DNA of 64,000 bases, from NCBI RefSeq assembly GCF_004358165.1, contig NZ_SMTG01000002.1, forward strand, positions 806,001-870,000, written 5' to 3'. Under the pieces are notes generated by a model. That model was not told the DNA's origin, searched no databases, and saw only the letters and a list, made by a program, of their open reading frames with translations. The DNA is from Luteimonas terrae. GTDB taxonomy: Bacteria > Pseudomonadota > Gammaproteobacteria > Xanthomonadales > Xanthomonadaceae. Position 1 is the first letter of the stretch. Every line of letters starts with the position of its first letter. Shown one piece after another: positions 1 through 64,000 of the stretch. The translations under genes were made by a program, and so were the position numbers.

Positions 1-420
1 CGTCACCGGCACGCCCGCGGCCTGCATCAGCGCCTTGGCCTCGCGCTTGTCGCCCATCGCCTGGATCGAGGACGGCTTCGGACCGATGAAGACCACGCCG
101 GCATCGGCGCAGGCTTGCGCGAACGCGGCGTTCTCGGACAGGAAGCCGTAGCCGGGGTGGATCGCCTGTGCACCGGTGCGGCGTGCGGCATCCAGCAGCT
201 TGTCGGCGCGCAGGTAACTCTCGCGCGCCGCCGATGGGCCGATGTGCACGGCCTCGTCCGCCAGACGCACATGGCGCGCGTTGCGGTCGGCGTCGGAATA
301 CACCGCGACGGTGCGGATGCCGAGCCGGCGACAGGTCGCGATGATGCGGCACGCGATCTCGCCGCGATTGGCGATCAGCACCGTGTCGAACAGCGCGCCT
401 CCGGTCATTGCAGGGCTCAT
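1..420 (-). CDS. liuD: Methylcrotonyl-CoA carboxylase alpha subunit (biotin carboxylase), N-terminal part, runs off left edge
   Basis: This is the first 140 residues of a biotin-dependent carboxylase subunit. The biotin carboxylase N-domain is clear: [12 protein letters not shown] near residue 15, the ADEAVHIGP stretch, and [11 protein letters not shown] near residue 88. In leucine catabolism this subunit carboxylates biotin so that the beta subunit can convert 3-methylcrotonyl-CoA to 3-methylglutaconyl-CoA. The ATG at 420 overlaps the stop of the hydratase gene as ATGA, which argues for translational coupling; a second in-frame ATG lies four codons later. Acetyl-, propionyl- and methylcrotonyl-CoA carboxylase alpha subunits look alike in this region, so the specific call comes from the operon. 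The ATP-grasp core and biotinyl domain lie outside the window. Confidence 0.92.
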
Positions 421-1205
421 CGGGCGTCCTTTGCGCGGCGTGCGGACAGGAAGGCGTCCAGCCGCGTGCGTGCTTCGTCGGTGGCGCGGATGCCGGCGAT
501 GCGCGCGGCCGTGTCGGCAATCAGCGCATCGCCGATGGTCTGGCCATCGAGATCGCGGATCAGCCGCTTGGATTCGGCCTGCGCATTCGGGCCGCCCTGC
601 GCCAGCGCCTGCACCAGCGTGTCGACGGTGGCGTCGAGCGCGTCGTCGGCGACGACTTCATGCAACAGCCCGATCTCGAGTGCCTTCGCCGGCTGGATCA
701 GTTCGGCCGTCAGGAAGTAGCGCGCGGCCTGGCGCGGGCCGATCGCGCGCAGCACGTACGGGCCGATCGTCGCGGGAATCAGGCCGAACTTGACCTCGGA
801 CGTCGCGAACATCGCCTTGTCGCTGGCCACCGCGATGTCGCAAGCCGCGACCAGGCCCAGCCCGCCACCGATCGCCGCGCCATGCACGCGCGCGATCGTC
901 GGCTTGGGCAGTTCCGCCAGGCGGCGCAGCATGCGCGCAAGGGCTTCGGCTTCGTCGCGGTTGCGCACCACGTCGTAGTCGGCCGCGCGGCGCATCCAGT
1001 CGAGATCGGCGCCGGCGGAGAAGCTGCGGCCGCGACCGGCGAGCACGACGACGCGCACGCTGTCGTCCGCGCCCAGCGTCTGCAGGCCGCGATCGATCGC
1101 ATCGATCAGGTGCTCGTCGAACGCGTTGTGTCGCTCGGGGCGATCCATCCACAGGGTCGCCACGGCGCCCTTGCGCTCGATCGCGATGTTCGGTGTGTCG
1201 GTCAT
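417..1205 (-). CDS. liuC: 3-Methylglutaconyl-CoA hydratase (enoyl-CoA hydratase/crotonase family)
   Basis: A 262-residue crotonase-fold protein, normal length for the family. It carries the oxyanion-hole segments [15 protein letters not shown] (about residues 57-71) and [20 protein letters not shown] (about 108-127). Crotonases include hydratases and isomerases; the position between the two methylcrotonyl-CoA carboxylase genes points to hydration of 3-methylglutaconyl-CoA to HMG-CoA, the fourth step of leucine breakdown. The start lies 22 nt after the liuB stop, and the stop overlaps the liuD start (ATGA). It is expected to act in the cytosol as part of one transcript with liuA, liuB and liuD. 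The exact substrate is inferred from context. Confidence 0.9.
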
Positions 1206-1227
1206 TGCGTGTCCTCGTCGCGCCCGG

Positions 1228-2838
1228 TCACATCCGGAAGATGCCGAACGTCGTCTCTTCGTTCGGTGCGTTCAACGCCGCCGACAGCGCCAGCCCCAGT
1301 GCGCGCCGGGTCTTGGCCGGGTCGATGATGCCGTCGTCCCACAGGCGTGCGCTGGCGTAGTACGGATGACCCTGCTGTTCGAACTGCTCGCGGATCGGCG
1401 CCTTGAACGCGTCCTCGTCTTCCGCCGACCACGTGCCGCCCTTGGCCTCGATGCTGTCGCGGCGCACGGTGGCCAGCACGCCGGCCGCCTGTTCGCCGCC
1501 CATCACGCCGATGCGGGCGTTGGGCCACATCCACAGGAAACGCGGCGAGTACGCGCGGCCGTTCATGCCGTAGTTGCCGGCACCGAAACTGCCGCCGATG
1601 ACGACGGTGAATTTCGGCACCTTCGCGCAGGCGACCGCTGTCACGAGTTTCGCGCCATCACGCGCGATGCCGCCGTTCTCGTATTTCTTGCCGACCATGA
1701 AGCCGGTGATGTTCTGCAGGAACAGCAACGGGATGCCGCGCTTGGCGCACAGCTCGACGAAGTGCGCGCCCTTGAGCGCACTCTCGGAAAACAGGATGCC
1801 GTTGTTGGCGACGATGCCGATCGGATGGCCATGCAGATGCGCAAAGCCCGTGACCAGCGTGGTGCCGTAGCGCGCCTTGAATTCCTCGAAGCGCGAGCCG
1901 TCGACGAGACGCGCGATCACTTCGCGCACGTCATACGGCTTGCGCGTATCGGCCGGAATCACGCCGTAGAGTTCCTCGGCCGGATACAGCGGCTCTTCGG
2001 ACGGCCGCATCTGCAGCTCGCCCAGCTTGCGCCAGTTGAGCGAGGCGACGATGTCGCGCACGCGCGCCAGCGCATCGAGATCGTCTTCGGCGAAGTGATC
2101 GGCCACGCCGGAGATGCGCGTATGCACATCGGCACCGCCCAGCGATTCGGCATCGACCTCCTCGCCCGTCGCCGCCTTTACCAGCGGCGGGCCGCCGAGG
2201 AAGATCGTGCCCTCCTCCTTGACGATCACCGTCTCGTCGCTCATCGCCGGCACGTAGGCGCCACCGGCGGTGCACGAGCCCATCACGCAGGCGATCTGCG
2301 GAATGCCCTGCGCGGACAGATTGGCCTGGTTGTAGAAGATGCGGCCGAAATGGTCGCGATCGGGGAACACCTCGTCCTGCATCGGCAGGAAGGCGCCGCC
2401 GGAATCGACCAGATAGATGCACGGCAGGCGGTTCTGCTGCGCGATCTCCTGCGCACGCAGATGCTTCTTTACCGTCATCGGGTAGTAGGTGCCGCCCTTC
2501 ACCGTCGCATCGTTGGCGACGATCATGCATTCGACGCCGCTGACCAGGCCGATGCCGGCGACGACGCCCGCACTGGGCACCTCGCCGCCGTACATGCCGT
2601 GCGCCGCCATCGGCGCGACCTCGAGGAACGGCGCGCCGGGATCGATCAAGGCATCGATGCGATCACGCGCCAGCAGCTTGCCGCGCTTGCGGTGCTTCTC
2701 GCGCGCGGCCTCGCTGCCGCCCTGGGCGATGCGCGCATGCGTGGCGCGCAGATCGTCGACCGCCGCCTGCATCGCCGCGGCATTGGTCTGGAAACTCTCA
2801 CCGGCCGGGTCGATCCGGCTCTGCAGGATGGCCATCAA
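1228..2838 (-). CDS. liuB: Methylcrotonyl-CoA carboxylase beta subunit (carboxyltransferase)
   Basis: A 536-residue carboxyltransferase, the usual length for methylcrotonyl-CoA carboxylase beta. It transfers CO2 from carboxybiotin to 3-methylcrotonyl-CoA. Visible family signatures include [14 protein letters not shown] near residue 55, [20 protein letters not shown] near 188, and the C-terminal acyl-CoA binding stretch [20 protein letters not shown] near 420. The start is 7 nt after the liuA stop, so the genes are almost certainly cotranscribed. Propionyl-CoA carboxylase beta subunits are close relatives, but the neighbours (isovaleryl-CoA dehydrogenase and methylglutaconyl-CoA hydratase) settle the assignment. 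Confidence 0.93.
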
Positions 2839-2845
2839 TGATCCT

Positions 2846-4009
2846 TCAGCTGGTCTGGCGCAACAGTTCGCGGCCGATCAGCATGCGCCGGATCTCCGAC
2901 GTGCCCGCGCCGATCTCGTAGAGCTTGGCGTCGCGCCACAGGCGGCCCACCGGATACTCGTTGATGTAGCCGTTGCCGCCCAGCGCCTGGATCGCCTGCC
3001 CGGCCAGCCACGTCGCCTTCTCGGCGGCGTAGAGGATCACGCCCGCGGCGTCCTGGCGGGTGATCCTGCCGGCGTCGGCCGCCTTCGCCACGGCGTACAC
3101 GTAGGCGCGGCAGGCGTTGTAGGCGACGTACATGTCGGCGACCTTGCCCTGCATCAGCTGGAAGTTGCCGATGGCCTCGCCGAACTGGTGGCGCTCGTGC
3201 ACGTACGGCAGCACCGCATCGAGGCCCGCGGCCATCAGGCCCAGCGGACCCCCCGACAGCACCAGCCGCTCGTAGTCCAGACCCGACATCAGCACCTTGA
3301 CGCCGCCGCCGACCTCGCCGAGCACGTTCTCGACCGGCACCTCGCAATCCTCGAACACCAGCTCGCAGGTGTCCGACGAGCGCATGCCGAGCTTGTCGAG
3401 CTTCTGCGCGGTCGAAAAGCCCTTGAAGCCCTTCTCGATGATGAAGGTGGTGATGCCCTTCGGGCCGGCGTCCGGATCGGTCTTCGCATAGACCACCAGC
3501 ACATCGGCGGCGGGGCCGTTGGTGATCCACATCTTGTTGCCGTTGAGCACGTAGCGGTCGCCGCGCAGCTCGGCGCGCAGCTTCATGCCGACCACGTCCG
3601 AGCCTGCGCCGGGCTCGCTCATCGCCAGCGCGCCGACGTGTTCGCCGCTGCACAGCTTCGGCAAGTAATGCTGCTTCTGCGCCTCGGTGGCGTTCTTGCG
3701 CAGCTGGTTGAGGCACAGGTTCGAATGCGCGCCGTAGGACAGGCCGATGCCGCCCGAGGCGCGCGAGATCTCCTCCATCGCGACCACATGGGCCAGATAG
3801 CCCAGGCCCGTGCCGCCGTACTCCTCTTCGACGGTGATGCCCAGCAGGCCCTGCGCGCCGAGTTTGGTCCACAGCGCCGGCGGGAACTGGTTGGCCTCGT
3901 CGGCATGCGTGGCGAGCGGCGCGATCTCCTGCGCGGCGAAGTCCTGCACGGACTCGCGGATCATCTCGATCTCTTCGCCGAGTTGGAAATCGATGGACGG
4001 AATACGCAT
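2846..4009 (-). CDS. liuA: Isovaleryl-CoA dehydrogenase
   Basis: A 387-residue acyl-CoA dehydrogenase that oxidises isovaleryl-CoA to 3-methylcrotonyl-CoA using FAD and passes electrons to electron-transfer flavoprotein. Family features are the acyl-CoA dehydrogenase signature [19 protein letters not shown] (about residues 126-144), the flavin-contact segment around [10 protein letters not shown], the predicted catalytic-base region [16 protein letters not shown], and the C-terminal [19 protein letters not shown]. The ATG at 4009 is chosen because GGAG lies 7 nt upstream and the protein then begins [13 protein letters not shown], like its relatives; the reading frame stays open 23 codons further upstream. 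First gene of the liu operon, divergent from a TetR regulator. Confidence 0.94.
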
Positions 4010-4097
4010 GCTGGACTCCAGGTTCCCGGGGACGACGACCCGCACGGCAGCGCGCCTGCGCGGTGGTCCGATGCGCACAGGCTAGCGGGTTCCGGGG

Positions 4098-4127
4098 AAG
4101 AATTGAACTAGAATTCAAGAATTGAAC
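4098..4127. promoter_or_regulatory. Putative TetR operator between liuA and tetR: repeated TTGAA/TTCAA arms
   Basis: The 132-base gap between liuA and the divergent TetR gene contains an unusually AT-rich 30-base block in otherwise GC-rich DNA. The 11-mer AAGAATTGAAC occurs twice as a direct repeat (4098-4108 and 4117-4127), 19 bases apart. TTCAA at 4114-4118 forms inverted repeats with the TTGAA on either side. TAGAAT at 4109-4114 resembles a -10 element for the TetR gene. Paired, half-overlapping arms of this kind suit binding by a dimeric repressor that also controls its own gene. The binding protein is an inference. Confidence 0.5.
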
Positions 4128-4141
4128 CGAGGATCAGGATT

Positions 4142-4756
4142 TTGAGCTACCGGCGTTCGGACCTGATGGAAGCGCGGCTGACCCGCAACCGCGAGCGGAT
4201 CGTCCAGGCCGCGCGCACGCTGGTGTCCGTGGGCGGCTTCCGCGAGGCGCAGGTGGCCGCCGTCGCCGCCGAGGCCGGCGTGTCGACCGGGCTGATCTAT
4301 CGCTACTTCCCGTCCAAGACCGAGCTGTTCGTCGAAGTGCTGACCGCGGCCATCGATGCGGAGATCGTGATCCTGCGGGGCGCGGCCGCCGCGCACACCG
4401 ATGCCCGCGAACAACTGGGCGCCGCAATCGAAGCCTTCGTGCGTCGCGCCCTCGCCGGTCCGGCGCTGGCCTATGCCTTCATCGCCGAGCCGGTGGACCC
4501 GGAAGTGGACGCCGAACGTATCCGCGGCCGTCGCCGCTTCGGCGACGTGTTCCGCGACATCCTGCTGGCCGGTATCGAACGCAGGGAATTCCCGGCGCAG
4601 GATGCCGATGTCACCGCGGCCTGCATCGTCGGTGCGTTCACCGAAGCGCTGGTCGGACCGGTCGCGCCGATCCTCAAGGAAAAGATTCCGGTGCCTGCGC
4701 AGCTCGTCGATTCGATCCGCGAGGTCTGCCTGCGCGCGGCCGGTTCGGTGCGCTGA
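4142..4756 (+). CDS. TetR/AcrR-family regulator, probable regulator of the liu operon
   Basis: A 204-residue protein with an N-terminal TetR helix-turn-helix: residues about 15-62 include RERIVQAARTLVSVGGF, VAAVAAEAGVSTGLIYRYF and PSKTELFVEV. The C-terminal ligand-binding domain is not recognisable by motif. The TTG start at 4142 is preferred because GAGGA (4129-4133) sits 8 nt upstream; an ATG at 4166 would shorten the protein by eight residues and lacks a clear ribosome site. It is divergent from liuA and shares the intergenic repeats. In many gammaproteobacteria the liu regulator is a MerR protein (LiuR), while TetR-type LiuQ regulators are known from betaproteobacteria, so this pairing is notable. 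Confidence 0.88.
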   Translation: MSYRRSDLMEARLTRNRERIVQAARTLVSVGGFREAQVAAVAAEAGVSTGLIYRYFPSKTELFVEVLTAAIDAEIVILRGAAAAHTDAREQLGAAIEAFVRRALAGPALAYAFIAEPVDPEVDAERIRGRRRFGDVFRDILLAGIERREFPAQDADVTAACIVGAFTEALVGPVAPILKEKIPVPAQLVDSIREVCLRAAGSVR

Positions 4757-4919
4757 TCGGTCACGTGTCTTCGATGGCGCTGGCGGCCGGCGCACGCGGC
4801 CGCATCGCATGTGCGCCCCGTTCGACTCCGCGCCACGCGGTAGTGACGGAATGCGCGAAGTGCACACGCACCTCACAGGCAGGACACCACGCTCGCCCGA
4901 CCTTTCGTCGGAGCCCGTC

Positions 4920-7055
4920 ATGGCCAGCAAGTCGCCAGCCCCCAAGTCGTCCCGCGTGTCTGCCCGGCAGCCCGACACCCGCATATCGAAGGCTGCGCCC
5001 GCCACCGCCGACCTGCGCGGCAACGGTGACGAGCTGCAGCAGCAGGCCGGTGGCTCGCATCCGCAGCTGACGACCAACCAGGGCATTCCGGTCGCCGACA
5101 ACCAGAACTCGCTCAAGTCCGGCGGGCCGCGCGGGCCGACGCTGCTGGAGGATTTCATCCTCCGCGAGAAGATCACCCACTTCGATCACGAGCGCATTCC
5201 CGAGCGCATTGTCCACGCACGCGGCAGCGCGGCGCACGGCACGTTCGAACTCACGCAGTCGCTGTCGCAGTACACCACTGCGCGCATCCTCACCGAGGTC
5301 GGCGTCAAGACGCCGGTGTTCACCCGCTTCTCCACCGTCGCCGGCGGCGCCGGTTCGGTCGACACGCCGCGCGACGTGCGCGGCTTCGCGGTGAAGTTCT
5401 ACACGCCCGAAGGCAACTGGGATCTGGTGGGCAACAACATCCCGGTGTTCTTCATCCAGGACGCGATGAAGTTTCCGGACCTCGTGCACTCGGTGAAGAT
5501 GGAGCCCGACCGCGCATTTCCGCAGGCGGCCAGTGCGCACGACACGTTCTGGGACTTCGTGTCGCTGACGCCCGAAACCATGCACATGATCATGTGGGCG
5601 ATGAGCGACCGCACGATCCCGCGCTCGCTGCGCACCATCGAAGGCTTCGGCGTGCACACGTTCCGCTTGCTCGATGCCGACGGCAACAGCACCTTCGTGA
5701 AGTTCCACTGGCGGCCCGTGCTGGGCATCCAGTCCACGGTGTGGGACGAGGCCCTCAAGCTGCAGGCCGCCGACAACGACTTCCATCGGCGCGACCTGTT
5801 CGAGGCCATCCAGAACGGCGACTTCCCCGCCTGGGATCTCGCGGTGCAGCTGTTCACCGAAGACGAGGCCGATGCGTTCCCGTTCGATCATCTCGATGCG
5901 ACCAAGCTGATTCCCGAGGAACTCGTGCCCCTGCAGGTCATTGGCCGGATGACGCTGGACCGCTGGCCGGACAACTTCTTCGCCGAGACCGAACAGGTGG
6001 CCTACTGCCCGGCCAACATCGTGCCGGGCATCGACTTCAGCAACGATCCGCTGCTGCAGGGCCGTCTGTTCTCGTATCTCGACACGCAGCTCTCACGTCT
6101 GGGCGGACCGAACTTCCACCAGATTCCGGTCAATGCGCCCAAGTGCCCGTTCGCCAACAACCAGCGCGACGGCCACATGCAGATGCAGATTCCCAAGGGC
6201 CGGGTGAACTACGAGCCCAGTTCGCTGCAGGCCGACAGCCCGCGCGCCTCGCGCGAGGCCGGTTATCGCCATCATGCGACCGTCGACGACGGCGCCAAGG
6301 GCCGTGTGCGTCCGGACAGCTTCGCCGACCATTACAGCCAGGCGCGCCTGTTCTTCCGCAGCCAGAGCGAGATCGAGCAGGCGCACATGGCGAGCGCGCT
6401 GGTGTTCGAACTGTCCAAGGTCGAGACTGCGCACGTGCGCGAGGCCGTGGTCGGCCATCTGCGCCATGTCGATGCGGACCTTGCGCAGCGCGTCGCCGAT
6501 GGCCTCGGCATGGACGCGCTGCCGCCCGCGCCCGAGGCCCGTGTCGAGGCGAAGGACATGCCGCTCTCGCCTGCCCTGCGCATCATCGACCGCATGCGCG
6601 ACACGCTGCAGGGCCGCTGCGTCGGCATCCTGGTGCACGACGGTTCGGACGCGGGGACGGTCAAGGCATTGCGCAAGGCCGCCGAGGCCGACGGCGCGAC
6701 GGTGAAGATCGTCGCGCCGAAGCTTGGCGGCGCGAAGCTGTCGGACGGCACGCGTCTGCCGGCCGACGGCCAGCTTGCCGGCACGCCTTCGACGGTCTTC
6801 GACGCGGTCGCGCTGGTGCTTTCGGCCGATGGCGGCAGGCAGCTCACCCGCGAAGCCGCGGCCGTCGACTGGGTGCGCGACGCCTTCGGTCACCTCAAGG
6901 CGATCGCCGCGGACGAAGGCGCGCAGGCGGTCCTCAAGGCCGGCGGCGTGAAGCCGGACGGCGGCGTGCTGTCGGCTACGGACACCAAGGCCTTCATTGC
7001 GGCCGCGAAGACACGGCAGTGGGCGCGCGAGCCGAAGGTGCGGATGCTCGCCTGA
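4920..7055 (+). CDS. katE: Large-subunit monofunctional catalase (HPII type)
   Basis: A 711-residue heme catalase that dismutes hydrogen peroxide. The catalytic His is in [11 protein letters not shown] (His99) and the heme-ligand Tyr is in [13 protein letters not shown] (Tyr386). The extended N-terminus and an extra C-terminal flavodoxin/DJ-1-like domain (from about residue 560, [20 protein letters not shown]) mark the large-subunit class. The ATG at 4920 follows GGAG at 4910-4913 with 6 nt spacing; the frame is open further upstream, across the TetR gene, but that part is not catalase-like. No signal peptide is visible, so it is cytoplasmic. A 9-bp inverted repeat (7063-7071 with 7093-7101) just after the stop may help end the transcript. 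Confidence 0.96.
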
Positions 7056-7265
7056 CGTCGAAGCGTCCCGTCCTCGATCCGCGCACGATCAGACGGGACG
7101 CCTTTCCCTGCGAGGCAACAGGCGCCGGCGCGGTCAATCGCGCCGTTTTGCGTTTCCAGGACGCCAGTCCTTCAATGCTGGAACTGCGGCGCCCGCGAGT
7201 TTCCGCCGGGCGCTCGTCGTAGGCGGGACGCAGACGCGCTGTCACGCTTGATCTCCGACACTCAC

Positions 7266-9080
7266 TTACTCGGCCGGCGGCGCTGCATAGGTCCCGATCA
7301 CGCGCGCCTTGCCGATGACATGGCCGCGTGCCGCGTCCAGCACCGTGTCGCGATCCGATCCCGGTGCGACGTCCAGCATGCGGTCGAGGGCCAGCACCTG
7401 GAAGTGGTAGTGATGCACGCCCGTGCCCGGCGGCGGCTTGGGACCGTAGTAGCCGGTCGCGCCGTAGCTGTTGCGGCCCTGCCGCAGGTCTTCCGGATCG
7501 GTCAGACGCGGCGATTTCGCCAGACCTTCGGGCAGCGCCGTCATCGCCGCCGGAATGTTCCAGGCCACCCAGTGCACGAAGGGTCTCGGCATCGCCGCGT
7601 CCCGGTCTTCCATGATCAGCGCATAGGACTGCGCACCTTCGACCGGCTGCCAGCGCAGCGCCGGCGACACGCCTTCGCCGTACTCGCTGTGACGCGAGGG
7701 GATCGGCTGGCCGTCGGCAAACGCCTGCGACTGCACGGACATGTCCGCGTCGCGACGCACACGCGTTTCCGGTCGATCGAAGGCCAGGGGCACGCTGTGT
7801 CCCTTGCTGGCCTGCTGCTGCATCGGGCCGGCGGGAACCGGCGCATCCGCGCGTGAGCCACGCGTATTGCGCGCCGGTGCGCCGGTGTAGGCGATGCGAT
7901 AGATCGTGCCGTTGCCGTCGTCGCTCATCAGCAGTGACCCGTCCGGCAGGACGGCCAGGCCGACCGGCCGTGCGATCTGCGCGTTGCCATCGTCGACAAG
8001 AAAGCCGGTGGCGAAGGGCTCGATCGCGCGCGGCTTGCCGTTCTCGAATTCCACGCGGGCGATCTCGTAGCCGGCAGCGGGCTTGCGGTTCCACGAGCCG
8101 CGCATCGCGACGAAGGCGTCGCCCTGGTAGGCCGCCGGGAACGCCTGGCCGCGATAGAAGGCCATCTGCATCGGCGCGGCGTGCGGCGTGTAGCCCATGA
8201 CCATGGGCTCGCTCATGTCGCGCCACTGCGCCTTGGTGATGCCGCCGACCGGCGTGGTCTGCGGATGCAGGCCGCCGTCTGCGAAGACGTGCGGCCAGCC
8301 GTACTGCTTGCCCAGTTCGATGCGGTTGAGTTCCTCGGCATGCGCGTCGTCACCGAGGCTGTCGATGTTGTGGTCCATGCCCCACAGCTCGCCCGTCTGC
8401 GGCTGCCAGCCGAGGCCGATCGTGTTGCGCAGGCCCGAGGCGAAGATGCTGCGCGAGGTGCCGTCGGGCTCCATCCGCAACAGCGTGGCGTGTTCGGGAT
8501 TGGTCTCGTTGCACGCGTTGCAGGTGGAGCCGACGCTCAGATAGAGCTTGCCGTCCGGCCCGAACGCCAGCGTGCGATTCGGGTGTTGTCCGCCGTCGGG
8601 CAGGTCGTCGAGCAGCAGTTCAGCCTCGCCGAGACGGCCATCGGCCTGGATCGGCGCGCGCAGCAGCTCCTTGACCGTCACGACGTAGAGATGGTCGCCG
8701 TGGACCGCCAGACCATGCGCATCGGGCCGATGCAGGACGGGGACCGGCGCGCCGTCGCTGCGGCCGTCACCATCGGCGTCGTGCATCAGCAGCACGTCGC
8801 CCTGCTCGCGCCGGGAGACGTAGATGTGCCCGGCCGGGTGCACGGCAAGAATGCGCGGATTCAACAGGCCGGATGCGAACACGCCGATCTCGAAGCCCTC
8901 GGGCAGCTGGATGGCCTGCAGACGTTCGGGCGTCGGGTCCGATGGTCCGGGTTTGAACACCGTGTGGCGGACGGCCGTATCGGTGCCGTCGCCCTGCTGC
9001 GCGAAGGCCGGCGCGGCCGCCAGTGATGCCAGGACGGCGGTGGACAGCACAAGCCTGTGGATCCGTTGAGCGGTCGCCAT
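7266..9080 (-). CDS. Secreted fusion: glucose/sorbosone dehydrogenase-type beta-propeller plus PEBP (YbhB/YbcL) domain
   Basis: A 604-residue protein beginning MATAQRIHRLVLS with a typical signal peptide (cleavage near AFAQQ), so exported. Residues about 55-405 match the PQQ-dependent sugar/sorbosone dehydrogenase propeller: ILAVHPAGHIYVSRREQGDV, GPDGKLYLSVGSTCNACNET, GWPHVFADGG and LLMSDDGNGTIYRIAYTG. Residues about 450-604 are a phosphatidylethanolamine-binding-protein-like domain: SPALRW, HWVAWNIP and GYYGPKPPPGTGVHHYHFQV. The first domain may oxidise sugars or aldehydes with PQQ; the ligand of the second is unknown. The start at 9080 is set by the signal peptide; the upstream 108 codons in this frame do not look like protein. 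Confidence 0.88.
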   Translation of the reverse strand: MATAQRIHRLVLSTAVLASLAAAPAFAQQGDGTDTAVRHTVFKPGPSDPTPERLQAIQLPEGFEIGVFASGLLNPRILAVHPAGHIYVSRREQGDVLLMHDADGDGRSDGAPVPVLHRPDAHGLAVHGDHLYVVTVKELLRAPIQADGRLGEAELLLDDLPDGGQHPNRTLAFGPDGKLYLSVGSTCNACNETNPEHATLLRMEPDGTSRSIFASGLRNTIGLGWQPQTGELWGMDHNIDSLGDDAHAEELNRIELGKQYGWPHVFADGGLHPQTTPVGGITKAQWRDMSEPMVMGYTPHAAPMQMAFYRGQAFPAAYQGDAFVAMRGSWNRKPAAGYEIARVEFENGKPRAIEPFATGFLVDDGNAQIARPVGLAVLPDGSLLMSDDGNGTIYRIAYTGAPARNTRGSRADAPVPAGPMQQQASKGHSVPLAFDRPETRVRRDADMSVQSQAFADGQPIPSRHSEYGEGVSPALRWQPVEGAQSYALIMEDRDAAMPRPFVHWVAWNIPAAMTALPEGLAKSPRLTDPEDLRQGRNSYGATGYYGPKPPPGTGVHHYHFQVLALDRMLDVAPGSDRDTVLDAARGHVIGKARVIGTYAAPPAE

Positions 9081-9215
9081 GTCGCATGCCTCGAAGCGGT
9101 CAGGAGTCTGGACGCTAGGTGCGCGCATGTGGTGCAGCCGCGAATCTGCCGGCCGATATTCGCTGCGTTCGCGACGGTTCGGGCGCGGTCCACGCGTGCC
9201 GGTCGATCGGTGTGA

Positions 9216-9230
9216 TCTCACGCTGTGAGA
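9216..9230. promoter_or_regulatory. 15-base palindrome in the 330-base gap between the sorbosone-dehydrogenase fusion and cho
   Basis: TCTCACGCTGTGAGA is an inverted repeat with 6-base arms and a 3-base centre. It lies about 136 bases before the start of the leftward gene and 180 bases before cho. The size suits a dimeric repressor site, but no regulator gene is adjacent. Nothing else recognisable was seen in the gap 9081-9409. A LexA box was looked for upstream of cho and not found. Confidence 0.3.
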
Positions 9231-9409
9231 CCGCTTGCGTGCACGGTGCGCAGCCTTCCAGTCCCGTCGTGCCCCGTTGATCGATCCGTTCGCGTCATCC
9301 TTCCCTCCTGTCTTCGTCTGCTCGGTAATCCGCGCCCGCTGTACGGCAATCGCGTGGTCGCCCCCGGGCCTGCAGGAATCACCGGGTCTTCGCATCGCCC
9401 GCAACGTCC

Positions 9410-10294
9410 ATGTGCCCGGCCTGCCGGTGTGCCATGCGCCCGGTGCGTGACCGCCGGCGGGAAGCCGCCAAGCTCTACGAATATCCCGAGCACCTGCGTG
9501 GCGAGATCGACGCCTTGCCCCGCGCGCCGGGCGTCTACACCTTCCATGGGCCCGAGGGCGACGTGCTGCCGCTCTACATCGGCAAGTCGGTCGACATCCG
9601 TGGCCGGGTCATGGATCACCTGCGCACGCCCGAGGAGTCGATGCTGCTGCGGCAGTCGCGGCGCATCTCGCACGTGCGCACGGCCGGCGACATCGGCGCG
9701 CAGCTGCTCGAAGCGCAGCTGATCAAGGCCCAGCAGCCGCTCTACAACCGCAAGCTGCGGCGCACGACGCGCCAGTTCTCGCTGCAGCTGCACCGCGGTG
9801 CGGTCACCGTGGTGAACTCGGCGGAACTCGACCCCGCACGCGCGCTCATGGTCTACGGGCTGTACTCCAGTCCGCGATCGGCGATGTCCGCGTTGCGCCG
9901 CATCGCCGACACCCACCAGCTCTGCTACACGCTGCTCGGCATCGAACGTGGCGTCGCCGGTCGGCCGTGCTTCCGCGCGATGCTCAAGCAGTGCGCCGGC
10001 GCCTGCCACGGTGCCGAGCCGCTGGGAGATCACGAACAGCGGCTGCGCGATGCGCTCGAAGAGCGCCAGGTCTCCGCCTGGCCTTGGCGCGGCGCGGTGG
10101 CACTGGAGGAGCGCGGCACCGACATGCGGCAGTACCACGTGGTGCTGGACTGGCAGTACCTCGGCAGCGCCGACACCCTCACCGCCGCGCGCCGCATCCG
10201 TGGCAGCGTGGGCCAGTTCGATCGCGATGCCTACCGCATCCTGCAGGCGCCGATTCTCGGCGGCCTGCATCGCATCGTGCCGCTCGCGGCATGA
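9410..10294 (+). CDS. cho: Excinuclease Cho (UvrC-homologous endonuclease)
   Basis: A 294-residue protein that matches Escherichia coli Cho along its length. Cho makes the 3' incision in nucleotide-excision repair at lesions that UvrC handles poorly. It shows the AAKLYEYPEHLR opening, the GIY-YIG core (PGVYTFHGPEG and LPLYIGKSVDIRGRV, about residues 40-70), LLEAQLIKAQQPLYNRKLRR, and the C-terminal cysteine-containing GRPCFRAMLKQCAGACHG. Two starts are possible: ATG 9410, or ATG 9434 (MRPVRDRR), which is closer to the E. coli N-terminus; neither has a strong ribosome site. The stop overlaps the next start as ATGA. E. coli cho is SOS-controlled, but no LexA site is evident here. Confidence 0.93.
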   Translation: MCPACRCAMRPVRDRRREAAKLYEYPEHLRGEIDALPRAPGVYTFHGPEGDVLPLYIGKSVDIRGRVMDHLRTPEESMLLRQSRRISHVRTAGDIGAQLLEAQLIKAQQPLYNRKLRRTTRQFSLQLHRGAVTVVNSAELDPARALMVYGLYSSPRSAMSALRRIADTHQLCYTLLGIERGVAGRPCFRAMLKQCAGACHGAEPLGDHEQRLRDALEERQVSAWPWRGAVALEERGTDMRQYHVVLDWQYLGSADTLTAARRIRGSVGQFDRDAYRILQAPILGGLHRIVPLAA

Positions 10295-10632
10295 GCGACG
10301 CACGCGTGCCGCGCACCGACGTCGTCGACGGCGACGCCTGCAAAGCGCGTTGCCGCACAGAAGCAGCGGCGACGCCCATTCACAGTGCTGGCATGCCTGA
10401 CGGAACACCCAGCGCGCCGATTCTTCCGGTCATCGAAGCGCGGATCATGACGATGCTCATCGCGGGCATCCAGCCGCGACGCATCGTCGTGCCGCTGCAT
10501 CAGCGGCGTGCGTTTCTCGAAGAACTCAAGCGCTCGCACTCCAGCCGGCTGAGCGGGCAGCTGCCGCTGCAGTTCATGGGCGTGCCTTACGTGTTCGAAG
10601 AGGCGGAGTTGTCGGTGGTGTCGAGCGTCTGA
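10291..10632 (+). CDS. Hypothetical protein, overlaps cho stop
   Basis: A 113-residue frame whose ATG overlaps the cho stop (ATGA), suggesting translational coupling. Alternative starts at 10393 (MPDGTPSAP) or 10447 give 79 or 61 residues. The C-terminal part (PRRIVVPLHQRRAFLEELKRS, then GQLPLQFMGVPYVFEE) looks like a genuine small basic/acidic protein; the first 35 residues look less protein-like, so an internal start is quite possible. No domain was recognised and no signal peptide or membrane segment is present. Its 3' end overlaps the convergent gene at 10587-10883 by 46 bases. Confidence 0.5.
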   Translation: MSDARVPRTDVVDGDACKARCRTEAAATPIHSAGMPDGTPSAPILPVIEARIMTMLIAGIQPRRIVVPLHQRRAFLEELKRSHSSRLSGQLPLQFMGVPYVFEEAELSVVSSV

Positions 10633-10883
10633 CCGGCGAAGGTCTGGTCGTCCTCCAGCACGCATTCGTCCGGCAAGCCGTGCGCGCTGGCAATCCGGTG
10701 CAGCTGCTGGTTCAACCACACCACGTCACCGCTCTGCTCGAGCTGGTCGCGCAGCGCGAGCGCCGCGTTGCACAGCGTCGCGATCTTGCGCAACTTGGCG
10801 TCCTGTTTGCCTTCGATGCGTTTCAGCTCCGTTTCCAGGTCGCTCAGCGCCGCGGCGTACGCGGCCTTGTCGGTGGGTTGCAT
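10587..10883 (-). CDS. Hypothetical small helical protein
   Basis: A 98-residue protein starting MQPTDKAAYAAAL. Residues about 5-60 are rich in Ala, Leu, Lys, Glu and Gln (ALSDLETELKRIEGKQDAK and then NAALALRDQLEQ) and should form a long helical or coiled-coil segment; the C-terminal tail is acidic. The start is chosen at 10883, where this helical part begins; the frame continues upstream to 11060 with Arg-rich sequence typical of non-coding frames. No family was recognised. It is convergent with, and overlaps, the 10291-10632 gene, so at least one of the two ends may be wrong. Confidence 0.5.
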   Translation of the reverse strand: MQPTDKAAYAAALSDLETELKRIEGKQDAKLRKIATLCNAALALRDQLEQSGDVVWLNQQLHRIASAHGLPDECVLEDDQTFAGQTLDTTDNSASSNT

Positions 10884-11056
10884 GCGGGCCGCTCGATGGT
10901 TGGACACCGCATGGTGGCCGCTGGGACGTGAAACGCGTCCACACATGGCGGGGCCGCGTGTCGAGAGGCGTGCTGTCACGTACGACGCACTGTCGGCGGC
11001 ACGAATGAGGCAGGCGTCCGAGCGCCGAGGTCGGCGATGGTCTATCGGTACCCTGA

Positions 11057-11407
11057 TCACTCACCACCCTCGGCCGCCGCGTCCGCCAGATCCCGCGACT
11101 CGCTTTGCATATCCGCAGTCCGCACGTACAACCCGCGGCTTCGGCAGACGTTGATGTCGCGATAGATTAGCGTGCGGCCGTCGCGCAAGCCGATTCGGAA
11201 ATCGCGGATGCAGGGCGCACTGGCCAGTTCGAGCATGGCGGTGTGGTGGCCGCCGCGCAGCGGCGACAGCGCAATCGAACCCTGTGCCCCGCCCGGTCGC
11301 GCTTCGGTGACCGACACCACCGCGTCGTGGCTGACGTTGATCAGCTCGAAGTAGCGGCTGCTGGTGCCGGGTGGCGGCGAATCGAGCCTGTACATCCGGC
11401 CTTTCAT
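11057..11407 (-). CDS. Hypothetical protein, apparently missing its 5' end
   Basis: The encoded protein (RYFELINVSHDAVVSVTEA, then SPLRGGHHTAMLELA, CIRDFRIGLRDGRTLIYRDI and NVCRSRGLYV) resembles small exported proteins of unknown function that I recall from Xanthomonadaceae, which normally begin with a signal peptide. No signal peptide is present here. The first codons of the open frame (upstream of about 11379) are the antisense of the ilvE remnant, so the original 5' end seems to have been replaced at a junction. The ATG at 11407 would give 116 residues; whether it is translated is doubtful. Family memory is weak and no function is proposed. Confidence 0.45.
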   Translation of the reverse strand: MKGRMYRLDSPPPGTSSRYFELINVSHDAVVSVTEARPGGAQGSIALSPLRGGHHTAMLELASAPCIRDFRIGLRDGRTLIYRDINVCRSRGLYVRTADMQSESRDLADAAAEGGE

Positions 11408-12058
11408 GATCGCCAACGAGGATTTCCTCCGCGTGTGCCCTGCCCTTCGCGTGGCCTACTACGTGATCGCCAGCCCCGCCGGCGCCTACTTCAACGGCGG
11501 CATCAAGCCGATTTCGATCTGGATCTCGCGCGGCTACGCACGCGCAGGCCGCGGCGGTACCGGTTCGGCCAAGTGCGGCGGCAACTACGCCTCGTCCCTG
11601 TTGCCGCAGCGCGAAGCCGTCGAGAACGGCTGCGCCCAGGTGCTGTTCCTCGATGCCGAAACGAACACTTACGTCGAAGAACTCGGCGGCATGAACGTGT
11701 TCCTGGTGCAGAAGGACGCAGCATCATCACGGCATCGCTGACCGGCAGCATCCTCGAAGGCATCACCCGCGACAGCGTGATCCAGCTGCTGCGCGACCGC
11801 GGCCACACCGTGACCGAGCGTCGTGTCGAGATCGCCGAGTGGATCGAAGGCGTGCGCTCGGGCGAGATCGCCGAGGTCTTCGCCTGCGGTACCGCCGCCA
11901 GCATCTCGCCGATCGGCGTACTCAAGGGCCACGATTTCAGCGTCGGCGATGCCGAAGCGCAGCCGGGCGAAGTGACGATGGCGATCCGCAAGGACCTGCT
12001 CGACATCCAGTACGGCCGCGCGCCGGACCGGCATGGGCGGCTGACGCGGTTGGTGTGA
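11379..12058 (+). pseudogene. ilvE: Branched-chain amino acid aminotransferase remnant (ilvE): 5' truncated and frameshifted
   Basis: From about 11379 to 12058 the DNA encodes the C-terminal two-thirds of an IlvE-type aminotransferase. The first part (LYIRPFMIANEDFL, CGGNYASSLLPQREAVENG, VEELGGMNVFLV) is in one frame up to about 11716. The rest (ASLTGSILEGITRDSVIQL, VFACGTAASISPIGVLKG, QPGEVTMAIRKDLLDIQYG) continues in another. Restoring one G in GACGCAGC at about 11716-11723 would rejoin the frames. About the first 130 residues of a normal IlvE, including the lysine-proximal N-domain, are absent. The downstream terminator is intact. A functional copy is presumably elsewhere. The truncation is certain; a sequencing error could explain the frameshift but not the missing 5' end. 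Confidence 0.88.
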
Positions 12059-12080
12059 GCCGCCGGCTCTATGCCTCACG

Positions 12081-12108
12081 AAAACGGCCCGTATTGCGGG
12101 CCGTTTTT
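12081..12108 (+). terminator. Rho-independent terminator of the ilvE remnant
   Basis: Perfect 11-base arms AAAACGGCCCG (12081-12091) and CGGGCCGTTTT (12097-12107) around a 5-base loop, ending in a T-run. It begins 23 bases after the ilvE remnant stop, so the original 3' flank of that gene seems preserved. The 200 bases after it (to 12309) hold no gene I can support. Confidence 0.85.
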
Positions 12109-12309
12109 GTTGGGCGCACTTAGGAAGTGTGCCGAGAACTCTTACCCGATAGACGGCAGAGACGGATGCTAGCCAGCCCGCTAAAGCAATTTGCCAGCAT
12201 GGACCATGCGTCTGCCAATCTTGGAAGTGGACACGTTGTACTGACCGTGTCGCGCCCCTCCCCTGCGCCGTTAAACTCGACTATCTCTTCCACTTTTCGG
12301 CCAACACAA

Positions 12310-13303
12310 ATGCTTGAAGAGCTGCGCCCTCATTCCAAACTGTCCGTATATGAGGTTCTCTCAGAGCTCAATTTTGATTTGACCGAATGGGCGACTAATC
12401 GAAAAAGGGGGCCAGAACAAGAATCCCGCCGTCAATGGCCGTGCTTATGCGTGGTCTTACAAAGACCTAGCGACTAGCCAAAACTTGTTCATGCTCTGGC
12501 ATGAGGATATGACTGAAATTGATGGCCTGATCCGTTATCGCCAGGATTGGCGTGCGGTCATCGCCGAGCTAGAGGCGACACGACCCATGACAGCGAAGAG
12601 GGCTGACAATTTTCTTAAGCATGTATCGAATTTGAAAGTGGGTAGTCTGGTACGCGTGGGAATCGTAGAAGGCAGTCGTGCAAAATCGAGCGACGATGAG
12701 TCTTCTCGAGTGGCCAAGCGCATGCTTGATCCTGAATTTTGGCATCTCTCGTACTGGGACCCGATTACCAGCACATATGAGTTTGCTCGCGGCTTGCCTA
12801 GCAAAATCACGCCTGAGGGATCGCCAAGTCAAAGCGAATCTGAGGTTCTCTCGGGCCTGACAAAGGCCGATGCCCTCGAGATTCATCAAGACATTGAAAG
12901 TGTGCTCGTTCAGGACATCACTGTCACTGAGAAGCAGCGACTTATTTCCGCCCGGCTAGGCCAAGGAAAATTTCGATCTGAAGTCTTGGAGCGCTGGCAT
13001 CGCTCCTGTGCTGTGACTGGCAGTACAACACTAGATGTGATTCGTGCATCACACTCCAAGCCTTGGCGGTCTTGCACCAATGAAGAACGTCTCGATCCTT
13101 CCAACGGACTGCCACTAGTTGCAACGTTGGATGCTCTCTTCGATGCGGGCCTCATTACCTTCAATGACAACGGCGACTTGTTGGTGAGTCCGAGGTTGCA
13201 GGACGACACACTTAAGGTTGATGGGTTGAAACTCGTCCGAGCCCTCACTGCTAGCGAGAGGATTTTCTTGGACTACCACCGGCGCGAGATTTATAAGTCT
13301 TGA
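12310..13303 (+). pseudogene. HNH endonuclease, one-base frameshift in an A5G5 run; low-GC, probably acquired
   Basis: The main open frame (12383-13303) ends in a HNH nuclease domain: residues near the end read RSCAVTGSTTLDVIRASHSKPWRSCTNEE in parts, with the H...NGLPLVATLDALFDAGLI stretch typical of the HNH_2 family. Its N-terminal domain is split. ATG 12310 begins MLEELRPHSKLSVYEVLSEL in frame 1, and NKNPAVNGRAYAWSYKDLA follows in frame 2; removing one base from the run at 12402-12411 joins them into a protein of about 330 residues. The base composition is clearly lower in GC than the neighbours (one 60-base line, 12361-12420, has 27 G/C). No methyltransferase partner is adjacent. Could be a restriction-type or stand-alone defence nuclease, now broken or switchable. 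Confidence 0.75.
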
Positions 13304-13358
13304 GATACCCAGGCTCTTGCTCGACGCGCACGGCGGGCCGACTCATGAGGTTGGCCCC

Positions 13359-14975
<1,617 letters not shown>

Positions 14976-15043
14976 TTCCAAGTCTCGCTGCAATCTGCTG
15001 TTTCGAATCACGAATTACGAATGACCAATCACGTCCGGCGGCC

Positions 15044-17472
<2,429 letters not shown>

Positions 17473-17576
17473 GCGGGGCGGTGTCGGCGGCGTGGGGGCG
17501 GGTATTGTCCCCGATTTTGGTGGGACGGCTCGCTTGCTTCGATTTGGGGCCGGGGCATCGGCGACCCGCCCCGGCT

Positions 17577-17683
17577 CGTCATTCCCGCGAAGGCGGGAAT
17601 CCAGTGCCTTTGCGTTCGATGCCTTGGAGTCGCTGGATTCCCGCTTACTCGGACATCGTCTGTTGAGCGCCGCGGGAATGACG
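17577..17683. repeat. Dispersed inverted-repeat element, family A, copy 1
   Basis: A left arm CGTCATTCCCGCGAAGGCGG and following GAATCCAG (17577-17604), itself a small hairpin, faces a degraded right arm (CTGGATTCCCGC near 17633 and CGCGGGAATGACG at 17671-17683). The same element occurs at 18147-18250 and 21837-22020. It sits in the 296-base gap between folD and the DUF1244 gene. It looks like a REP/MITE-type element moved by an enzyme encoded elsewhere. Confidence 0.75.
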
Positions 17684-17768
17684 GTGTGGTTGGGATGATC
17701 GGTGGCGGCTTGCGACTCGACTGCAGCGCCCCGATCCTGTCGACCGAACTTTCCGCTGGAGACCTCCG

Positions 17769-18095
17769 ATGGCCGACGCCCCCCCTCCCCTGTCCGATGA
17801 CGCCCGCACCCGCGTCGAGGCCGCCGCTTTCCGCCGCCTGCTGTCGCACCTCAACGAGACGCGCCCGGACGTGCAGAACATCGATCTGATGATCCTCGCC
17901 GGCTTCTGCCGCAACTGCCTGGGCGACTGGTACCGCGACGCCGCAGCCGCCGAAGGCGTGCCGATGGACAAGGACACCGCCCGGGCCGCCGTCTACGGCA
18001 TGCCGTTCGCGCAGTGGAAGGCGATGCACCAGAAGGACGCCACGCCCAAGCAGCTGGCGGCGTTCGAGGCGGCGCAGAAGAAGCACGGCGGCTGA
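17769..18095 (+). CDS. DUF1244 family protein
   Basis: A 108-residue cytosolic protein of the DUF1244 family (known in proteobacteria and structurally characterised, but without an assigned function). The conserved core reads [20 protein letters not shown], then [19 protein letters not shown] with the two cysteines of FCRNCL, and [15 protein letters not shown]. The length fits the family. It has its own transcription unit between two repeat elements. No signal peptide or membrane segment is present. The paired cysteines could bind a metal, but that is not shown. Confidence 0.9.
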
Positions 18096-18146
18096 TTCGA
18101 GCGCCGGGTGCATCGAGCCTTCCAAGGACCTTGAATCCCCAAGCTC

Positions 18147-18250
18147 CGTCATTCCGGCGAAAGCCGGAATCCATTTTGATTTTGGCGGGGTGTTGGAACG
18201 CTGCGCAGGCCTCAAGAGCCAAATGGATTCCGGCTTTCGCCGGAATGACG
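18147..18250. repeat. Dispersed inverted-repeat element, family A, copy 2 (perfect 28-base arms)
   Basis: The 28-base arm at 18147-18174 (begins CGTCATTCCGGCGAAAGC) is repeated exactly in inverse orientation at 18223-18250 (ends TTCGCCGGAATGACG), with 48 bases between. Each arm is also a short hairpin on its own. It lies just after the DUF1244 stop and next to a family B palindrome. Confidence 0.88.
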
Positions 18251-18285
18251 GTAGGTGGATCCGGCGGCGGTTTGCCCCCACCCAA

Positions 18286-18309
18286 CCCTCCCCCGCGCGC
18301 GGGGGAGGG
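18286..18309. repeat. Family B palindrome (CCCTCCCCCGC core)
   Basis: A perfect 24-base palindrome made of CCCTCCCCCGCG and its complement, preceded by GCCCCCACCCAA. The same unit occurs at 36521 and at about 48396. It lies between the family A element and the htpX terminator. Confidence 0.75.
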
Positions 18310-18312
18310 CTT

Positions 18313-18342
18313 AAAACAAAAAGCCCGCCTTTCGGCGGGCTT
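18313..18342 (-). terminator. Rho-independent terminator of htpX
   Basis: On the minus strand: AAGCCCGCC, loop GAAA, GGCGGGCTT, then a T-rich tail (TTTGTTTTAA). It begins 44 bases after the htpX stop. The DUF1244 gene converges from the other side and may use the same hairpin, though its T-tail on the plus strand is weak. Confidence 0.85.
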
Positions 18343-18385
18343 CTCGTCTCTGAACTCAGAATGCCTGCATCGGCAGGCCGATCGA

Positions 18386-19291
18386 TCAGGCCACCACACC
18401 CTGCCGGATCGAGTCGCGGCTCGGCGGTGCGTTGCGCAGGGCCGAGATGCGCTCGTCGAGCGGGGGATGGCTCATCAGCAGCTTCTTGAAGCCGTGGCCG
18501 ACGCCACCGCTGATGCCGAATGCGGCGATGGTCTTGGGCATCGTGCTCTGGCCATAGGTCTGGGCCAGGCGCTCGAGCGCGGCGATCATCTTCGCGCGGC
18601 CGGCCAATGCGGCACCGCCTTCGTCGGCGCGGAACTCGCGGTAGCGCGAGAACCACATCGCGATCATCGAGGCGAACAGGCCGAAGATCATGTCCAGCAC
18701 GAACACGATGGCGAAGTACGCGATGCCGCCACCGCCGTTGTCGCGGCCACCATTGAGGTAACCGTCGATCGCGCGGCCGACCACGCGGGCCAGGAAGATC
18801 ACGAAGGTGTTGAGCACGCCCTGCAGCAGGGTCATGGTCACCATGTCGCCGTTGGCGACGTGGGCGACTTCATGGCCCAGCACCGCCTCTGCCTCGTCGC
18901 GCGTCATCGAACGCAGCAGACCGGTCGACACGGCGACCAGCGCGTTGTTGCGGTTCATGCCGGTGGCGAAGGCGTTGATCTCGGGTGCGTCGTAAATCGC
19001 GACTTCCGGCATGCCGATGCCAGCCTGCTGGGCCTGGCGGCGCACGGTGTCGACGAGCCAACGCTCGGCCTCGTCACGCGGCTGCTCGATCACGTAGGCG
19101 CCGGTGGAGCGCTTGGCCGACCACTTGGAAATCGCCAGCGAGAAGAACGCGCCGCCGAAGCCGAACAGCGCCGCGAATACCAGCAGGCCGGCATTGGTGC
19201 CCGGGTTGATGCCGAAGATCGCCATGACGATGCTGACGAGCAGCAGGATGGCGAAATTGGTGGCGATGAGAAGACCGAAACGCTTGAGCAT
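18386..19291 (-). CDS. htpX: Protease HtpX (inner-membrane M48 metallopeptidase)
   Basis: A 301-residue membrane zinc protease that takes part in quality control of inner-membrane proteins. Two N-terminal membrane segments are visible ([20 protein letters not shown] and [20 protein letters not shown], about residues 6-60), then the zinc motif [12 protein letters not shown], two further hydrophobic segments ([14 protein letters not shown] and [19 protein letters not shown]), and the third ligand region [13 protein letters not shown]. It ends [11 protein letters not shown]. The ATG at 19291 has AAGG 6 nt upstream and gives the standard N-terminus [12 protein letters not shown]. In E. coli htpX belongs to the Cpx and heat-shock responses; no such site was identified here. 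Confidence 0.95.
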
Positions 19292-19415
19292 TGGGTACCT
19301 TGTCCGGATGACGCCTGCGTCAGGCGGAAGTGGGAAACAAGAACGTGTCGCGCCAATTTGCGTGCAGCGACGCACGATTTCAATTCAGCATCGCGGAAGG
19401 CGCAGTGGCGAAGCC

Positions 19416-20351
19416 GTGACAGTTCATGTGCCAGACAGTTTGGAACGCGCGTCACCCGAGGCGCCTTATCGAGGCCGCTTCGCGCCCTCGCCCACCGGTG
19501 CGTTGCACGCCGGTTCGCTGATTGCCGCGCTCGGCAGCTGGGTGCTCGCGCGGCAGGCGCATGGCGAATGGCGCGTGCGGATCGAGGATGTCGACCGCTT
19601 ACGGGAGGTCGGCGGCGCTGCGACCTCGCAACTCGACACGCTGCAGGCCTTCGGGTTCGACCGCGATGGCGACGTGCTGGTGCAGAGCACGCGCGATGCG
19701 CGCTACGCGGCCGTACTCGACGGTCTGCTGGCGCGCGGCGATGCCTTCGTCTGTCATTGCAGCCGCGCCGATCTCGCGGCGACGGACGGCCGGCATCTCG
19801 GCGCGTGCCGCGCGCGTGCACCGCGCCTTGATCCTGCGATCCGCCTGCGCGTGCCGCCGGACACGCGTATCGAATTCGTCGATGCGATCCGCGGCCCGCA
19901 GGTGCAGCAGGTCGATACCGAGGTCGGCGACTTCGTGCTCAAGCGTGCCGATGGCTTCTGGGCCTACCAGTTGGCGGTGGTCGTCGACGATGGCGACCAA
20001 GGCATCACCGACGTCGTGCGTGGCGCCGACCTGCTGGACTCGACCGCGCGGCAGATCCTGCTGCAGCGGATGCTCCGGCTTCCGACGCCGAAGTACGCCC
20101 ATCTGCCACTGCTGCTCGATGCGGACGGTCGCAAGCTGTCGAAATCCGCCGATGCGCCGGCCGTGGATGCGCGTGATCCGATGCCGGGCCTGCACTTCGC
20201 CTGGCGTGTGCTCGGCCAGCAGCCGATCGCCGTGGGAACGCCCGGCGAATTTCTCGCCCATGCAGTCGATCGCTTCCGGTTGGACCGCGTGCCGCGGCAC
20301 GACGTGGGAATTGCTGCAATGCACTACCCATCGCACGCGGGCGATGCATAG
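19416..20351 (+). CDS. gluQ: Glutamyl-Q tRNA(Asp) synthetase
   Basis: A protein of about 311 residues resembling the catalytic half of glutamyl-tRNA synthetase without an anticodon-binding domain, as in GluQ-RS. It attaches glutamate to queuosine at position 34 of tRNA-Asp. Visible are the HIGH-like segment RFAPSPTGALHAGSL, the zinc-binding cysteines in FVCHCSRADL and LGACRA, and the KMSKS-like RKLSKSADAP. The start is uncertain: there is no good ATG, and GTG at 19416, GTG at 19428 or TTG at 19440 all precede the conserved YRGRFAPSPTG. It is divergent from htpX. The N-terminal boundary could move by up to eight codons. Confidence 0.93.
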   Translation: MTVHVPDSLERASPEAPYRGRFAPSPTGALHAGSLIAALGSWVLARQAHGEWRVRIEDVDRLREVGGAATSQLDTLQAFGFDRDGDVLVQSTRDARYAAVLDGLLARGDAFVCHCSRADLAATDGRHLGACRARAPRLDPAIRLRVPPDTRIEFVDAIRGPQVQQVDTEVGDFVLKRADGFWAYQLAVVVDDGDQGITDVVRGADLLDSTARQILLQRMLRLPTPKYAHLPLLLDADGRKLSKSADAPAVDARDPMPGLHFAWRVLGQQPIAVGTPGEFLAHAVDRFRLDRVPRHDVGIAAMHYPSHAGDA

Positions 20352-20404
20352 ACTGCAATCGACGGTCGCCATGCTGGCGACACCCCCAACGCAAAGAGGA
20401 CGAC

Positions 20405-21145
<741 letters not shown>

Positions 21146-21297
21146 TCCGCGCACCGCGCTTCCGGCCGCCGCGCCATGCGTGTGCGGATGGTCGGCGGCG
21201 CGGCGCGGTCCTGCCGCATTCAGGCCATTGGTCCAGTTGCGCCCGCCTGCCCCGCTGCGCCATGCTGCGCAGCATCAAGGATCAGAGTGTTGGCTTC

Positions 21298-21789
21298 ATG
21301 AGCAGTGCCGTGCGCATCATCAAGAAGTACCCGAACCGTCGCCTCTACGACACGGAAATTTCCAGCTACATCACCATCGAAGACGTCCGCCAGCTGATCG
21401 TCGACGGTGAGGACTTCGAAGTCCGCGATGCCAAGAGCGGCACCGACATCACCCGTTCGGTCCTGCTGCAGATCATTTCCGAGCACGAATCCGACGGCGA
21501 GCCGGTGCTCTCGACCCAGCTGCTGAGCCAGATCATCCGGTTCTACGGTGACTCGATGCAGGGCTTCATGGGCAACTACCTCGAGCGCTCGATGCAGGTG
21601 TTCCTCGACCAGCAACAGCAGTTCCGTTCGCAGATGGGCGGCCTCCTCGGCCAGACCCCGTGGACGATGATGAACCAGCTCACCGAGCGGAATCTGGAGA
21701 TGTGGAAGGAGTTCCAGAAGACGATGATCGGTGGCGCTGCGCCGACGGCCAAGACGGCCGAGCGCGATCCGCCCAAGCGGGGTCGCTGA
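21298..21789 (+). CDS. phaR: Polyhydroxyalkanoate synthesis repressor PhaR
   Basis: A 163-residue regulator that binds DNA and PHA granules and represses phasin genes until polymer accumulates. The N-terminal PHB/PHA accumulation regulator DNA-binding domain is unmistakable: IIKKYPNRRLYDTEISSYIT followed by VRQLIVDGEDFEVRDAKSG. The C-terminal half (QGFMGNYLERSMQVFLDQQ, then MWKEFQKTMIG) resembles the phasin-like region. The ATG at 21298 matches the usual N-terminus; an in-frame ATG at 21262 would add 12 residues but has no ribosome site. It stands between two PhaB-like reductase genes. Confidence 0.94.
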   Translation: MSSAVRIIKKYPNRRLYDTEISSYITIEDVRQLIVDGEDFEVRDAKSGTDITRSVLLQIISEHESDGEPVLSTQLLSQIIRFYGDSMQGFMGNYLERSMQVFLDQQQQFRSQMGGLLGQTPWTMMNQLTERNLEMWKEFQKTMIGGAAPTAKTAERDPPKRGR

Positions 21790-21836
21790 GGCTTTCCGGG
21801 CCGCTTTCGCAGTCTCCTAATCTCCGTCCCTATTTC

Positions 21837-22020
21837 CGTCATTCCGGCGAACGCCGGAATCCAGTGACTTCGACATTGACCCCGTCGCTCTCGCACTTCC
21901 TGACGCGAGCGACGTGCAATGTCCGGTGGTCGCAGTCGATGCTGCCGACCTGCACGCAAGTCGCTGGATGACCAGCCATTCGGCTGTTGAAAGTCGCTTC
22001 CGGCGTTCGCCGGAATGACG
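21837..22020. repeat. Dispersed inverted-repeat element, family A, copy 3
   Basis: The left arm (21837-21864, CGTCATTCCGGCGAACGCCG and onward) faces the right arm at 21997-22020 (ends GTTCGCCGGAATGACG), about 130 bases apart. The variable centre of the two arms agrees (AACGC with GCGTT), whereas copy 2 has AAAGC with GCTTT, so the two arms of each copy belong together. It fills most of the 299-base gap between phaR and the second reductase. Confidence 0.8.
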
Positions 22021-22088
22021 ACTTCAATTTTCAGCGATCTGATGGGTGGCGCATCGCCAAACCTAGCGGATCTGCCAGGACACATCCC

Positions 22089-22835
22089 ATGCACAACACT
22101 CCCCGCATCGCCCTCGTCACTGGCGGCCTCGGCGGCATCGGCCGCGCCATCTGCCGCCAGCTCGCCGCGCAGGGCGCGCATGTCATCGCCGCCGACCTGC
22201 CCGCCGACGCCGCGCGTCTTGCGGCATTCAACAACGCGATGGACGGCCTGCACGTCGAAACGCTGGCGCTCGATGTCGGCGACGCCGCGTCGTGCGCCGC
22301 CGCGATTGCGGATGTCGAAGCGCGCTACGGTCGTCTCGACATCCTCGTCAACGCCGCCGGTATCACGCGCGATTCGACGCTGCGCAAGATGTCGACCGAG
22401 CAGTGGGACGACGTGCTGCGCATCAACCTCGACAGTGCCTTCCATCTCTGCCGCGCCGCAGTCGACGGCATGGTCGCGCGCGGCTTCGGGCGCATCGTCA
22501 ACATCAGCTCGGTCAGCGGCCAGATCGGCAATTTCGGCCAGACCAACTACGCCGCGGCCAAGGCCGGCCTGCATGGCTTCACGATGTCGCTGGCGCGCGA
22601 GGTCGCGGCCAAGGGCGTGACCGTCAACAGCCTGTCGCCGGGCTACGTGGAAACGCCGATGACCGCGGCGATGCCGCCCGAAGTGCTGGCCCGCACTGTG
22701 GCCACTGTTCCGGTGGGTCGCGTCGGCCAGCCCGACGACATCGCACGCGGCGTGGTGTTCCTGACCGCAGACGATGCCGGTTACATCACCGGCATCAACC
22801 TGCCGGTCAACGGCGGAATGCTCATGGGGTTCTGA
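22089..22835 (+). CDS. Second acetoacetyl-CoA reductase-like SDR
   Basis: A 248-residue paralogue of the PhaB protein upstream. It shares VTGGLGGIGRAI, NAAGITRDSTLRKM, the active-site stretches NISSVSGQIGNFGQ and NYAAAKAGLHGF, and the C-terminal end LPVNGGMLMGF. It is probably also a 3-oxoacyl-CoA or acetoacetyl-CoA reductase using NADPH. The two copies differ along their length, so this is an old duplication or a separate acquisition. The ATG at 22089 has AGGA about 11 nt upstream; the open frame continues upstream through the repeat element. The last 14 bases overlap the convergent M48 peptidase gene. Confidence 0.88.
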   Translation: MHNTPRIALVTGGLGGIGRAICRQLAAQGAHVIAADLPADAARLAAFNNAMDGLHVETLALDVGDAASCAAAIADVEARYGRLDILVNAAGITRDSTLRKMSTEQWDDVLRINLDSAFHLCRAAVDGMVARGFGRIVNISSVSGQIGNFGQTNYAAAKAGLHGFTMSLAREVAAKGVTVNSLSPGYVETPMTAAMPPEVLARTVATVPVGRVGQPDDIARGVVFLTADDAGYITGINLPVNGGMLMGF

Positions 22836-23757
22836 GCGCGGCGGTCGTCGCGCCGCCCTGCGCGTCCTCGCAGAATTTCGCGCGGTACTCGAGGGCCTTG
22901 GGCATCAGCGATTCCAGCGTCTGGATGCGGGTACCGGGATTGGGGTGCGTGGACGAGAACTCCGGCGGCGCCTGGCCGCCGCTCGCTTCGGACATGCGCT
23001 CCCACAGCGGCACCGCTTCGCGCGGGTCGAAGCAGGCGGCCGCGGCGAGCATCAGGCCGATGTTGTCGGCCTCGGTCTCGTGTTTGCGCGCGTACGGCAG
23101 CAGATAGCCGTAGCCCATCGCGGCCATGACCATCTGTTGCTGCTGCGGGTCCATGCCGCTCATCGCGCCGGCCATCTGGCCGACCTGGGTGAGTTTCTGC
23201 TGGGCCATGCGCTGGGCGCCGTGGCGCAGCAGTGCGTGGGCGATCTCGTGGCCCATCACGACCGCCAGCGCGTCGGCGTTCTTCGCCACCGGAATCAGGC
23301 CGGTGTAGACCGCCATCTTGCCGCCCGGCAGGCAGAACGCATTGGCCTGGTCGGACTGCAGCACGTTGACTTCCCAGTCGAAGCTCTCCGAAAAGCGCGT
23401 CGGTTCCAGACCGTGTTCGCGCGCGAGTTCGGCTTCGACGACGTCGACCTTGGCGATCAGGCGTTCGGCGATCAGGCGCACGTCCTTCGACAGCGGGTCG
23501 TCGGGATCGAGCGGCCGCTCCTGGCCGAGGATCTCCTGGTAGGCCTCCAGGCCCAGCGCCTTCTCCTGGCTGACGTCGAGCGAGCGATCGATCAGCACGG
23601 TCTCGCCGGTCACCGGATCGACGCTGCGGTTGGAGAACCAGTAGTAGGCGCCATAGCCCGCGAACAGCAGCAGGATCACGAAGCGCAGGTTGAGGCCGCG
23701 CCGCGGGCGGTCGGGCTGCTGGCGGCGGTCGCCACGACCGAAGGGATCCTGTCTCAT
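22822..23757 (-). CDS. M48-family membrane-anchored metallopeptidase
   Basis: A 311-residue protein with an Arg-rich N-terminus, one membrane segment (FVILLLFAGYGAYYWF, about residues 26-41), and a periplasmic zinc-peptidase domain. The zinc motif is GHEIAHALLRHG (about residue 168), with the third ligand in KHETEADNIGLMLAA. The C-terminal SSTHPNPGTRIQTLESLMP is typical of the Oma1/LoiP/BepA-like M48 group, which act in envelope protein quality control. It ends convergently with the second PhaB-like gene (14-base overlap). It is 30 bases downstream of the SUMF1-type gene in the same direction and may be cotranscribed with it. Confidence 0.92.
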   Translation of the reverse strand: MRQDPFGRGDRRQQPDRPRRGLNLRFVILLLFAGYGAYYWFSNRSVDPVTGETVLIDRSLDVSQEKALGLEAYQEILGQERPLDPDDPLSKDVRLIAERLIAKVDVVEAELAREHGLEPTRFSESFDWEVNVLQSDQANAFCLPGGKMAVYTGLIPVAKNADALAVVMGHEIAHALLRHGAQRMAQQKLTQVGQMAGAMSGMDPQQQQMVMAAMGYGYLLPYARKHETEADNIGLMLAAAACFDPREAVPLWERMSEASGGQAPPEFSSTHPNPGTRIQTLESLMPKALEYRAKFCEDAQGGATTAALRTP

Positions 23758-23787
23758 GTCACGCTCCGGTAGATGGCCTGTGGCCGG

Positions 23788-25635
23788 TCAAAGTTCGCGT
23801 ACGACGCGGAAGCCGAGTCTCGCATTGGTGGTGTCCACCTGCGCAAGTGCCCGCCAGCTCGCCCGCGTCTGCGCGGGTGAACTCGCCCACGAGCCGCCGC
23901 GGATCACCTGGTCGCGGCAGCCGGGATTGACCCAGGCCGAGCCGTCGTCGGGCGCGCGCCGGTAGGTCGCATGCCAGCAGTCGGCCATCCATTCGCTGAC
24001 GTTGCCGGCGAGGTCGTGCACGCCCCAGGTGTTGGGTTCGAAGCTGCCGACCGGCGCCGGGCCCCAGTAGCCGTCTTCGTAATCGGGAAAGGCATTGCCC
24101 CAGCTGCGGCCGCCCGGTGAACGGTCCAGCGCGCCGGTCATGTTGCCAGCGCCGTCGGGTGGCGTGCCCTCGCCCCACGGATAGCGTTCGCTGCTGCCGT
24201 TGCGGAACGCGTACTCGAATTCCGCCTCGCTCGGCAGCCGGTAGCGGCGACCGCTCTGGGCCGACAGCCAGTCGACGTAGGCCTGCGCGTCCTTGGCACT
24301 GACGTGGACGACCGGCAGCGTGTCGCCGGCCGGGCGGCCGACGTAGTCCGAGCGCCAGTCGACATTGCTGCGGCGGAGGAAGTTGCCGGTGCGCTCGTCA
24401 TAGGCCAGCGAGAAGCCGCGACGCACCGCGCGCGACTGGTAGCCGGTGGCATCGACGAACCGGCGGAACTCGCCCACCGACACCTCGCGCACGCCCATCG
24501 CGAAGCCGCGCTCGAAGCGCACCGGGTGGCGCGGCTTCTCGTTGTCCTCGGCATCGCGGTCGCCGGGCAGCGCGCCCATCATGAAACCGCCGTGCGGCAG
24601 CACCACGACCTGTGGACCCCGTGCGCCGCCTTCGAGGGCGTCGGTGAATACCTGGCCGGGCCGGAAGTCGCCGTAGTGCACGGCCTGGTCGATGCGCTGG
24701 CGCAAGTCGTTGGCGACCGGGTCGCCGGGATCGGCGATGCCGATGATCTGCGCCAGGCGTTCGCGGGCGATGTCGACGCCGCGGATCTTCGGCAACGCGT
24801 CGAGGCCTTCGTCGCGCAACCGGCGGATGTGCGCGGCTCGGCGCCGCTCCAGGCGTTGCTCGGCGTCGGCGACGGTGGGGAAACCCGGCCGGATGGTCGT
24901 CGCGTGCGCGAGCCAGCGCGAGGCGCCGTTGTAGTCGGCCGCGTCGGCGGCCAGTTCGGCGCGGCGGATCATCTCGCTCTCCACCGCGGCCATGCCCTGC
25001 AGCGCCCGCGGCTGGCCGGGCCGTTGCGCGGCAGCCTCGCGGAACTTCGCCAGCGCCCCGCCACCGCTTTCTCCCAGTTCGCCGGCCTGCAGGTCGCGCT
25101 CGGCGGCGCGATTGAGTTCCCACAGGCGGTCGCTGTCGTCGACGCGTTCGAGATAGCGCACCACCGCATCGTCGCCGGGCGCGAGGAAACGCGCGACGGC
25201 AGCGAAATCGTGCGCGGCGCGCATCCCGGCGATCGAATCCTGCTCGTCGGCCTCGACCAGTGCCTGCGCGCCGAGTGCCAGCAGGCGTGCCTGCGCCTCG
25301 CGCAGCCCGCGCCGCGCGGCCGTCTCGTGTTCGGGCATGCGCGCCAGCGCGAGGTAGAGCGGAATCGCGGACGTCGGCGTGGCGTAGAGATCGTCCGCCG
25401 CGAGGGCCGCATCGGCGGTCTCGAGTGCCGCGTCGCGCCCGTCGTCGGGAATCGTCACCAGGGGTGGCGCCCAGTTGAGCTGGGCCACCACGGCATCGTC
25501 GCCGCTGATGGTCACCGTGCCGTCGCCGAGGGCCGCGGTGTCGTCGACGGCATCGCGTTTGCAGCCCGCGAGCACGCACACCGCGAGCAGTCCGACGACG
25601 AAGATGCTGCGCAAACCGGGCTCCCTGGACCGCAT
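23788..25635 (-). CDS. SUMF1/formylglycine-generating-enzyme-fold lipoprotein with helical N-terminal half, lacking the catalytic cysteines
   Basis: A 615-residue protein with a lipoprotein signal (VLAGC, Cys25). Residues about 60-330 are Ala/Arg/Glu-rich helices that look like repeated helical hairpins (for instance ALVEADEQDSIAGMRAAHDF). The C-terminal 250 residues form a SUMF1-type domain: LPHGGFMMGALPGDRDAED, VSVGEFRRFVDATGYQ, VHVSAKDAQAYVDWLSAQ, YRLPSEAEFEYAFR, NVSEWMADCWH and IRGGSWASSPAQTRASWRA. True formylglycine-generating enzymes have two cysteines after RGGSW; here they are absent, so oxidase activity is unlikely. It may be a binding or scaffold protein at the envelope. Substrate and partner are unknown. 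Confidence 0.87.
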   Translation of the reverse strand: MRSREPGLRSIFVVGLLAVCVLAGCKRDAVDDTAALGDGTVTISGDDAVVAQLNWAPPLVTIPDDGRDAALETADAALAADDLYATPTSAIPLYLALARMPEHETAARRGLREAQARLLALGAQALVEADEQDSIAGMRAAHDFAAVARFLAPGDDAVVRYLERVDDSDRLWELNRAAERDLQAGELGESGGGALAKFREAAAQRPGQPRALQGMAAVESEMIRRAELAADAADYNGASRWLAHATTIRPGFPTVADAEQRLERRRAAHIRRLRDEGLDALPKIRGVDIARERLAQIIGIADPGDPVANDLRQRIDQAVHYGDFRPGQVFTDALEGGARGPQVVVLPHGGFMMGALPGDRDAEDNEKPRHPVRFERGFAMGVREVSVGEFRRFVDATGYQSRAVRRGFSLAYDERTGNFLRRSNVDWRSDYVGRPAGDTLPVVHVSAKDAQAYVDWLSAQSGRRYRLPSEAEFEYAFRNGSSERYPWGEGTPPDGAGNMTGALDRSPGGRSWGNAFPDYEDGYWGPAPVGSFEPNTWGVHDLAGNVSEWMADCWHATYRRAPDDGSAWVNPGCRDQVIRGGSWASSPAQTRASWRALAQVDTTNARLGFRVVREL

Positions 25636-25722
25636 CGCGCCAGATTAAGCCATCGGCGGCGTGGCGGCGATGCGACAGCCGCGCCGATTGCCGCGACCGG
25701 CACGCGCGTTTAGGCTGCCGCG

Positions 25723-26850
25723 ATGTCATCTCCCCAATCTTTCTGGATCGACGATCCCGCGGTCCTGCGCGACCGCCTGCCCACTGCCCCCGCCCGCGTC
25801 GGTCTGGATACCGAGTTCATTCGCGAGCGCACGTTCTGGCCGCAACTGGCGCTGGTGCAGATCGCGGTCGAACGCGACGACGGCATCGAGGTGCTGCTGG
25901 TCGACCCGCTCGCGCCCGGCATCGCCGAAGCCTTGCGCCCACTGCTGGCCGATCCCGCAATCCTCAAGATCATGCACAGCGCCAGCGAGGATCTCGTGGC
26001 CTTCGGCCATGCTTGCGGCATGGTGCCCGCACCGTTGTTCGACACGCAGATCGCCGCATCGCTGGCCGGCGTGGGCGGCGGCATGGGCTATCAGCGGCTG
26101 GTGCAGGAAACGCTGAGGGTCGCGCTGCCGAAGGGCGAGACGCGTTCGGACTGGCTGCGCCGTCCGCTGTCGGCCACCCAGCTGGAATACGCGGTCGACG
26201 ACGTCGTGCATCTGTTCGCGCTGCACGACACGCTGGCCGGAAAGCTCGACACGCAGGGCCGCACTGCATGGCTCGAAGAGGACTGCGCGCGCCTGGTCGC
26301 GACTGCCGGCAATATGGAAGGCGACCGCTGGCCGCAACTCGGGGGCCGCGCGGGGCTGTTCCTCGATGCCGAAGCGCAACGCCGACTGGCGCGGCTGCTG
26401 CGCTGGCGCGAAAAGTACGCACGCCAGCAGGACCGCCCGCGCAGCTGGATCCTCGACAACGAACTGGCCACCCTGCTCGCCCGCGACCCGCCCGCCGACA
26501 TCGACGCGCTGCAGCGTCGCCTCGACGCCCACCCCAAGGCGCCGCGCAAGTTGCAGCAGGTGATCTGGCAGGCGCTGACGACCGCGCTGCCCGACGAGTC
26601 TGAAATGCCGATCTCGCGCGGCGAGGAACCTGACCGCAAGCAGCTCAAACGACTGCAGCAGGCCGTGGCCGAACGTAGCGCCGCACTCGGCCTGCCAGAC
26701 GGCGTCCTGGCGTCGCGCAAGTGGCTCGAAGCGATGGTCGAAGGCGCGGACTGGCCGGGCGCGCTCGGCGGGTGGCGTCGCGGCCAGCTGGAGCCGGTGC
26801 TCGCGCCCCTGCTCGACAGGGCTGGCGAGCCCGCGACGGGCTCCGTATAA
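25723..26850 (+). CDS. rnd: Ribonuclease D
   Basis: A 375-residue 3'-5' exoribonuclease that trims the 3' ends of tRNA precursors and other small RNAs. The DEDD exonuclease domain includes [20 protein letters not shown] (about residues 27-46), [14 protein letters not shown], and the final Tyr/Asp motif [16 protein letters not shown]. An HRDC domain follows at about 205-285 ([21 protein letters not shown] and then [12 protein letters not shown]). The length is normal. A tRNA-Ala gene begins 17 bases after the stop, and the likely tRNA -10 element overlaps the rnd stop codon. Confidence 0.95.
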
Positions 26851-26851
26851 T
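26846..26851 (+). promoter_or_regulatory. Perfect TATAAT box overlapping the rnd stop codon, likely tRNA-Ala promoter
   Basis: TATAAT at 26846-26851 covers the TAA stop of rnd and ends 15 bases before the mature tRNA 5' end. A start about 7 bases downstream would leave a short 5' leader for RNase P. The base run at the 17-base position (TGGCGA, 26823-26828) is a poor -35; TCGACA at 26813-26818 is better but 27 bases away. Confidence 0.5.
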
Positions 26852-26866
26852 CGGCCGGCACCTCAT

Positions 26867-26942
<76 letters not shown>

Positions 26943-26952
26943 TATTCCGCAG

Positions 26953-26975
26953 AACCCGCCGCGAGGCGGGTTTTT
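26953..26975 (+). terminator. Rho-independent terminator after tRNA-Ala
   Basis: AACCCGCC (26953-26960), loop GCGA, GGCGGGTT (26965-26972) continuing into TTT. It directly follows the tRNA, so the tRNA ends a transcription unit. Confidence 0.88.
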
Positions 26976-27073
26976 GCGTATCCGGGAGGCGGTGATGCAC
27001 ATCGCCCACGCCGGTGCCGCAACCGGAACGGGGCGCCGCAGCGCCCCGTTCCATCCCACTTTTTGACGACCGC

Positions 27074-27550
27074 TCAGCCGAACAGCTGGCTGATCTGTCC
27101 AAGCGCCAGGCCTTGGGTCGGATCGGTTGGACGGGCGTCGGAGATGCACGCACCCACGCCCTGGTCGGCGCGCATGCCGGCCAGCGATTCGCGCGCCGCT
27201 GCCGCCGCGGCGGCCGCATCGTTGGCCAGACCCTGTGCGACCTCGGCGGCGCGCTGGGTGTCGGGCGTGGAAATGCTGGCGGCAAGATCGGCCAGGGCAT
27301 CGGCAGCCGCCTGGGCTTCGTCGGCCGCTGCCTGCGAGCGCGTGGCCGCCGCTTCGACCGCGCACGCGTCCTGCGCCTCGACGCCGGCCTTTGCCGCGTC
27401 GGCCGCGCTCACCGCATCGCTGTAGGCGGAAGCCGTGTCTTCCACGCCATCCATCGCCGCGTTCGCGGCCGCGGCGTCGCGCGCGCCGGTCGCGCTGTCG
27501 CTGGCGTTGCTGCTGTCGGTACCACCGACGCCCGAAGTGCCGTCGCTCAT
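27074..27550 (-). CDS. Alanine-rich protein of unknown function
   Basis: A 158-residue acidic protein dominated by Ala with Asp, Glu, Ser and Gln. After a Gly/Ser/Thr-rich start (MSDGTSGVGGTDSSNASDS) it has long heptad-like Ala stretches (for example DEAQAAADALADLAASIS and AEVAQGLANDAAAAAAAARE) that should form a helical rod or coiled coil. It has two cysteines, no signal peptide and no membrane segment. AGGA lies about 10 nt before the ATG. No family was recognised. The Ala-rich reading could arise by chance in GC-rich DNA, but the depletion of Arg and Pro and the regular helical pattern favour a real gene. Confidence 0.6.
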   Translation of the reverse strand: MSDGTSGVGGTDSSNASDSATGARDAAAANAAMDGVEDTASAYSDAVSAADAAKAGVEAQDACAVEAAATRSQAAADEAQAAADALADLAASISTPDTQRAAEVAQGLANDAAAAAAAARESLAGMRADQGVGACISDARPTDPTQGLALGQISQLFG

Positions 27551-27704
27551 GTCTGCGTCCTGTCGTTGCGCGGCGGGGGCGCGCGCTTCGCGTGCAATCC
27601 TGCAGCAAGCGCGCGCAAGGCGATGCTGGGGTTTTCCCGAGATCGCGTCGTCGATTCAGAGGCGCGTCATCGAAGCCACATCGCGACGCGCGTACCCGGG
27701 ATGT

Positions 27705-28088
27705 TCAGCGGTACTGCTTCTCTTCGACGAACCGCGAGCCGGCGAGCCGGTTGATCTGGTTCTTGACCGCGACGCGGTCGCCGTTGTGCTTCGCGACCGC
27801 GCGGGCCAGCGTGACGAATGCGTCGTCGAACACCTGCGCGGCCTCCTTGGCGCGCAGGGCGTCCTGGACGTCCCACATCAGTGCGTTGGCCTCGCGCAGG
27901 GCGATCTTCAGCGTCGCCATCTCCGGCTGCGCCTCGGCCAGCGGGGTCCACAGCGGCAGCAGGCCGTCGAGCTCGGTGCGCACGTTCTGCAGCTTCTGCG
28001 GATCGGCGATGCGTTCGGACTTGATCTCGAGGATCGTGATCTTGTCGGCGAGTTCGCCGATCGAGACCGGGGCGAGGATCGTGCTCAA
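27705..28088 (-). CDS. DUF6165 family protein
   Basis: A conserved small cytosolic protein that I recognise as DUF6165. The N-terminus APVSIGELADKITILEIKSERI is characteristic, followed by LQNVRTELDGLLPLW and a helical remainder ending NQINRLAGSRFVEEKQYR. The TTG at 28088 gives MSTILAPVSIGEL (127 residues), matching family members better than the ATG at 28136, which adds 16 Arg/Pro-rich residues. In other bacteria such proteins are sometimes encoded near lipopolysaccharide or glycosylation genes, but nothing here supports a role. It is divergent from the small MscS-type channel gene. Confidence 0.82.
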   Translation of the reverse strand: MSTILAPVSIGELADKITILEIKSERIADPQKLQNVRTELDGLLPLWTPLAEAQPEMATLKIALREANALMWDVQDALRAKEAAQVFDDAFVTLARAVAKHNGDRVAVKNQINRLAGSRFVEEKQYR

Positions 28089-28242
28089 GGGACAGGCTCG
28101 CGCGTTCGGGGGCGGCCATCTTAGCGCGGTGGCCATGGACGACGCTTCGGGCTGCAGGCTTGCGACTGTCGACGACGCGAGCGCCGCGACGTGCCGCGTA
28201 GACTGTGCACCGGCGCGATCGGTGCCGTGCGTGGAGTCGCAA

Positions 28243-28854
28243 GTGCGTTTCAAGGACCGCCTGCCCGTCTGGCTGCACGACTGGCTCGACATCGTCGTGC
28301 CCATCGGCCAGATCCTGCTGATCTTCGCGGCCGCGTGGCTGCTGCGGTTGCTGGTCCGCCGGCTGATCGAACGCATCGGTCACCGCTACACCTTGCCGCC
28401 CGAAGCCGTCGTCGGCGGGCGGCGGATCGCCTCGTTCCTGATCTACGCCGCCGCGCTGCTGCTGGTGCTCGAACGCATGGGCGTGTCCGGCACGGTGCTG
28501 TGGACCGCGTTCACCGGCTTCGCGGCGGTCGCCGCAGTGGCGTTCTTCGCCGCGTGGAGCGTGCTGTCGAACATCTTCTGCACGATGCTGATCCTCACCA
28601 CGCGGCCGTTCCGGCTCTACGACCACGTCGAACTGCTGGAGAACGGCGAGAAGCCCGGCCTCCGCGGCCAGGTCGTCGACATCAACCTCGTCTACACCAC
28701 GCTGCGCGAGAGCGACGACGGTGATGGCGCCGGCACCTGCCTCCAGATTCCCAACAGCCTGTTCTTCCAGCGCGCCCTGCGTCGCTGGCGGGGCGGCGCA
28801 TTGCCGGCGCCGCGCGGTGGCGGCAGCAGCCCCGGCGATCCGCTGGACGTGTAA
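28243..28854 (+). CDS. Small MscS-type mechanosensitive ion channel
   Basis: A 203-residue inner-membrane protein. Three membrane segments are visible: VVPIGQILLIFAAAWLLRLL (about residues 18-37), IASFLIYAAALLLVLERMGV (about 67-86), and the pore-lining helix VAAVAFFAAWSVLSNIFCTM (about 102-121). A short beta domain follows (PFRLYDHVELLENGEK, then GQVVDINLVYTTLRE and IPNSLFFQRALRRW). It should open under membrane tension to release solutes. The GTG at 28243 is chosen because GGAG lies 6 nt upstream; the longer frame upstream is not membrane-protein-like. The C-terminus is shorter than in E. coli MscS. Confidence 0.88.
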   Translation: MRFKDRLPVWLHDWLDIVVPIGQILLIFAAAWLLRLLVRRLIERIGHRYTLPPEAVVGGRRIASFLIYAAALLLVLERMGVSGTVLWTAFTGFAAVAAVAFFAAWSVLSNIFCTMLILTTRPFRLYDHVELLENGEKPGLRGQVVDINLVYTTLRESDDGDGAGTCLQIPNSLFFQRALRRWRGGALPAPRGGGSSPGDPLDV

Positions 28855-28869
28855 TCCGCAGCGCCGCGC

Positions 28870-29217
28870 TCAGGGCAGCGCGGCGGTAACGATGATCTCG
28901 ATGCGCCAGCCCGGATCGGCCAGGCGTCCCTCGATGGTGGCCCGTGCCGGTCCCTGCCCCGGCACCACCCAGCGGTCCCATTCGGCATTCATGCCGGCGA
29001 AGTCGGCGATGTCCGCCAGCACCACCTGCGCCTGCAGGATGCGGGTCTTGTCGGTCCCGGCCTGCGCGAGCAGCGCGTCGATGGCGTCGAGCACTTCGCG
29101 CGTCTGCACGCCGATGTCGGCGCCCGTGGTTTCGGGCACCTGCCCCGCGCAGTAGACGACGCCGTTGTGGACGGTGGCCTCGGACATGCGCGGGCCGGCT
29201 TCGATGCGCTGGATCAT
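28870..29217 (-). CDS. RidA/YjgF-family protein
   Basis: A 115-residue member of the RidA superfamily, whose best-known members hydrolyse reactive enamine/imine intermediates released by PLP enzymes. Recognisable parts are VVYCAGQVPETTGADIGVQT, REVLDAIDALLAQAGTDKTR, and the C-terminal VPGQGPARATIEGRLADPGW ending in EIIVTAALP. The substrate-contacting Arg of the RidA subfamily appears to be the Arg in GPARATIE. Subfamily and substrate cannot be settled here. It ends 15 bases from the convergent channel gene. Confidence 0.9.
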   Translation of the reverse strand: MIQRIEAGPRMSEATVHNGVVYCAGQVPETTGADIGVQTREVLDAIDALLAQAGTDKTRILQAQVVLADIADFAGMNAEWDRWVVPGQGPARATIEGRLADPGWRIEIIVTAALP

Positions 29218-29281
29218 GGGGCGGAACTCCGGACGGGGTTGCCGACCATAGGCAGTGCCGCGCGCGAAGACAACGCCGGCC

Positions 29282-30322
29282 TCAGTCGCGCTCGCCCGGC
29301 ACGGCGGTGTCGCCGCCCAGCAGCTCGCGCACGTACAGACGCTTGACCAGCACGTAGACCACGACCGTCAGCGGCGCGGCCAGCAGCAGGCCCACCGCGC
29401 CCTGCAGGCTGCCGAAGACCACCAGCGAGAACAACAGCAGCGCAGGCGGCAGTTCGACCGCACGCTGCTGGATCAGCGGCTGCAGCACATTGCTCTCGAT
29501 CTGCTGCAGCACGACGTAGAGCGCGAAGGTGGCGAACCCCACCTGCGGACTGACCGTGAAACCGAGCAGGATGCCGGGAATGGCGGCGACGATCGGCCCG
29601 ATGATCGGCACGAAGTCGAGCAGGAACGCGATCAGCGCCAGCGCGAACGCCGCCGGCACGCCGAGCAGCCACAGCCCGATGCCGGTGAGGATGCCCACCA
29701 CCACCATCGCCACCAGCTGGCCGCCCAGCCACAGGCGCAGCGCACGCCCGCTGGTGTCGAGCGCATCGGCCGCGACCGGCTTGGCCGAGCGCGGCACCAG
29801 GTGCAGCAGGCCGTTGCGGTACATGCGCGGCTGCGCGGCGATGTAGATCGCACCGATCAGCACCAGCAACAGGTCGACGGTGCCGCTGGAGACGGTCATC
29901 GCGATCGCGCCGGCGCTGGTGACGACTCGGCCGAGGTTGTCGCGGATGGCGTTCAACTGCTCCTGCACCAAACTGCCGATGCTGGTCTCGCCCAGCCATT
30001 GCTGGAACTGCGCCCAGGCGCCGGGCAGCGACTCGCTCAGGGTCGACAGCTCGCGCGTGGCCTGCGCGCCGAACATCCACAGCAGCAAGGTCAGGCCGCC
30101 GGTCAGCCCGACCAGCACGATCGCCAGTGCAACGCCGTGCGGCACCGGCAGCACGCGCCGCAACAGGTCGGACAGCGACAGCAGCATCGCCGCCACGACG
30201 ATCGCGCCGAACACGAGCATGAAGACGGGCGTGAGCGCCCAGCACAGCACCAGCACCGCCAGCAGGGCGAGGACGATCAGGCTTTTGCGGGTGAACAGGA
30301 CGAGGTCCGACGACGCGGGCAT
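29282..30322 (-). CDS. AI-2E family transporter (PerM/YdiK type)
   Basis: A 346-residue inner-membrane protein of the AI-2 exporter-like family. Eight hydrophobic segments are visible, starting with SLIVLALLAVLVLCWAL and FMLVFGAIVVAAMLLSL. Typical stretches are PVPHGVALAIVLVGLTGG, WLGGQLVAMVVVGILTGIGL, and the C-terminal GFATFALYVVLQQIESNVLQ followed by LQPLIQQRAVELPPALLLFS. The family includes TqsA and putative permeases of unknown cargo, so the substrate is not assigned. The ATG at 30322 (MPASSDLVLFTRKS) is preferred over an upstream in-frame ATG at 30373 whose extra 17 residues are Pro/Arg-rich. Confidence 0.92.
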   Translation of the reverse strand: MPASSDLVLFTRKSLIVLALLAVLVLCWALTPVFMLVFGAIVVAAMLLSLSDLLRRVLPVPHGVALAIVLVGLTGGLTLLLWMFGAQATRELSTLSESLPGAWAQFQQWLGETSIGSLVQEQLNAIRDNLGRVVTSAGAIAMTVSSGTVDLLLVLIGAIYIAAQPRMYRNGLLHLVPRSAKPVAADALDTSGRALRLWLGGQLVAMVVVGILTGIGLWLLGVPAAFALALIAFLLDFVPIIGPIVAAIPGILLGFTVSPQVGFATFALYVVLQQIESNVLQPLIQQRAVELPPALLLFSLVVFGSLQGAVGLLLAAPLTVVVYVLVKRLYVRELLGGDTAVPGERD

Positions 30323-30400
30323 GCGGATTCCAGAAGGAGCGGGCCGCGGCGAACGCGGCGCCCCTTGTCCCATATCGTGCGTGCAAGTCCGGTGGAGCGA

Positions 30401-30664
30401 TCAGCGCAGCTGGCTGTCCTTGCTGCCGCGGCGGTTGTAGCCGCTGTGCGCATCGTCGTAGTCCTGCGCCGCCTGGCATTCCACGCACAGGCGCACGCCC
30501 GGCACTGCCTTGCGGCGTGCTTCGGGAATCGGTGCATCGCACTCTTCGCAGTGCATCAGGCCCGGGCCTTTGCGCAACTGGCTGCGGGCGCGCTTGATGG
30601 CGTCCTCGACCGTCGCGTCGATCTGGTCCTGCACTGCGCCATCGCCAGCCCAACCGGTCGCCAT
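30401..30664 (-). CDS. DksA/TraR-type zinc-finger protein, YbiI-like
   Basis: An 87-residue protein very similar to E. coli YbiI. It begins MATGWAGDGAVQDQIDATVE and contains the C4 zinc finger CEECDAPIPEARRKAVPGVR followed by LCVECQ, ending NRRGSKDSQLR. The zinc finger is like that of DksA and TraR, which bind the RNA polymerase secondary channel; YbiI itself has no firmly established role. AGGAGT lies 6 nt before the ATG. It is probably separate from the AI-2E permease gene, 78 bases downstream in the same direction. Confidence 0.94.
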   Translation of the reverse strand: MATGWAGDGAVQDQIDATVEDAIKRARSQLRKGPGLMHCEECDAPIPEARRKAVPGVRLCVECQAAQDYDDAHSGYNRRGSKDSQLR

Positions 30665-30780
30665 GACGGACTCCTGCATGCGCATTCGCTACGGGCTCGA
30701 AGCCTAGCAACGTCGGCGTTGCCGCCGAATCAACGCACGCGCTGGTCATAATGACCGCCATCCCCTGCCGGAGGCGCCCG

Positions 30781-31119
30781 ATGGCCCTGACCCTGCTGCT
30801 GCGTTGCACCGATCTCGAACGGACCCGCGCGTTCTACGCATCCCTGCCCGGTTTTTCCGCCGCCGCCTCGAAGGGCGAAACGCTCACCGTCAGCGGTCAT
30901 GGCGCACGCGTGGTGTTCACCGCGGCCGACCTGTGGCACCGCGCGCCCACGCTCACCGGCACGCTGTATCTCACCGTCGAAGACGTGGAAGCCTGCTTCG
31001 CGCAGCTGCAGGGCCGCGTGCCGCAGGCCTGGGCACTGCAGGATATGCCGTATGGCGCCCGCGAGTTCGGCATCGTCGATCCCGACGGCTACGTGCTCGC
31101 GTTCCAGCAGGCCGCCTGA
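30781..31119 (+). CDS. VOC-superfamily (glyoxalase-like) protein
   Basis: A 112-residue single-domain member of the vicinal-oxygen-chelate fold. It starts MALTLLLRCTDLERTRAFYA and ends with the family signature FGIVDPDGYVLAFQQ, where the Asp-Pro-Asp-Gly turn precedes the last metal-side strand. Members include glyoxalase I, dioxygenases and antibiotic-resistance proteins; the reaction here is unknown. GGAGG lies 6 nt before the ATG at 30781. The stop codon is immediately followed by the GTG start of the flavoprotein gene (TGA then GTG), so the two genes are translationally linked. Confidence 0.9.
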   Translation: MALTLLLRCTDLERTRAFYASLPGFSAAASKGETLTVSGHGARVVFTAADLWHRAPTLTGTLYLTVEDVEACFAQLQGRVPQAWALQDMPYGAREFGIVDPDGYVLAFQQAA

Positions 31120-32367
31120 GTGCCCGCAGGTGATGCGCCGCGGCTCGCCATCATCGGTGGCGGGCCGGCCGGCCTGTTCGCGGCGGAACGTGCGCGCGCG
31201 TCCGGTGTGGACGTGGATCTGTTCGATGCGAAGGGTTCGGTCGGCCGCAAGTTCCTGATCGCCGGCAAGGGCGGCCTGAATCTCACCCACTCCGAGCCGC
31301 GCCCCGCGTTCGACGCGCGCTACGGCGCGCGCGACGCGCAGGTCGGGCGCTGGCTCGACGGTTTCGACGCACAGGCGCTGCGCGACTGGGCGGCGGCGCG
31401 CGGTGTGCCGACCTTCGTCGGCAGTTCGGGCCGCGTGTTTCCCGAGGATCTCAAGGCCGCGCCGCTGCTGCGCGGCTGGGTGCGGGCTTTGCGCGAGGAC
31501 GGCGTGCGATTCCATGTGCAGCATCGCTGGAGCGGCTGGGCGCCGGACGGCGCGCTGCGGTTCGAGACACCGGCCGGCGCGGTCGTGCATCGCCCGGACG
31601 CATCGCTGTTCGCGCTGGGCGGCGGCAGCTGGCCGGAGCTCGGTTCCGACGGCGCATGGCAGACGACGTTCGCCGCGCGCGGCGTGGAGGTCGCGCCGCT
31701 GGTGCCGGCCAACTGCGGCTTCGACATCGGCTGGAGCGAACATCTGTCGCAGCGACATGCCGGTGCGCCGCTCAAGCCCGTCGTGCTGCACTGGGACGAC
31801 CTGGACGGTCGCGCGCATGCGCTGCAGGGCGAATGCGTGCTGACCGCGACCGGCATCGAAGGCAGCGCGATCTATGCGATCTCCGGCACCCTGCGCGACC
31901 GCATCGCGCGCGACGGACACGTGCTGCTGCACCTCGACCTCGCTCCGGGGCGCGACGGTGCCCGCCTGCAGGCCGAACTCGAGCGTCCGCGCGGACGTCG
32001 CAGCGTCGGTGAGCATCTGCGCCGCGCGACCGGCCTCGACGCCGCGAAATCCGCGCTGCTGTTCGAAGTGCTGCCGCGCGAGGCCTTCGCGTCACCGGCG
32101 CGCATTGCGCTGGCCATCAAGCGGCTGCCGTTGCGCCTGGTCGCGCCGAGGCCCATTGCCGAGGCGATCAGCAGCGCGGGCGGCGTGCGTCTGGAGGCGA
32201 CCGACGATGCGCTGATGTTGCGTGCCCTGCCCGGTACCTTCGTCGCCGGCGAAATGCTCGACTGGGAAGCGCCGACCGGCGGCTATCTGCTGACCGCGTG
32301 CTATGCGAGCGCGGCGATCGCGGCCGATGGCGCAATCGCATGGCTGCGGGCGCAACGCGGGACATAG
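31120..32367 (+). CDS. FAD/NAD(P)-dependent oxidoreductase, BaiN/HI0933-type flavoprotein
   Basis: A 415-residue flavoprotein. The N-terminal dinucleotide fold is RLAIIGGGPAGLFAAERARA, followed by GRKFLIAGKGGLNLTHSEP, which is diagnostic of the HI0933/YhiN group. VPTFVGSSGRVFPEDLKAAP and ALGGGSWPELGSDGAWQ follow, and the C-terminal FAD-binding end reads VAGEMLDWEAPTGGYLLTA. The GTG at 31120 begins directly after the stop of the VOC gene. Relatives have been linked to bile-acid dehydroxylation in gut clostridia, but the role in proteobacteria is unsettled; no substrate is proposed. Confidence 0.93.
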   Translation: MPAGDAPRLAIIGGGPAGLFAAERARASGVDVDLFDAKGSVGRKFLIAGKGGLNLTHSEPRPAFDARYGARDAQVGRWLDGFDAQALRDWAAARGVPTFVGSSGRVFPEDLKAAPLLRGWVRALREDGVRFHVQHRWSGWAPDGALRFETPAGAVVHRPDASLFALGGGSWPELGSDGAWQTTFAARGVEVAPLVPANCGFDIGWSEHLSQRHAGAPLKPVVLHWDDLDGRAHALQGECVLTATGIEGSAIYAISGTLRDRIARDGHVLLHLDLAPGRDGARLQAELERPRGRRSVGEHLRRATGLDAAKSALLFEVLPREAFASPARIALAIKRLPLRLVAPRPIAEAISSAGGVRLEATDDALMLRALPGTFVAGEMLDWEAPTGGYLLTACYASAAIAADGAIAWLRAQRGT

Positions 32368-32409
32368 CGTCCCCGGGCGCTTCGGCATCCGCGCCGCGCC
32401 GGCGCCACG

Positions 32410-33297
32410 TCAGACCTCCGGCAATGTCTGCGCCGATTCGAAACGACGGCGACGGCCGTCGAGCGGGTCGTCGAACGCCAGCGCCTTCGCCAGCAGCTGC
32501 AGAGGCGCTTCGTCCGAACGCGCCTGCAGCGCTGGATACCACGGATCGTGCAGGATCGGCGCGCCCAAGGCGGCCATGTGCACGCGCAGCTGGTGCTTGC
32601 GGCCGCTGACCGGGGAAAGCGCGTAGCGCCAGCGCTGCGCGCCGCGTTCGAGCACATCTACGTGGGTTTCGCTGTTCGGCGTGCCCTCGACTTCGCGCAT
32701 GCGGAAGAATGGCTCGCCGCGTTCGATGCGGCTGCGCCGCACCAGCGGAAAGGTCACGTCGGGCAGCGGTGGTGCCAGTGCCTCGTAGGTCTTTTCGATA
32801 CGCGATTCGCGGAACAGCGCCTGGTAGACCGCGCGTGTCGCCGGCTGCGCGGAAAACAGCACCAGTCCGGCAGTGCCACGATCGATGCGGTGCAGGGGCA
32901 CGAGATCGTGGTTGCCGAGCGTTGCCACCAGGCGCGTCAGCAGGGTCTGGGTGACGAAGGCACCGGTCGGCGCGACCGGCAGACCATGCGGCTTGTCGGC
33001 GACGACGAGATGCGCGTCGACGTGGAGAATGCGCTCGACGGCCGCGATGACGGGTTCGTCGACCACCTCGCGGTAGTAACCGATCTCCGCGCCGAGTCGG
33101 TACGGCGTCTCCAGCGCGATCGCGACGCCGCCCGCATCGAGCACGCGACCGCGCGCGATCCGGTCGCGCCACATCGCCTCCGGTACCTGCGGGAAGTGCG
33201 CGACCAGCGCCTGCAACACCGTGGCCCACGGGCCGGGCGGCAACTGCAGCCTGCTGGCTGCGACGCCGTCGCGCATCGGGAACCGGGGCCGGGCCAT
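32410..33297 (-). CDS. RluA-family pseudouridine synthase
   Basis: A 295-residue RNA pseudouridine synthase. The catalytic motif is HRIDRGTAGLVLFS (usual form HRLDxxTSG), with the catalytic Asp at about residue 137. DAHLVVADKPHGLPVAPTG precedes it, and the C-terminal GRKHQLRVHMAALGAPILHD is the expected RNA-binding strand pair. The N-terminal S4-like part is short (WRDRIARGRVLDAGGVAI). The substrate (rRNA or tRNA position) cannot be fixed from motifs. The start is 6 nt downstream of the RIO kinase stop, so the two form an operon. Confidence 0.92.
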   Translation of the reverse strand: MARPRFPMRDGVAASRLQLPPGPWATVLQALVAHFPQVPEAMWRDRIARGRVLDAGGVAIALETPYRLGAEIGYYREVVDEPVIAAVERILHVDAHLVVADKPHGLPVAPTGAFVTQTLLTRLVATLGNHDLVPLHRIDRGTAGLVLFSAQPATRAVYQALFRESRIEKTYEALAPPLPDVTFPLVRRSRIERGEPFFRMREVEGTPNSETHVDVLERGAQRWRYALSPVSGRKHQLRVHMAALGAPILHDPWYPALQARSDEAPLQLLAKALAFDDPLDGRRRRFESAQTLPEV

Positions 33298-33303
33298 CGC
33301 AGG

Positions 33304-34161
33304 TCAGTCCGCCGCGTCGGCCTCGTCGCGGCCCTGCTGGCGGATGATCGCAGTCTGCCGCGCGTCCTCGATCGACCACAGCACACCGCGTGTGTCGGCC
33401 TTGCGCGTGTCGAACATGAAGCGGCCGCTCAGCGGCGTGTCGGCCTGCAGGTCACCGGCCTCGTAGAGCTTCCACATCTCCTCGCCGTAATGCGTGTCGG
33501 CGAGCTCGGGCGCGAAGCGCGCCAGCGTGTCGCGGATGTTGTGCACGTCACGCAGCAGCATGTCGCGCGCGTTGTTGTTGCCGGCGGCGCTGACGACCTG
33601 CGGAAAGTCGATGAGCACCGGGCCATCGGGCGCCGCCAGCACGTTGTATTCGGACAGGTCGCCGTGGACCATGCCCAGCACCAGCATCCGCGCAACGTCG
33701 CGCACCAGCATCGCGTGCCACGCGCGCGCCTTGTCCGGTTCGAGTTCCACTTCGCCCAGGCGCGGCGCGCTGAAGCCCTCGGCGTCGGTGACCAGATCCA
33801 TCAGCAGCACGCCGTGGAAGAAGCCGTAGGGACGCGGCACGCGCACGCCCGCGTCGAACAGGGCGTAGAGCGCGTCGACCTCGGTGGTCTTCCACGCGGC
33901 TTCCTGCTCGCGGCGGCCGAACTTCGTGGCCTTGCCCATCGCCCGCTGCTCGCGGCTGCCGCGGACCTTGCGCCCCTCCTGGTACTGCACGCGCGCCTGG
34001 AAGCTGCGCTGGGCCATGTCCTTGTAGACCTTGGCGCAGCGCACCGCCTCGCCGCAGCGCACGACGTAGACCGAGGCTTCCTTGCCGCTCTTGAGCGGAC
34101 GCAGGACGGCATCGACGATGCCGTCCTCGATCAGTGGCTGCAGTCCCTGCGGGATCTTCAT
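33304..34161 (-). CDS. RIO-type serine/threonine protein kinase
   Basis: A 285-residue protein kinase of the RIO family. The ATP-binding part is LKSGKEASVYVVRCGEAVRC with Lys in AKVYKD; the catalytic loop is MVHGDLSEYNVL (Asp and Asn both present), and the metal-binding motif is VLIDFPQVV. An activation segment is absent, as usual for RIO kinases. The ATG at 34161 gives MKIPQGLQPLIEDG; the 11 residues upstream in frame are not needed. Bacterial RIO kinases are common in gammaproteobacteria but their substrates are largely unknown. It is cotranscribed with the pseudouridine synthase gene, which hints at an RNA-related role. Confidence 0.94.
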   Translation of the reverse strand: MKIPQGLQPLIEDGIVDAVLRPLKSGKEASVYVVRCGEAVRCAKVYKDMAQRSFQARVQYQEGRKVRGSREQRAMGKATKFGRREQEAAWKTTEVDALYALFDAGVRVPRPYGFFHGVLLMDLVTDAEGFSAPRLGEVELEPDKARAWHAMLVRDVARMLVLGMVHGDLSEYNVLAAPDGPVLIDFPQVVSAAGNNNARDMLLRDVHNIRDTLARFAPELADTHYGEEMWKLYEAGDLQADTPLSGRFMFDTRKADTRGVLWSIEDARQTAIIRQQGRDEADAAD

Positions 34162-34246
34162 GCGTGGTGATGCGCGTTGGTCGGGGCCGCGCATTGTGCG
34201 GCCTTGACCGGCCAGGCGTCCGAACGGCGCCCGACCGGCGGGACGA

Positions 34247-36406
34247 TCAGCGCGCCGGAACGCCCATTTCCTCCAGCAGCGCCGGCGCCGGATAGACCTT
34301 GTCCATCAGCCAGCGCATGTAGCGCATGTCGACGTGGATGGCGCGCTTGTAGCGCGGGTCGAACCACCAGCTGGCGCTGACCGACTCCCAGTTGCTGTCG
34401 AAGTTCAGGCCCACCAGCTCGCCGCGCGCGTTGAGCACGGGCGAGCCGGAATTGCCGCCGGTCGTGTCGAGATTGGTCAGGAAGTTCACCGGCTGGGTCT
34501 TCAGCGAGGCTTCGTCGGTGCCGGCGAAATCGCCACGCGCGATCGCGTCGAGCAGCGGCTGCGGCGCGTCGAACGGCACCTGCCCGGTGTGCTTCTCGAC
34601 GATGCCGGCCACGGTCGTCACCGGCGCGTAGGCCACCGCGTCGCGCGGCGCCAGCGCCTCGACCTTGCCGTAGCTCACGCGCAGCGTGCCGTTGGCGTCC
34701 GGATACACCGCCCGTCCCTGCTGCGCGCGCCACGCGAACAGGGCGCGCATGTAGGCCGGGCGCAGGCGCAGCTGCTCGCCTTCGCGGGTCTTGCGGGCAT
34801 CTTCGGCGTCGAGCTGGGCGGCGACGATCTGCGCGGCCAGCGCGAGGAGCGGGTCGCTTGCGAGCGGTTGGCCTTCGCGTGCCTGCGCGAAGCGCGACAG
34901 CCGTTCGGCTTCAGTGCCCAGCCGGGTGCCGGAATAGACGGTCTGCAGCGCCTTGGCCAGCGAATCGGGCGTGCGGCCGAACGCGGCGTCGAAGGCCGGC
35001 AGGCGCTGGGCGTCGGGCAGCTGCTGGTAACGCGAAACCAGCACCTGCAGCAGCGCCTGTTCGGCAGCCGGCGCGTAGCGGCGCTGCACCTGACGCAGCA
35101 CGCCCTCGATCAGTGCGTGGTCACGCCGCTGATACCCGGTTTCGCGCAGGGCGTCGTCGGGCTTGGCCGATTCGATGCGCAGCCGCTCGAGGAGCAGTGC
35201 CGAGCGCAGCAGCTGGGTCTGGCTGGCAACCAGCGTCAGCAGCTGGTCGCGCACGGCGGCTGCGTCGGCCTGGCCGAGGATGGCCCGCAGTTCGGCGATG
35301 CCGGCGGCATCCTCGCCGGTCGTGGCGGCGAGCATCGCGGCCTCGTCCTCGCCGCGCAGGCGTAGCGCGTCGCTGCGCAGCAGGCCTTCGAGCTCGCCGG
35401 CGGCACGCTTGCGGTTGTTCTTCAGCGACTGCAGCTGCGAGGCGTAGCGCGTGCGGATGTCGGCATCGTCCGCGCCCGCGGACTCGACCGCGTCGATCAG
35501 CGCATCGAACACCGCGACACGTTGCGGCAGCACGCGATTGACTTGGGCGTCGAACTCGGCGGCGGTGCGATGGCGGAAGGTGGTGCCGGGATAGCCGGCC
35601 AGCATCGCGTAGTCGCCCGCATGCAGACCGCTGCGCGCGACCTGCAGATGCGCCGGCGGGGCGTACGGCACGTTGTCGGTGCTGTAATCGGCGGGCTTGC
35701 CGTCGCGGCCGACGTAGGCGCGCAGCAGGGTGAAATCGCCGGTGTGGCGGGGCCACATGAAGTTGTCGATCTCGTCGCCGTAGTTGCCGATCGCGCGCGG
35801 CGGCGCGTAGACCAGACGGACGTCGCGCAGCTCCAGCTGGCGGATGCGATAGAAGTCGGTGCCGTAGTACATGTTGGCGACGCTGCAGCGCACGTCGCCG
35901 CCCTGCTCGCACTCGGCGACGATGCGCTTGGACGCGGCATCGACCGCATCGAAGTACGCGCGCCCGGTCTTGCCGCGCGCATCGGACAGCACCTCGTCGG
36001 TCACCTTGTCGAAGCCGACGGTCACCAGCACGCGGAAGTCGGGATTCGACGGGCGCTCGTCGCCACGGCCATCGGCGATGAAACCACCGTCGATGATGTT
36101 GCGTTCGGCGCTGCTGTTGTACTGGATCACGCCGTAGGCGACGTGGTGGTTGGTCAGCAGCAGGCCGTCCGGGCTGACGAAGGCGCCGGTGCCGCCGCCG
36201 ACCTTGACCACCGCACTGAGCGGCGGCGCGGTGACATCGGCCAGGGCCTCTGCCCGTCCACGGAACCCCGCCTCGCGCATTGGCTTGGCGATGTCGGGCA
36301 GCTGGGTCGGCATCCACATGCCCTCGTCGGCATGCGTGGTGGCGGACAGGGCGAGACCGGCCGCGAGCGCGGCGACGACGGGACGGCGGAACGTTCGGGT
36401 GGACAT
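34247..36406 (-). CDS. S46-family dipeptidyl-peptidase, probably DPP11 (Asp/Glu-specific)
   Basis: A 719-residue exported serine peptidase that removes dipeptides from peptide N-termini. A signal peptide is present (PVVAALAAGLALSATTHADE). The mature start DEGMWMPTQLP is typical of S46. The chymotrypsin-fold catalytic His lies in LLLTNHHVAYG (about residue 88), and the catalytic Ser in DTTGGNSGSPVLNARGEL (Ser653). Eighteen residues after that Ser the S1-pocket residue is Ser671 (LNFDSNWE); published work on this family associates Gly at this site with DPP7 and Arg or Ser with DPP11, so cleavage after Asp/Glu is predicted. The ATG at 36406 is set by the signal peptide. Confidence 0.93.
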   Translation of the reverse strand: MSTRTFRRPVVAALAAGLALSATTHADEGMWMPTQLPDIAKPMREAGFRGRAEALADVTAPPLSAVVKVGGGTGAFVSPDGLLLTNHHVAYGVIQYNSSAERNIIDGGFIADGRGDERPSNPDFRVLVTVGFDKVTDEVLSDARGKTGRAYFDAVDAASKRIVAECEQGGDVRCSVANMYYGTDFYRIRQLELRDVRLVYAPPRAIGNYGDEIDNFMWPRHTGDFTLLRAYVGRDGKPADYSTDNVPYAPPAHLQVARSGLHAGDYAMLAGYPGTTFRHRTAAEFDAQVNRVLPQRVAVFDALIDAVESAGADDADIRTRYASQLQSLKNNRKRAAGELEGLLRSDALRLRGEDEAAMLAATTGEDAAGIAELRAILGQADAAAVRDQLLTLVASQTQLLRSALLLERLRIESAKPDDALRETGYQRRDHALIEGVLRQVQRRYAPAAEQALLQVLVSRYQQLPDAQRLPAFDAAFGRTPDSLAKALQTVYSGTRLGTEAERLSRFAQAREGQPLASDPLLALAAQIVAAQLDAEDARKTREGEQLRLRPAYMRALFAWRAQQGRAVYPDANGTLRVSYGKVEALAPRDAVAYAPVTTVAGIVEKHTGQVPFDAPQPLLDAIARGDFAGTDEASLKTQPVNFLTNLDTTGGNSGSPVLNARGELVGLNFDSNWESVSASWWFDPRYKRAIHVDMRYMRWLMDKVYPAPALLEEMGVPAR

Positions 36407-36520
36407 GCGGCAACCGGTGCGACGGGAACAGCCCGCGACCCTAGCCGGCAAGCGCAGTCGGGGCAACGGCCACAGGTCACGCGGGTCCACGCCGTCCTTC
36501 GCGCATCCGTGGGCTTGAAG

Positions 36521-36688
36521 CCCTCCCCCGCTTGCGGGGGAGAGTTGAGTGGGGGCGAACTTTGCAGGCCGTCGCATCGCCCGATGTGTGCAGATGCGCC
36601 TGCGCGATTGCATTGCGCCTGCTGCCCTGACTTTCCACATGTCGCGGCCCCCATCCCGGCCTTCCCCCGCAAGCAGGGGAAGGGGCGG
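36521..36688. repeat. Composite family B repeat (two palindromic units in opposite orientation)
   Basis: The 312-base gap between the S46 gene and yaeQ holds one unit at 36521-36555 (CCCTCCCCCGCTTGCGGGGG and onward) and a second, related unit at 36648-36688 (CCCCCATCCCGGCCTTCCCC and onward, ending in AGGGGAAGGGGCGG). Both unit types recur at 48261-48432 with the same opposed arrangement, and the first type also at 18286. Nothing else was seen in the gap. Confidence 0.7.
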
Positions 36689-36718
36689 TTCATCGCGACG
36701 GCAAACTCACAGCGCGCT

Positions 36719-37270
36719 TCAACTCTGCGCCGGTCGCATCCGCCAGCCTGGCGTCATCGCGATCGTCGCCGACTCGCTCATCAGCTGCAGTTCGCCGTCC
36801 TGGATCATCGCGGTCAGGCGCATGCTTCGCTGCAGCAGCGTGACCGCCGCTTCGATCGAATCGGGATCGAGATCCACGACGGTCAGGTTCTTGAGGCGGC
36901 CGAGCGCATTGGCGTTCTTGTCCCACCAGATCGCCGCCGCGTTGCCGCTGTAGTTCACCACCACGACCTGGCGCGCACGGCTGCTGGCCTTGCGGATGCG
37001 GCTCTCGTCGGGCTGGCCGAGATCGATCCACAGTTCGATGTCGCCGGTGTAGTCGCGCAGGCACAGGTCCGGCTCGTCCTCGTTGCTCAGGCCGCGGCCG
37101 AACTCCAGGCGTTCCTGCGCGAACAGCGCGAATGCGATCAGCCGCGCCATCAACCGGTTCTCGGTTTCGGACGGATGCTGGGCCAGCACCAGATCGTGGG
37201 TGGCGTAGTAGTGCCGGTCGAGATCGCTGACCTGCAGTTCGGCTTTGTAGATGGTGGCCTTGGGCGACAT
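36719..37270 (-). CDS. yaeQ: YaeQ family protein
   Basis: A 183-residue member of the YaeQ family, which has a PD-(D/E)XK nuclease-like fold but no firm biochemical role. It begins MSPKATIYKAELQVSDLDRH and contains HPSETENRLMARLIAFALFA, LWIDLGQPDESRIRKASSRA and VVVVNYSGNAAAIWW, all typical. The length is normal. Early suggestions linked YaeQ to RfaH-dependent haemolysin expression, later questioned. It is divergent from the three-gene cluster that starts at 37379, with a gap of about 100 bases that could hold promoters for both. Confidence 0.93.
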   Translation of the reverse strand: MSPKATIYKAELQVSDLDRHYYATHDLVLAQHPSETENRLMARLIAFALFAQERLEFGRGLSNEDEPDLCLRDYTGDIELWIDLGQPDESRIRKASSRARQVVVVNYSGNAAAIWWDKNANALGRLKNLTVVDLDPDSIEAAVTLLQRSMRLTAMIQDGELQLMSESATIAMTPGWRMRPAQS

Positions 37271-37378
37271 GGCGGGAGCCGGCGCGGGAAAGGCGGCGAT
37301 TGTAGGTTAACCATGCGTCAACGCACTGCGCCGCGGCGGTCACAGCCGCATCATTCGGCCGCTGCAAGCATGTGCGCC

Positions 37379-38227
37379 ATGCCAGATCCACGACGTCCCG
37401 CCCCTGCCGCCCTCCTCTCCGATACCCATCCGCCCACGCTCCTCGCGCGTGTCGACGCATGGGACCTGGCCGTCTCCGATGGCCCGGTGATCGCCACCGC
37501 CATCCACGACGGACATGCGCTGCGTCCGTCTCTGCGCGAACGCGTGAAGCTCGACGACGACGCGCGCTTCCGCGAGGAAGACCCGCTGACCAGCCTGCTC
37601 GCCCAAGTGGGTGATGCACGCCTGCGGGTGCGGCAGTCCCGGTTCGAAGTCGATCTCAACCGCCCGCGTGCCGAGGCGATCTACACCGGCCCGGAGGCCT
37701 GCTGGGGTCTGGATGTCTGGAAGACGCCGCTCGACGATGCGGAACGTGCGATCTCGCTCGAACTCTACGACCGCTTCTACGACATGGTCGGAGAACTGAT
37801 CGACCGGACCGTGGCGCGCTGGGGCAGCGTGCTGCTGGTCGACATCCACAGCTACAACCACCGCCGCGACGGCGCGGACGCGGCACCCTCGTCGCAGGAC
37901 GACAATCCCGACATCGAGCTGGGCATTACCACGCTGGATCCGGACCGGTGGGGCGACACCGCGAAGCGTTTCGCCAATGTGCTGCGCCGGCATCCCGTGC
38001 GTGGCGCCCTGCCCGACGTGCGCTGCAACGTGCGCTTCCCGAGCGGCGGACATTTCCCCGAGTGGGTCTATGCGCACTGGGGCGACAAGGTCTGCACGAT
38101 CTCGCCCGAGTACAAGAAGATCTTCATGGACGAATGGAGCGGGCGGGCGGATATTCCCGCGCTGTACGCATTGCGCGATGGCCTGCAGCACGCGGTGGAT
38201 GCGGTCCGTCCGGAGTTCCTGCGTTGA
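37379..38227 (+). CDS. N-formylglutamate amidohydrolase-like protein, first gene of a three-gene cassette
   Basis: A 282-residue protein of the N-formylglutamate amidohydrolase family, zinc hydrolases that cleave amide bonds next to glutamate. Candidate metal and substrate motifs are TAIHDGHALRPSLRE (about residue 40), VDLNRPRAEAIYTGPE, LLVDIHSYNHRRDG and NVRFPSGGHFPEWVY. No histidine-utilisation genes are near, so classical formylglutamate hydrolysis is doubtful. An in-frame ATG at 37370 is an alternative start. The stop (TGA 38225-38227) overlaps the TTG start of the QEGLA gene. The product may act on the metabolite or peptide handled by the next two genes. Confidence 0.87.
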   Translation: MPDPRRPAPAALLSDTHPPTLLARVDAWDLAVSDGPVIATAIHDGHALRPSLRERVKLDDDARFREEDPLTSLLAQVGDARLRVRQSRFEVDLNRPRAEAIYTGPEACWGLDVWKTPLDDAERAISLELYDRFYDMVGELIDRTVARWGSVLLVDIHSYNHRRDGADAAPSSQDDNPDIELGITTLDPDRWGDTAKRFANVLRRHPVRGALPDVRCNVRFPSGGHFPEWVYAHWGDKVCTISPEYKKIFMDEWSGRADIPALYALRDGLQHAVDAVRPEFLR

Positions 38228-39438
38228 GCGCCGCCGTGCGCGAACGCCCGGTCGCCAAGCCACTGCCCCCGGTCGCCGAACGGGTCGATGCGAGCCTGGC
38301 CGCGCTGGACGCGCGTCTGGACTGGCTGCTGGCCCTGTCGCCGGTCGACGGTGTGGGACTGTGGAAAGCTTTCGATGCGTCGGGCCGGCGCGACGAACCG
38401 GTCCTGCGCTACGTCGATCTCGACGCGGATCTGCCGGCCACGCGCGCCGCGCTCGACGCCCTGCCGATCGCGGACATCGAGTCGCCCGCGCTGCAGGCCC
38501 TACTCGCCGAAAAACAGCGCGAGCTCGGCCGCATGATCGACCTGGTCGAACAGCGCGACCGCCCCGGTTTCGTCGATGCCAGCGTGGCGCTGTTCGGCGC
38601 GATCGAGCCCGAGCTGCTCGCACTGGCCGAGCGCATCCTCGGCACCGTCGGCGTCAGCGAGCCGTTGCCCGCGGACTGCGGCATCGAGGTGGTGCGCCAG
38701 GCGGTCGATGCGGAAATCGAGTGGTATCGCGCGCAGGCGCCCGATTTCCACATCGACGTGGTCGTCGATACCGACATCAGTTCGATGCTGATGGTCTCGC
38801 ACGGCACGTTCTACATCGACGGCAACATCCGCCTGCCCGCCGCGCGCGTGCAGCCGCTGATCCAGCACGAGATCGGCACGCACGTCGTCACCCGCCACAA
38901 CGGCCGGCAGCAGGCGCTGCGCCAGCTGGAAGTCGGACTGGCGCACTACGACCCGATGCAGGAAGGTCTGGGCGTGCTCGGCGAGTACCTGTCGGGCTAT
39001 CTGCCCGGCGAGCGCCTGCGCATCCTCGCCGCGCGTGTGGTCGCCACCGAAATGGCGGCGCGCGGCGAGTGCCTGCCTGAAATCTTCGCCTGTCTGCACG
39101 AAGCGCATGAGTTGGCCACCGACGACGCCTTCGATGTCGCGGTGCGCGCGCGGCGCGGCGGTGGCCTGACCAAGGATGCGGTCTACCTGCGCGGCATCCG
39201 CGATCTGCTGGCCTATCTCGCGGCGGGCGGCGAGTTCGACGCACTGTTCCTCGGCAAGTTCGCGCTGCCGCAACTCGAACTGCTGGATGCGCTGGTCGAC
39301 GACGGCTGGATCGTGCCGCCGGACCTGCTGCCGCGCTATGCCTGCGCCCCCGATTTCCACACGCGACTCGATGCATGCCGGCGCACGCCGGTCGAGCGCC
39401 TCTACCAGACCCACCGCCCCCCGGAGCACTGTGCATGA
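38224..39438 (+). CDS. QEGLA-motif protein (DUF1704), predicted HExxxH metallopeptidase
   Basis: A 404-residue protein of the family annotated as flavohemoglobin expression-modulating QEGLA motif protein (DUF1704/TIGR02421). HEIGTH at residues 215-220 and QEGLG at 246-250 (here Gly replaces the usual final Ala) are both present. The eukaryotic MATCAP tubulin tyrosine carboxypeptidases share this domain and its HExxxH zinc motif, so a peptidase or amidase role is inferred. No signal peptide is present, so it is cytosolic. The TTG start at 38224 overlaps the previous stop; the stop overlaps the next ATG (ATGA). A GTG at 38236 is an alternative start. Confidence 0.86.
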   Translation: MSAAVRERPVAKPLPPVAERVDASLAALDARLDWLLALSPVDGVGLWKAFDASGRRDEPVLRYVDLDADLPATRAALDALPIADIESPALQALLAEKQRELGRMIDLVEQRDRPGFVDASVALFGAIEPELLALAERILGTVGVSEPLPADCGIEVVRQAVDAEIEWYRAQAPDFHIDVVVDTDISSMLMVSHGTFYIDGNIRLPAARVQPLIQHEIGTHVVTRHNGRQQALRQLEVGLAHYDPMQEGLGVLGEYLSGYLPGERLRILAARVVATEMAARGECLPEIFACLHEAHELATDDAFDVAVRARRGGGLTKDAVYLRGIRDLLAYLAAGGEFDALFLGKFALPQLELLDALVDDGWIVPPDLLPRYACAPDFHTRLDACRRTPVERLYQTHRPPEHCA

Positions 39439-40499
39439 CCGATGGCTCTTCCCTGCGTATCGGCTTCGTCGTCAACGACGTCGCCACCGAGCAGGACAAC
39501 TACACCACCATCCGTCTCGCACGGCGCGCGTTGGCACGTGGCCATGAGGTCGCACTGATCGGTCTGGCCGACTTCACCTACGACGCCGACGGTACCGTGC
39601 GCGCCTGCGCGCACATGCCCTGCGAGACCGACTACGCGGACGATGCGGCGCTGCTGGCGGATCTGCAGTCGGAAGAATGCCCGACCGAGCGCATCTCGGT
39701 GGACGACCTCGACGTGCTGATGCTGCGCAGCGATCCCGCAGACGAGATGGTCGAGCGGCCGTGGGCACCCGGCAGCGGCCTGCTGTTCGCCCAGCTCAGC
39801 GCGCTCAAGCGCGCGCTCGTGGTCAACGATCCAACCCATCTCACCGATGCGTCGAACAAGACCTATTTCCAGCATTTCCCCGAGATCGTCCGTCCGGTGA
39901 CCTGCATCAGCCGGGATCCCGAGGAGATCAAGGCCTTCATCACCGCACGCGAGGGCTACGGCGTCATCAAACCGTTGCAGGGGTCCGGCGGCCAGGGCGT
40001 ATTCGTGGTGACGCCCGAAAGCGGCGGCAACCTCAACCAGATGATCGACGCGGTGCTGCGCGACGGTTACGCGATCGCGCAGGAGTACCTGCCCAAGGCC
40101 AAGGACGGCGACCTGCGCCTGCTGATGCTCAACGGCCGCCCGCTCGAAGTCGACGGCACCTACGCCTGCATCCGTCGCTACAACGACAGTGGCGATGCCC
40201 GCAGCAACATCAGCGCCGGTGGCAAGTACGAGATGGCCGTGCCGGATGCCGATGCGCTGCGACTGGCCGAACTCGTCGCACCGAAGCTGATCCGCGACGG
40301 CATGTACTTCGTCGGCCTCGACATCGTGGGCGACAAGCTGATGGAAGTGAACGTCGACACGCCCGGCGGCATCAACATGCTCGAGGAACTGACGGGCCTG
40401 GATTTCTCCGGTCGCATTCTCGAAGACCTCGAGCGCAAGCTGCGCCTGCGCAGGCATTACGGCAAGACGCTCGGCAACGTCGAACTCGCGATGCTCTGA
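39435..40499 (+). CDS. ATP-grasp ligase, glutathione-synthetase-like
   Basis: A 354-residue ATP-grasp enzyme resembling prokaryotic glutathione synthetase. An N-terminal domain (LRIGFVVNDVATEQDNYTTI) precedes the ATP-grasp core: YGVIKPLQGSGGQGVFVV (about residues 177-194), AIAQEYLPKAKDGDLRLLML, and the Mg-binding end DKLMEVNVDTPGGINMLEEL. Such enzymes join a carboxylate to an amine through an acyl phosphate. It is longer than E. coli GshB and sits with an amidohydrolase and a predicted peptidase rather than with gshA, so it may be a paralogue making another peptide-like compound. The ATG overlaps the QEGLA stop (ATGA). Confidence 0.86.
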   Translation: MTDGSSLRIGFVVNDVATEQDNYTTIRLARRALARGHEVALIGLADFTYDADGTVRACAHMPCETDYADDAALLADLQSEECPTERISVDDLDVLMLRSDPADEMVERPWAPGSGLLFAQLSALKRALVVNDPTHLTDASNKTYFQHFPEIVRPVTCISRDPEEIKAFITAREGYGVIKPLQGSGGQGVFVVTPESGGNLNQMIDAVLRDGYAIAQEYLPKAKDGDLRLLMLNGRPLEVDGTYACIRRYNDSGDARSNISAGGKYEMAVPDADALRLAELVAPKLIRDGMYFVGLDIVGDKLMEVNVDTPGGINMLEELTGLDFSGRILEDLERKLRLRRHYGKTLGNVELAML

Positions 40500-40565
40500 C
40501 GGGTCGTCTTCGCGAGGGTGCCGGGCCGGAGATCCGCCCGGCACCACGCATCGGCGCCTTCGCGC

Positions 40566-41795
40566 TCAATCGCCTGCGGGATGGTCCGCGGGCGCGACGC
40601 GCGATCGGTCGTCCGGCGCATGCCGGCGCAGGTGCAGCGCCGCGAACCACGCGACTGCCAGCAGGCCGAGTGCGAGCGACGCCAGCGCCGGCCAGCCGCC
40701 GTGTTCCCAGAACCAGCCGCTGCATGCGCCCACCACGCTGGCGCCGAGGTAGTACGACAGCAGATACAGCGACGCGGCATGGCTGCGATGCGTGCCGCCG
40801 AGCCGGCCCACCCAGGTGCTGGCCGAGGCGTGCGCGACGAAGAAGCCGATGGTTAATACGGCCACGCCAGACACGATCAGCCACAGATGGTGTGCCAGCG
40901 TCAGGGCCACGCCGATCATCGCCACCCCCACGCCCGCGAGCACCACCGGGCCACGACCGAACCGGTCCGAGGCGCCGCCGGCGATCGACGAACTGGCGAT
41001 GCCGAACACGTAGGCGCTGAAGATCCAGCCGATCTGCGAGGGGCCCAGCCCGAATTCCGGACCGCCGAGCCGGAAGCCCAGATAGTTGTAGACGCTGACG
41101 AACACGCCCATCACCAAGAACGGCACCGAGAACAGCCACGGCAGGTGCGGATCGCGCAGCTGGTCGCGCCAGGCCCGCAGATGAAAGGCGAGCGAGACGC
41201 CGCGACGACGCACGAAATGTCGCGACGGCGGCAGCAGCCAAAGAAAGGCCAGCGCGAGCAACAGATCGAAGAGCCCCAAGGTCATCAGCGCATGCCGCCA
41301 TGTCATCCACTCGCCCAGCAGGCTGACGCCCAGCCGCCCGGTCATGCCGCCGAAGGCGTTGCCGGCGACGTACAGACCGACCGCGGCGCCGAGCCGCTGG
41401 GGCGGCAGTTCTTCGGCGAGGTACACCATCGCCACTGCCGGCACACCGCCGAGCGCGATGCCCGCGAGCGCGCGCACTGCGACCAGCGCGTTCCACTGCG
41501 GCAGCATCGCCGCCAACAGCGTCAGCAAAGCGGCCAGCGCCATCGAGCCGAACATCAGGCCGCGCCGTCCCAGCGAATCGGACACCGCGCCGGCGCAGAA
41601 GATCGACACCGCCAACCCGAATGTCGCCAGCGAAAGCGGCAGCGAACTCTCCGCGGGCCCGACGCCGAATTCGCGCGCGAACTCCGGCAGCAGCGGTTGC
41701 ACGCCGTAAAGCAGCGAGAATGTGGCGAAACCGGCGAGGAACAGCGCCAGCCGGATGCGGCCGGGGCGCAAGGGCGCCGGCGGAAGCGTGGACAT
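40566..41795 (-). CDS. Major facilitator superfamily transporter (YnfM-like)
   Basis: A 409-residue, 12-helix membrane transporter. The first helix is RLALFLAGFATFSLLYGVQP; the MFS signature loop between helices 2 and 3 is GAVSDSLGRRGLMFGSMALA, and the second-half counterpart is GGASDRFGRGPVVLAGVGVA. FALLYxVQPLLPEF is typical of the YnfM/inner-membrane efflux group. The substrate is unknown; relatives export arabinose or drugs. The ATG at 41795 (MSTLPPAPLRPGRIRL) is chosen because the upstream 40 codons in frame are Pro/Arg/Cys-rich and not membrane-like. It converges on the ATP-grasp gene with a 66-base gap. Confidence 0.92.
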   Translation of the reverse strand: MSTLPPAPLRPGRIRLALFLAGFATFSLLYGVQPLLPEFAREFGVGPAESSLPLSLATFGLAVSIFCAGAVSDSLGRRGLMFGSMALAALLTLLAAMLPQWNALVAVRALAGIALGGVPAVAMVYLAEELPPQRLGAAVGLYVAGNAFGGMTGRLGVSLLGEWMTWRHALMTLGLFDLLLALAFLWLLPPSRHFVRRRGVSLAFHLRAWRDQLRDPHLPWLFSVPFLVMGVFVSVYNYLGFRLGGPEFGLGPSQIGWIFSAYVFGIASSSIAGGASDRFGRGPVVLAGVGVAMIGVALTLAHHLWLIVSGVAVLTIGFFVAHASASTWVGRLGGTHRSHAASLYLLSYYLGASVVGACSGWFWEHGGWPALASLALGLLAVAWFAALHLRRHAPDDRSRVAPADHPAGD

Positions 41796-41913
41796 CGGAA
41801 CGGCACAACGACGCGGGGCCGCCAGTATCGGCGGCGCGTGCGATGCGGCCAACCGTTGGCGCGGAACACTGTCGATCACGGGCCATGGACCGGGTGCGGT
41901 GCAGCCTGACGGC

Positions 41914-42093
41914 ATGCAGGATCTGGCGACACTGCGCTGCCCCTGGTGCGGCGAACGCTTCGAGACACTGGTCGACGCCAGTGCGGGCGATGCCGACTAC
42001 GTCGAGGACTGCCAGGTGTGCTGCCGTCCGATCGAAATGCAGCTGTCGGTGGTCGACGACGGCTTCCGGCTCGACGCCGATCGCGAAAGCTGA
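41914..42093 (+). CDS. CPXCG motif-containing cysteine-rich protein
   Basis: A 59-residue protein with LRCPWCGERFETLVDAS and DCQVCCRPIEMQLSVVDDG, i.e. two CxxC pairs that should bind one zinc ion, as in the small CPXCG family. The function is unknown. It starts MQDLATLRC at the ATG at 41914; the frame is open upstream to 41722 but that part overlaps the start of the divergent MFS gene. It is convergent with the next small gene, 16 bases away. Confidence 0.87.
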   Translation: MQDLATLRCPWCGERFETLVDASAGDADYVEDCQVCCRPIEMQLSVVDDGFRLDADRES

Positions 42094-42109
42094 ACGGGTT
42101 CCGACGGAT

Positions 42110-42316
42110 TCACGTGCCGTCCGGATCGACCGGGGCAAGCTCCCAAAACGTTTTCACCAGCGACGCGACGTCGTCCCAATCCAGTGCGGGATTACGGCGC
42201 AAGCGCAGCCAGCCGGCACGCAATTCCGGCTCGCACTCGACCCACGCCCGGTGCCCCAGATAGTCACGGGACATCTGGCCGTAGACCCGGCACAACTCCA
42301 CGTCGTCTGCGTTCAC
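42110..42316 (-). CDS. Conserved hypothetical protein
   Basis: A 68-residue acidic protein (NADDVELCRVYGQMSRDYLG, then HRAWVECEPELRAGW and DWDDVASLVKTFWE). The GTG at 42316 is preferred because AGGGA lies 6 nt upstream; an upstream ATG at 42397 would add 27 Arg-rich residues, and an internal ATG (MSRDYLG) would remove 14. No domain was recognised. The balanced composition and well-placed ribosome site support a real gene. The start of the CRP/FNR regulator gene lies 163 bases away on the other strand. Confidence 0.65.
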   Translation of the reverse strand: MNADDVELCRVYGQMSRDYLGHRAWVECEPELRAGWLRLRRNPALDWDDVASLVKTFWELAPVDPDGT

Positions 42317-42478
42317 TGCGGTCCCTGTGCGATGCCCTGATCGGACGCGTGCGATCCGTGCGCACGCGACGACAGCTTGGGAACGCAGCTTCTTCACGGT
42401 CTGTTCGGTGGCGCACGCAGCTGTTCAGCTGTATGCGCGCTGCCGCACATACGCAACCGCATTCAGTCGGGAGAATTC

Positions 42479-43234
42479 ATGCTCGTTCAGCCGATGGATC
42501 TTTCGCCCAGCATGAAGAAGAACGCGCCGTGGGCGCCGCTCAATGGACTGCTGCAGGATCTGCCCGAGGAGGTCTGCGACCGCCTCGACGACGAGCTCCA
42601 GCTCGTCGACATGCCCGCTGGCAAGGTGCTGCACGACGCCAATGTGGCCCAGACCACGCTGTACTTTCCGCGCGAAGGCATCGTATCGCTGATGTACGCG
42701 CTCGAGAGTGGCGACACGAGCGAGTTCGCGATGGTCGGCAACGAGGGCGTGGTCGGCGTGGGTCTGTTGAACGGTGCGCGCAGCGTGCCGACGCGGGCGG
42801 TGGTCAAGGTCAGCGGTGAAGCGCTGGCGATGCGCGGCGAGTTCGCCGTGCGCGAGTTCCAGCGTGGCGGCGCGTTCCAGCAGATCCTGCTGCGCTACAT
42901 CCAGGCGTTGCTGACGCAGACTGCCATGACCGGTGTCTGCAACCGGCACCACACCGTCGACAAGCAGCTTTCGCGCTGGCTGCTGCTGGTCAACGACCGC
43001 GTGGGTTCGGTCGAGATCAAGATGACGCAGGAACAGATCGCCCACCTGCTGGGCGTGCGCCGCGAAGGCATCACCGAGGCGGCGCGCAAGCTGCAGGAAG
43101 AAGGCTGCATCCGCTACAGCCGCGGTGTGATCCAGGTGCTCGACCGCGACTGCCTGCTGGCACGTTCGTGCGAGTGCTACGGCGTGGTGCGCACCGAGTA
43201 CGACCGGCTGTTGCGCCCCGCGCTCGAAGGCTGA
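42479..43234 (+). CDS. CRP/FNR-family transcriptional regulator
   Basis: A 251-residue regulator with an N-terminal cyclic-nucleotide-binding-like beta barrel (LVDMPAGKVLHDANVAQTTL, FPREGIVSLMYALESGDTSE) and a C-terminal winged helix-turn-helix (MTQEQIAHLLGVRREGITEA, then ARKLQEEGCIRYSRGVIQVL). The cAMP-contacting Arg and Ser of CRP's phosphate cassette are not obvious, so the ligand is unknown. A Cys pair occurs near the C-terminus (SCEC) rather than in the N-terminal FNR position, so an FNR-type iron-sulphur cluster is unlikely. GGGAGA lies 5 nt before the ATG. It has its own transcription unit. Confidence 0.92.
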   Translation: MLVQPMDLSPSMKKNAPWAPLNGLLQDLPEEVCDRLDDELQLVDMPAGKVLHDANVAQTTLYFPREGIVSLMYALESGDTSEFAMVGNEGVVGVGLLNGARSVPTRAVVKVSGEALAMRGEFAVREFQRGGAFQQILLRYIQALLTQTAMTGVCNRHHTVDKQLSRWLLLVNDRVGSVEIKMTQEQIAHLLGVRREGITEAARKLQEEGCIRYSRGVIQVLDRDCLLARSCECYGVVRTEYDRLLRPALEG

Positions 43235-43302
43235 GCGCGCCGCGCTCACTCCGCGTTTTCACGGGCCGCCACACACTGGCGCGCCCGCCTCCGGAGACGC
43301 CC

Positions 43303-43590
43303 ATGAGCCAGTTGCCGCCCCGCATCCACCGCGACCGTGACGAGGTCGCCGTGATCGAGGACCGGATCCTCCATCTCCACGACGAGGCCCGCATGCGCCT
43401 GACGCTGCGCGACGGCAGCGTGGTCGCCGGCACCGTTTCGGTGCGCCCGACCATCGAGACTTTCCGCGATGCGGAAGGCGAAGAGGGGCACAACGCGCTG
43501 CTGCGGCTGGACGATCTCGATGATCCGGCAGTACCGCACTATGTGTGGGTGGGCGAGATCGTCGAAATGGAGCGGCTCGGGACGTCCTGA
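43303..43590 (+). CDS. DUF3247 family protein (Sm-like fold)
   Basis: A 95-residue protein of DUF3247, a family largely confined to Xanthomonadales. I recall that the Xanthomonas campestris member has an Sm-like fold. The core reads DEVAVIEDRILHLHDEARMR, LTLRDGSVVAGTVSVRPTIE and LDDPAVPHYVWVGEIVEMER, a five-strand pattern. The function is unknown; RNA binding is possible from the fold but not shown. GGAG is 7-10 nt before the ATG at 43303. It lies 68 bases after the CRP/FNR-type gene and may be cotranscribed. Confidence 0.85.
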   Translation: MSQLPPRIHRDRDEVAVIEDRILHLHDEARMRLTLRDGSVVAGTVSVRPTIETFRDAEGEEGHNALLRLDDLDDPAVPHYVWVGEIVEMERLGTS

Positions 43591-43623
43591 CGACCGTCTA
43601 GGTTCACTGCGGCTCCGCTCCGG

Positions 43624-44397
43624 TCAATCGCAACGCATGCGACGCGTGGCGTGCGTGCTCGCCGCGTCCTCGACGACCAGCGTGTTCCCGCCTTCGAGGC
43701 GCAAGATCCGCGTCTCCTGCCAGGTCTCGCCCTCGCCCTCGAACGTGGCCTCGATACGGATCGTGTCGTCGTCCAGCATCTCGACCGTCCGCGGCGTCGC
43801 GTCGCTCTCGTGGAATCGCAGCGCCGTCGGCTCGATGCGCAGCCCGAGATCGCTGCCCTCGCCCTTGCAGGCGGCCGCATCGGCATCCCAGCGTCCGAGG
43901 AAGCGCGCCGGTATCGTCGTCGACGCCGGGTCGCTTGCGGCGTCGCCGGGCGGTTGCGGAGGCGGCATCGAGGCCGGCCGCGCGCAGCCGCGGAACGGGC
44001 CGCGGCCGTCGATGGTCAGCAGGCCGGTCATCGGGAACCGGGCACCCGACATGTCGTCCTCGCAGCGCATGCGCCGCACGATCAGCACGACATTGCCGGC
44101 AGCGTCGGACGCATCCACGCGCCGCCCATCCATGGTCATCGCGCTGCGCGCGCCGCTGAAACGACGCTCGGCCATGTCGATGCCTGTCAGGATGACCGTG
44201 TCGCCCTCGACGCGCGCCTGCCAGAAGGGCTCGTTGGTCGACACGATGACATCCTCCGCGGCCTCCGCCGTCCCGGCTGACGCGTCGTGCGCAGGGGGTG
44301 CGGACGCAGCACTATCAGGTTCTGTCGTTTCTTCGGCGGGTGCGCAGCCTGCCAGCAGCGCGATCGCCAGCGCGGCGGACAACGGGTATGTCGACAT
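43624..44397 (-). CDS. Lipoprotein of the COG3650-like type
   Basis: A 257-residue lipoprotein: MSTYPLSAALAIALLAGCAP gives a signal peptide with lipobox LAGC. An Ala/Glu/Ser-rich linker follows, then a domain with STNEPFWQARVEGDTVILTG, a motif seen in COG3650 envelope proteins, and MRCEDDMSGARFPMTGLLTI. A second half (FLGRWDADAAACKGEGSDLG onward) resembles a small beta-barrel with its own Cys, ending TRRMRCD. The function is unknown. The ATG at 44397 is set by the signal peptide; the 41 codons upstream in frame are not protein-like. It converges on the DUF3247 gene. Confidence 0.8.
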   Translation of the reverse strand: MSTYPLSAALAIALLAGCAPAEETTEPDSAASAPPAHDASAGTAEAAEDVIVSTNEPFWQARVEGDTVILTGIDMAERRFSGARSAMTMDGRRVDASDAAGNVVLIVRRMRCEDDMSGARFPMTGLLTIDGRGPFRGCARPASMPPPQPPGDAASDPASTTIPARFLGRWDADAAACKGEGSDLGLRIEPTALRFHESDATPRTVEMLDDDTIRIEATFEGEGETWQETRILRLEGGNTLVVEDAASTHATRRMRCD

Positions 44398-44610
44398 GGG
44401 GTACCAGTCCGGGGCCAATAAGCCCGGAGCATCGCGGAACGCGTGTTCAGATCCGGTGGCGTTCCTGGCCGGCTTGCCAAGCGACTGATTCCTTTGCGAT
44501 TTTTCGCTGCATCGCAACATGGCGTGGCGGCGGCCCGTTCGCGTGAAATGTCCATAATTTTCAAGATGTTATGATCGCGCACCTTCGCTGATGTTCGCCG
44601 GAGGTCTCCC

Positions 44611-45879
44611 ATCGCCGTCATCCGTCCCCTCGTCGCCCTGCTGGCGGGCGTCGCCCTGCTGCTGATGGGCAGTGGCCTGCTCGGCACCCTGCTGGCGGTG
44701 CGCGGGCGGCTGGAGAACTTCGACGACCAGACGATGGGCCTGATCATGTCGGGCTACTTCGTCGGCTTCTTCCTGGGCACCTATCTCGCGCCGGGCCTGA
44801 TCCAGCGCATCGGCCACATCCGCGCATTCGCGTTCTATGCCGCGCTGGTCGCCGCCGCGATCCTGCTGCACCCGGTGTTCGTCGATCCCTGGGCCTGGGG
44901 CGCCTTGCGCGTGCTGACCGGCGTCGGCCTGGTCGGGCTGTACACGGTCATCGAGAGCTGGCTCAACGTGCAGGCGCCGCCCGATAAGCGCAGCCAGGTA
45001 TTCGCGGTCTACATGGCGGTCAACCTGCTCGCGCTGGCGGCCGGCCAGTGGTTCATCAGCTGGCTCGATCCGGCGTCATTCGTGCTCTTCAGCGTGGTGG
45101 CGATCTTCGTCTGCCTCGCCGCCCTGCCCGTCGTCGCCAGCCGCATGGTGCAGCCGACGCTGCCGGCCGTGCCGCGGCTCGCGCTTGCCTCGCTGTGGCG
45201 CGCGGCGCCGGCGGCCGCCAGCGGATCGCTGCTGGCGGGCCTGGCGATGGGCGCGTTCTGGGGGATGGGCGCGGTCTATGCGACCGGGCTCGGTCTCGAC
45301 CTGCAGGGCATCGCCGCGCTGATGAGCGCGACGATCCTCGGCGGCGCCCTGCTGCAGTGGCCGATCGGCCGCGCCTCCGACCGCGGCGACCGCCGCACGA
45401 CGCTGGCGATCATCTGCGCGATCGCGGCGCTGATTGGCGTGGCGATGATGTTCACCGCGGCGCAATCGCAGGCCGCCCTGTTCGGCCTGTTCTTCCTGTT
45501 CGGCGGCGTGGCCTTCGCGATCTATCCGCTGTGCGTGGCGCATCTGCTCGACCATCTGCCGGTCGAGGACACGCTGTCGGGCTGTTCGAGCCTGCTGCTG
45601 CTCAACGGCGTGGGCTCGGCGATCGGCCCGGCGCTGGCCGGCGCGGCGATGGTGCGGTTCGGCCCGTCCGCGCTGCCGGCCTCGTTCGCGATCGTGCTTG
45701 GTGCACTGGCCCTGATCGCCGCGGGTCGTCGTCTGGTCCGTCATCGCGACCGCGACCATCCTTCCGTCTTCCATCCGATGCTGCGCACCACGCCTTCGGC
45801 ACTCGAACTGCTTCCCGAAACCGGCCCCGCACCCGAGGGCCCCGATCTTTCCGATCCACACCACAAGGACCCGAATTGA
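44611..45879 (+). CDS. YcaD-like MFS transporter, apparently started by ATC
   Basis: A 12-helix transporter of about 422 residues, related to E. coli YcaD: GLIMSGYFVGFFLGTYLAPG, LIQRIGHIRAFAFYAALVAA and LTGVGLVGLYTVIESWLNVQ. The first ATG in frame (44665) would cut the first membrane helix. Eighteen codons upstream, an ATC at 44611 follows GGAGG with 6 nt spacing and restores a complete helix 1 (RPLVALLAGVALLLMGSGLL). No ATG, GTG or TTG in frame serves. It is followed by, and overlaps, the glucosylglycerol-phosphate synthase gene; a ycaD-like gene is also paired with ggpS in Stenotrophomonas, so a role in osmolyte traffic is inferred. Confidence 0.87.
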   Translation: MAVIRPLVALLAGVALLLMGSGLLGTLLAVRGRLENFDDQTMGLIMSGYFVGFFLGTYLAPGLIQRIGHIRAFAFYAALVAAAILLHPVFVDPWAWGALRVLTGVGLVGLYTVIESWLNVQAPPDKRSQVFAVYMAVNLLALAAGQWFISWLDPASFVLFSVVAIFVCLAALPVVASRMVQPTLPAVPRLALASLWRAAPAAASGSLLAGLAMGAFWGMGAVYATGLGLDLQGIAALMSATILGGALLQWPIGRASDRGDRRTTLAIICAIAALIGVAMMFTAAQSQAALFGLFFLFGGVAFAIYPLCVAHLLDHLPVEDTLSGCSSLLLLNGVGSAIGPALAGAAMVRFGPSALPASFAIVLGALALIAAGRRLVRHRDRDHPSVFHPMLRTTPSALELLPETGPAPEGPDLSDPHHKDPN

Positions 45880-48221
45880 CTTCGCAGAACCCCCAGACCC
45901 CCGACCTCGCCCCTGCCAATACCCCGTTCGTGCCGCGACTGATGCTCGCGACCGACCTCGACGGCACCTTCCTCGCCGGATCGCCCGCGCACCGCCAGCA
46001 GCTCTACCGGCTGGTCGACCGCCATCCCGAGATCCGCCTGACCTTCGTCACCGGCCGCGGCCTCGAAGCCGTCATGCCGCTGCTGTCCGACCCCAGCCTG
46101 CCGCGCCCCGATTACGTGATCTGCGATGTCGGCGGCACCGTCGTCGACGGCCGCACCCTGCAACCGATCCAGCCGCTGCAGACGCGCATCGACCGGCGCT
46201 GGCCGGGCGAGCACGCCGTCGCCGATGCGATGTCCGGTTTCGCCGGCCTGGTGCGCCAGGACGTGCCGCAGGAGCGCCGCTGTTCGTATTTCTGCGAGCC
46301 CGAAGCGCTGGCCGGCGTGCGCGGCGAGATCGAGGCGACCGCACGCAAACTGGGCTGCTCGGTGCTGTATTCGGCCGACCGCTATCTCGACATCCTGCCG
46401 CCCGACACCGACAAGGGCCGCACGCTCGCCGCGCTTGCCGAACATCTGCAACTGCCGCGTGACCGCGTGCTGGTCGCCGGCGACACGCTCAACGACCTGT
46501 CGATGTACACCTCCGGCTTCCAGGGCGTGTGCGTGGGCGAATCCGAACCCGCGCTGGTCAAGGCGACCGATCAGCTGTCGAACGTGTTCCAGGCGCAGGC
46601 GCCGGGCTGCGGCGGCATCCTCGAGGCGATCACGCATTTCGATCTGCTCGATGCCGACGACCCGCACCTGCGCGAGACCGTCGAGCGCAGCACCGGCACC
46701 TCCGATCTGGTGATGGTCTATCACCGCCTGCCCTACGAGGAATACGTCGAAGACGGCCAGCGCAAGCGCCGCCGACCGACCTCCCCCAACGGCATCATTC
46801 CCAGCCTGCTGGGCTTCTTCGGCAGCGGCCAGAAGGGCTCGTGGGTCGCGTGGAGCGTCGACGATCCCAAGCTCGGCAAGTTCCAGACCCGCACGCCGGT
46901 CGACCCGGACGCCTATCCCGATCTTACCGTCGCCCGCGTGCCGCTGTCGCAGACCGAGGTCGATGCGTTCTACAAGCGGTTCTCGAAGGAAGCCTTCTGG
47001 CCGATGCTGCACACGTTCTGGGAACGCGCGCGTTTCAGCGAGGACGACTGGAACATCTATCTGCGCGTGAACCGCAAGTTCGCCGAGGCCACCGCCGCCG
47101 AAGCCGCGCCGGGTGCGACGGTGTGGCTGCACGACTACAACCTGTGGATGGTGCCGGCGTACCTGCGCGAACTGCGCCCCGACGTGCGCATCGCGTTCTT
47201 CCACCACACCTATTTCCCGTCGGCCGACGTGTTCAACGTGGTGCCGTGGCGCCGCGAGATCCTCGGCAGCCTGCTGCAGTGCGACTACATCGGCTTCCAC
47301 ATTCCGCGCCAGGTCGAGAACTTCGTCGACGTGGTCCGCGGCGCGATGCCGACCGAAGTGCTGGAACGCGAAGGCTGCGCGCCGCGCTTTCTGACCTACG
47401 GCTGCGCGGTGGGCCTGGACGAGGTCAGCACGCGGATCCGAGTTGGCGATCGCGTCGTCGGCCTCGGCGCACATCCGGTGGGGACCGACCTCAAGCGCAT
47501 CGAAACCGGCCTGGCGCAGCCGCGCGTGCGCGTGCGCCTGGAGCAGATCCGGCGCGAGTTCGCGGGGCGCAAGCTGGTGCTCTCGGTCGAACGGCTGGAC
47601 TACACCAAGGGCACGCTGGAGAAGCTGCTGGCGTTCGAACAGCTGCTGACGCAACAGCCCGACCTGCGCGGCAAGGTCAATCTGCTGATGGTCTGCGTGC
47701 CGGCTGCGCGCGAGATGACGGTGTACCGCGAACTGCAGACGCAGATCGAACAGGCAGTCGGTCGCATCAACGGCCGGTACGCGATGCTCGACTGGACGCC
47801 GGTGCGCTTCTTCGCGCGGCCGCTGCCGTTCGAGGAAGTGCTGGCCCACTACGCCGCCGCCGACGTCATGTGGATCACGCCCTTGCGCGATGGTCTCAAC
47901 CTCGTCGCCAAGGAGTTTGTGGCCGCGCACGGCATCGAGGGCTCGTCGGGCACGCTGGTGCTGTCGGAGTTCGCCGGCGCCGCGGCCGAGCTCAAGGGCG
48001 CGGTGCTGACCAATCCGCACGACCAGAACGACCTCGTCGCCGGCCTGCGCCAGGCCTTGTCGATGCCCGAGCACGAAGGCATCGGACGCCAACGCCAGCT
48101 GTTCGATATCGTCCGCTACTACGACATCGAACGCTGGGGGCGCGATTTTCTCGACGCCGCGGACGGTGCCGGCAGCGGCGCGGACCAGCATCGCTACGCG
48201 ATGCGCGGACTGGCTGCCTGA
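45876..48221 (+). CDS. ggpPS: Glucosylglycerol-phosphate phosphatase/synthase fusion (HAD + GT20)
   Basis: A 781-residue two-domain protein for the compatible solute glucosylglycerol. Residues about 20-265 are a sucrose-phosphatase-like HAD domain: LMLATDLDGTFLAG with the nucleophile Asp, FVTGRGLEAV, and VLVAGDTLNDLSMY. Residues about 280-775 are a GT20 synthase of the trehalose-6-phosphate-synthase fold: VWLHDYNLWMVPAYLRELRP, LVLSVERLDYTKGTLEKLLA, MWITPLRDGLNLVAKEFVAA and GTLVLSEFAGAAAEL. The synthase should couple ADP-glucose to glycerol-3-phosphate and the phosphatase then releases glucosylglycerol. The TTG at 45876 has AAGGA 6 nt upstream and overlaps the transporter stop. Trehalose synthesis is the alternative. 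Confidence 0.88.
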   Translation: MTSQNPQTPDLAPANTPFVPRLMLATDLDGTFLAGSPAHRQQLYRLVDRHPEIRLTFVTGRGLEAVMPLLSDPSLPRPDYVICDVGGTVVDGRTLQPIQPLQTRIDRRWPGEHAVADAMSGFAGLVRQDVPQERRCSYFCEPEALAGVRGEIEATARKLGCSVLYSADRYLDILPPDTDKGRTLAALAEHLQLPRDRVLVAGDTLNDLSMYTSGFQGVCVGESEPALVKATDQLSNVFQAQAPGCGGILEAITHFDLLDADDPHLRETVERSTGTSDLVMVYHRLPYEEYVEDGQRKRRRPTSPNGIIPSLLGFFGSGQKGSWVAWSVDDPKLGKFQTRTPVDPDAYPDLTVARVPLSQTEVDAFYKRFSKEAFWPMLHTFWERARFSEDDWNIYLRVNRKFAEATAAEAAPGATVWLHDYNLWMVPAYLRELRPDVRIAFFHHTYFPSADVFNVVPWRREILGSLLQCDYIGFHIPRQVENFVDVVRGAMPTEVLEREGCAPRFLTYGCAVGLDEVSTRIRVGDRVVGLGAHPVGTDLKRIETGLAQPRVRVRLEQIRREFAGRKLVLSVERLDYTKGTLEKLLAFEQLLTQQPDLRGKVNLLMVCVPAAREMTVYRELQTQIEQAVGRINGRYAMLDWTPVRFFARPLPFEEVLAHYAAADVMWITPLRDGLNLVAKEFVAAHGIEGSSGTLVLSEFAGAAAELKGAVLTNPHDQNDLVAGLRQALSMPEHEGIGRQRQLFDIVRYYDIERWGRDFLDAADGAGSGADQHRYAMRGLAA

Positions 48222-48260
48222 GCCATCAGGACCACGCGTTGATGCGCGTTCGAACCAGGC

Positions 48261-48432
48261 GTGTTTCGCCCTTCCCCTTCCCCGGCCTTCGGGCAAGGTC
48301 GGGATGGGGGCGAAGGTTCCGGTCGTGGTGCCAATTGGAGACGCGCAACGCGTGGGAATCTCGATCCATTCGTCTGCGACAGCTGATCGTCTGCTCCCAC
48401 CCAACCCTCCCCCGCATGCGGGAGAGGGCTGA
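48261..48432. repeat. Composite family B repeat, second composite copy
   Basis: The 347-base gap after ggpPS holds a unit at about 48261-48318 (CCCTTCCCCTTCCCCGGCCT onward, including TCGGGATGGGGGCGAAGG) and a second at 48396-48432 (CCCACCCAACCCTCCCCCGC onward, ending GGGAGAGGGCTGAG). These are the same two unit types as at 36521-36688, again opposed to each other. No gene was seen in the gap. Confidence 0.7.
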
Positions 48433-48568
48433 GGCCGTCCGCCATCTGCAGCCTCGCTGCGATGGGAACCCCATCCAGCCACGCGCAACTCCGCGTTAAC
48501 GCCCGGCTTCCTAACCTGCCCCGTCCTGCCGGCGACGCCGTCGGCACCCGCAACGACGAGGATTCCAC

Positions 48569-48985
48569 ATGCGCGCAGCACCCGCTTCCGCCTTCCTGCT
48601 CACGCTCGCACTGGCCGCCTGCAGCGGCGAAGCACCCGCGCCGGCGCCGGCTGCGGATACGCCGCCGCCACCGCCGCCCGCGGCCGCCGAGGATGCGCCG
48701 CCCACCGGCTCGATCGCCGCGCGCGAAGCCGAGGCGGAGCCTTCGAACACGGTGAACTACGACTGCGAAGGCATCCGCATCACCATGGCGCAGGAAGGCG
48801 AAGGCGCCGATGCGCGGGTCAAGTTCGTCGTCGACGGCGTGACGCTGGATCTGCCGCGTGCGGAAACGGCGCAGGGCGATCGTTTCGCCGATGCCGACGG
48901 CAACGCGTTCTGGAGCCATGGCACCGACGAGGCCCGTCTCGCGCTGCAGGGCCAGCACGAGCGCAACTGCGCTCGCGTGTACTGA
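48569..48985 (+). CDS. MliC-like lipoprotein (putative C-type lysozyme inhibitor), copy 1
   Basis: A 138-residue lipoprotein. The signal ends in LAAC (Cys19), followed by an Ala/Pro-rich linker (residues about 20-60). The C-terminal 80 residues match the MliC/PliC pattern: VNYDCEGIRITMAQEGEGAD, VDGVTLDLPRAETAQGDRFA, FWSHGTDEARLALQG and a final Cys (RNCARVY) likely to pair with the first. MliC proteins protect peptidoglycan from C-type lysozymes of hosts or other organisms. The activity is inferred from the fold pattern. A paralogue follows at 49083. Confidence 0.8.
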   Translation: MRAAPASAFLLTLALAACSGEAPAPAPAADTPPPPPPAAAEDAPPTGSIAAREAEAEPSNTVNYDCEGIRITMAQEGEGADARVKFVVDGVTLDLPRAETAQGDRFADADGNAFWSHGTDEARLALQGQHERNCARVY

Positions 48986-48994
48986 CGCAACGCC

Positions 48995-49023
48995 GCATAC
49001 GCCTCCGCACCGGAGGCGTATGC
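48995..49023. other. Perfect 13-base-pair stem-loop between the two MliC-like genes
   Basis: GCATACGCCTCCG (48995-49007), a 3-base loop CAC, and its exact complement CGGAGGCGTATGC (49011-49023). It starts 10 bases after the first MliC stop. There is no T-run on either strand, so it is not a classical terminator; it could stabilise the upstream transcript's 3' end or pause transcription between the two genes. Confidence 0.7.
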
Positions 49024-49082
49024 TGGACCGGCCTCCCCGCTCCCCCGTGTCGTTCCGCTTCACCACAGGCAAGGAGACGACC

Positions 49083-49490
49083 ATGCGCTGGTTCACCCCC
49101 GTGCTCGCCACGGCGATCGCCCTTTCGCTCGCCGCGTGTTCGCCGGCCCAGGCACCGCCCGACGACACCGTCGCGCCGCCGGCGGGCGGCAGCACCGCCG
49201 AAACGCCGCCCGATCCGGAGACGCCCAGCACCGACGCCGCGCCGCAGCCGCAGGTCATGCACTACGACTGCGAGGGCACACCCGTCGATGCGTCCTTCGA
49301 TGGCCATGGCCAGGTCAGCGTCGCGGTCGACGGGACGACGATGGTCCTGCGCAGCGACGAGGCGGCCTCCGGCGCGAAATACACCGACGAGGCCGGCAAC
49401 GTGCTGTGGACACGCGGTGTGAATGACGCGTTGCTGACGCGCCCCGATCATCCCGACCGCACCTGCACCGGCAATCCCGCTTCGGTCTGA
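49083..49490 (+). CDS. MliC-like lipoprotein (putative C-type lysozyme inhibitor), copy 2
   Basis: A 135-residue lipoprotein with lipobox LAAC (Cys19), a Pro/Thr/Ala-rich linker to about residue 55, and an MliC-like domain: HYDCEGTPVDASFDGHGQVS, VDGTTMVLRSDEAASGAKYT, VLWTRGVNDALLT, and a final Cys in RTCTGNP. It is clearly a relative of copy 1 but diverged throughout. AAGGAGA lies 6 nt before the ATG. The family's lysozyme-contact residues cannot be judged without an alignment, so inhibition is a prediction. Confidence 0.75.
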   Translation: MRWFTPVLATAIALSLAACSPAQAPPDDTVAPPAGGSTAETPPDPETPSTDAAPQPQVMHYDCEGTPVDASFDGHGQVSVAVDGTTMVLRSDEAASGAKYTDEAGNVLWTRGVNDALLTRPDHPDRTCTGNPASV

Positions 49491-49500
49491 GCAATCCAGC

Positions 49501-49580
49501 GTGGGAGCGCGCTTGCGCGCGCATCCGGTCGTCGCGTGGACTCGCAACGTGTCCGGAATCGTGCGCAAGCGCGCTCCCAC
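49501..49580. repeat. Family C REP-like inverted repeat (GTGGGAGCGCGCTTGCG)
   Basis: GTGGGAGCGCGCTTGCGCGC (49501-49520) faces GTGCGCAAGCGCGCTCCCAC (49561-49580) as an inverted repeat that matches at all but one or two positions, 40 bases apart. GTGGGAGCG-type palindromes are a well-known REP class in pseudomonads and relatives. The position just after the MliC stop would also let it act as a transcript 3' end. Confidence 0.75.
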
Positions 49581-49664
49581 AATGCCTGGTAGACCATGGT
49601 CCAGCAGGCATGGGGCGCCGGGCTGGCTAAGCTGGGCGGTCGTTTCCCACGACGGTTGCCGCCC

Positions 49665-50969
49665 ATGTTCCAGCGCGCCACGCGCCTGTCCGTTCGCCTC
49701 GTCGAACGGTACCTGCCCGACGCCTACGTCTTCGTCCTGATCTTCACCGCGCTCGCCGCGATTGCCGCGCTCGCGATCGAACAGACCTCCCCGCTCGACC
49801 TGGTGCGCTACTGGGGCACGGGCTTCTGGGAGCTGTTGGGGTTCTCGATGCAGATGCTGCTGGTGCTGGTGACCGGCTTCATCCTGGCCAAGACACCGCC
49901 GGTCAAACGCGGTCTGACGTGGCTGGCCTCGCGCTGCCGCACGCCGAAGAACGCGATCGTCATGGTGACGCTGGTCGCGCTGGCCGCGAACTGGATCAAC
50001 TGGGGGTTCGGCCTGGTCATCGGCGCGCTGTTCGCGCGCGAGGTCGCGCGGCACGTGCGGGTGGACTACCGCCTGCTCGTCGCCAGCGCCTATTCGGGCT
50101 TCATCATCTGGCACGGCGGCCTGTCGGGTTCGATCCCGCTGACGATCGCCACCGAAGGTCATTTCATGCAGGACGCGATCGGTCTGGTCCCGACCTCGGA
50201 GACGATCTTCGCGCCGTTCAATCTGCTGATCATCGCACTGCTGGTGATCGTGATCCCGCTGATCAACCGTGCGATGACGCCCTCGGACCAGGACGCGGTG
50301 CTGTTCACCCCGCCCGAAGATCCCGAGCCGCCGGTGCTCGACACCGACGCAAGCCCGGCCGAACGCCTGGAGCACGGCTGGATCCTGTCGGTCGCGGTTG
50401 GCGTCGCCGGTCTGGTCTTCCTCGCCGACCACTTCATCGGCGGCGGCAGCCTCAACCTCAACATCGTCAACTACGGCTTCCTGATGCTCGGCATCGTGCT
50501 GCACCGCACGCCGGCACGTCTGCTGGCGGCATTGCAGGAAGCGATCAAGGGCGGCGCGGGCATCGTCATCCAGTTCCCGTTCTACGCCGGCATCATGGCG
50601 ATCCTCGTCGGCTCGGGGCTGGCGACGACGATGTCCGAGTGGTTCGTCTCGTTCGCGACCACCGGCAGCCTGCCATTCTGGACCTTCCTGTCGGCCGGCC
50701 TGATCAACATGTTCGTGCCGTCGGGCGGCGGCCAGTGGGCGGTGCAGGCGCCGGTGATGATTCCGGCCGCGCAGGCGCTGGGCGCCGATCTGCCGCGCGT
50801 GGCGATGGCGGTGGCCTGGGGCGATGCGTGGACCAGCATGCTGCAGCCTTTCTTCGCCCTGCCGCTGCTCGCGATCGCCGGGCTGAAGATCAAGGACATC
50901 ATGGGTTACTGCCTGATGCTGCTGTTCGCATCGGGCGTGCTGATCGGACTGGTGTTCCTGTTCGTCTGA
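49665..50969 (+). CDS. atoE: Short-chain fatty acid transporter AtoE family
   Basis: A 434-residue membrane protein with about ten hydrophobic segments. Typical AtoE features are VERYLPDAYVFVLIFTALAA, LVALAANWINWGFGLVIGAL, SGFIIWHGGLSGSIPLTIAT, and the C-terminal LINMFVPSGGGQWAVQAPVM with QALGADLPRVAMAVAWGDAW. The family is thought to bring in short-chain fatty acids such as acetoacetate or butyrate. No ato catabolic genes are next to it, but phaB-like reductases and the liu operon elsewhere in the window use related acyl-CoAs. The ATG at 49665 gives MFQRATRLSVRLVERYLP; the upstream 23 codons in frame overlap the repeat. Confidence 0.93.
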   Translation: MFQRATRLSVRLVERYLPDAYVFVLIFTALAAIAALAIEQTSPLDLVRYWGTGFWELLGFSMQMLLVLVTGFILAKTPPVKRGLTWLASRCRTPKNAIVMVTLVALAANWINWGFGLVIGALFAREVARHVRVDYRLLVASAYSGFIIWHGGLSGSIPLTIATEGHFMQDAIGLVPTSETIFAPFNLLIIALLVIVIPLINRAMTPSDQDAVLFTPPEDPEPPVLDTDASPAERLEHGWILSVAVGVAGLVFLADHFIGGGSLNLNIVNYGFLMLGIVLHRTPARLLAALQEAIKGGAGIVIQFPFYAGIMAILVGSGLATTMSEWFVSFATTGSLPFWTFLSAGLINMFVPSGGGQWAVQAPVMIPAAQALGADLPRVAMAVAWGDAWTSMLQPFFALPLLAIAGLKIKDIMGYCLMLLFASGVLIGLVFLFV

Positions 50970-51011
50970 GCGGATCGCCCGCCGCGCACCCGATGCGCGG
51001 CGGGCGCCGGT

Positions 51012-52385
51012 TCACTTCGCGTGGCGTTCGGCGATGTCCGCGAGCCGCGCGTCGAGCGCCTCGCGCGGCCACCACCGACCGCGTGCCATGACGCCGAGCG
51101 GGGTGCGCGCGTGCGTCAGATCCTCGCGCGGATCGCCGGCCAGCAGCACCAGGTCGGCGCGACGTCCGACTTCGACCGTACCGAATGCTTCCGGCGTCCC
51201 GAGTGCCTGCGCCGCATTGCGCGTGCCGGTGACCAGCACTTCGTAGGGCGTCAGACCGGCGGCCTGCATCATCGCCATCTCGCGATGGATCGAGAAGCCG
51301 GGCACGTTGAAGAACTGCGGCGCATCGGACCCCAGTACGACCGGCGCGCCGCCGTCGTGCAGCGCCTTGAGCAGGTCGCGGCGCAACTGCACGAGCGCCT
51401 GCGCGGCATCGGGCTGGAAGGTCTCGCGCGTCGCGTACTCGTGCTTGGCGCGGCGCCAGCGCTCGCGCTCGGCGGCCGGCATGTAGCGCATCTCCGGCCA
51501 CTGCAGCATCGCTTCGGGCGCCTCGGATGAGGCCATGTGCTCGACCAGCGACAGCGTCGGCACGTTCCAGGTCCCGGCTGCGCGCGTGCGCTTAACGGCA
51601 TCGTCGATGCGGCCGCGATCGGTCCATTGCACCCAACCGCTGCCGAACCAGCCGGCCTCGCGTCCCTGCGTGTCGGTGCCGGGCGGCACCAGAAACTCCA
51701 CATAGCGGTCGAGATGGTCGATCGATGCCTGCTTCGCACCGAGCGCCGTTTCCAGCGGCACGCCTTCGGGAATGTGGCCGGCGAAGGGCAAGGCCGCTGC
51801 ATTGGCGGCGGCGACCATGGCCGGCCAGGTATCGGCCGGAATACTGCCCAGCTTGAGCAGATCGAAGCCAGCCGCATGATGCGCCCACACTTCGGCCGTG
51901 ACGGCTGCGGCGCTTTCGCCCCGCAGCCACGGGCTGGCCACGACCAGCGTCGGGCCATCGGTCTCGCCACGCTCGATGCGCGCGCGAAGTTCGGGATGCG
52001 TGGCATCGCCCGACATGTTGCGCACGAGGGTCACGCCATTGGCGAGATACAGCGCCAGCGTGTCGGCGACATAGGCCGGATCGTCCCCGCCGGGCACGTG
52101 GCCATGGAACTCGGCGAGCCCGGGCATCAGCACCTTGCCGGTGCCCGCGATCATCGTCGCGTCGGCTGGCACCTCGACCTCGTCCTGCGCGCCGATCGCG
52201 ACGATACGTCCATCGCGCACGACGACGGTCTGCGACGCCAGGCGGACGTCGCGATCCATCGGCAGCACGTCGACATCGACGAATGCGAAGGTGCCGGCGG
52301 GTTGTCCAGCAGATGTCGGCTGCGCGCCGACCGCGCCGGCAGCGAGCAGGGACGCCGCCGCCAGGGCGCGCAGCCAGACGCTCAT
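51012..52385 (-). CDS. Exported amidohydrolase-family protein
   Basis: A 457-residue metal-dependent hydrolase with a signal peptide (RALAAASLLAAGAVGAQP). The metal-binding HxH is in LAEFHGHVPGG, the next histidines in FAGHIPEGV and SIDHLDRYVEF, and the catalytic Asp in VVLGSDAPQFFNVP. A Lys is present in FDLLKLGSIP, the position of the carbamylated lysine in this superfamily. The C-terminal part (NAAQALGTPEAFGTVEVGRR, ADLVLLAGDPRED) is typical of imidazolonepropionase-like and secreted Xaa-Pro-type amidohydrolases. The substrate is unknown, possibly a dipeptide. The start overlaps the DUF2789 stop (ATGA). Confidence 0.9.
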   Translation of the reverse strand: MSVWLRALAAASLLAAGAVGAQPTSAGQPAGTFAFVDVDVLPMDRDVRLASQTVVVRDGRIVAIGAQDEVEVPADATMIAGTGKVLMPGLAEFHGHVPGGDDPAYVADTLALYLANGVTLVRNMSGDATHPELRARIERGETDGPTLVVASPWLRGESAAAVTAEVWAHHAAGFDLLKLGSIPADTWPAMVAAANAAALPFAGHIPEGVPLETALGAKQASIDHLDRYVEFLVPPGTDTQGREAGWFGSGWVQWTDRGRIDDAVKRTRAAGTWNVPTLSLVEHMASSEAPEAMLQWPEMRYMPAAERERWRRAKHEYATRETFQPDAAQALVQLRRDLLKALHDGGAPVVLGSDAPQFFNVPGFSIHREMAMMQAAGLTPYEVLVTGTRNAAQALGTPEAFGTVEVGRRADLVLLAGDPREDLTHARTPLGVMARGRWWPREALDARLADIAERHAK

Positions 52386-52627
52386 GGCGCCGGATGCGCG
52401 TGCAACGCGACGTTGAGCTGGTCGATCACGACGATCCAGTCCGCGTCCTCGAGCCGCTCTTCGCGCAGTAGCTGTGCCTGCGCGTCGTTCCAGAACGGCG
52501 CCTCTTCCAGACGCATGTCGTCGGGCAGCGGCGCGTGCCGGGCGATGAAGGCGCGAATCGAGGCTTCATCGTTCGGCAGGCCCAGCTGCGCGAAGAGTTC
52601 GGAAAACGGATGGACGGTCTGCTCCAC
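52382..52627 (-). CDS. DUF2789 family protein
   Basis: An 81-residue protein of DUF2789, small conserved proteins of unknown function. It begins MEQTVHPFSELFAQLGLPND, followed by IRAFIARHAPLPDDMRLEEA and FWNDAQAQLLREERLEDADW, which match the family closely. No signal peptide or membrane segment is present. Its stop overlaps the amidohydrolase start, so the two are cotranscribed and probably translationally coupled, although amidohydrolases are not a usual partner. Confidence 0.9.
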   Translation of the reverse strand: MEQTVHPFSELFAQLGLPNDEASIRAFIARHAPLPDDMRLEEAPFWNDAQAQLLREERLEDADWIVVIDQLNVALHAHPAP

Positions 52628-52705
52628 GGTGCGCTCCAGAATGATCGTGCGCCCAGCCTACCGCCGGACTCGTCAACATTGTTTCCACGCGATCGCCACG
52701 TCCGC

Positions 52706-52735
52706 AAACGAAAACCGCCCGACAAGCGGGCGGTT
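52706..52735 (-). terminator. Rho-independent terminator of the DUF1328 gene
   Basis: On the minus strand: AACCGCCCG, loop CTTGT, CGGGCGGTT, then TTCGTTT. It starts 25 bases after the DUF1328 stop and separates that gene from DUF2789. Confidence 0.85.
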
Positions 52736-52760
52736 CGAAACGCGTCGATGCGGGTGAGGA

Positions 52761-52937
52761 CTAACTGGTGACTTTCTTGGCGACCGTCAGACCCAGCACG
52801 AACAGCACCACGGCAATGATGACCGCGGCCCAGAACAGGAACTTGGCGATGCCCATCGCACCACCGGCGATGCCGCTGAAGCCCAGGGCACCGGCGACCA
52901 GACCGATGACGGCGAAGATGATGGCCCACTTAATCAT
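52761..52937 (-). CDS. DUF1328 membrane protein (YtjA family), 58 residues
   Basis: A complete 58-residue gene. The product begins [20 protein letters not shown] and has a second hydrophobic segment ([20 protein letters not shown]), ending AKKVTS: two membrane helices with a Gly-rich SGIAGGAMG turn, as in YtjA. The function is unknown; family members are often stress-induced. AAGGAG lies 8 nt before the ATG, and a strong terminator follows, so it is a single-gene unit that is likely well expressed. Confidence 0.94.
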
Positions 52938-53027
52938 GTTGTCGACTCCTTGCGCGGCGACGCAACGCGCATCGCCAGTGGCCGGGAGTCTCTGCCGCGT
53001 CCGGTGCGCGATGTGTGAAGCGAAGAC

Positions 53028-53648
53028 TCAGCGGGCACGCATCCACAAGGCCCGCAGGGTGCAGACCATCCAGCCGAGAATCAGCACGATCACCGTCTTC
53101 TGCGCGAGTCCGCGCGGCGCATCGCGCCAGAGCGCGAGCACCCAGACCGATGCGAAACACAGCAACGCCCACGGCAGGGCCCAGCGCGCCGCGCGGCGCC
53201 AACGGGGATCGCGCAGGAAGTTCAGCGCCTGCACCGCCATGCCCGTGGTCGCGAACAGGAACGCGCCCTGCGCCGACACGCCATGGATCAGGCCTTCCAT
53301 CGAGCGGTTGACGCCGGGCAGGTCCATCCAGGCATACGCGGTGATCGACAACGACGTACCGGCAAGCGCGAACAACAGCAGCGCTGCGGCACTGCGCGCG
53401 GCCGGTGCGTGTGCCAGACGCAGCCCCCACCCCAGCGCGACCATGCCGATGCCGAGCGCGACATAGGCGCTCTGCAGCAGTGGCCCCCATGCGCCGATCA
53501 GGTACAGGCTCATCTGGCTGTCGACCGGATCGAGGTCCGGACGCAACAGATGCAACGCAATGCACGCCATCAGAAACAGCGCGAGCGACGCGGCCGCGAC
53601 GGCGGTGGCGCGACGGATGGCGACGCTGCGATCGGGAGATGCGGACAT
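53028..53648 (-). CDS. DUF998 family membrane protein
   Basis: A 206-residue integral membrane protein with six hydrophobic segments: AVAAASLALFLMACIALHLL, LLQSAYVALGIGMVALGWGL, AAALLLFALAGTSLSITAYA, and others up to LAQKTVIVLILGWMVCTLRA. PDLDPVDSQMSLYLIGAWG between helices 1 and 2 and HGVSAQGAFLFATTGMAV are typical of DUF998. The function is unknown. The ATG at 53648 (MSASPDRSVAIRR) is preferred to 53678, which adds ten basic residues. It is divergent from the ROK gene with a 102-base gap. Confidence 0.88.
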   Translation of the reverse strand: MSASPDRSVAIRRATAVAAASLALFLMACIALHLLRPDLDPVDSQMSLYLIGAWGPLLQSAYVALGIGMVALGWGLRLAHAPAARSAAALLLFALAGTSLSITAYAWMDLPGVNRSMEGLIHGVSAQGAFLFATTGMAVQALNFLRDPRWRRAARWALPWALLCFASVWVLALWRDAPRGLAQKTVIVLILGWMVCTLRALWMRAR

Positions 53649-53750
53649 CCGCGCGGCACGACGATGAGGGGCCGCCATGCTACCGGAGCCGTCACGTCGC
53701 CCAGCGTGGGAATTGGCGAGGATTCAGCCGGACCCGTCGAACACACCGCC

Positions 53751-54797
53751 ATGCCGCGCGATCTTCGCACCCGACACGCCGCGACCCGCCTGCCGGGCCT
53801 GCGCATCGACAGCTGCAATCTGGCGCTGCGCGACCCCGACGGCGACGGCTTTCTCGGCGATCGCGCCAGCCAGACCGCATTCCGGCGCTATCTCGATGCG
53901 CGTCGCCGCCGCCATTTCACCGGCAGTCGCGACCCCTTCGGCCGCGTGCCGACCGATGGGATCGACAAGCGCGAGATCGACCTGGTGCTGGTCGGGGGCG
54001 ATGCCGATGCGGCGCATCTGGTCCACGCGGCGGTCGAAGACCATGCGCACCAGCTGGCAGGTGTGATCCGCGCGTTTCTCTCGACCGACGACTGGCACGG
54101 CGTACGCCGCATCGTCATCGGTGGCGGCTTTCCGGGCAGTCGCGTCGGCGCGCTGTCGGTCCGTCGTGCAAACCGCTTGCTCAAACTGCATCGCGCCGGC
54201 GTCGACCTGTCGCTGCTGCGCCACGATGGCGACGATGCCGGCCTGCTCGGCTGGGTGCCGCTGGCGCCCGCGGCGACGCATCGGCACAAGGCCTTTCTCG
54301 CGGTCGACATCGGCGGCACCAATATCCGCTGCGGCATCGTCGCGCCCCGTCTCGACGAGCGGCCCGACGGCAGTCGCGCGCAGGTGCTCGAACGCAGCCA
54401 GTGGCGCCACGCCAACGACACGCCGGACCGCGAAGAAGCGGTCATGCGCATGGCGGCGATGCTCAACGGGCTGATCGCACATGCACGCACGCTGGGTCTG
54501 GGGCTGGCGCCGTTCATCGGGATCGCCTGTCCGGGCGAGATCGATGGCGACGGCCGCATCCTGCATGGCGCGCAGAACCTGCCGGGCGACTGGACCGACG
54601 CGCGATTCGCGCTGGCGACGGCCTTGGGCCGACATCTGGACCGCATCGGCGGGCGCGCGCCGCGCGTGCTGCTGCACAACGACGCCATCGTGCAGGGTCT
54701 GAGCGAACGCCCGCGCATGACCCGCGTGCCGCGCTGGGGCGTGCTGACGATCGGAACCGGCCTCGGCAACGCCAGCTACACCAACCTGCGCAGCTGA
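53751..54797 (+). CDS. ROK-family protein with permuted-looking domain order
   Basis: A 348-residue sugar-kinase-fold protein. The ROK phosphate-binding motif FLAVDIGGTNIRCGIVAPR is at residues about 183-200, not at the N-terminus. IACPGEIDGDGRILHGAQNL and LLHNDAIVQGLSERPRM follow, and the protein ends with VLTIGTGLGNASYTN, the second phosphate loop. The normal ROK C-terminal zinc and helical part is missing there. A piece resembling that missing part (RRIVIGGGFPGSRVGALSVR, about residues 119-138) lies in the N-terminal half instead. I recall similar proteins in related bacteria, so this is a family trait. Glucokinase-like activity is possible but unproved. Confidence 0.8.
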   Translation: MPRDLRTRHAATRLPGLRIDSCNLALRDPDGDGFLGDRASQTAFRRYLDARRRRHFTGSRDPFGRVPTDGIDKREIDLVLVGGDADAAHLVHAAVEDHAHQLAGVIRAFLSTDDWHGVRRIVIGGGFPGSRVGALSVRRANRLLKLHRAGVDLSLLRHDGDDAGLLGWVPLAPAATHRHKAFLAVDIGGTNIRCGIVAPRLDERPDGSRAQVLERSQWRHANDTPDREEAVMRMAAMLNGLIAHARTLGLGLAPFIGIACPGEIDGDGRILHGAQNLPGDWTDARFALATALGRHLDRIGGRAPRVLLHNDAIVQGLSERPRMTRVPRWGVLTIGTGLGNASYTNLRS

Positions 54798-55037
54798 ACC
54801 GCAACGGCGCCGCGGCCGGCCCGGCGCCGCACGGGTGCTATGCTGGCCGTGCGGGTTTCGCCCGCTCCGTGCGCTCCGCGCGACCGCCGTCGCCCGCCTC
54901 GCTTCCCCTCATGCGTGATCGCCCCTCCGGGCCGCTCCCCACGGAAGCGCCATGCCCCGTCGTTTCGCCATTGTCAGCTGCAGCGTCGTCGCAGACGCGA
55001 CCGGTCGCCGGCGTGCGCCGTGCCGGCCCGGGACGCG

Positions 55038-55343
55038 ATGAGCGACATCCGCTGCGATTGCACCCGCTGCGATGCCGTGTGCTGCCGTCTGACGGTTGTG
55101 CTGCAGGCCGGTGACGACGTGCCCGCACGCTTCGTCGCGATCAACGAGGCCGGCATGGAAGTGATGGCGCGCGACGAGGAAGGCTGGTGCGTGGCCACCG
55201 ATCCGGCACGCATGTGCTGTTCGATCTACGAGAGCCGCCCGGACGTCTGTCGCCGATTCGCGATGGACGGCCCCTACTGCCGCGAGATCCACGCCGATTA
55301 CCTCGCGCGTGGCAGTCGCGGCATCCCGCTGGTGATGTACTGA
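55038..55343 (+). CDS. YkgJ-family cysteine cluster protein
   Basis: A 101-residue protein with the YkgJ-type cysteine pattern: IRCDCTRCDAVCCRLTVVLQ near the N-terminus and RMCCSIYESRPDVCRRFAMD with GPYCREIH later. The eight or more cysteines probably hold a zinc or iron-sulphur cluster. The role is unknown. The ATG at 55038 overlaps the stop of a possible 29-codon upstream reading frame (ATGA). The next small gene follows 12 bases after the stop. Confidence 0.88.
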   Translation: MSDIRCDCTRCDAVCCRLTVVLQAGDDVPARFVAINEAGMEVMARDEEGWCVATDPARMCCSIYESRPDVCRRFAMDGPYCREIHADYLARGSRGIPLVMY

Positions 55344-55355
55344 CGGAGTCCAGAT

Positions 55356-55601
55356 GTGTCCACACCGAAAAGCCCCACCCCGCAATCCGACACCCGCCAT
55401 CTGTTCGCAGGCGGACGCAAGCCCAACGAACGTGGCGCGTCGCTGACCAGCGACCGCATCGCCGACGATCTGGCCACGTTCCGCAAGTCGGGTGGCAAGA
55501 TCGAAGTGCTCGGCAACACGCGCACCCTGACGAAGATCGACGTGCCGCCAGCCGCACCCGCGACGCCCGTGCCCGCGCCGAAGAAGCGTCGCGCCGGCTG
55601 A
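55356..55601 (+). CDS. Small conserved hypothetical protein
   Basis: An 81-residue basic protein: MSTPKSPTPQSDTRHLFAGG, then RIADDLATFRKSGGKIEVLG and NTRTLTKIDVPPAAP, ending in KKRRAG. The GTG at 55356 has GGAG 8 nt upstream and lies 12 bases after the cysteine-cluster gene, suggesting one transcript. The middle part looks like a folded segment flanked by disordered tails; the Lys/Arg-rich end could bind nucleic acid. No family was recognised with confidence. Confidence 0.68.
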   Translation: MSTPKSPTPQSDTRHLFAGGRKPNERGASLTSDRIADDLATFRKSGGKIEVLGNTRTLTKIDVPPAAPATPVPAPKKRRAG

Positions 55602-55682
55602 CACCTGCGCGCGGACGCGCGACGACGTCGCCGCGATCCGCGCAGCGGAATACTGCGGGTCCGCCTGTCCGGAGCCGCCCGC

Positions 55683-56483
55683 ATGTCGCTGACCCCGCCG
55701 ATCGTCCGCCACGATGCGACACCGCTGCTCGACCGCGTGGTGCTGGTCACCGGCGGCGCGCAGGGTATCGGCCGCGGCATCGCCCAGGCCGTGCTCGGTG
55801 CCGGCGGTCGCGTGGTCATCGGCGATCTGGACCGCGAGGCCGGTCTGGCCTGTCTCCAGGAGTGGGATGTCGGCGCACGCGCCCGTTTCTTTCTGCTTGA
55901 CGTCGCGCGCGAAGCGTCGGTCCGCGGCTTCGTGTCGAAGGCGCATCGTGCCTTCGGGCGGATCGACGGCCTGGTCAACAACGCCGGCCCCGCCGATCCG
56001 GTGGTCGATGATCTTCCGCAGCTGTCGCTCGCCGACTGGCGCCGCTTCATCGACGGTCACCTGACCGGCACGTTCCTGTGCAGCAAGCATGCCCTGCCCG
56101 CCCTGCGCGAAAGCCGCGGCGCCATCGTCAACATCGCCTCCAGCCGCGTGCTGCAGTCCGAACCGCATACCGAGGCCTACGCGTCGGCGAAGGGCGGCAT
56201 CGACGGGTTTACCCACGCGCTCGCGATCAGCGAAGGTCCGCGTGTGCGCGTCAATGCGATCAGCCCCGGCTGGATCGTCACCGACGACTGGCGCAAGCCT
56301 TCGGCGCGCCGCACGCCGAAGCTGTCGAAGCGTGACCACAGCCAGCATCCGGTCGGGCGCGCGGGCGTGCCGAACGACATCGGTGCGATCGCGGTCCATC
56401 TGCTGTCGGACGCGGCGGGCTTCATCACCGGACAGAACATCGTGGTGGACGGCGGCATGACCCGGAAAATGCAGTACGCCTGA
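55683..56483 (+). CDS. Short-chain dehydrogenase/reductase
   Basis: A 266-residue SDR. The cofactor loop is LVTGGAQGIGRGIAQAV, the structural NNAG is in GLVNNAGPADPV, the catalytic Ser is in IVNIASSRVLQSE, and Tyr/Lys are in YASAKGGIDGFTHAL. ISPGWIVTDDWRKPSARRTP and a C-terminal FITGQNIVVDGGMTRKM complete the fold. An Asp after the second strand (VVIGDLDREAG) favours NAD(H) over NADP(H). The substrate is unknown. It stands alone, 81 bases after the small upstream gene. Confidence 0.92.
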   Translation: MSLTPPIVRHDATPLLDRVVLVTGGAQGIGRGIAQAVLGAGGRVVIGDLDREAGLACLQEWDVGARARFFLLDVAREASVRGFVSKAHRAFGRIDGLVNNAGPADPVVDDLPQLSLADWRRFIDGHLTGTFLCSKHALPALRESRGAIVNIASSRVLQSEPHTEAYASAKGGIDGFTHALAISEGPRVRVNAISPGWIVTDDWRKPSARRTPKLSKRDHSQHPVGRAGVPNDIGAIAVHLLSDAAGFITGQNIVVDGGMTRKMQYA

Positions 56484-56608
56484 TCTCGACATGGGCGTCA
56501 CGCTGCGCGCCGGGTGCTGAATCACCGACCGCACGCACGGCGCTTTTCACCCGCGATTCGAAAGCCGGCTGCAAGCATCGAACCCTGTCCTCCACAGGGA
56601 GCATTTCC

Positions 56609-56974
56609 ATGAAGTCCATCCGCACCCTCGCCGCCGTCGGTCTGCTGTCGCTGGCCGGCACGAGCCTCGTCCACGCGCAGCAGTACGGCCCGCGCGATGA
56701 AGGTCGCCGTTTCGACGACGGCAGCCGCGTGGTGTGCAAAGACGTCGAAGTGCGTCGCAATACGTCCGACCCGAACCGCGTCGGCGGTACCGCGGCCGGC
56801 GCGATCATCGGCGGCCTGGTGGGTAACCAGATCGGCAGCGGCAATGGCCGCAAGCTCGCGACCGTGGGTGGCGCAGTGGCCGGCGGCGCGATCGGCCGCA
56901 ATGTGCAGGGCAACCGCCAGGAAGCGAACGGCGATCGCATCGTCGAAACGCAGTGCGATCGCGTCTACCGCTGA
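56609..56974 (+). CDS. Exported glycine-zipper protein (17 kDa-antigen/YmgG-like)
   Basis: A 121-residue exported protein with a signal peptide (AAVGLLSLAGTSLVHAQQ). The centre is a glycine zipper: GGTAAGAIIGGLVGNQIGSG followed by LATVGGAVAGGAIGRNVQ, two Gly-spaced helices that may insert in or pack against the outer membrane. Two cysteines (VVCKDV and ETQCDRV) flank it and could form a disulphide. AGGGAG is 9-14 nt before the ATG. A hairpin terminator follows at 57043. Related proteins support envelope integrity; the exact role is unknown. Confidence 0.88.
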   Translation: MKSIRTLAAVGLLSLAGTSLVHAQQYGPRDEGRRFDDGSRVVCKDVEVRRNTSDPNRVGGTAAGAIIGGLVGNQIGSGNGRKLATVGGAVAGGAIGRNVQGNRQEANGDRIVETQCDRVYR

Positions 56975-57042
56975 GCGATCCCGGTCAAGCGTTTGAACCC
57001 GGGGCGCACGTCGTCACTGACGACAACGCCGCGGTGATTCGG

Positions 57043-57070
57043 CGGGTCGGCCTGCGGGCCGGCCCGTTTT
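57043..57070 (+). terminator. Rho-independent terminator after the glycine-zipper gene
   Basis: CGGGTCGGCC (57043-57052), loop TGCG, GGCCGGCCCG (57057-57066) with one T-G wobble pair, then TTTT. The convergent DUF2058 gene ends 5 bases later. Confidence 0.75.
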
Positions 57071-57074
57071 CGCG

Positions 57075-57608
57075 TTACCAGACCAGATCGTCCGGCACGG
57101 CGTACCTGGGATCGTCGTAGCCGTCGTCGTCCTTGTCCTGCGCGGCATTGCCGTGGTCGAGCACGATCGCGTCGGGATCGCGCTCGCGGACCTTGACCAG
57201 ATGCGCGCGCGTCAACAGCACGAACCCCGCGTCGAGACGCGCGATGACCAGCGCGCCGGAAGCCAGCTGCCTGGCCTGCGCATCGTCAACCGACAGCGTG
57301 CGGATGCCGCCGTCGACATTGAACCGGTAGGACCGCTCGCCGCTGGCCTTGATCTGTCCGTCGACGATCATCTGACGCGCCTGCGCCCGCAGTTCGCGCG
57401 CGCGGGCTTCCGCATTGCGCGCCTGGGCGAGCGCGCGGTCACGATCGGCCTTGTCCTGCCGGGCACGCTCGGCCTCGCGCTGCGATTCGGTGGGCGCAAC
57501 CGGCTGCTTGCCATGACGCGCTTTCGCCTGCTCGCGCGCGACCTCGGCCACCTTGCTCTTCTTGACCAGGCCGGCCTTCAACAGCTGTTCCTGCAACGGA
57601 TTGCGCAT
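57075..57608 (-). CDS. DUF2058 family protein (YaiL-like)
   Basis: A 177-residue protein. MRNPLQEQLLKAGLVKKSKV is the usual N-terminus of DUF2058. A highly charged helical stretch follows (REQAKARHGKQ to ARARELRAQARQMI, residues about 28-85), then a small domain (YRFNVDGGIRTLSVDDAQAR, LASGALVIARLDAGFVLLTR). The C-terminus is acidic (DKDDDGYDDPRYAVPDDLVW). The function is unknown; E. coli YaiL has been seen with ribosomes or nucleoids in screens. The frame is open upstream to 57800, but the conserved start is at 57608. Confidence 0.92.
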   Translation of the reverse strand: MRNPLQEQLLKAGLVKKSKVAEVAREQAKARHGKQPVAPTESQREAERARQDKADRDRALAQARNAEARARELRAQARQMIVDGQIKASGERSYRFNVDGGIRTLSVDDAQARQLASGALVIARLDAGFVLLTRAHLVKVRERDPDAIVLDHGNAAQDKDDDGYDDPRYAVPDDLVW

Positions 57609-57683
57609 GCGTACATCGCCCACGGTGTTCGGACGCCGATGATACCGGCTGCATGGGCATCGCTCGGCCGGTATCGTGCCGCG

Positions 57684-58190
57684 ATGGATCCACTGCCCTA
57701 CCTTGCCGGCTACCCGGTCGATGTCCAGATGCGCGCCCGCGAACTCCGCAACGCGGGCCGGCTCGGCGACTATCTCGCGCGCCGCTATCCCGACGCGCAC
57801 GGCGTGCGCAACGACCGCCAGCTATACGCGTACGTGCAGGCGCTGAAGGACCGTCACCTGCGCCAGTCGACGCCGCTGCACAAGGCGATCTACGACGGCA
57901 AGCTGCAGGTGCTCAGGCACGCGCTGGGCACCCACACCACAGTCTCGCGCGTGCAGGGCGGCCGCCTGAAAGCCAGTCGCGAGATCCGCATCGCCAGCGT
58001 CTTCCGCGACGCGCCGGCGGCGTTCCTCGAAACCAGCGTCGTGCACGAACTGGCGCATCTGAAGGAAAGCGAGCACAACCGCGCGTTCTACAACCTGTGC
58101 ACGCACATGGCGCCGGACTACCACCAGCTCGAGTTCGATCTGCGGCTGTATCTGATGCACCGGGACGCTTCATCAGCATCTCAAACCTGA
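57684..58190 (+). CDS. YgjP-type metallopeptidase-domain protein
   Basis: A 168-residue protein with the zinc motif VVHELAHLKESEHNRAFY (HExxH plus a third His seven residues on), the hallmark of the YgjP/WLM-like group. It is preceded by EIRIASVFRDAPAAFLETSV and followed by NLCTHMAPDYHQLEFDLRLY. The N-terminal half is helical (YPVDVQMRARELRNAGRLGD) and unlike classical YgjP. A cytosolic peptidase is predicted; the substrate is unknown. It is divergent from the DUF2058 gene with a 75-base gap. Confidence 0.87.
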   Translation: MDPLPYLAGYPVDVQMRARELRNAGRLGDYLARRYPDAHGVRNDRQLYAYVQALKDRHLRQSTPLHKAIYDGKLQVLRHALGTHTTVSRVQGGRLKASREIRIASVFRDAPAAFLETSVVHELAHLKESEHNRAFYNLCTHMAPDYHQLEFDLRLYLMHRDASSASQT

Positions 58191-58323
58191 ACACCATGCA
58201 AGATTTGTTGATCGGAATGCAACGATCCTTCCCGATTCGTCGGGTCGTTCTATCCATGGCGCCACTCCAGACTGTGGGCGGGCCGCACCTGCGGCATCGA
58301 ACCGCCCACCACGAGTCCCAGCC

Positions 58324-58923
58324 ATGACCAATGCCTTCATCGCGGCCGCCACCCGCCGCCGCTCCCAGTACGCCCTCGGCCGCAATCTTCCGCTGTCGCA
58401 GGCCGAGACCACCGCGCTGATCCAGGAGGCCGTGCGTCAGGCACCGTCCTCGTTCAATTCGCAGAGCTCGCGCGCGGTGATCCTGTTCGGCGACGAGAGC
58501 CTGAAGTTCTGGGGCTTCGTCGAGGACGCGCTGCGCAGGATCGTGCCGGCCGATGCGTTCTCCGATACCAAGGCCAAGCTCGACGGCTTCGCCGCCGGCG
58601 CCGGCACCGTGCTGTTCTACGAGGACAGCGCGCCGGTCAAGGCGCTGCAGGAACAGTTCCCGCTGTACGCCGACAACTTCCCGATCTGGTCGGAGCATTC
58701 GACAGGCATGGCGCAGTACGCGGTGTGGACCGCACTGGCCGAGGCGGACATCGGCGCCAGCCTGCAGCATTACAACCCGCTGCCCGACGCCGCCGTCGCC
58801 GCCGAATGGGACATCCCTTCGACATGGACGCTGCGCGCACAGATGCCGTTCGGCTCGCACGAAGGCGGCTTCGGCGAGAAGACCTTCATCGACGACGCGA
58901 CGCGCTTCCGCGTGCACGGCTGA
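58324..58923 (+). CDS. Nitroreductase-family FMN oxidoreductase
   Basis: A 199-residue nitroreductase-fold protein: NAFIAAATRRRSQYALGRNL at the N-terminus, QAPSSFNSQSSRAVILFGDE (FMN contact), LFYEDSAPVKALQEQFPLYA, and WSEHSTGMAQYAVWTALAEA. The C-terminus contains AQMPFGSHEGGFGEKTFI. This fits the HBN1/YdgI-type subgroup that uses NAD(P)H to reduce nitro compounds, quinones or lipid-related substrates. The physiological substrate is unknown. It has its own transcription unit. Confidence 0.92.
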   Translation: MTNAFIAAATRRRSQYALGRNLPLSQAETTALIQEAVRQAPSSFNSQSSRAVILFGDESLKFWGFVEDALRRIVPADAFSDTKAKLDGFAAGAGTVLFYEDSAPVKALQEQFPLYADNFPIWSEHSTGMAQYAVWTALAEADIGASLQHYNPLPDAAVAAEWDIPSTWTLRAQMPFGSHEGGFGEKTFIDDATRFRVHG

Positions 58924-58993
58924 TCGGGCCGCGCATCGGAGCGACGTGTGGACCCTGCGTAGAATCGCGGGGTCCCGTCGACATGGAGTTCCG

Positions 58994-60817
58994 ATGCGCA
59001 CCCGTTTCCGTTCCGCCTCCCTCGCGCTGGCCATCGCCGGCGCCTGCCTGATCGGCGCCTGCAGTTCCACGCCGCGCACGGACCACGTGTCGAATGCGCA
59101 GCCGGCGTCCGGGCAGACACAGGCCTCGATCTTCTTCGAACGCTTCACCGATACGTGGATGCGGCGTCAGCCGTCGGCATCGACCGCGAGCCGCTACTTC
59201 GGCGACGCCGAGCAGGCGCGCATGGATCGCGAACTGACGCCGCAGACGCAGGCGTTTCGCGCAGAGACCATCGCGCTCGCGCAGCGCGGGCTCGACGAGC
59301 TCTCCGCGCTCGACCGTGCCTCGATGGGCGACACCGACCGGGTGTCCGCGGAACTCATGGCGTGGCAGCTGCGCAGCCTCGTCGAAGGCGACCGCTTCGA
59401 CGACTACAGCTTTCCCCTGCAGCAGTTCAGCGGCGCCAACGTCGGTCTACCGAACCTGATGACGGTCGTGCATCCGCTGCGCACGGCGACCGACGCCGAC
59501 AGCTATCTCGCACGCCTGGCGCAGTTCGAGGCGCGCATGAACGAGTCCACGGCGCGCGCCGCCGAGCTCGCCGCGCGCGATGTGCTGCCGCCGCGCTTCA
59601 TCGTCGAAGCGACGATCGCGCAGATGCGACGCTTCATCGCCGACGCGCCTGCGCGCAATCCGCTGGTGGCCACGTTCGATACCCGCCTGCAGACCGTCGA
59701 CGCGATCGATGCGTCCACGCGTGCCGCGCTCGTCGCGCGCGCGACGCAGGTCGTCGAAACCGGTGTCTACCCTGCGTGGTCGCGGGCGATCGCCGAGCTC
59801 GAACGCCAGTTGCCGCGCACGACCGACGATGCCGGCCTGTGGCGTTTTCCCGACGGCGCGGAGGCCTACGCGTTCCAGCTGCGGCGTTTCACGTCCACCG
59901 CGCTGAGTGCCGAGGAGATCCATGCGATCGGCCTGCGCGAAGTCGCACGCATCGAAACCGAGATGGACGCCATCCTGCGGTCGATCGGCCGGACCGACGG
60001 CAGCGTGGAAGCGCGTCTGAAGCAGTTGCGTGCCGACCTCGCGTATCCGGATGACGACGCCGGCCGCGCCGCGATCATGGCCGACATCGATACGATGATG
60101 CGCGATGCCGAACGTCGCAGCGATGCGCTGTTCGACATCCGTCCGCGCTCGGCGGTGATCGCCCAGCCCTACCCGGAGTACCGCTGGGACAGTGCCGCGG
60201 CCAGCTATACCGCGCCACCGCTCGACGGCTCGCGTCCGGGCGTCTACCAGATGCCGCTGCGCACCGACCGCCTGACCCGCTTCGGCCTGCGCACGCTGGT
60301 CTATCACGAGACCGTGCCCGGCCATCATTTCCAGGTCGCGCTGTCGGTCGAGAACACCGCGCTGCCCAAGTTCCGCCAGACCCGCGCGCTCGGCGGCATC
60401 TCGGCCTTCAGCGAAGGCTGGGCGCTGTACGCCGAACGTCTCGCGGCCGAGGAAGGCTGGTACGAGGGCGATCCGGAAGGCCGGCTTGGCCAGCTGGATG
60501 CCGAACTGTTCCGCGCCCGCCGCCTCGTCGCCGACACCGGCCTGCACGCGATGCGCTGGACGCGCCAGCAGGCGATCGACTACGGCATTCCCGCCTCCGA
60601 GGTCGACCGATACGTCGTCATGCCGGGACAGGCCACGTCGTACATGATCGGCCAGCTGGAAATCGTGCGTCTGCGCGACAAGGCCCGCGATGCACTGGGT
60701 GACCGCTTCGACCCGCGCGCTTTCCACAACCGCGTGCTGCTGACCGGCGTGGTCCCGCTCGAACTGCTGGAACGCGAGGTGGATGCGTACATCGCGGAGG
60801 CCCGCACTGCGGGCTGA
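58994..60817 (+). CDS. DUF885 lipoprotein (putative metallocarboxypeptidase-like)
   Basis: A 607-residue lipoprotein: MRTRFRSASLALAIAGACLI then the lipobox IGAC (Cys23). The DUF885 domain is clear, with the zinc-peptidase-like motif LVYHETVPGHHFQVAL (about residue 438), GGISAFSEGWALYAERLA, and MPGQATSYMIGQLEIVRLRD. Some DUF885 proteins in Xanthomonadales and relatives behave as peptidases; the substrate here is unknown. GGAG lies 5 nt before the ATG. AbgT, a transporter for a peptide-like molecule, follows 58 bases downstream, so the two may work together on peptides. Confidence 0.92.
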   Translation: MRTRFRSASLALAIAGACLIGACSSTPRTDHVSNAQPASGQTQASIFFERFTDTWMRRQPSASTASRYFGDAEQARMDRELTPQTQAFRAETIALAQRGLDELSALDRASMGDTDRVSAELMAWQLRSLVEGDRFDDYSFPLQQFSGANVGLPNLMTVVHPLRTATDADSYLARLAQFEARMNESTARAAELAARDVLPPRFIVEATIAQMRRFIADAPARNPLVATFDTRLQTVDAIDASTRAALVARATQVVETGVYPAWSRAIAELERQLPRTTDDAGLWRFPDGAEAYAFQLRRFTSTALSAEEIHAIGLREVARIETEMDAILRSIGRTDGSVEARLKQLRADLAYPDDDAGRAAIMADIDTMMRDAERRSDALFDIRPRSAVIAQPYPEYRWDSAAASYTAPPLDGSRPGVYQMPLRTDRLTRFGLRTLVYHETVPGHHFQVALSVENTALPKFRQTRALGGISAFSEGWALYAERLAAEEGWYEGDPEGRLGQLDAELFRARRLVADTGLHAMRWTRQQAIDYGIPASEVDRYVVMPGQATSYMIGQLEIVRLRDKARDALGDRFDPRAFHNRVLLTGVVPLELLEREVDAYIAEARTAG

Positions 60818-60875
60818 TCGGGAGACGTCCCGCGCGGATTGCTAGACTGCCGGGCCACTTGCACCGGCAGATCCG

Positions 60876-62477
60876 ATGACCCGACCGCAGGCGACAGGCC
60901 CCGCATCCCCGCCTCCGCGCAGCGCGATCACGCGTCTGCTCAACGTCGTCGAGTGGCTCGGCAACCTGCTGCCGCATCCGGTCACGCTGTTCGCATTGCT
61001 GGCGCTGCTGATCGTGCTGCTGTCGGGTGTGCTCGCCCACTTCGGCGTGTCGGTGCCCGATCCGCGCCCCGCCGGCACCAGCGGGCGCGCCGAGGACGGC
61101 ATCATCCGGGTGATCAGCCTGCTCGATGCCGAGGGACTGCGGCGCATCGTTACCGGACTGGTCACCAACTTCACCGGCTTCGTACCGCTGGGCACGGTGC
61201 TGGTCGCGATGCTCGGCGTCGGCATCGCCGAACGTTCGGGGCTGCTGACGGCGGCGATCAAACAGCTGGTGCTGGGCGCGCCGAAGAATCTGGTGACCGT
61301 GGTCATCGTGTTCGCCGCGGTGATGTCCAATACCGCGTCGGAAATGGGCTATGTGGTGGTGATTCCACTGGCGGCGGCGATCTTCCATGCGCTGGGCCGA
61401 AATCCGCTGGCCGGGCTGGCCGCCGCATTCGCCGGCGTGTCCGGTGGCTACAGCGCGAACCTGCTGATCGGCACCGTCGATCCGCTGCTGGCCGGCATCA
61501 CCCAGGAAGCGGCGCGGCTGATCGATCCGGATTACGAAGTGCACGCGGCGGTGAACTGGTACTTCATGTTCGTCAGCACCTTCGTCGTGACGGGCCTGGG
61601 CTGGTGGGTCACCGCGCGCATCGTCGAGCCCAAGCTCGGTCCTTACGACCCGACGCAACTCGATCCCGACGCCGAGCCGGTGAGCATGGCGCCGCTGGAT
61701 CCGCGGGAAAAACGCGCCCTGCGCTGGGCCGGCCTGGCGGCGTTGCTGGTCAGCGCCATGATCGCGGTACTGGTCCTGCCGGCAGGCGGCGCGCTGCGCC
61801 TGCCCGGCATCGACGACACGCTCGGCAGCCTGCGGCCGTTCCTCACCGGCATCGTCGTGCTCGTCGCGGTGTTCTTCGCGGTGCCGGGCATCGTCTACGG
61901 ACGGCTGATGGGCACGATGCGCAGCGATCGCGACGTCATCGACGCGATGGCGAAGTCGATGTCGACGATGGGCCTGTACATCGTGCTGGTGTTCTTCGCC
62001 GCGCAGTTCGTGGCGTTCTTCAACTGGAGCCAGCTCGGCCAGGTGATGGCGGTGCTGGGCTCGAACCTGCTGCAGACGATCGGCCTGACCGGCCCGCTGG
62101 TGTTCCTGCCCTTCATCGTGATCTGCGCGATCATCAACCTGTCGCTGGGTTCGGCCTCGGCGCAGTGGGCGGTGACCGCGCCGATCTTCGTGCCGATGCT
62201 GATGCTGGTCGGCTACAGCCCCGAGGTCATCCAGGCCGCGTACCGGATCGGCGATTCGGTGACCAACATCATCACGCCGATGATGAGCTACTTCGGTCTG
62301 ATCATGGCCTTCGCCGCGCGCTACCAGCGCGACATCGGCGTAGGCACGCTGATCGCGATGATGCTGCCCTACTCGATCGTGTTCTTCGTCGGCTGGACGC
62401 TTTTGTTTTTCGTGTGGGTGTTCGGACTGGGCCTGCCGGTCGGGCCGGGCGCGCCGACCTACTACACGCCGGGCTGA
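60876..62477 (+). CDS. abgT: AbgT-family transporter
   Basis: A 533-residue inner-membrane transporter of the AbgT family, which includes p-aminobenzoyl-glutamate importers and sulphonamide exporters (MtrF, YdaH). Signatures: NVVEWLGNLLPHPVTLFALL near residue 23, GLVTNFTGFVPLGTVLVAML, SNTASEMGYVVVIPLAAAIF, GVSGGYSANLLIGTVDPLLA, and the second half IINLSLGSASAQWAVTAPIF with YRIGDSVTNIITPMMSYFGL. No abgA/abgB hydrolase genes are adjacent; the upstream DUF885 lipoprotein could supply a peptide product. Import or export cannot be decided from sequence. Confidence 0.94.
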   Translation: MTRPQATGPASPPPRSAITRLLNVVEWLGNLLPHPVTLFALLALLIVLLSGVLAHFGVSVPDPRPAGTSGRAEDGIIRVISLLDAEGLRRIVTGLVTNFTGFVPLGTVLVAMLGVGIAERSGLLTAAIKQLVLGAPKNLVTVVIVFAAVMSNTASEMGYVVVIPLAAAIFHALGRNPLAGLAAAFAGVSGGYSANLLIGTVDPLLAGITQEAARLIDPDYEVHAAVNWYFMFVSTFVVTGLGWWVTARIVEPKLGPYDPTQLDPDAEPVSMAPLDPREKRALRWAGLAALLVSAMIAVLVLPAGGALRLPGIDDTLGSLRPFLTGIVVLVAVFFAVPGIVYGRLMGTMRSDRDVIDAMAKSMSTMGLYIVLVFFAAQFVAFFNWSQLGQVMAVLGSNLLQTIGLTGPLVFLPFIVICAIINLSLGSASAQWAVTAPIFVPMLMLVGYSPEVIQAAYRIGDSVTNIITPMMSYFGLIMAFAARYQRDIGVGTLIAMMLPYSIVFFVGWTLLFFVWVFGLGLPVGPGAPTYYTPG

Positions 62478-62504
62478 GGACCGCGCCGCGAAACGGGGAC
62501 GCAG

Positions 62505-62533
62505 AAAAAAGGCCGGGACATCCCGGCCTTTTT
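62505..62533. terminator. Bidirectional terminator between abgT and the M13 peptidase gene
   Basis: GGCCGGG (62511-62517), loop ACAT, CCCGGCC (62522-62528), flanked by an A-run (62505-62510) and a T-run (62529-62533), so it works in both directions. It lies 27 bases after abgT and 24 bases after the M13 stop on the other strand. Confidence 0.9.
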
Positions 62534-62556
62534 CGTAGCGCGATGCCGCGTCTGGA

Positions 62557-64000
62557 TCACCAGATCCGGACGCGATCCTCCGGCGCGATGTACAGCGCGT
62601 CCTGCTCGGTCACGTCGAACGCGTCGTACCACGCGTCGACGTTGCGCAGCGGCGCGAACGCACGGATGTGACCGGGCGAGTGCGTGCCGTTGACGAGCTG
62701 CTGACGCAGCGCGTCGTCGCGCCACAGGGTGCGCCAGACCTGCGCCCAGCCCATGAACAGACGCTGCTCGCCGCTGAAGCCGTCCAGCTCCGGCGCCGGC
62801 TTGCCGTCGAGCGAACGACGATAGGCCTCGAGCGCGATCGTGATGCCGCCGAGGTCGCCGATGTTCTCGCCCATCGCAACCTTGCCGTTGATGTGCATGC
62901 CCGGCAGCTGCGGGAACTCGTAGGCCTCGTACTGGGCGCCGAGCTTGGCGGCCTGGGCTTCGAACTTCGCCGCGTCGTCGGCAGTCCACCAGTCGCGCAG
63001 CACGCCTTCGCCATCGGACTTGCGGCCCTGGTCGTCGAAACCATGGATGATCTCGTGGCCGATCACGCCGCCGATGGCGCCGTAGTTGACCGCCGGATCG
63101 GCCTCGGGATCGAAGAACGGCGGCTGCAGGATCGCCGCCGGGAACACGATCTCGTTCTTGACCGAGTTGTAGTAGGCGTTGACGGTCTGCGGGGTCATGC
63201 CCCACTCGCCCTTGTCGACCTCCTTGCCCAGGCGCGCAAGGCGGTAATCCCATTCGAAGGCCATCGCGCGCTCGGCGTTGCCGAACACGTCGCCGGCCCT
63301 GACGTCATAGGCGGTGTAGTCGCGCCACGTGTCCGGATGGCCGATCTTCAGACCGAAGCCTTCGAGCTTCTTCCGCGCTTCGGCCTTGGTCTGCGCGCCC
63401 ATCCAGTCGAGCTGGTCCAGACGCGCGCCCATCGCCACCTTCACGTTGGCGACCAGCTCGTCCATCTTGGCCTTCGAATCGGCCGGGAAATACAGCTCGA
63501 CGTAGTCGCGGCCGATCGCCTCGCCCATCGTGCCTTCGGCGAACGCGACGCCGCGCTTCCAACGCTCCTGCTGTTCCGGCTGGCCGGACAGGAACTTGTT
63601 GCGGAATTCGAAGCGCGCATCGCTGAAATCCTTCGACAGCAGCGTCGCCGCGTTGTCGATGGTGTGGAAGGCCTGCCAGGCCTGCAGCGTGCCGACGTCG
63701 GCCTCGTCGTAGATCGCGGCGAGCTTGGGAATCGCGGTGCTCTGGCGCACGACCGCGCGCGGTGCCTGCGGCAGACCAGCAGCGGCGAAGTACGTCGCCC
63801 ACGGGAAGCCCGGCGCGGTGGTCGCGAATGCCGACAGCTCGACGGGGTTGTAGGTCTTGTCGCGGTCGCGGCTCTCGGCGCGGGTCCAGTGCGCCTCGGC
63901 GATCTTGGTCTCCAGCGCGAGGATGGCCTCGGCGTTCTGCTGCGGGTTGTCCCAGCCGCCCAGCTCGAGCATCTGCGCGATGTAGGCCTGGTAGCGCTCG
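62557..64000 (-). CDS. M13-family metallopeptidase (PepO/neprilysin type), C-terminal part, runs off right edge
   Basis: About 480 residues of a neprilysin-type zinc peptidase; the N-terminus lies beyond the window. The zinc motif is GVIGHEIIHGFDDQGRKSDG, with the third ligand and catalytic helper in GENIGDLGGITIALEAY. The substrate-binding NAYYNSVKNEIVFPAAILQP is present, as is the expected ending (RNVDAWYDAFDVTEQDALYI, then APEDRVRIW). The usual C-terminal Trp motif is retained as VRIW. Members are mostly secreted or lipid-anchored oligopeptidases; the localisation signal is outside the window. Confidence 0.94.
   Translation of the reverse strand, partial: ERYQAYIAQMLELGGWDNPQQNAEAILALETKIAEAHWTRAESRDRDKTYNPVELSAFATTAPGFPWATYFAAAGLPQAPRAVVRQSTAIPKLAAIYDEADVGTLQAWQAFHTIDNAATLLSKDFSDARFEFRNKFLSGQPEQQERWKRGVAFAEGTMGEAIGRDYVELYFPADSKAKMDELVANVKVAMGARLDQLDWMGAQTKAEARKKLEGFGLKIGHPDTWRDYTAYDVRAGDVFGNAERAMAFEWDYRLARLGKEVDKGEWGMTPQTVNAYYNSVKNEIVFPAAILQPPFFDPEADPAVNYGAIGGVIGHEIIHGFDDQGRKSDGEGVLRDWWTADDAAKFEAQAAKLGAQYEAYEFPQLPGMHINGKVAMGENIGDLGGITIALEAYRRSLDGKPAPELDGFSGEQRLFMGWAQVWRTLWRDDALRQQLVNGTHSPGHIRAFAPLRNVDAWYDAFDVTEQDALYIAPEDRVRIW

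Follow-up and report, generated by a model that had tools for sequence, protein, structure and literature searches.

A conserved gene trio joins a MATCAP-type metallocarboxypeptidase to a formylglutamate-amidohydrolase-like enzyme and an ATP-grasp ligase in bacteria

Ligases of the GshB and RimK types activate a carboxylate and then join it to an amino acid, and NAAG synthetase is likewise an ATP-grasp enzyme. AstE and aspartoacylase act as deacylases on acylated Glu and Asp. Iyer and colleagues reportedly surveyed the gene neighbourhoods of ATP-grasp amidoligases in 2009, and that survey may already include the neighbourhood described here; searching by title the literature on the families concerned, on amidoligase neighbourhoods and on NAAG, we found no paper on it. 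In the N-acetylaspartylglutamate (NAAG) cycle of animals, NAAG synthetase couples NAA to glutamate and glutamate carboxypeptidase II (GCPII) cleaves NAAG back (PMC8836185), while NAA is hydrolysed by aspartoacylase (PMC10998430). For the human tubulin carboxypeptidase TMCP1, an HExxxH motif with a predicted third ligand in EEG and an inactive E281A variant have been reported; zinc inhibits this enzyme, and manganese or cobalt activates it (PMC10499314).

A bacterial locus that brings together predicted enzymes of these three classes lies in the window, the whole stretch of 64,000 nucleotides of Luteimonas terrae DNA that was analysed. Its features are as follows.

36719-37270, strand opposite to the trio: flanking YaeQ gene
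37379..38227, plus strand: gene 1, formylglutamate amidohydrolase (FGase)-like amidohydrolase (PF05013), 282 aa
38224..38227, plus strand: TTGA, overlap of the gene 1 stop and the gene 2 start
38224..39438, plus strand: gene 2, MATCAP-type metallocarboxypeptidase (PF08014), protein P0002, 404 aa, TTG start
38866..38883, plus strand: HEIGTH metal-binding motif, residues 215-220 of P0002
38959..38970, plus strand: QEGL motif with the probable third metal ligand E247, residues 246-249 of P0002
39435..39438, plus strand: ATGA, overlap of the gene 2 stop and the gene 3 start
39435..40499, plus strand: gene 3, GshB-related ATP-grasp ligase, 354 aa, with TPGG replacing the SPT of GshB
40566-41915, strand opposite to the trio: flanking MFS transporter gene

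All three reading frames are open at these coordinates and both joints overlap by 4 bases, as the initial annotation had described. Gene 1 could equally well start at an in-frame ATG at 37370, 9 bases 5′ of 37379. The same annotation had recognized two predicted hydrolases and one ligase, and this assignment was borne out by Pfam scores well above the cut-offs (FGase, 77.4 versus 28.9; PF08014, 251.6-251.9 versus 27; GSH-S_ATP, 152.8 versus 23). The trio is preceded by 108 free bases and followed by 66, too few for another gene. Since the YaeQ and MFS transporter genes lie on the opposite strand, the transcription unit likely consists of the three genes alone. Scanning for promoters and terminators gave no signal above that of shuffled sequences.

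The trio is conserved far beyond Luteimonas. Among the best 80 of 550 loci, searched by MATCAP proteins alone and ranked by how closely they resemble the window protein, which over-represents near relatives, 75 contained the complete trio on one strand in the order FGase-MATCAP-ligase, a count that includes two loci with genes in broken frames (L115 and L138). The 75 loci belong to eight phyla, Pseudomonadota, Campylobacterota, Myxococcota, Planctomycetota, Bacteroidota, Actinomycetota, Gemmatimonadota and Kiritimatiellota, several of the distant ones being metagenome bins. In one locus, L120, the FGase gene was missed by a single-sequence search and recovered by a profile. The five incomplete loci comprise two that reach contig ends (L096 and L127), two on short contigs without a partner gene (L140 and L148) and one with both partners on the opposite strand (L152). 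A 4-base start/stop overlap is available at the first joint in 64 of the 75 complete loci and at the second in 67, which argues that the overlaps of the trio are not due to chance.

In a set of 120 loci, both partners were found within 6 kb of 91 of the 102 trio-type MATCAP matches, which contain at least one duplicate because L054 and L113 are apparently the same locus; a further batch of loci stands outside both these 102 and the 52-row tree described below. The remaining trio-type matches had the ligase only (five), the FGase only (two) or neither (four). In the stretches read, the ligase is absent from L065 and L185, and the FGase from L068, L180, L181 and L193. MATCAP matches of other types behaved differently: 22 scored below 230 bits, and after removal of four fragments that stem from the broken genes in L115 and L138, none of the remaining 18 (14 of the ordinary QEGLA type and four of a HEIQTH type) had a partner gene. 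This rules out the trio as a general feature of DUF1704 genes. The check suggested in the initial annotation, whether the neighbours of DUF1704 genes are fixed across phyla, thus spoke for a dedicated system, with the correction that only some MATCAP groups have such neighbours.

The distance matrices of the three proteins correlate at 0.84 to 0.91 over 45 loci, and at 0.83 to 0.88 over 26 distant loci, compared with maxima of 0.76 to 0.79 in 2000 permutations. Such correlations are expected of any co-inherited genes, and hence they show that the genes were inherited together, not that they act together. A match was present in 117 plasmid records; the three examined, all rhizobial, had the usual gene order, and in one of these plasmids two group II intron reverse transcriptase genes separate FGase from MATCAP. 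In the MATCAP tree, a member of the window's family (G282) clusters with two rhizobial plasmid rows (support 99/94), and an Alteromonas row sits among alphaproteobacterial and Lysobacteraceae rows. These placements suggest transfer. Matches to the long-form alignment A2 were found in 29 of 149 Planctomycetota genomes (eight of them above 500 bits), 12 of 198 Bacteroidota and two of 121 Campylobacterota genomes, each count including the centre genome, a known trio carrier; the module is therefore widespread but sparse. As judged by eye, the flanks of 13 loci differ from one another. A phage origin was also considered and rejected, as 28 stretches of viral_contigs matched a search pattern and none encoded a relative of A2.

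The window genome has two PF08014 genes, the second of which encodes an ordinary QEGLA protein (383.3 bits) on another contig and has no partners. The window MATCAP found matches in 108 of 200 sampled genomes of the same taxonomic order, where the ordinary type is the commoner one; close matches were limited to its own genome, G272 (60% identity) and G282 (37%), the next best scoring 78.9 bits. Within the window's phylum, Pfam detected a MATCAP of any kind in 14 of 150 genomes, the window genome included. Among the best 80 of 550 loci, the closest public relatives of the window protein are from Luteimonas and other Lysobacteraceae, at no more than 85% identity. In the 52-row tree, 31 trio-type MATCAPs fall on one side of a branch with support of 100/99 and 14 ordinary proteins on another branch with 100/100. 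A fusion protein (L184), L185 and the human row, whose branch is very long, have no settled place; the row label "fusion" covers both L184 and L185, yet L185 shows no fusion. L184 is the only type II locus in this tree.

The middle gene had been read as a MATCAP relative with its catalytic residues in place, and the alignments agree. The residues H215, E216 and H220 of the HEIGTH motif and E247 of the QEG motif occupy columns that are invariant across the 33 rows of alignment A3. The protein shows the MATCAP fold, with 21% identity to MATCAP/TMCP1 in a structural alignment. It is thus predicted to be a C-terminal carboxypeptidase. It shares PF08014 with the eukaryotic tubulin carboxypeptidase MATCAP/TMCP1 (KIAA0895L), but it is bacterial and operon-borne, in cells without microtubules. 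It also shares this domain with the QEGLA equivalog TIGR02421, yet its score of 266.8 is 72 bits short of the cut-off of 338.65; the fused type II MATCAP of L209 passes it with 381.3 bits. Ordinary QEGLA proteins form a clade apart, have HEAxxH, HEGxxH or HEVxxH where the window protein has HEIGTH, and have an FGase or ligase neighbour in none of the 14 cases examined. MATCAPs outside the window's clade usually have a degenerate FGase (pseudo-FGase) as their N-terminal domain, whereas the window protein is a short form devoid of it. A search of the window genome, run without a positive control, gave no match to a separate pseudo-FGase gene, and the best sequence match of the domain to a solved structure had an E-value of 0.05.

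The residues H43, E67, D92-x-N94-R95, D155-x-H157 and E244 of gene 1 are invariant in the 18 rows of alignment A4. Gene 1 has PF05013 and the DxNR motif in common with HutG and with AstE/aspartoacylase of the M14-like clan, in which we take the N-R of DxNR to bind the substrate carboxylate. In contrast, it scores only 15.1 bits against the HutG model TIGR02017 (cut-off 278.75), and 15 of the 18 A4 members match that model at all, with a best E-value of 1.8e-11. Gene 1 is therefore a probable N-acyl amino acid hydrolase distinct from HutG, as judged from its motifs and model scores. At two loci, no FGase was found in the stretch read and an AstE/aspartoacylase-family gene was present instead, overlapping the MATCAP start in L065 (PF24827, 126.6 bits) and lying just 3′ of the ligase in L207 (69.6 bits). 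Because AstE and aspartoacylase deacylate Glu and Asp, their replacement of the FGase at these two loci suggests a corresponding role for the FGase-like enzyme. Among the loci covered by a motif scan, no further AstE-type case stood beside a MATCAP; one other match, in L092, looks spurious.

The ligase has the ATP-grasp fold of GshB, and the equivalents of E. coli K125, K160, R210, R225, R233, N235, D273, E281 and N283, which we take to have catalytic roles, are invariant in both sets. The two differ in the SPT loop that follows the metal-binding E-x-N: T is found in eight of eight GshB rows and G in all 90 trio rows compared, so that GshB has PT where the trio ligases have PGG or PGA. The window ligase scores below the cut-offs of TIGR01380 (171.9 versus 299.05) and PRK05246 (193.2 versus 272). 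Its closest NCBIfam model is the glutathione synthetase PRK12458, just missed at 397.8 versus 408 and exceeded by four tested relatives (428-445). Three type II ligases pass PRK12458 and PRK05246 (274.4-286.5 for the latter) but stay below TIGR01380. The expectation that the ligase would not be a genuine GshB thus held for the window, whose genome encodes a separate strong GshB, and less clearly for type II.

Twelve loci near the Campylobacterota and Bacteroidota matches revealed a second arrangement. Ten of them have FGase, MATCAP and ligase genes, L207 has MATCAP and ligase, and L214 has an ordinary MATCAP alone. The order is ligase-FGase-MATCAP in L209, L210, L211 and L212, and L205 and L206 combine a ligase, an FGase and a long MATCAP with a second ligase. 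FGase and MATCAP are fused in two proteins, of 667 aa in the Bacteroidota sample (L209) and of 674 aa in the Planctomycetota sample (L184). A gene of the sodium:dicarboxylate symporter family adjoins the ligase in five of seven type II or hybrid loci; four of the five are confirmed by Pfam, and the two that were scanned are nearest to GltP, far below its cut-off. These five loci have other neighbours in common, and they probably reflect one event. A rhodanese gene lies between ligase and FGase in L205 and L210.

The trio is a real, dedicated and widely distributed module, probably a mobile one. Its folds, catalytic residues, conserved linkage, fusions and pseudo-FGase domain are established by sequence or model, and from them we infer what class of substrate is used, which way the flux runs and that FGase and MATCAP physically associate. 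The class of chemistry, read from folds and motifs, can be proposed with fair confidence. The ligase would activate an acidic amino acid or short peptide, N-acylated or gamma-linked, at its carboxylate and join it to a further amino acid. The metallocarboxypeptidase, with its HExxxH motif and downstream Glu, would take off the C-terminal residue, and the FGase-like hydrolase would split the leftover N-acyl amino acid. The net result would be a cycle that makes and breaks an acidic N-acyl peptide, functionally analogous to the animal NAAG cycle. Both systems would combine a ligase, a C-terminal carboxypeptidase and an N-acyl amino acid hydrolase, but the partners of the carboxypeptidase are divergent in the trio, and to our knowledge GCPII is not a relative of MATCAP. 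That all three enzymes make and break one common peptide-like substrate has, in our view, an even chance of being correct; that this substrate is an N-acyl Glu or Asp dipeptide is a more tentative proposal. As a whole, the initial interpretation was upheld for the MATCAP relative, the fixed unit and a window ligase that is not a standard GshB, but the unit is confined to some groups of MATCAP.

Alternatively, the trio might edit the C-terminal tails of proteins, the ligase adding a residue, the MATCAP removing it and the FGase-like enzyme trimming, as a bacterial counterpart of tubulin tyrosination. We consider this unlikely, as no fourth gene was conserved across phyla beside the trio among frames of at least 100 aa at 42 loci, and the ligase is nearest to GshB, an enzyme that acts on a small peptide. 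Still more doubtful is a version in which the trio is a precursor of, or a parallel to, the tubulin tail code, with residues added and removed at a protein C terminus by a complex held together through an active or fossil FGase domain, and with a MATCAP closer to the eukaryotic enzyme than ordinary bacterial QEGLA proteins are. The relevant bit comparison is uneven, as A3 has 33 rows and A5 has 13, and the placement of the long-branched human row is unsettled.

The trio might instead make a peptide natural product, which the hydrolases would tailor or mature. This would fit the scattered distribution, the signs of transfer and the tandem ligases (two in L146, three in L178 and two in L194); with ligases in tandem, the product could exceed a dipeptide. 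Such a role appears improbable, since the 42 loci yielded no exporter or carrier gene of at least 100 aa conserved across phyla and the window trio leaves no space at either end for an extra gene.

We also regard as quite improbable that the ligase is an alternative glutathione synthetase whose glutathione or gamma-glutamyl analogue is recycled by the hydrolases. The proximity to PRK12458 and the type II scores favour such a function, as do eight of 24 trio genomes in which a GCS2 gene occurs, in one case a weak one, and no separate GSH-S_ATP match exceeds 200 bits. Against it stand the G at the position of the GshB T, a separate strong GshB in seven of the 24 genomes, the window's own included, and nine genomes with neither GCS2 nor Glu_cys_ligase, an absence that is weak because all nine are metagenome bins. 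Finally, that three ordinary housekeeping genes merely travel together is very improbable: all three are members of broad, generically named families, but the linkage data already disfavour it, given the fusions, the overlaps, the existence of two gene orders and the fossil FGase domain that MATCAP carries.

The conserved module has been concealed behind the generic names formylglutamate amidohydrolase, flavohemoglobin expression-modulating protein and glutathione synthetase, and the database names of its members are probably misleading. The finding of the trio is real and stronger than a reading of the sequence by itself could tell. Identification of the substrate would add a metabolite or a protein modification to those known from bacteria, and it would show the task of MATCAP-type enzymes in organisms that lack tubulin.

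The genome that carries the trio also has a second MATCAP/QEGLA gene, of the ordinary type, at G000:C7:238980-240059 (fetched as L001 and L070), and neither an FGase nor a ligase gene was found beside it in the 11 kb read. Upstream of the trio itself, the window encodes:

33304-34194, minus strand: PA4780-family RIO1-like kinase (429.6 bits against a cut-off of 350)
34247-36640, minus strand: S46 family peptidase (PF10459), the second gene upstream of the trio

In four loci from the window's phylum, a gene resembling LysR-type regulators on visual inspection sits close to the trio, or to a part of the trio:

L064:8530-9378, LysR-type regulator-like gene
L066:9240-10115, LysR-type regulator-like gene
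L067:1030-1923, LysR-type regulator-like gene
L068:9156-10064, LysR-type regulator-like gene

A rhodanese-domain gene separates the type II ligase from the FGase in two Bacteroidota loci (the hybrid locus L205, 7819-8637, and the type II locus L210, 3770-4606). In a trio on a Sinorhizobium plasmid, a pair of reverse transcriptase genes of the group II intron type (L051:3342-6500) separates FGase from MATCAP. The trio genes of two assemblies are split over several frames (L115:6695-7839 and L138:6226-8181), which may reflect sequencing error or decay. Two long MATCAP matches, G499:C8:65893-67767 and G494:C144:18623-20440, each contain one internal TGA according to the search tool.

The Planctomycetota sample yielded an additional MATCAP subfamily (loci L186-L189), characterized by the motifs HEIQTH or HEIETH together with TEEGLATF. 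In L187 and L188, the gene that follows the MATCAP gene of this subfamily resembles Ffh (SRP54), as judged by eye.
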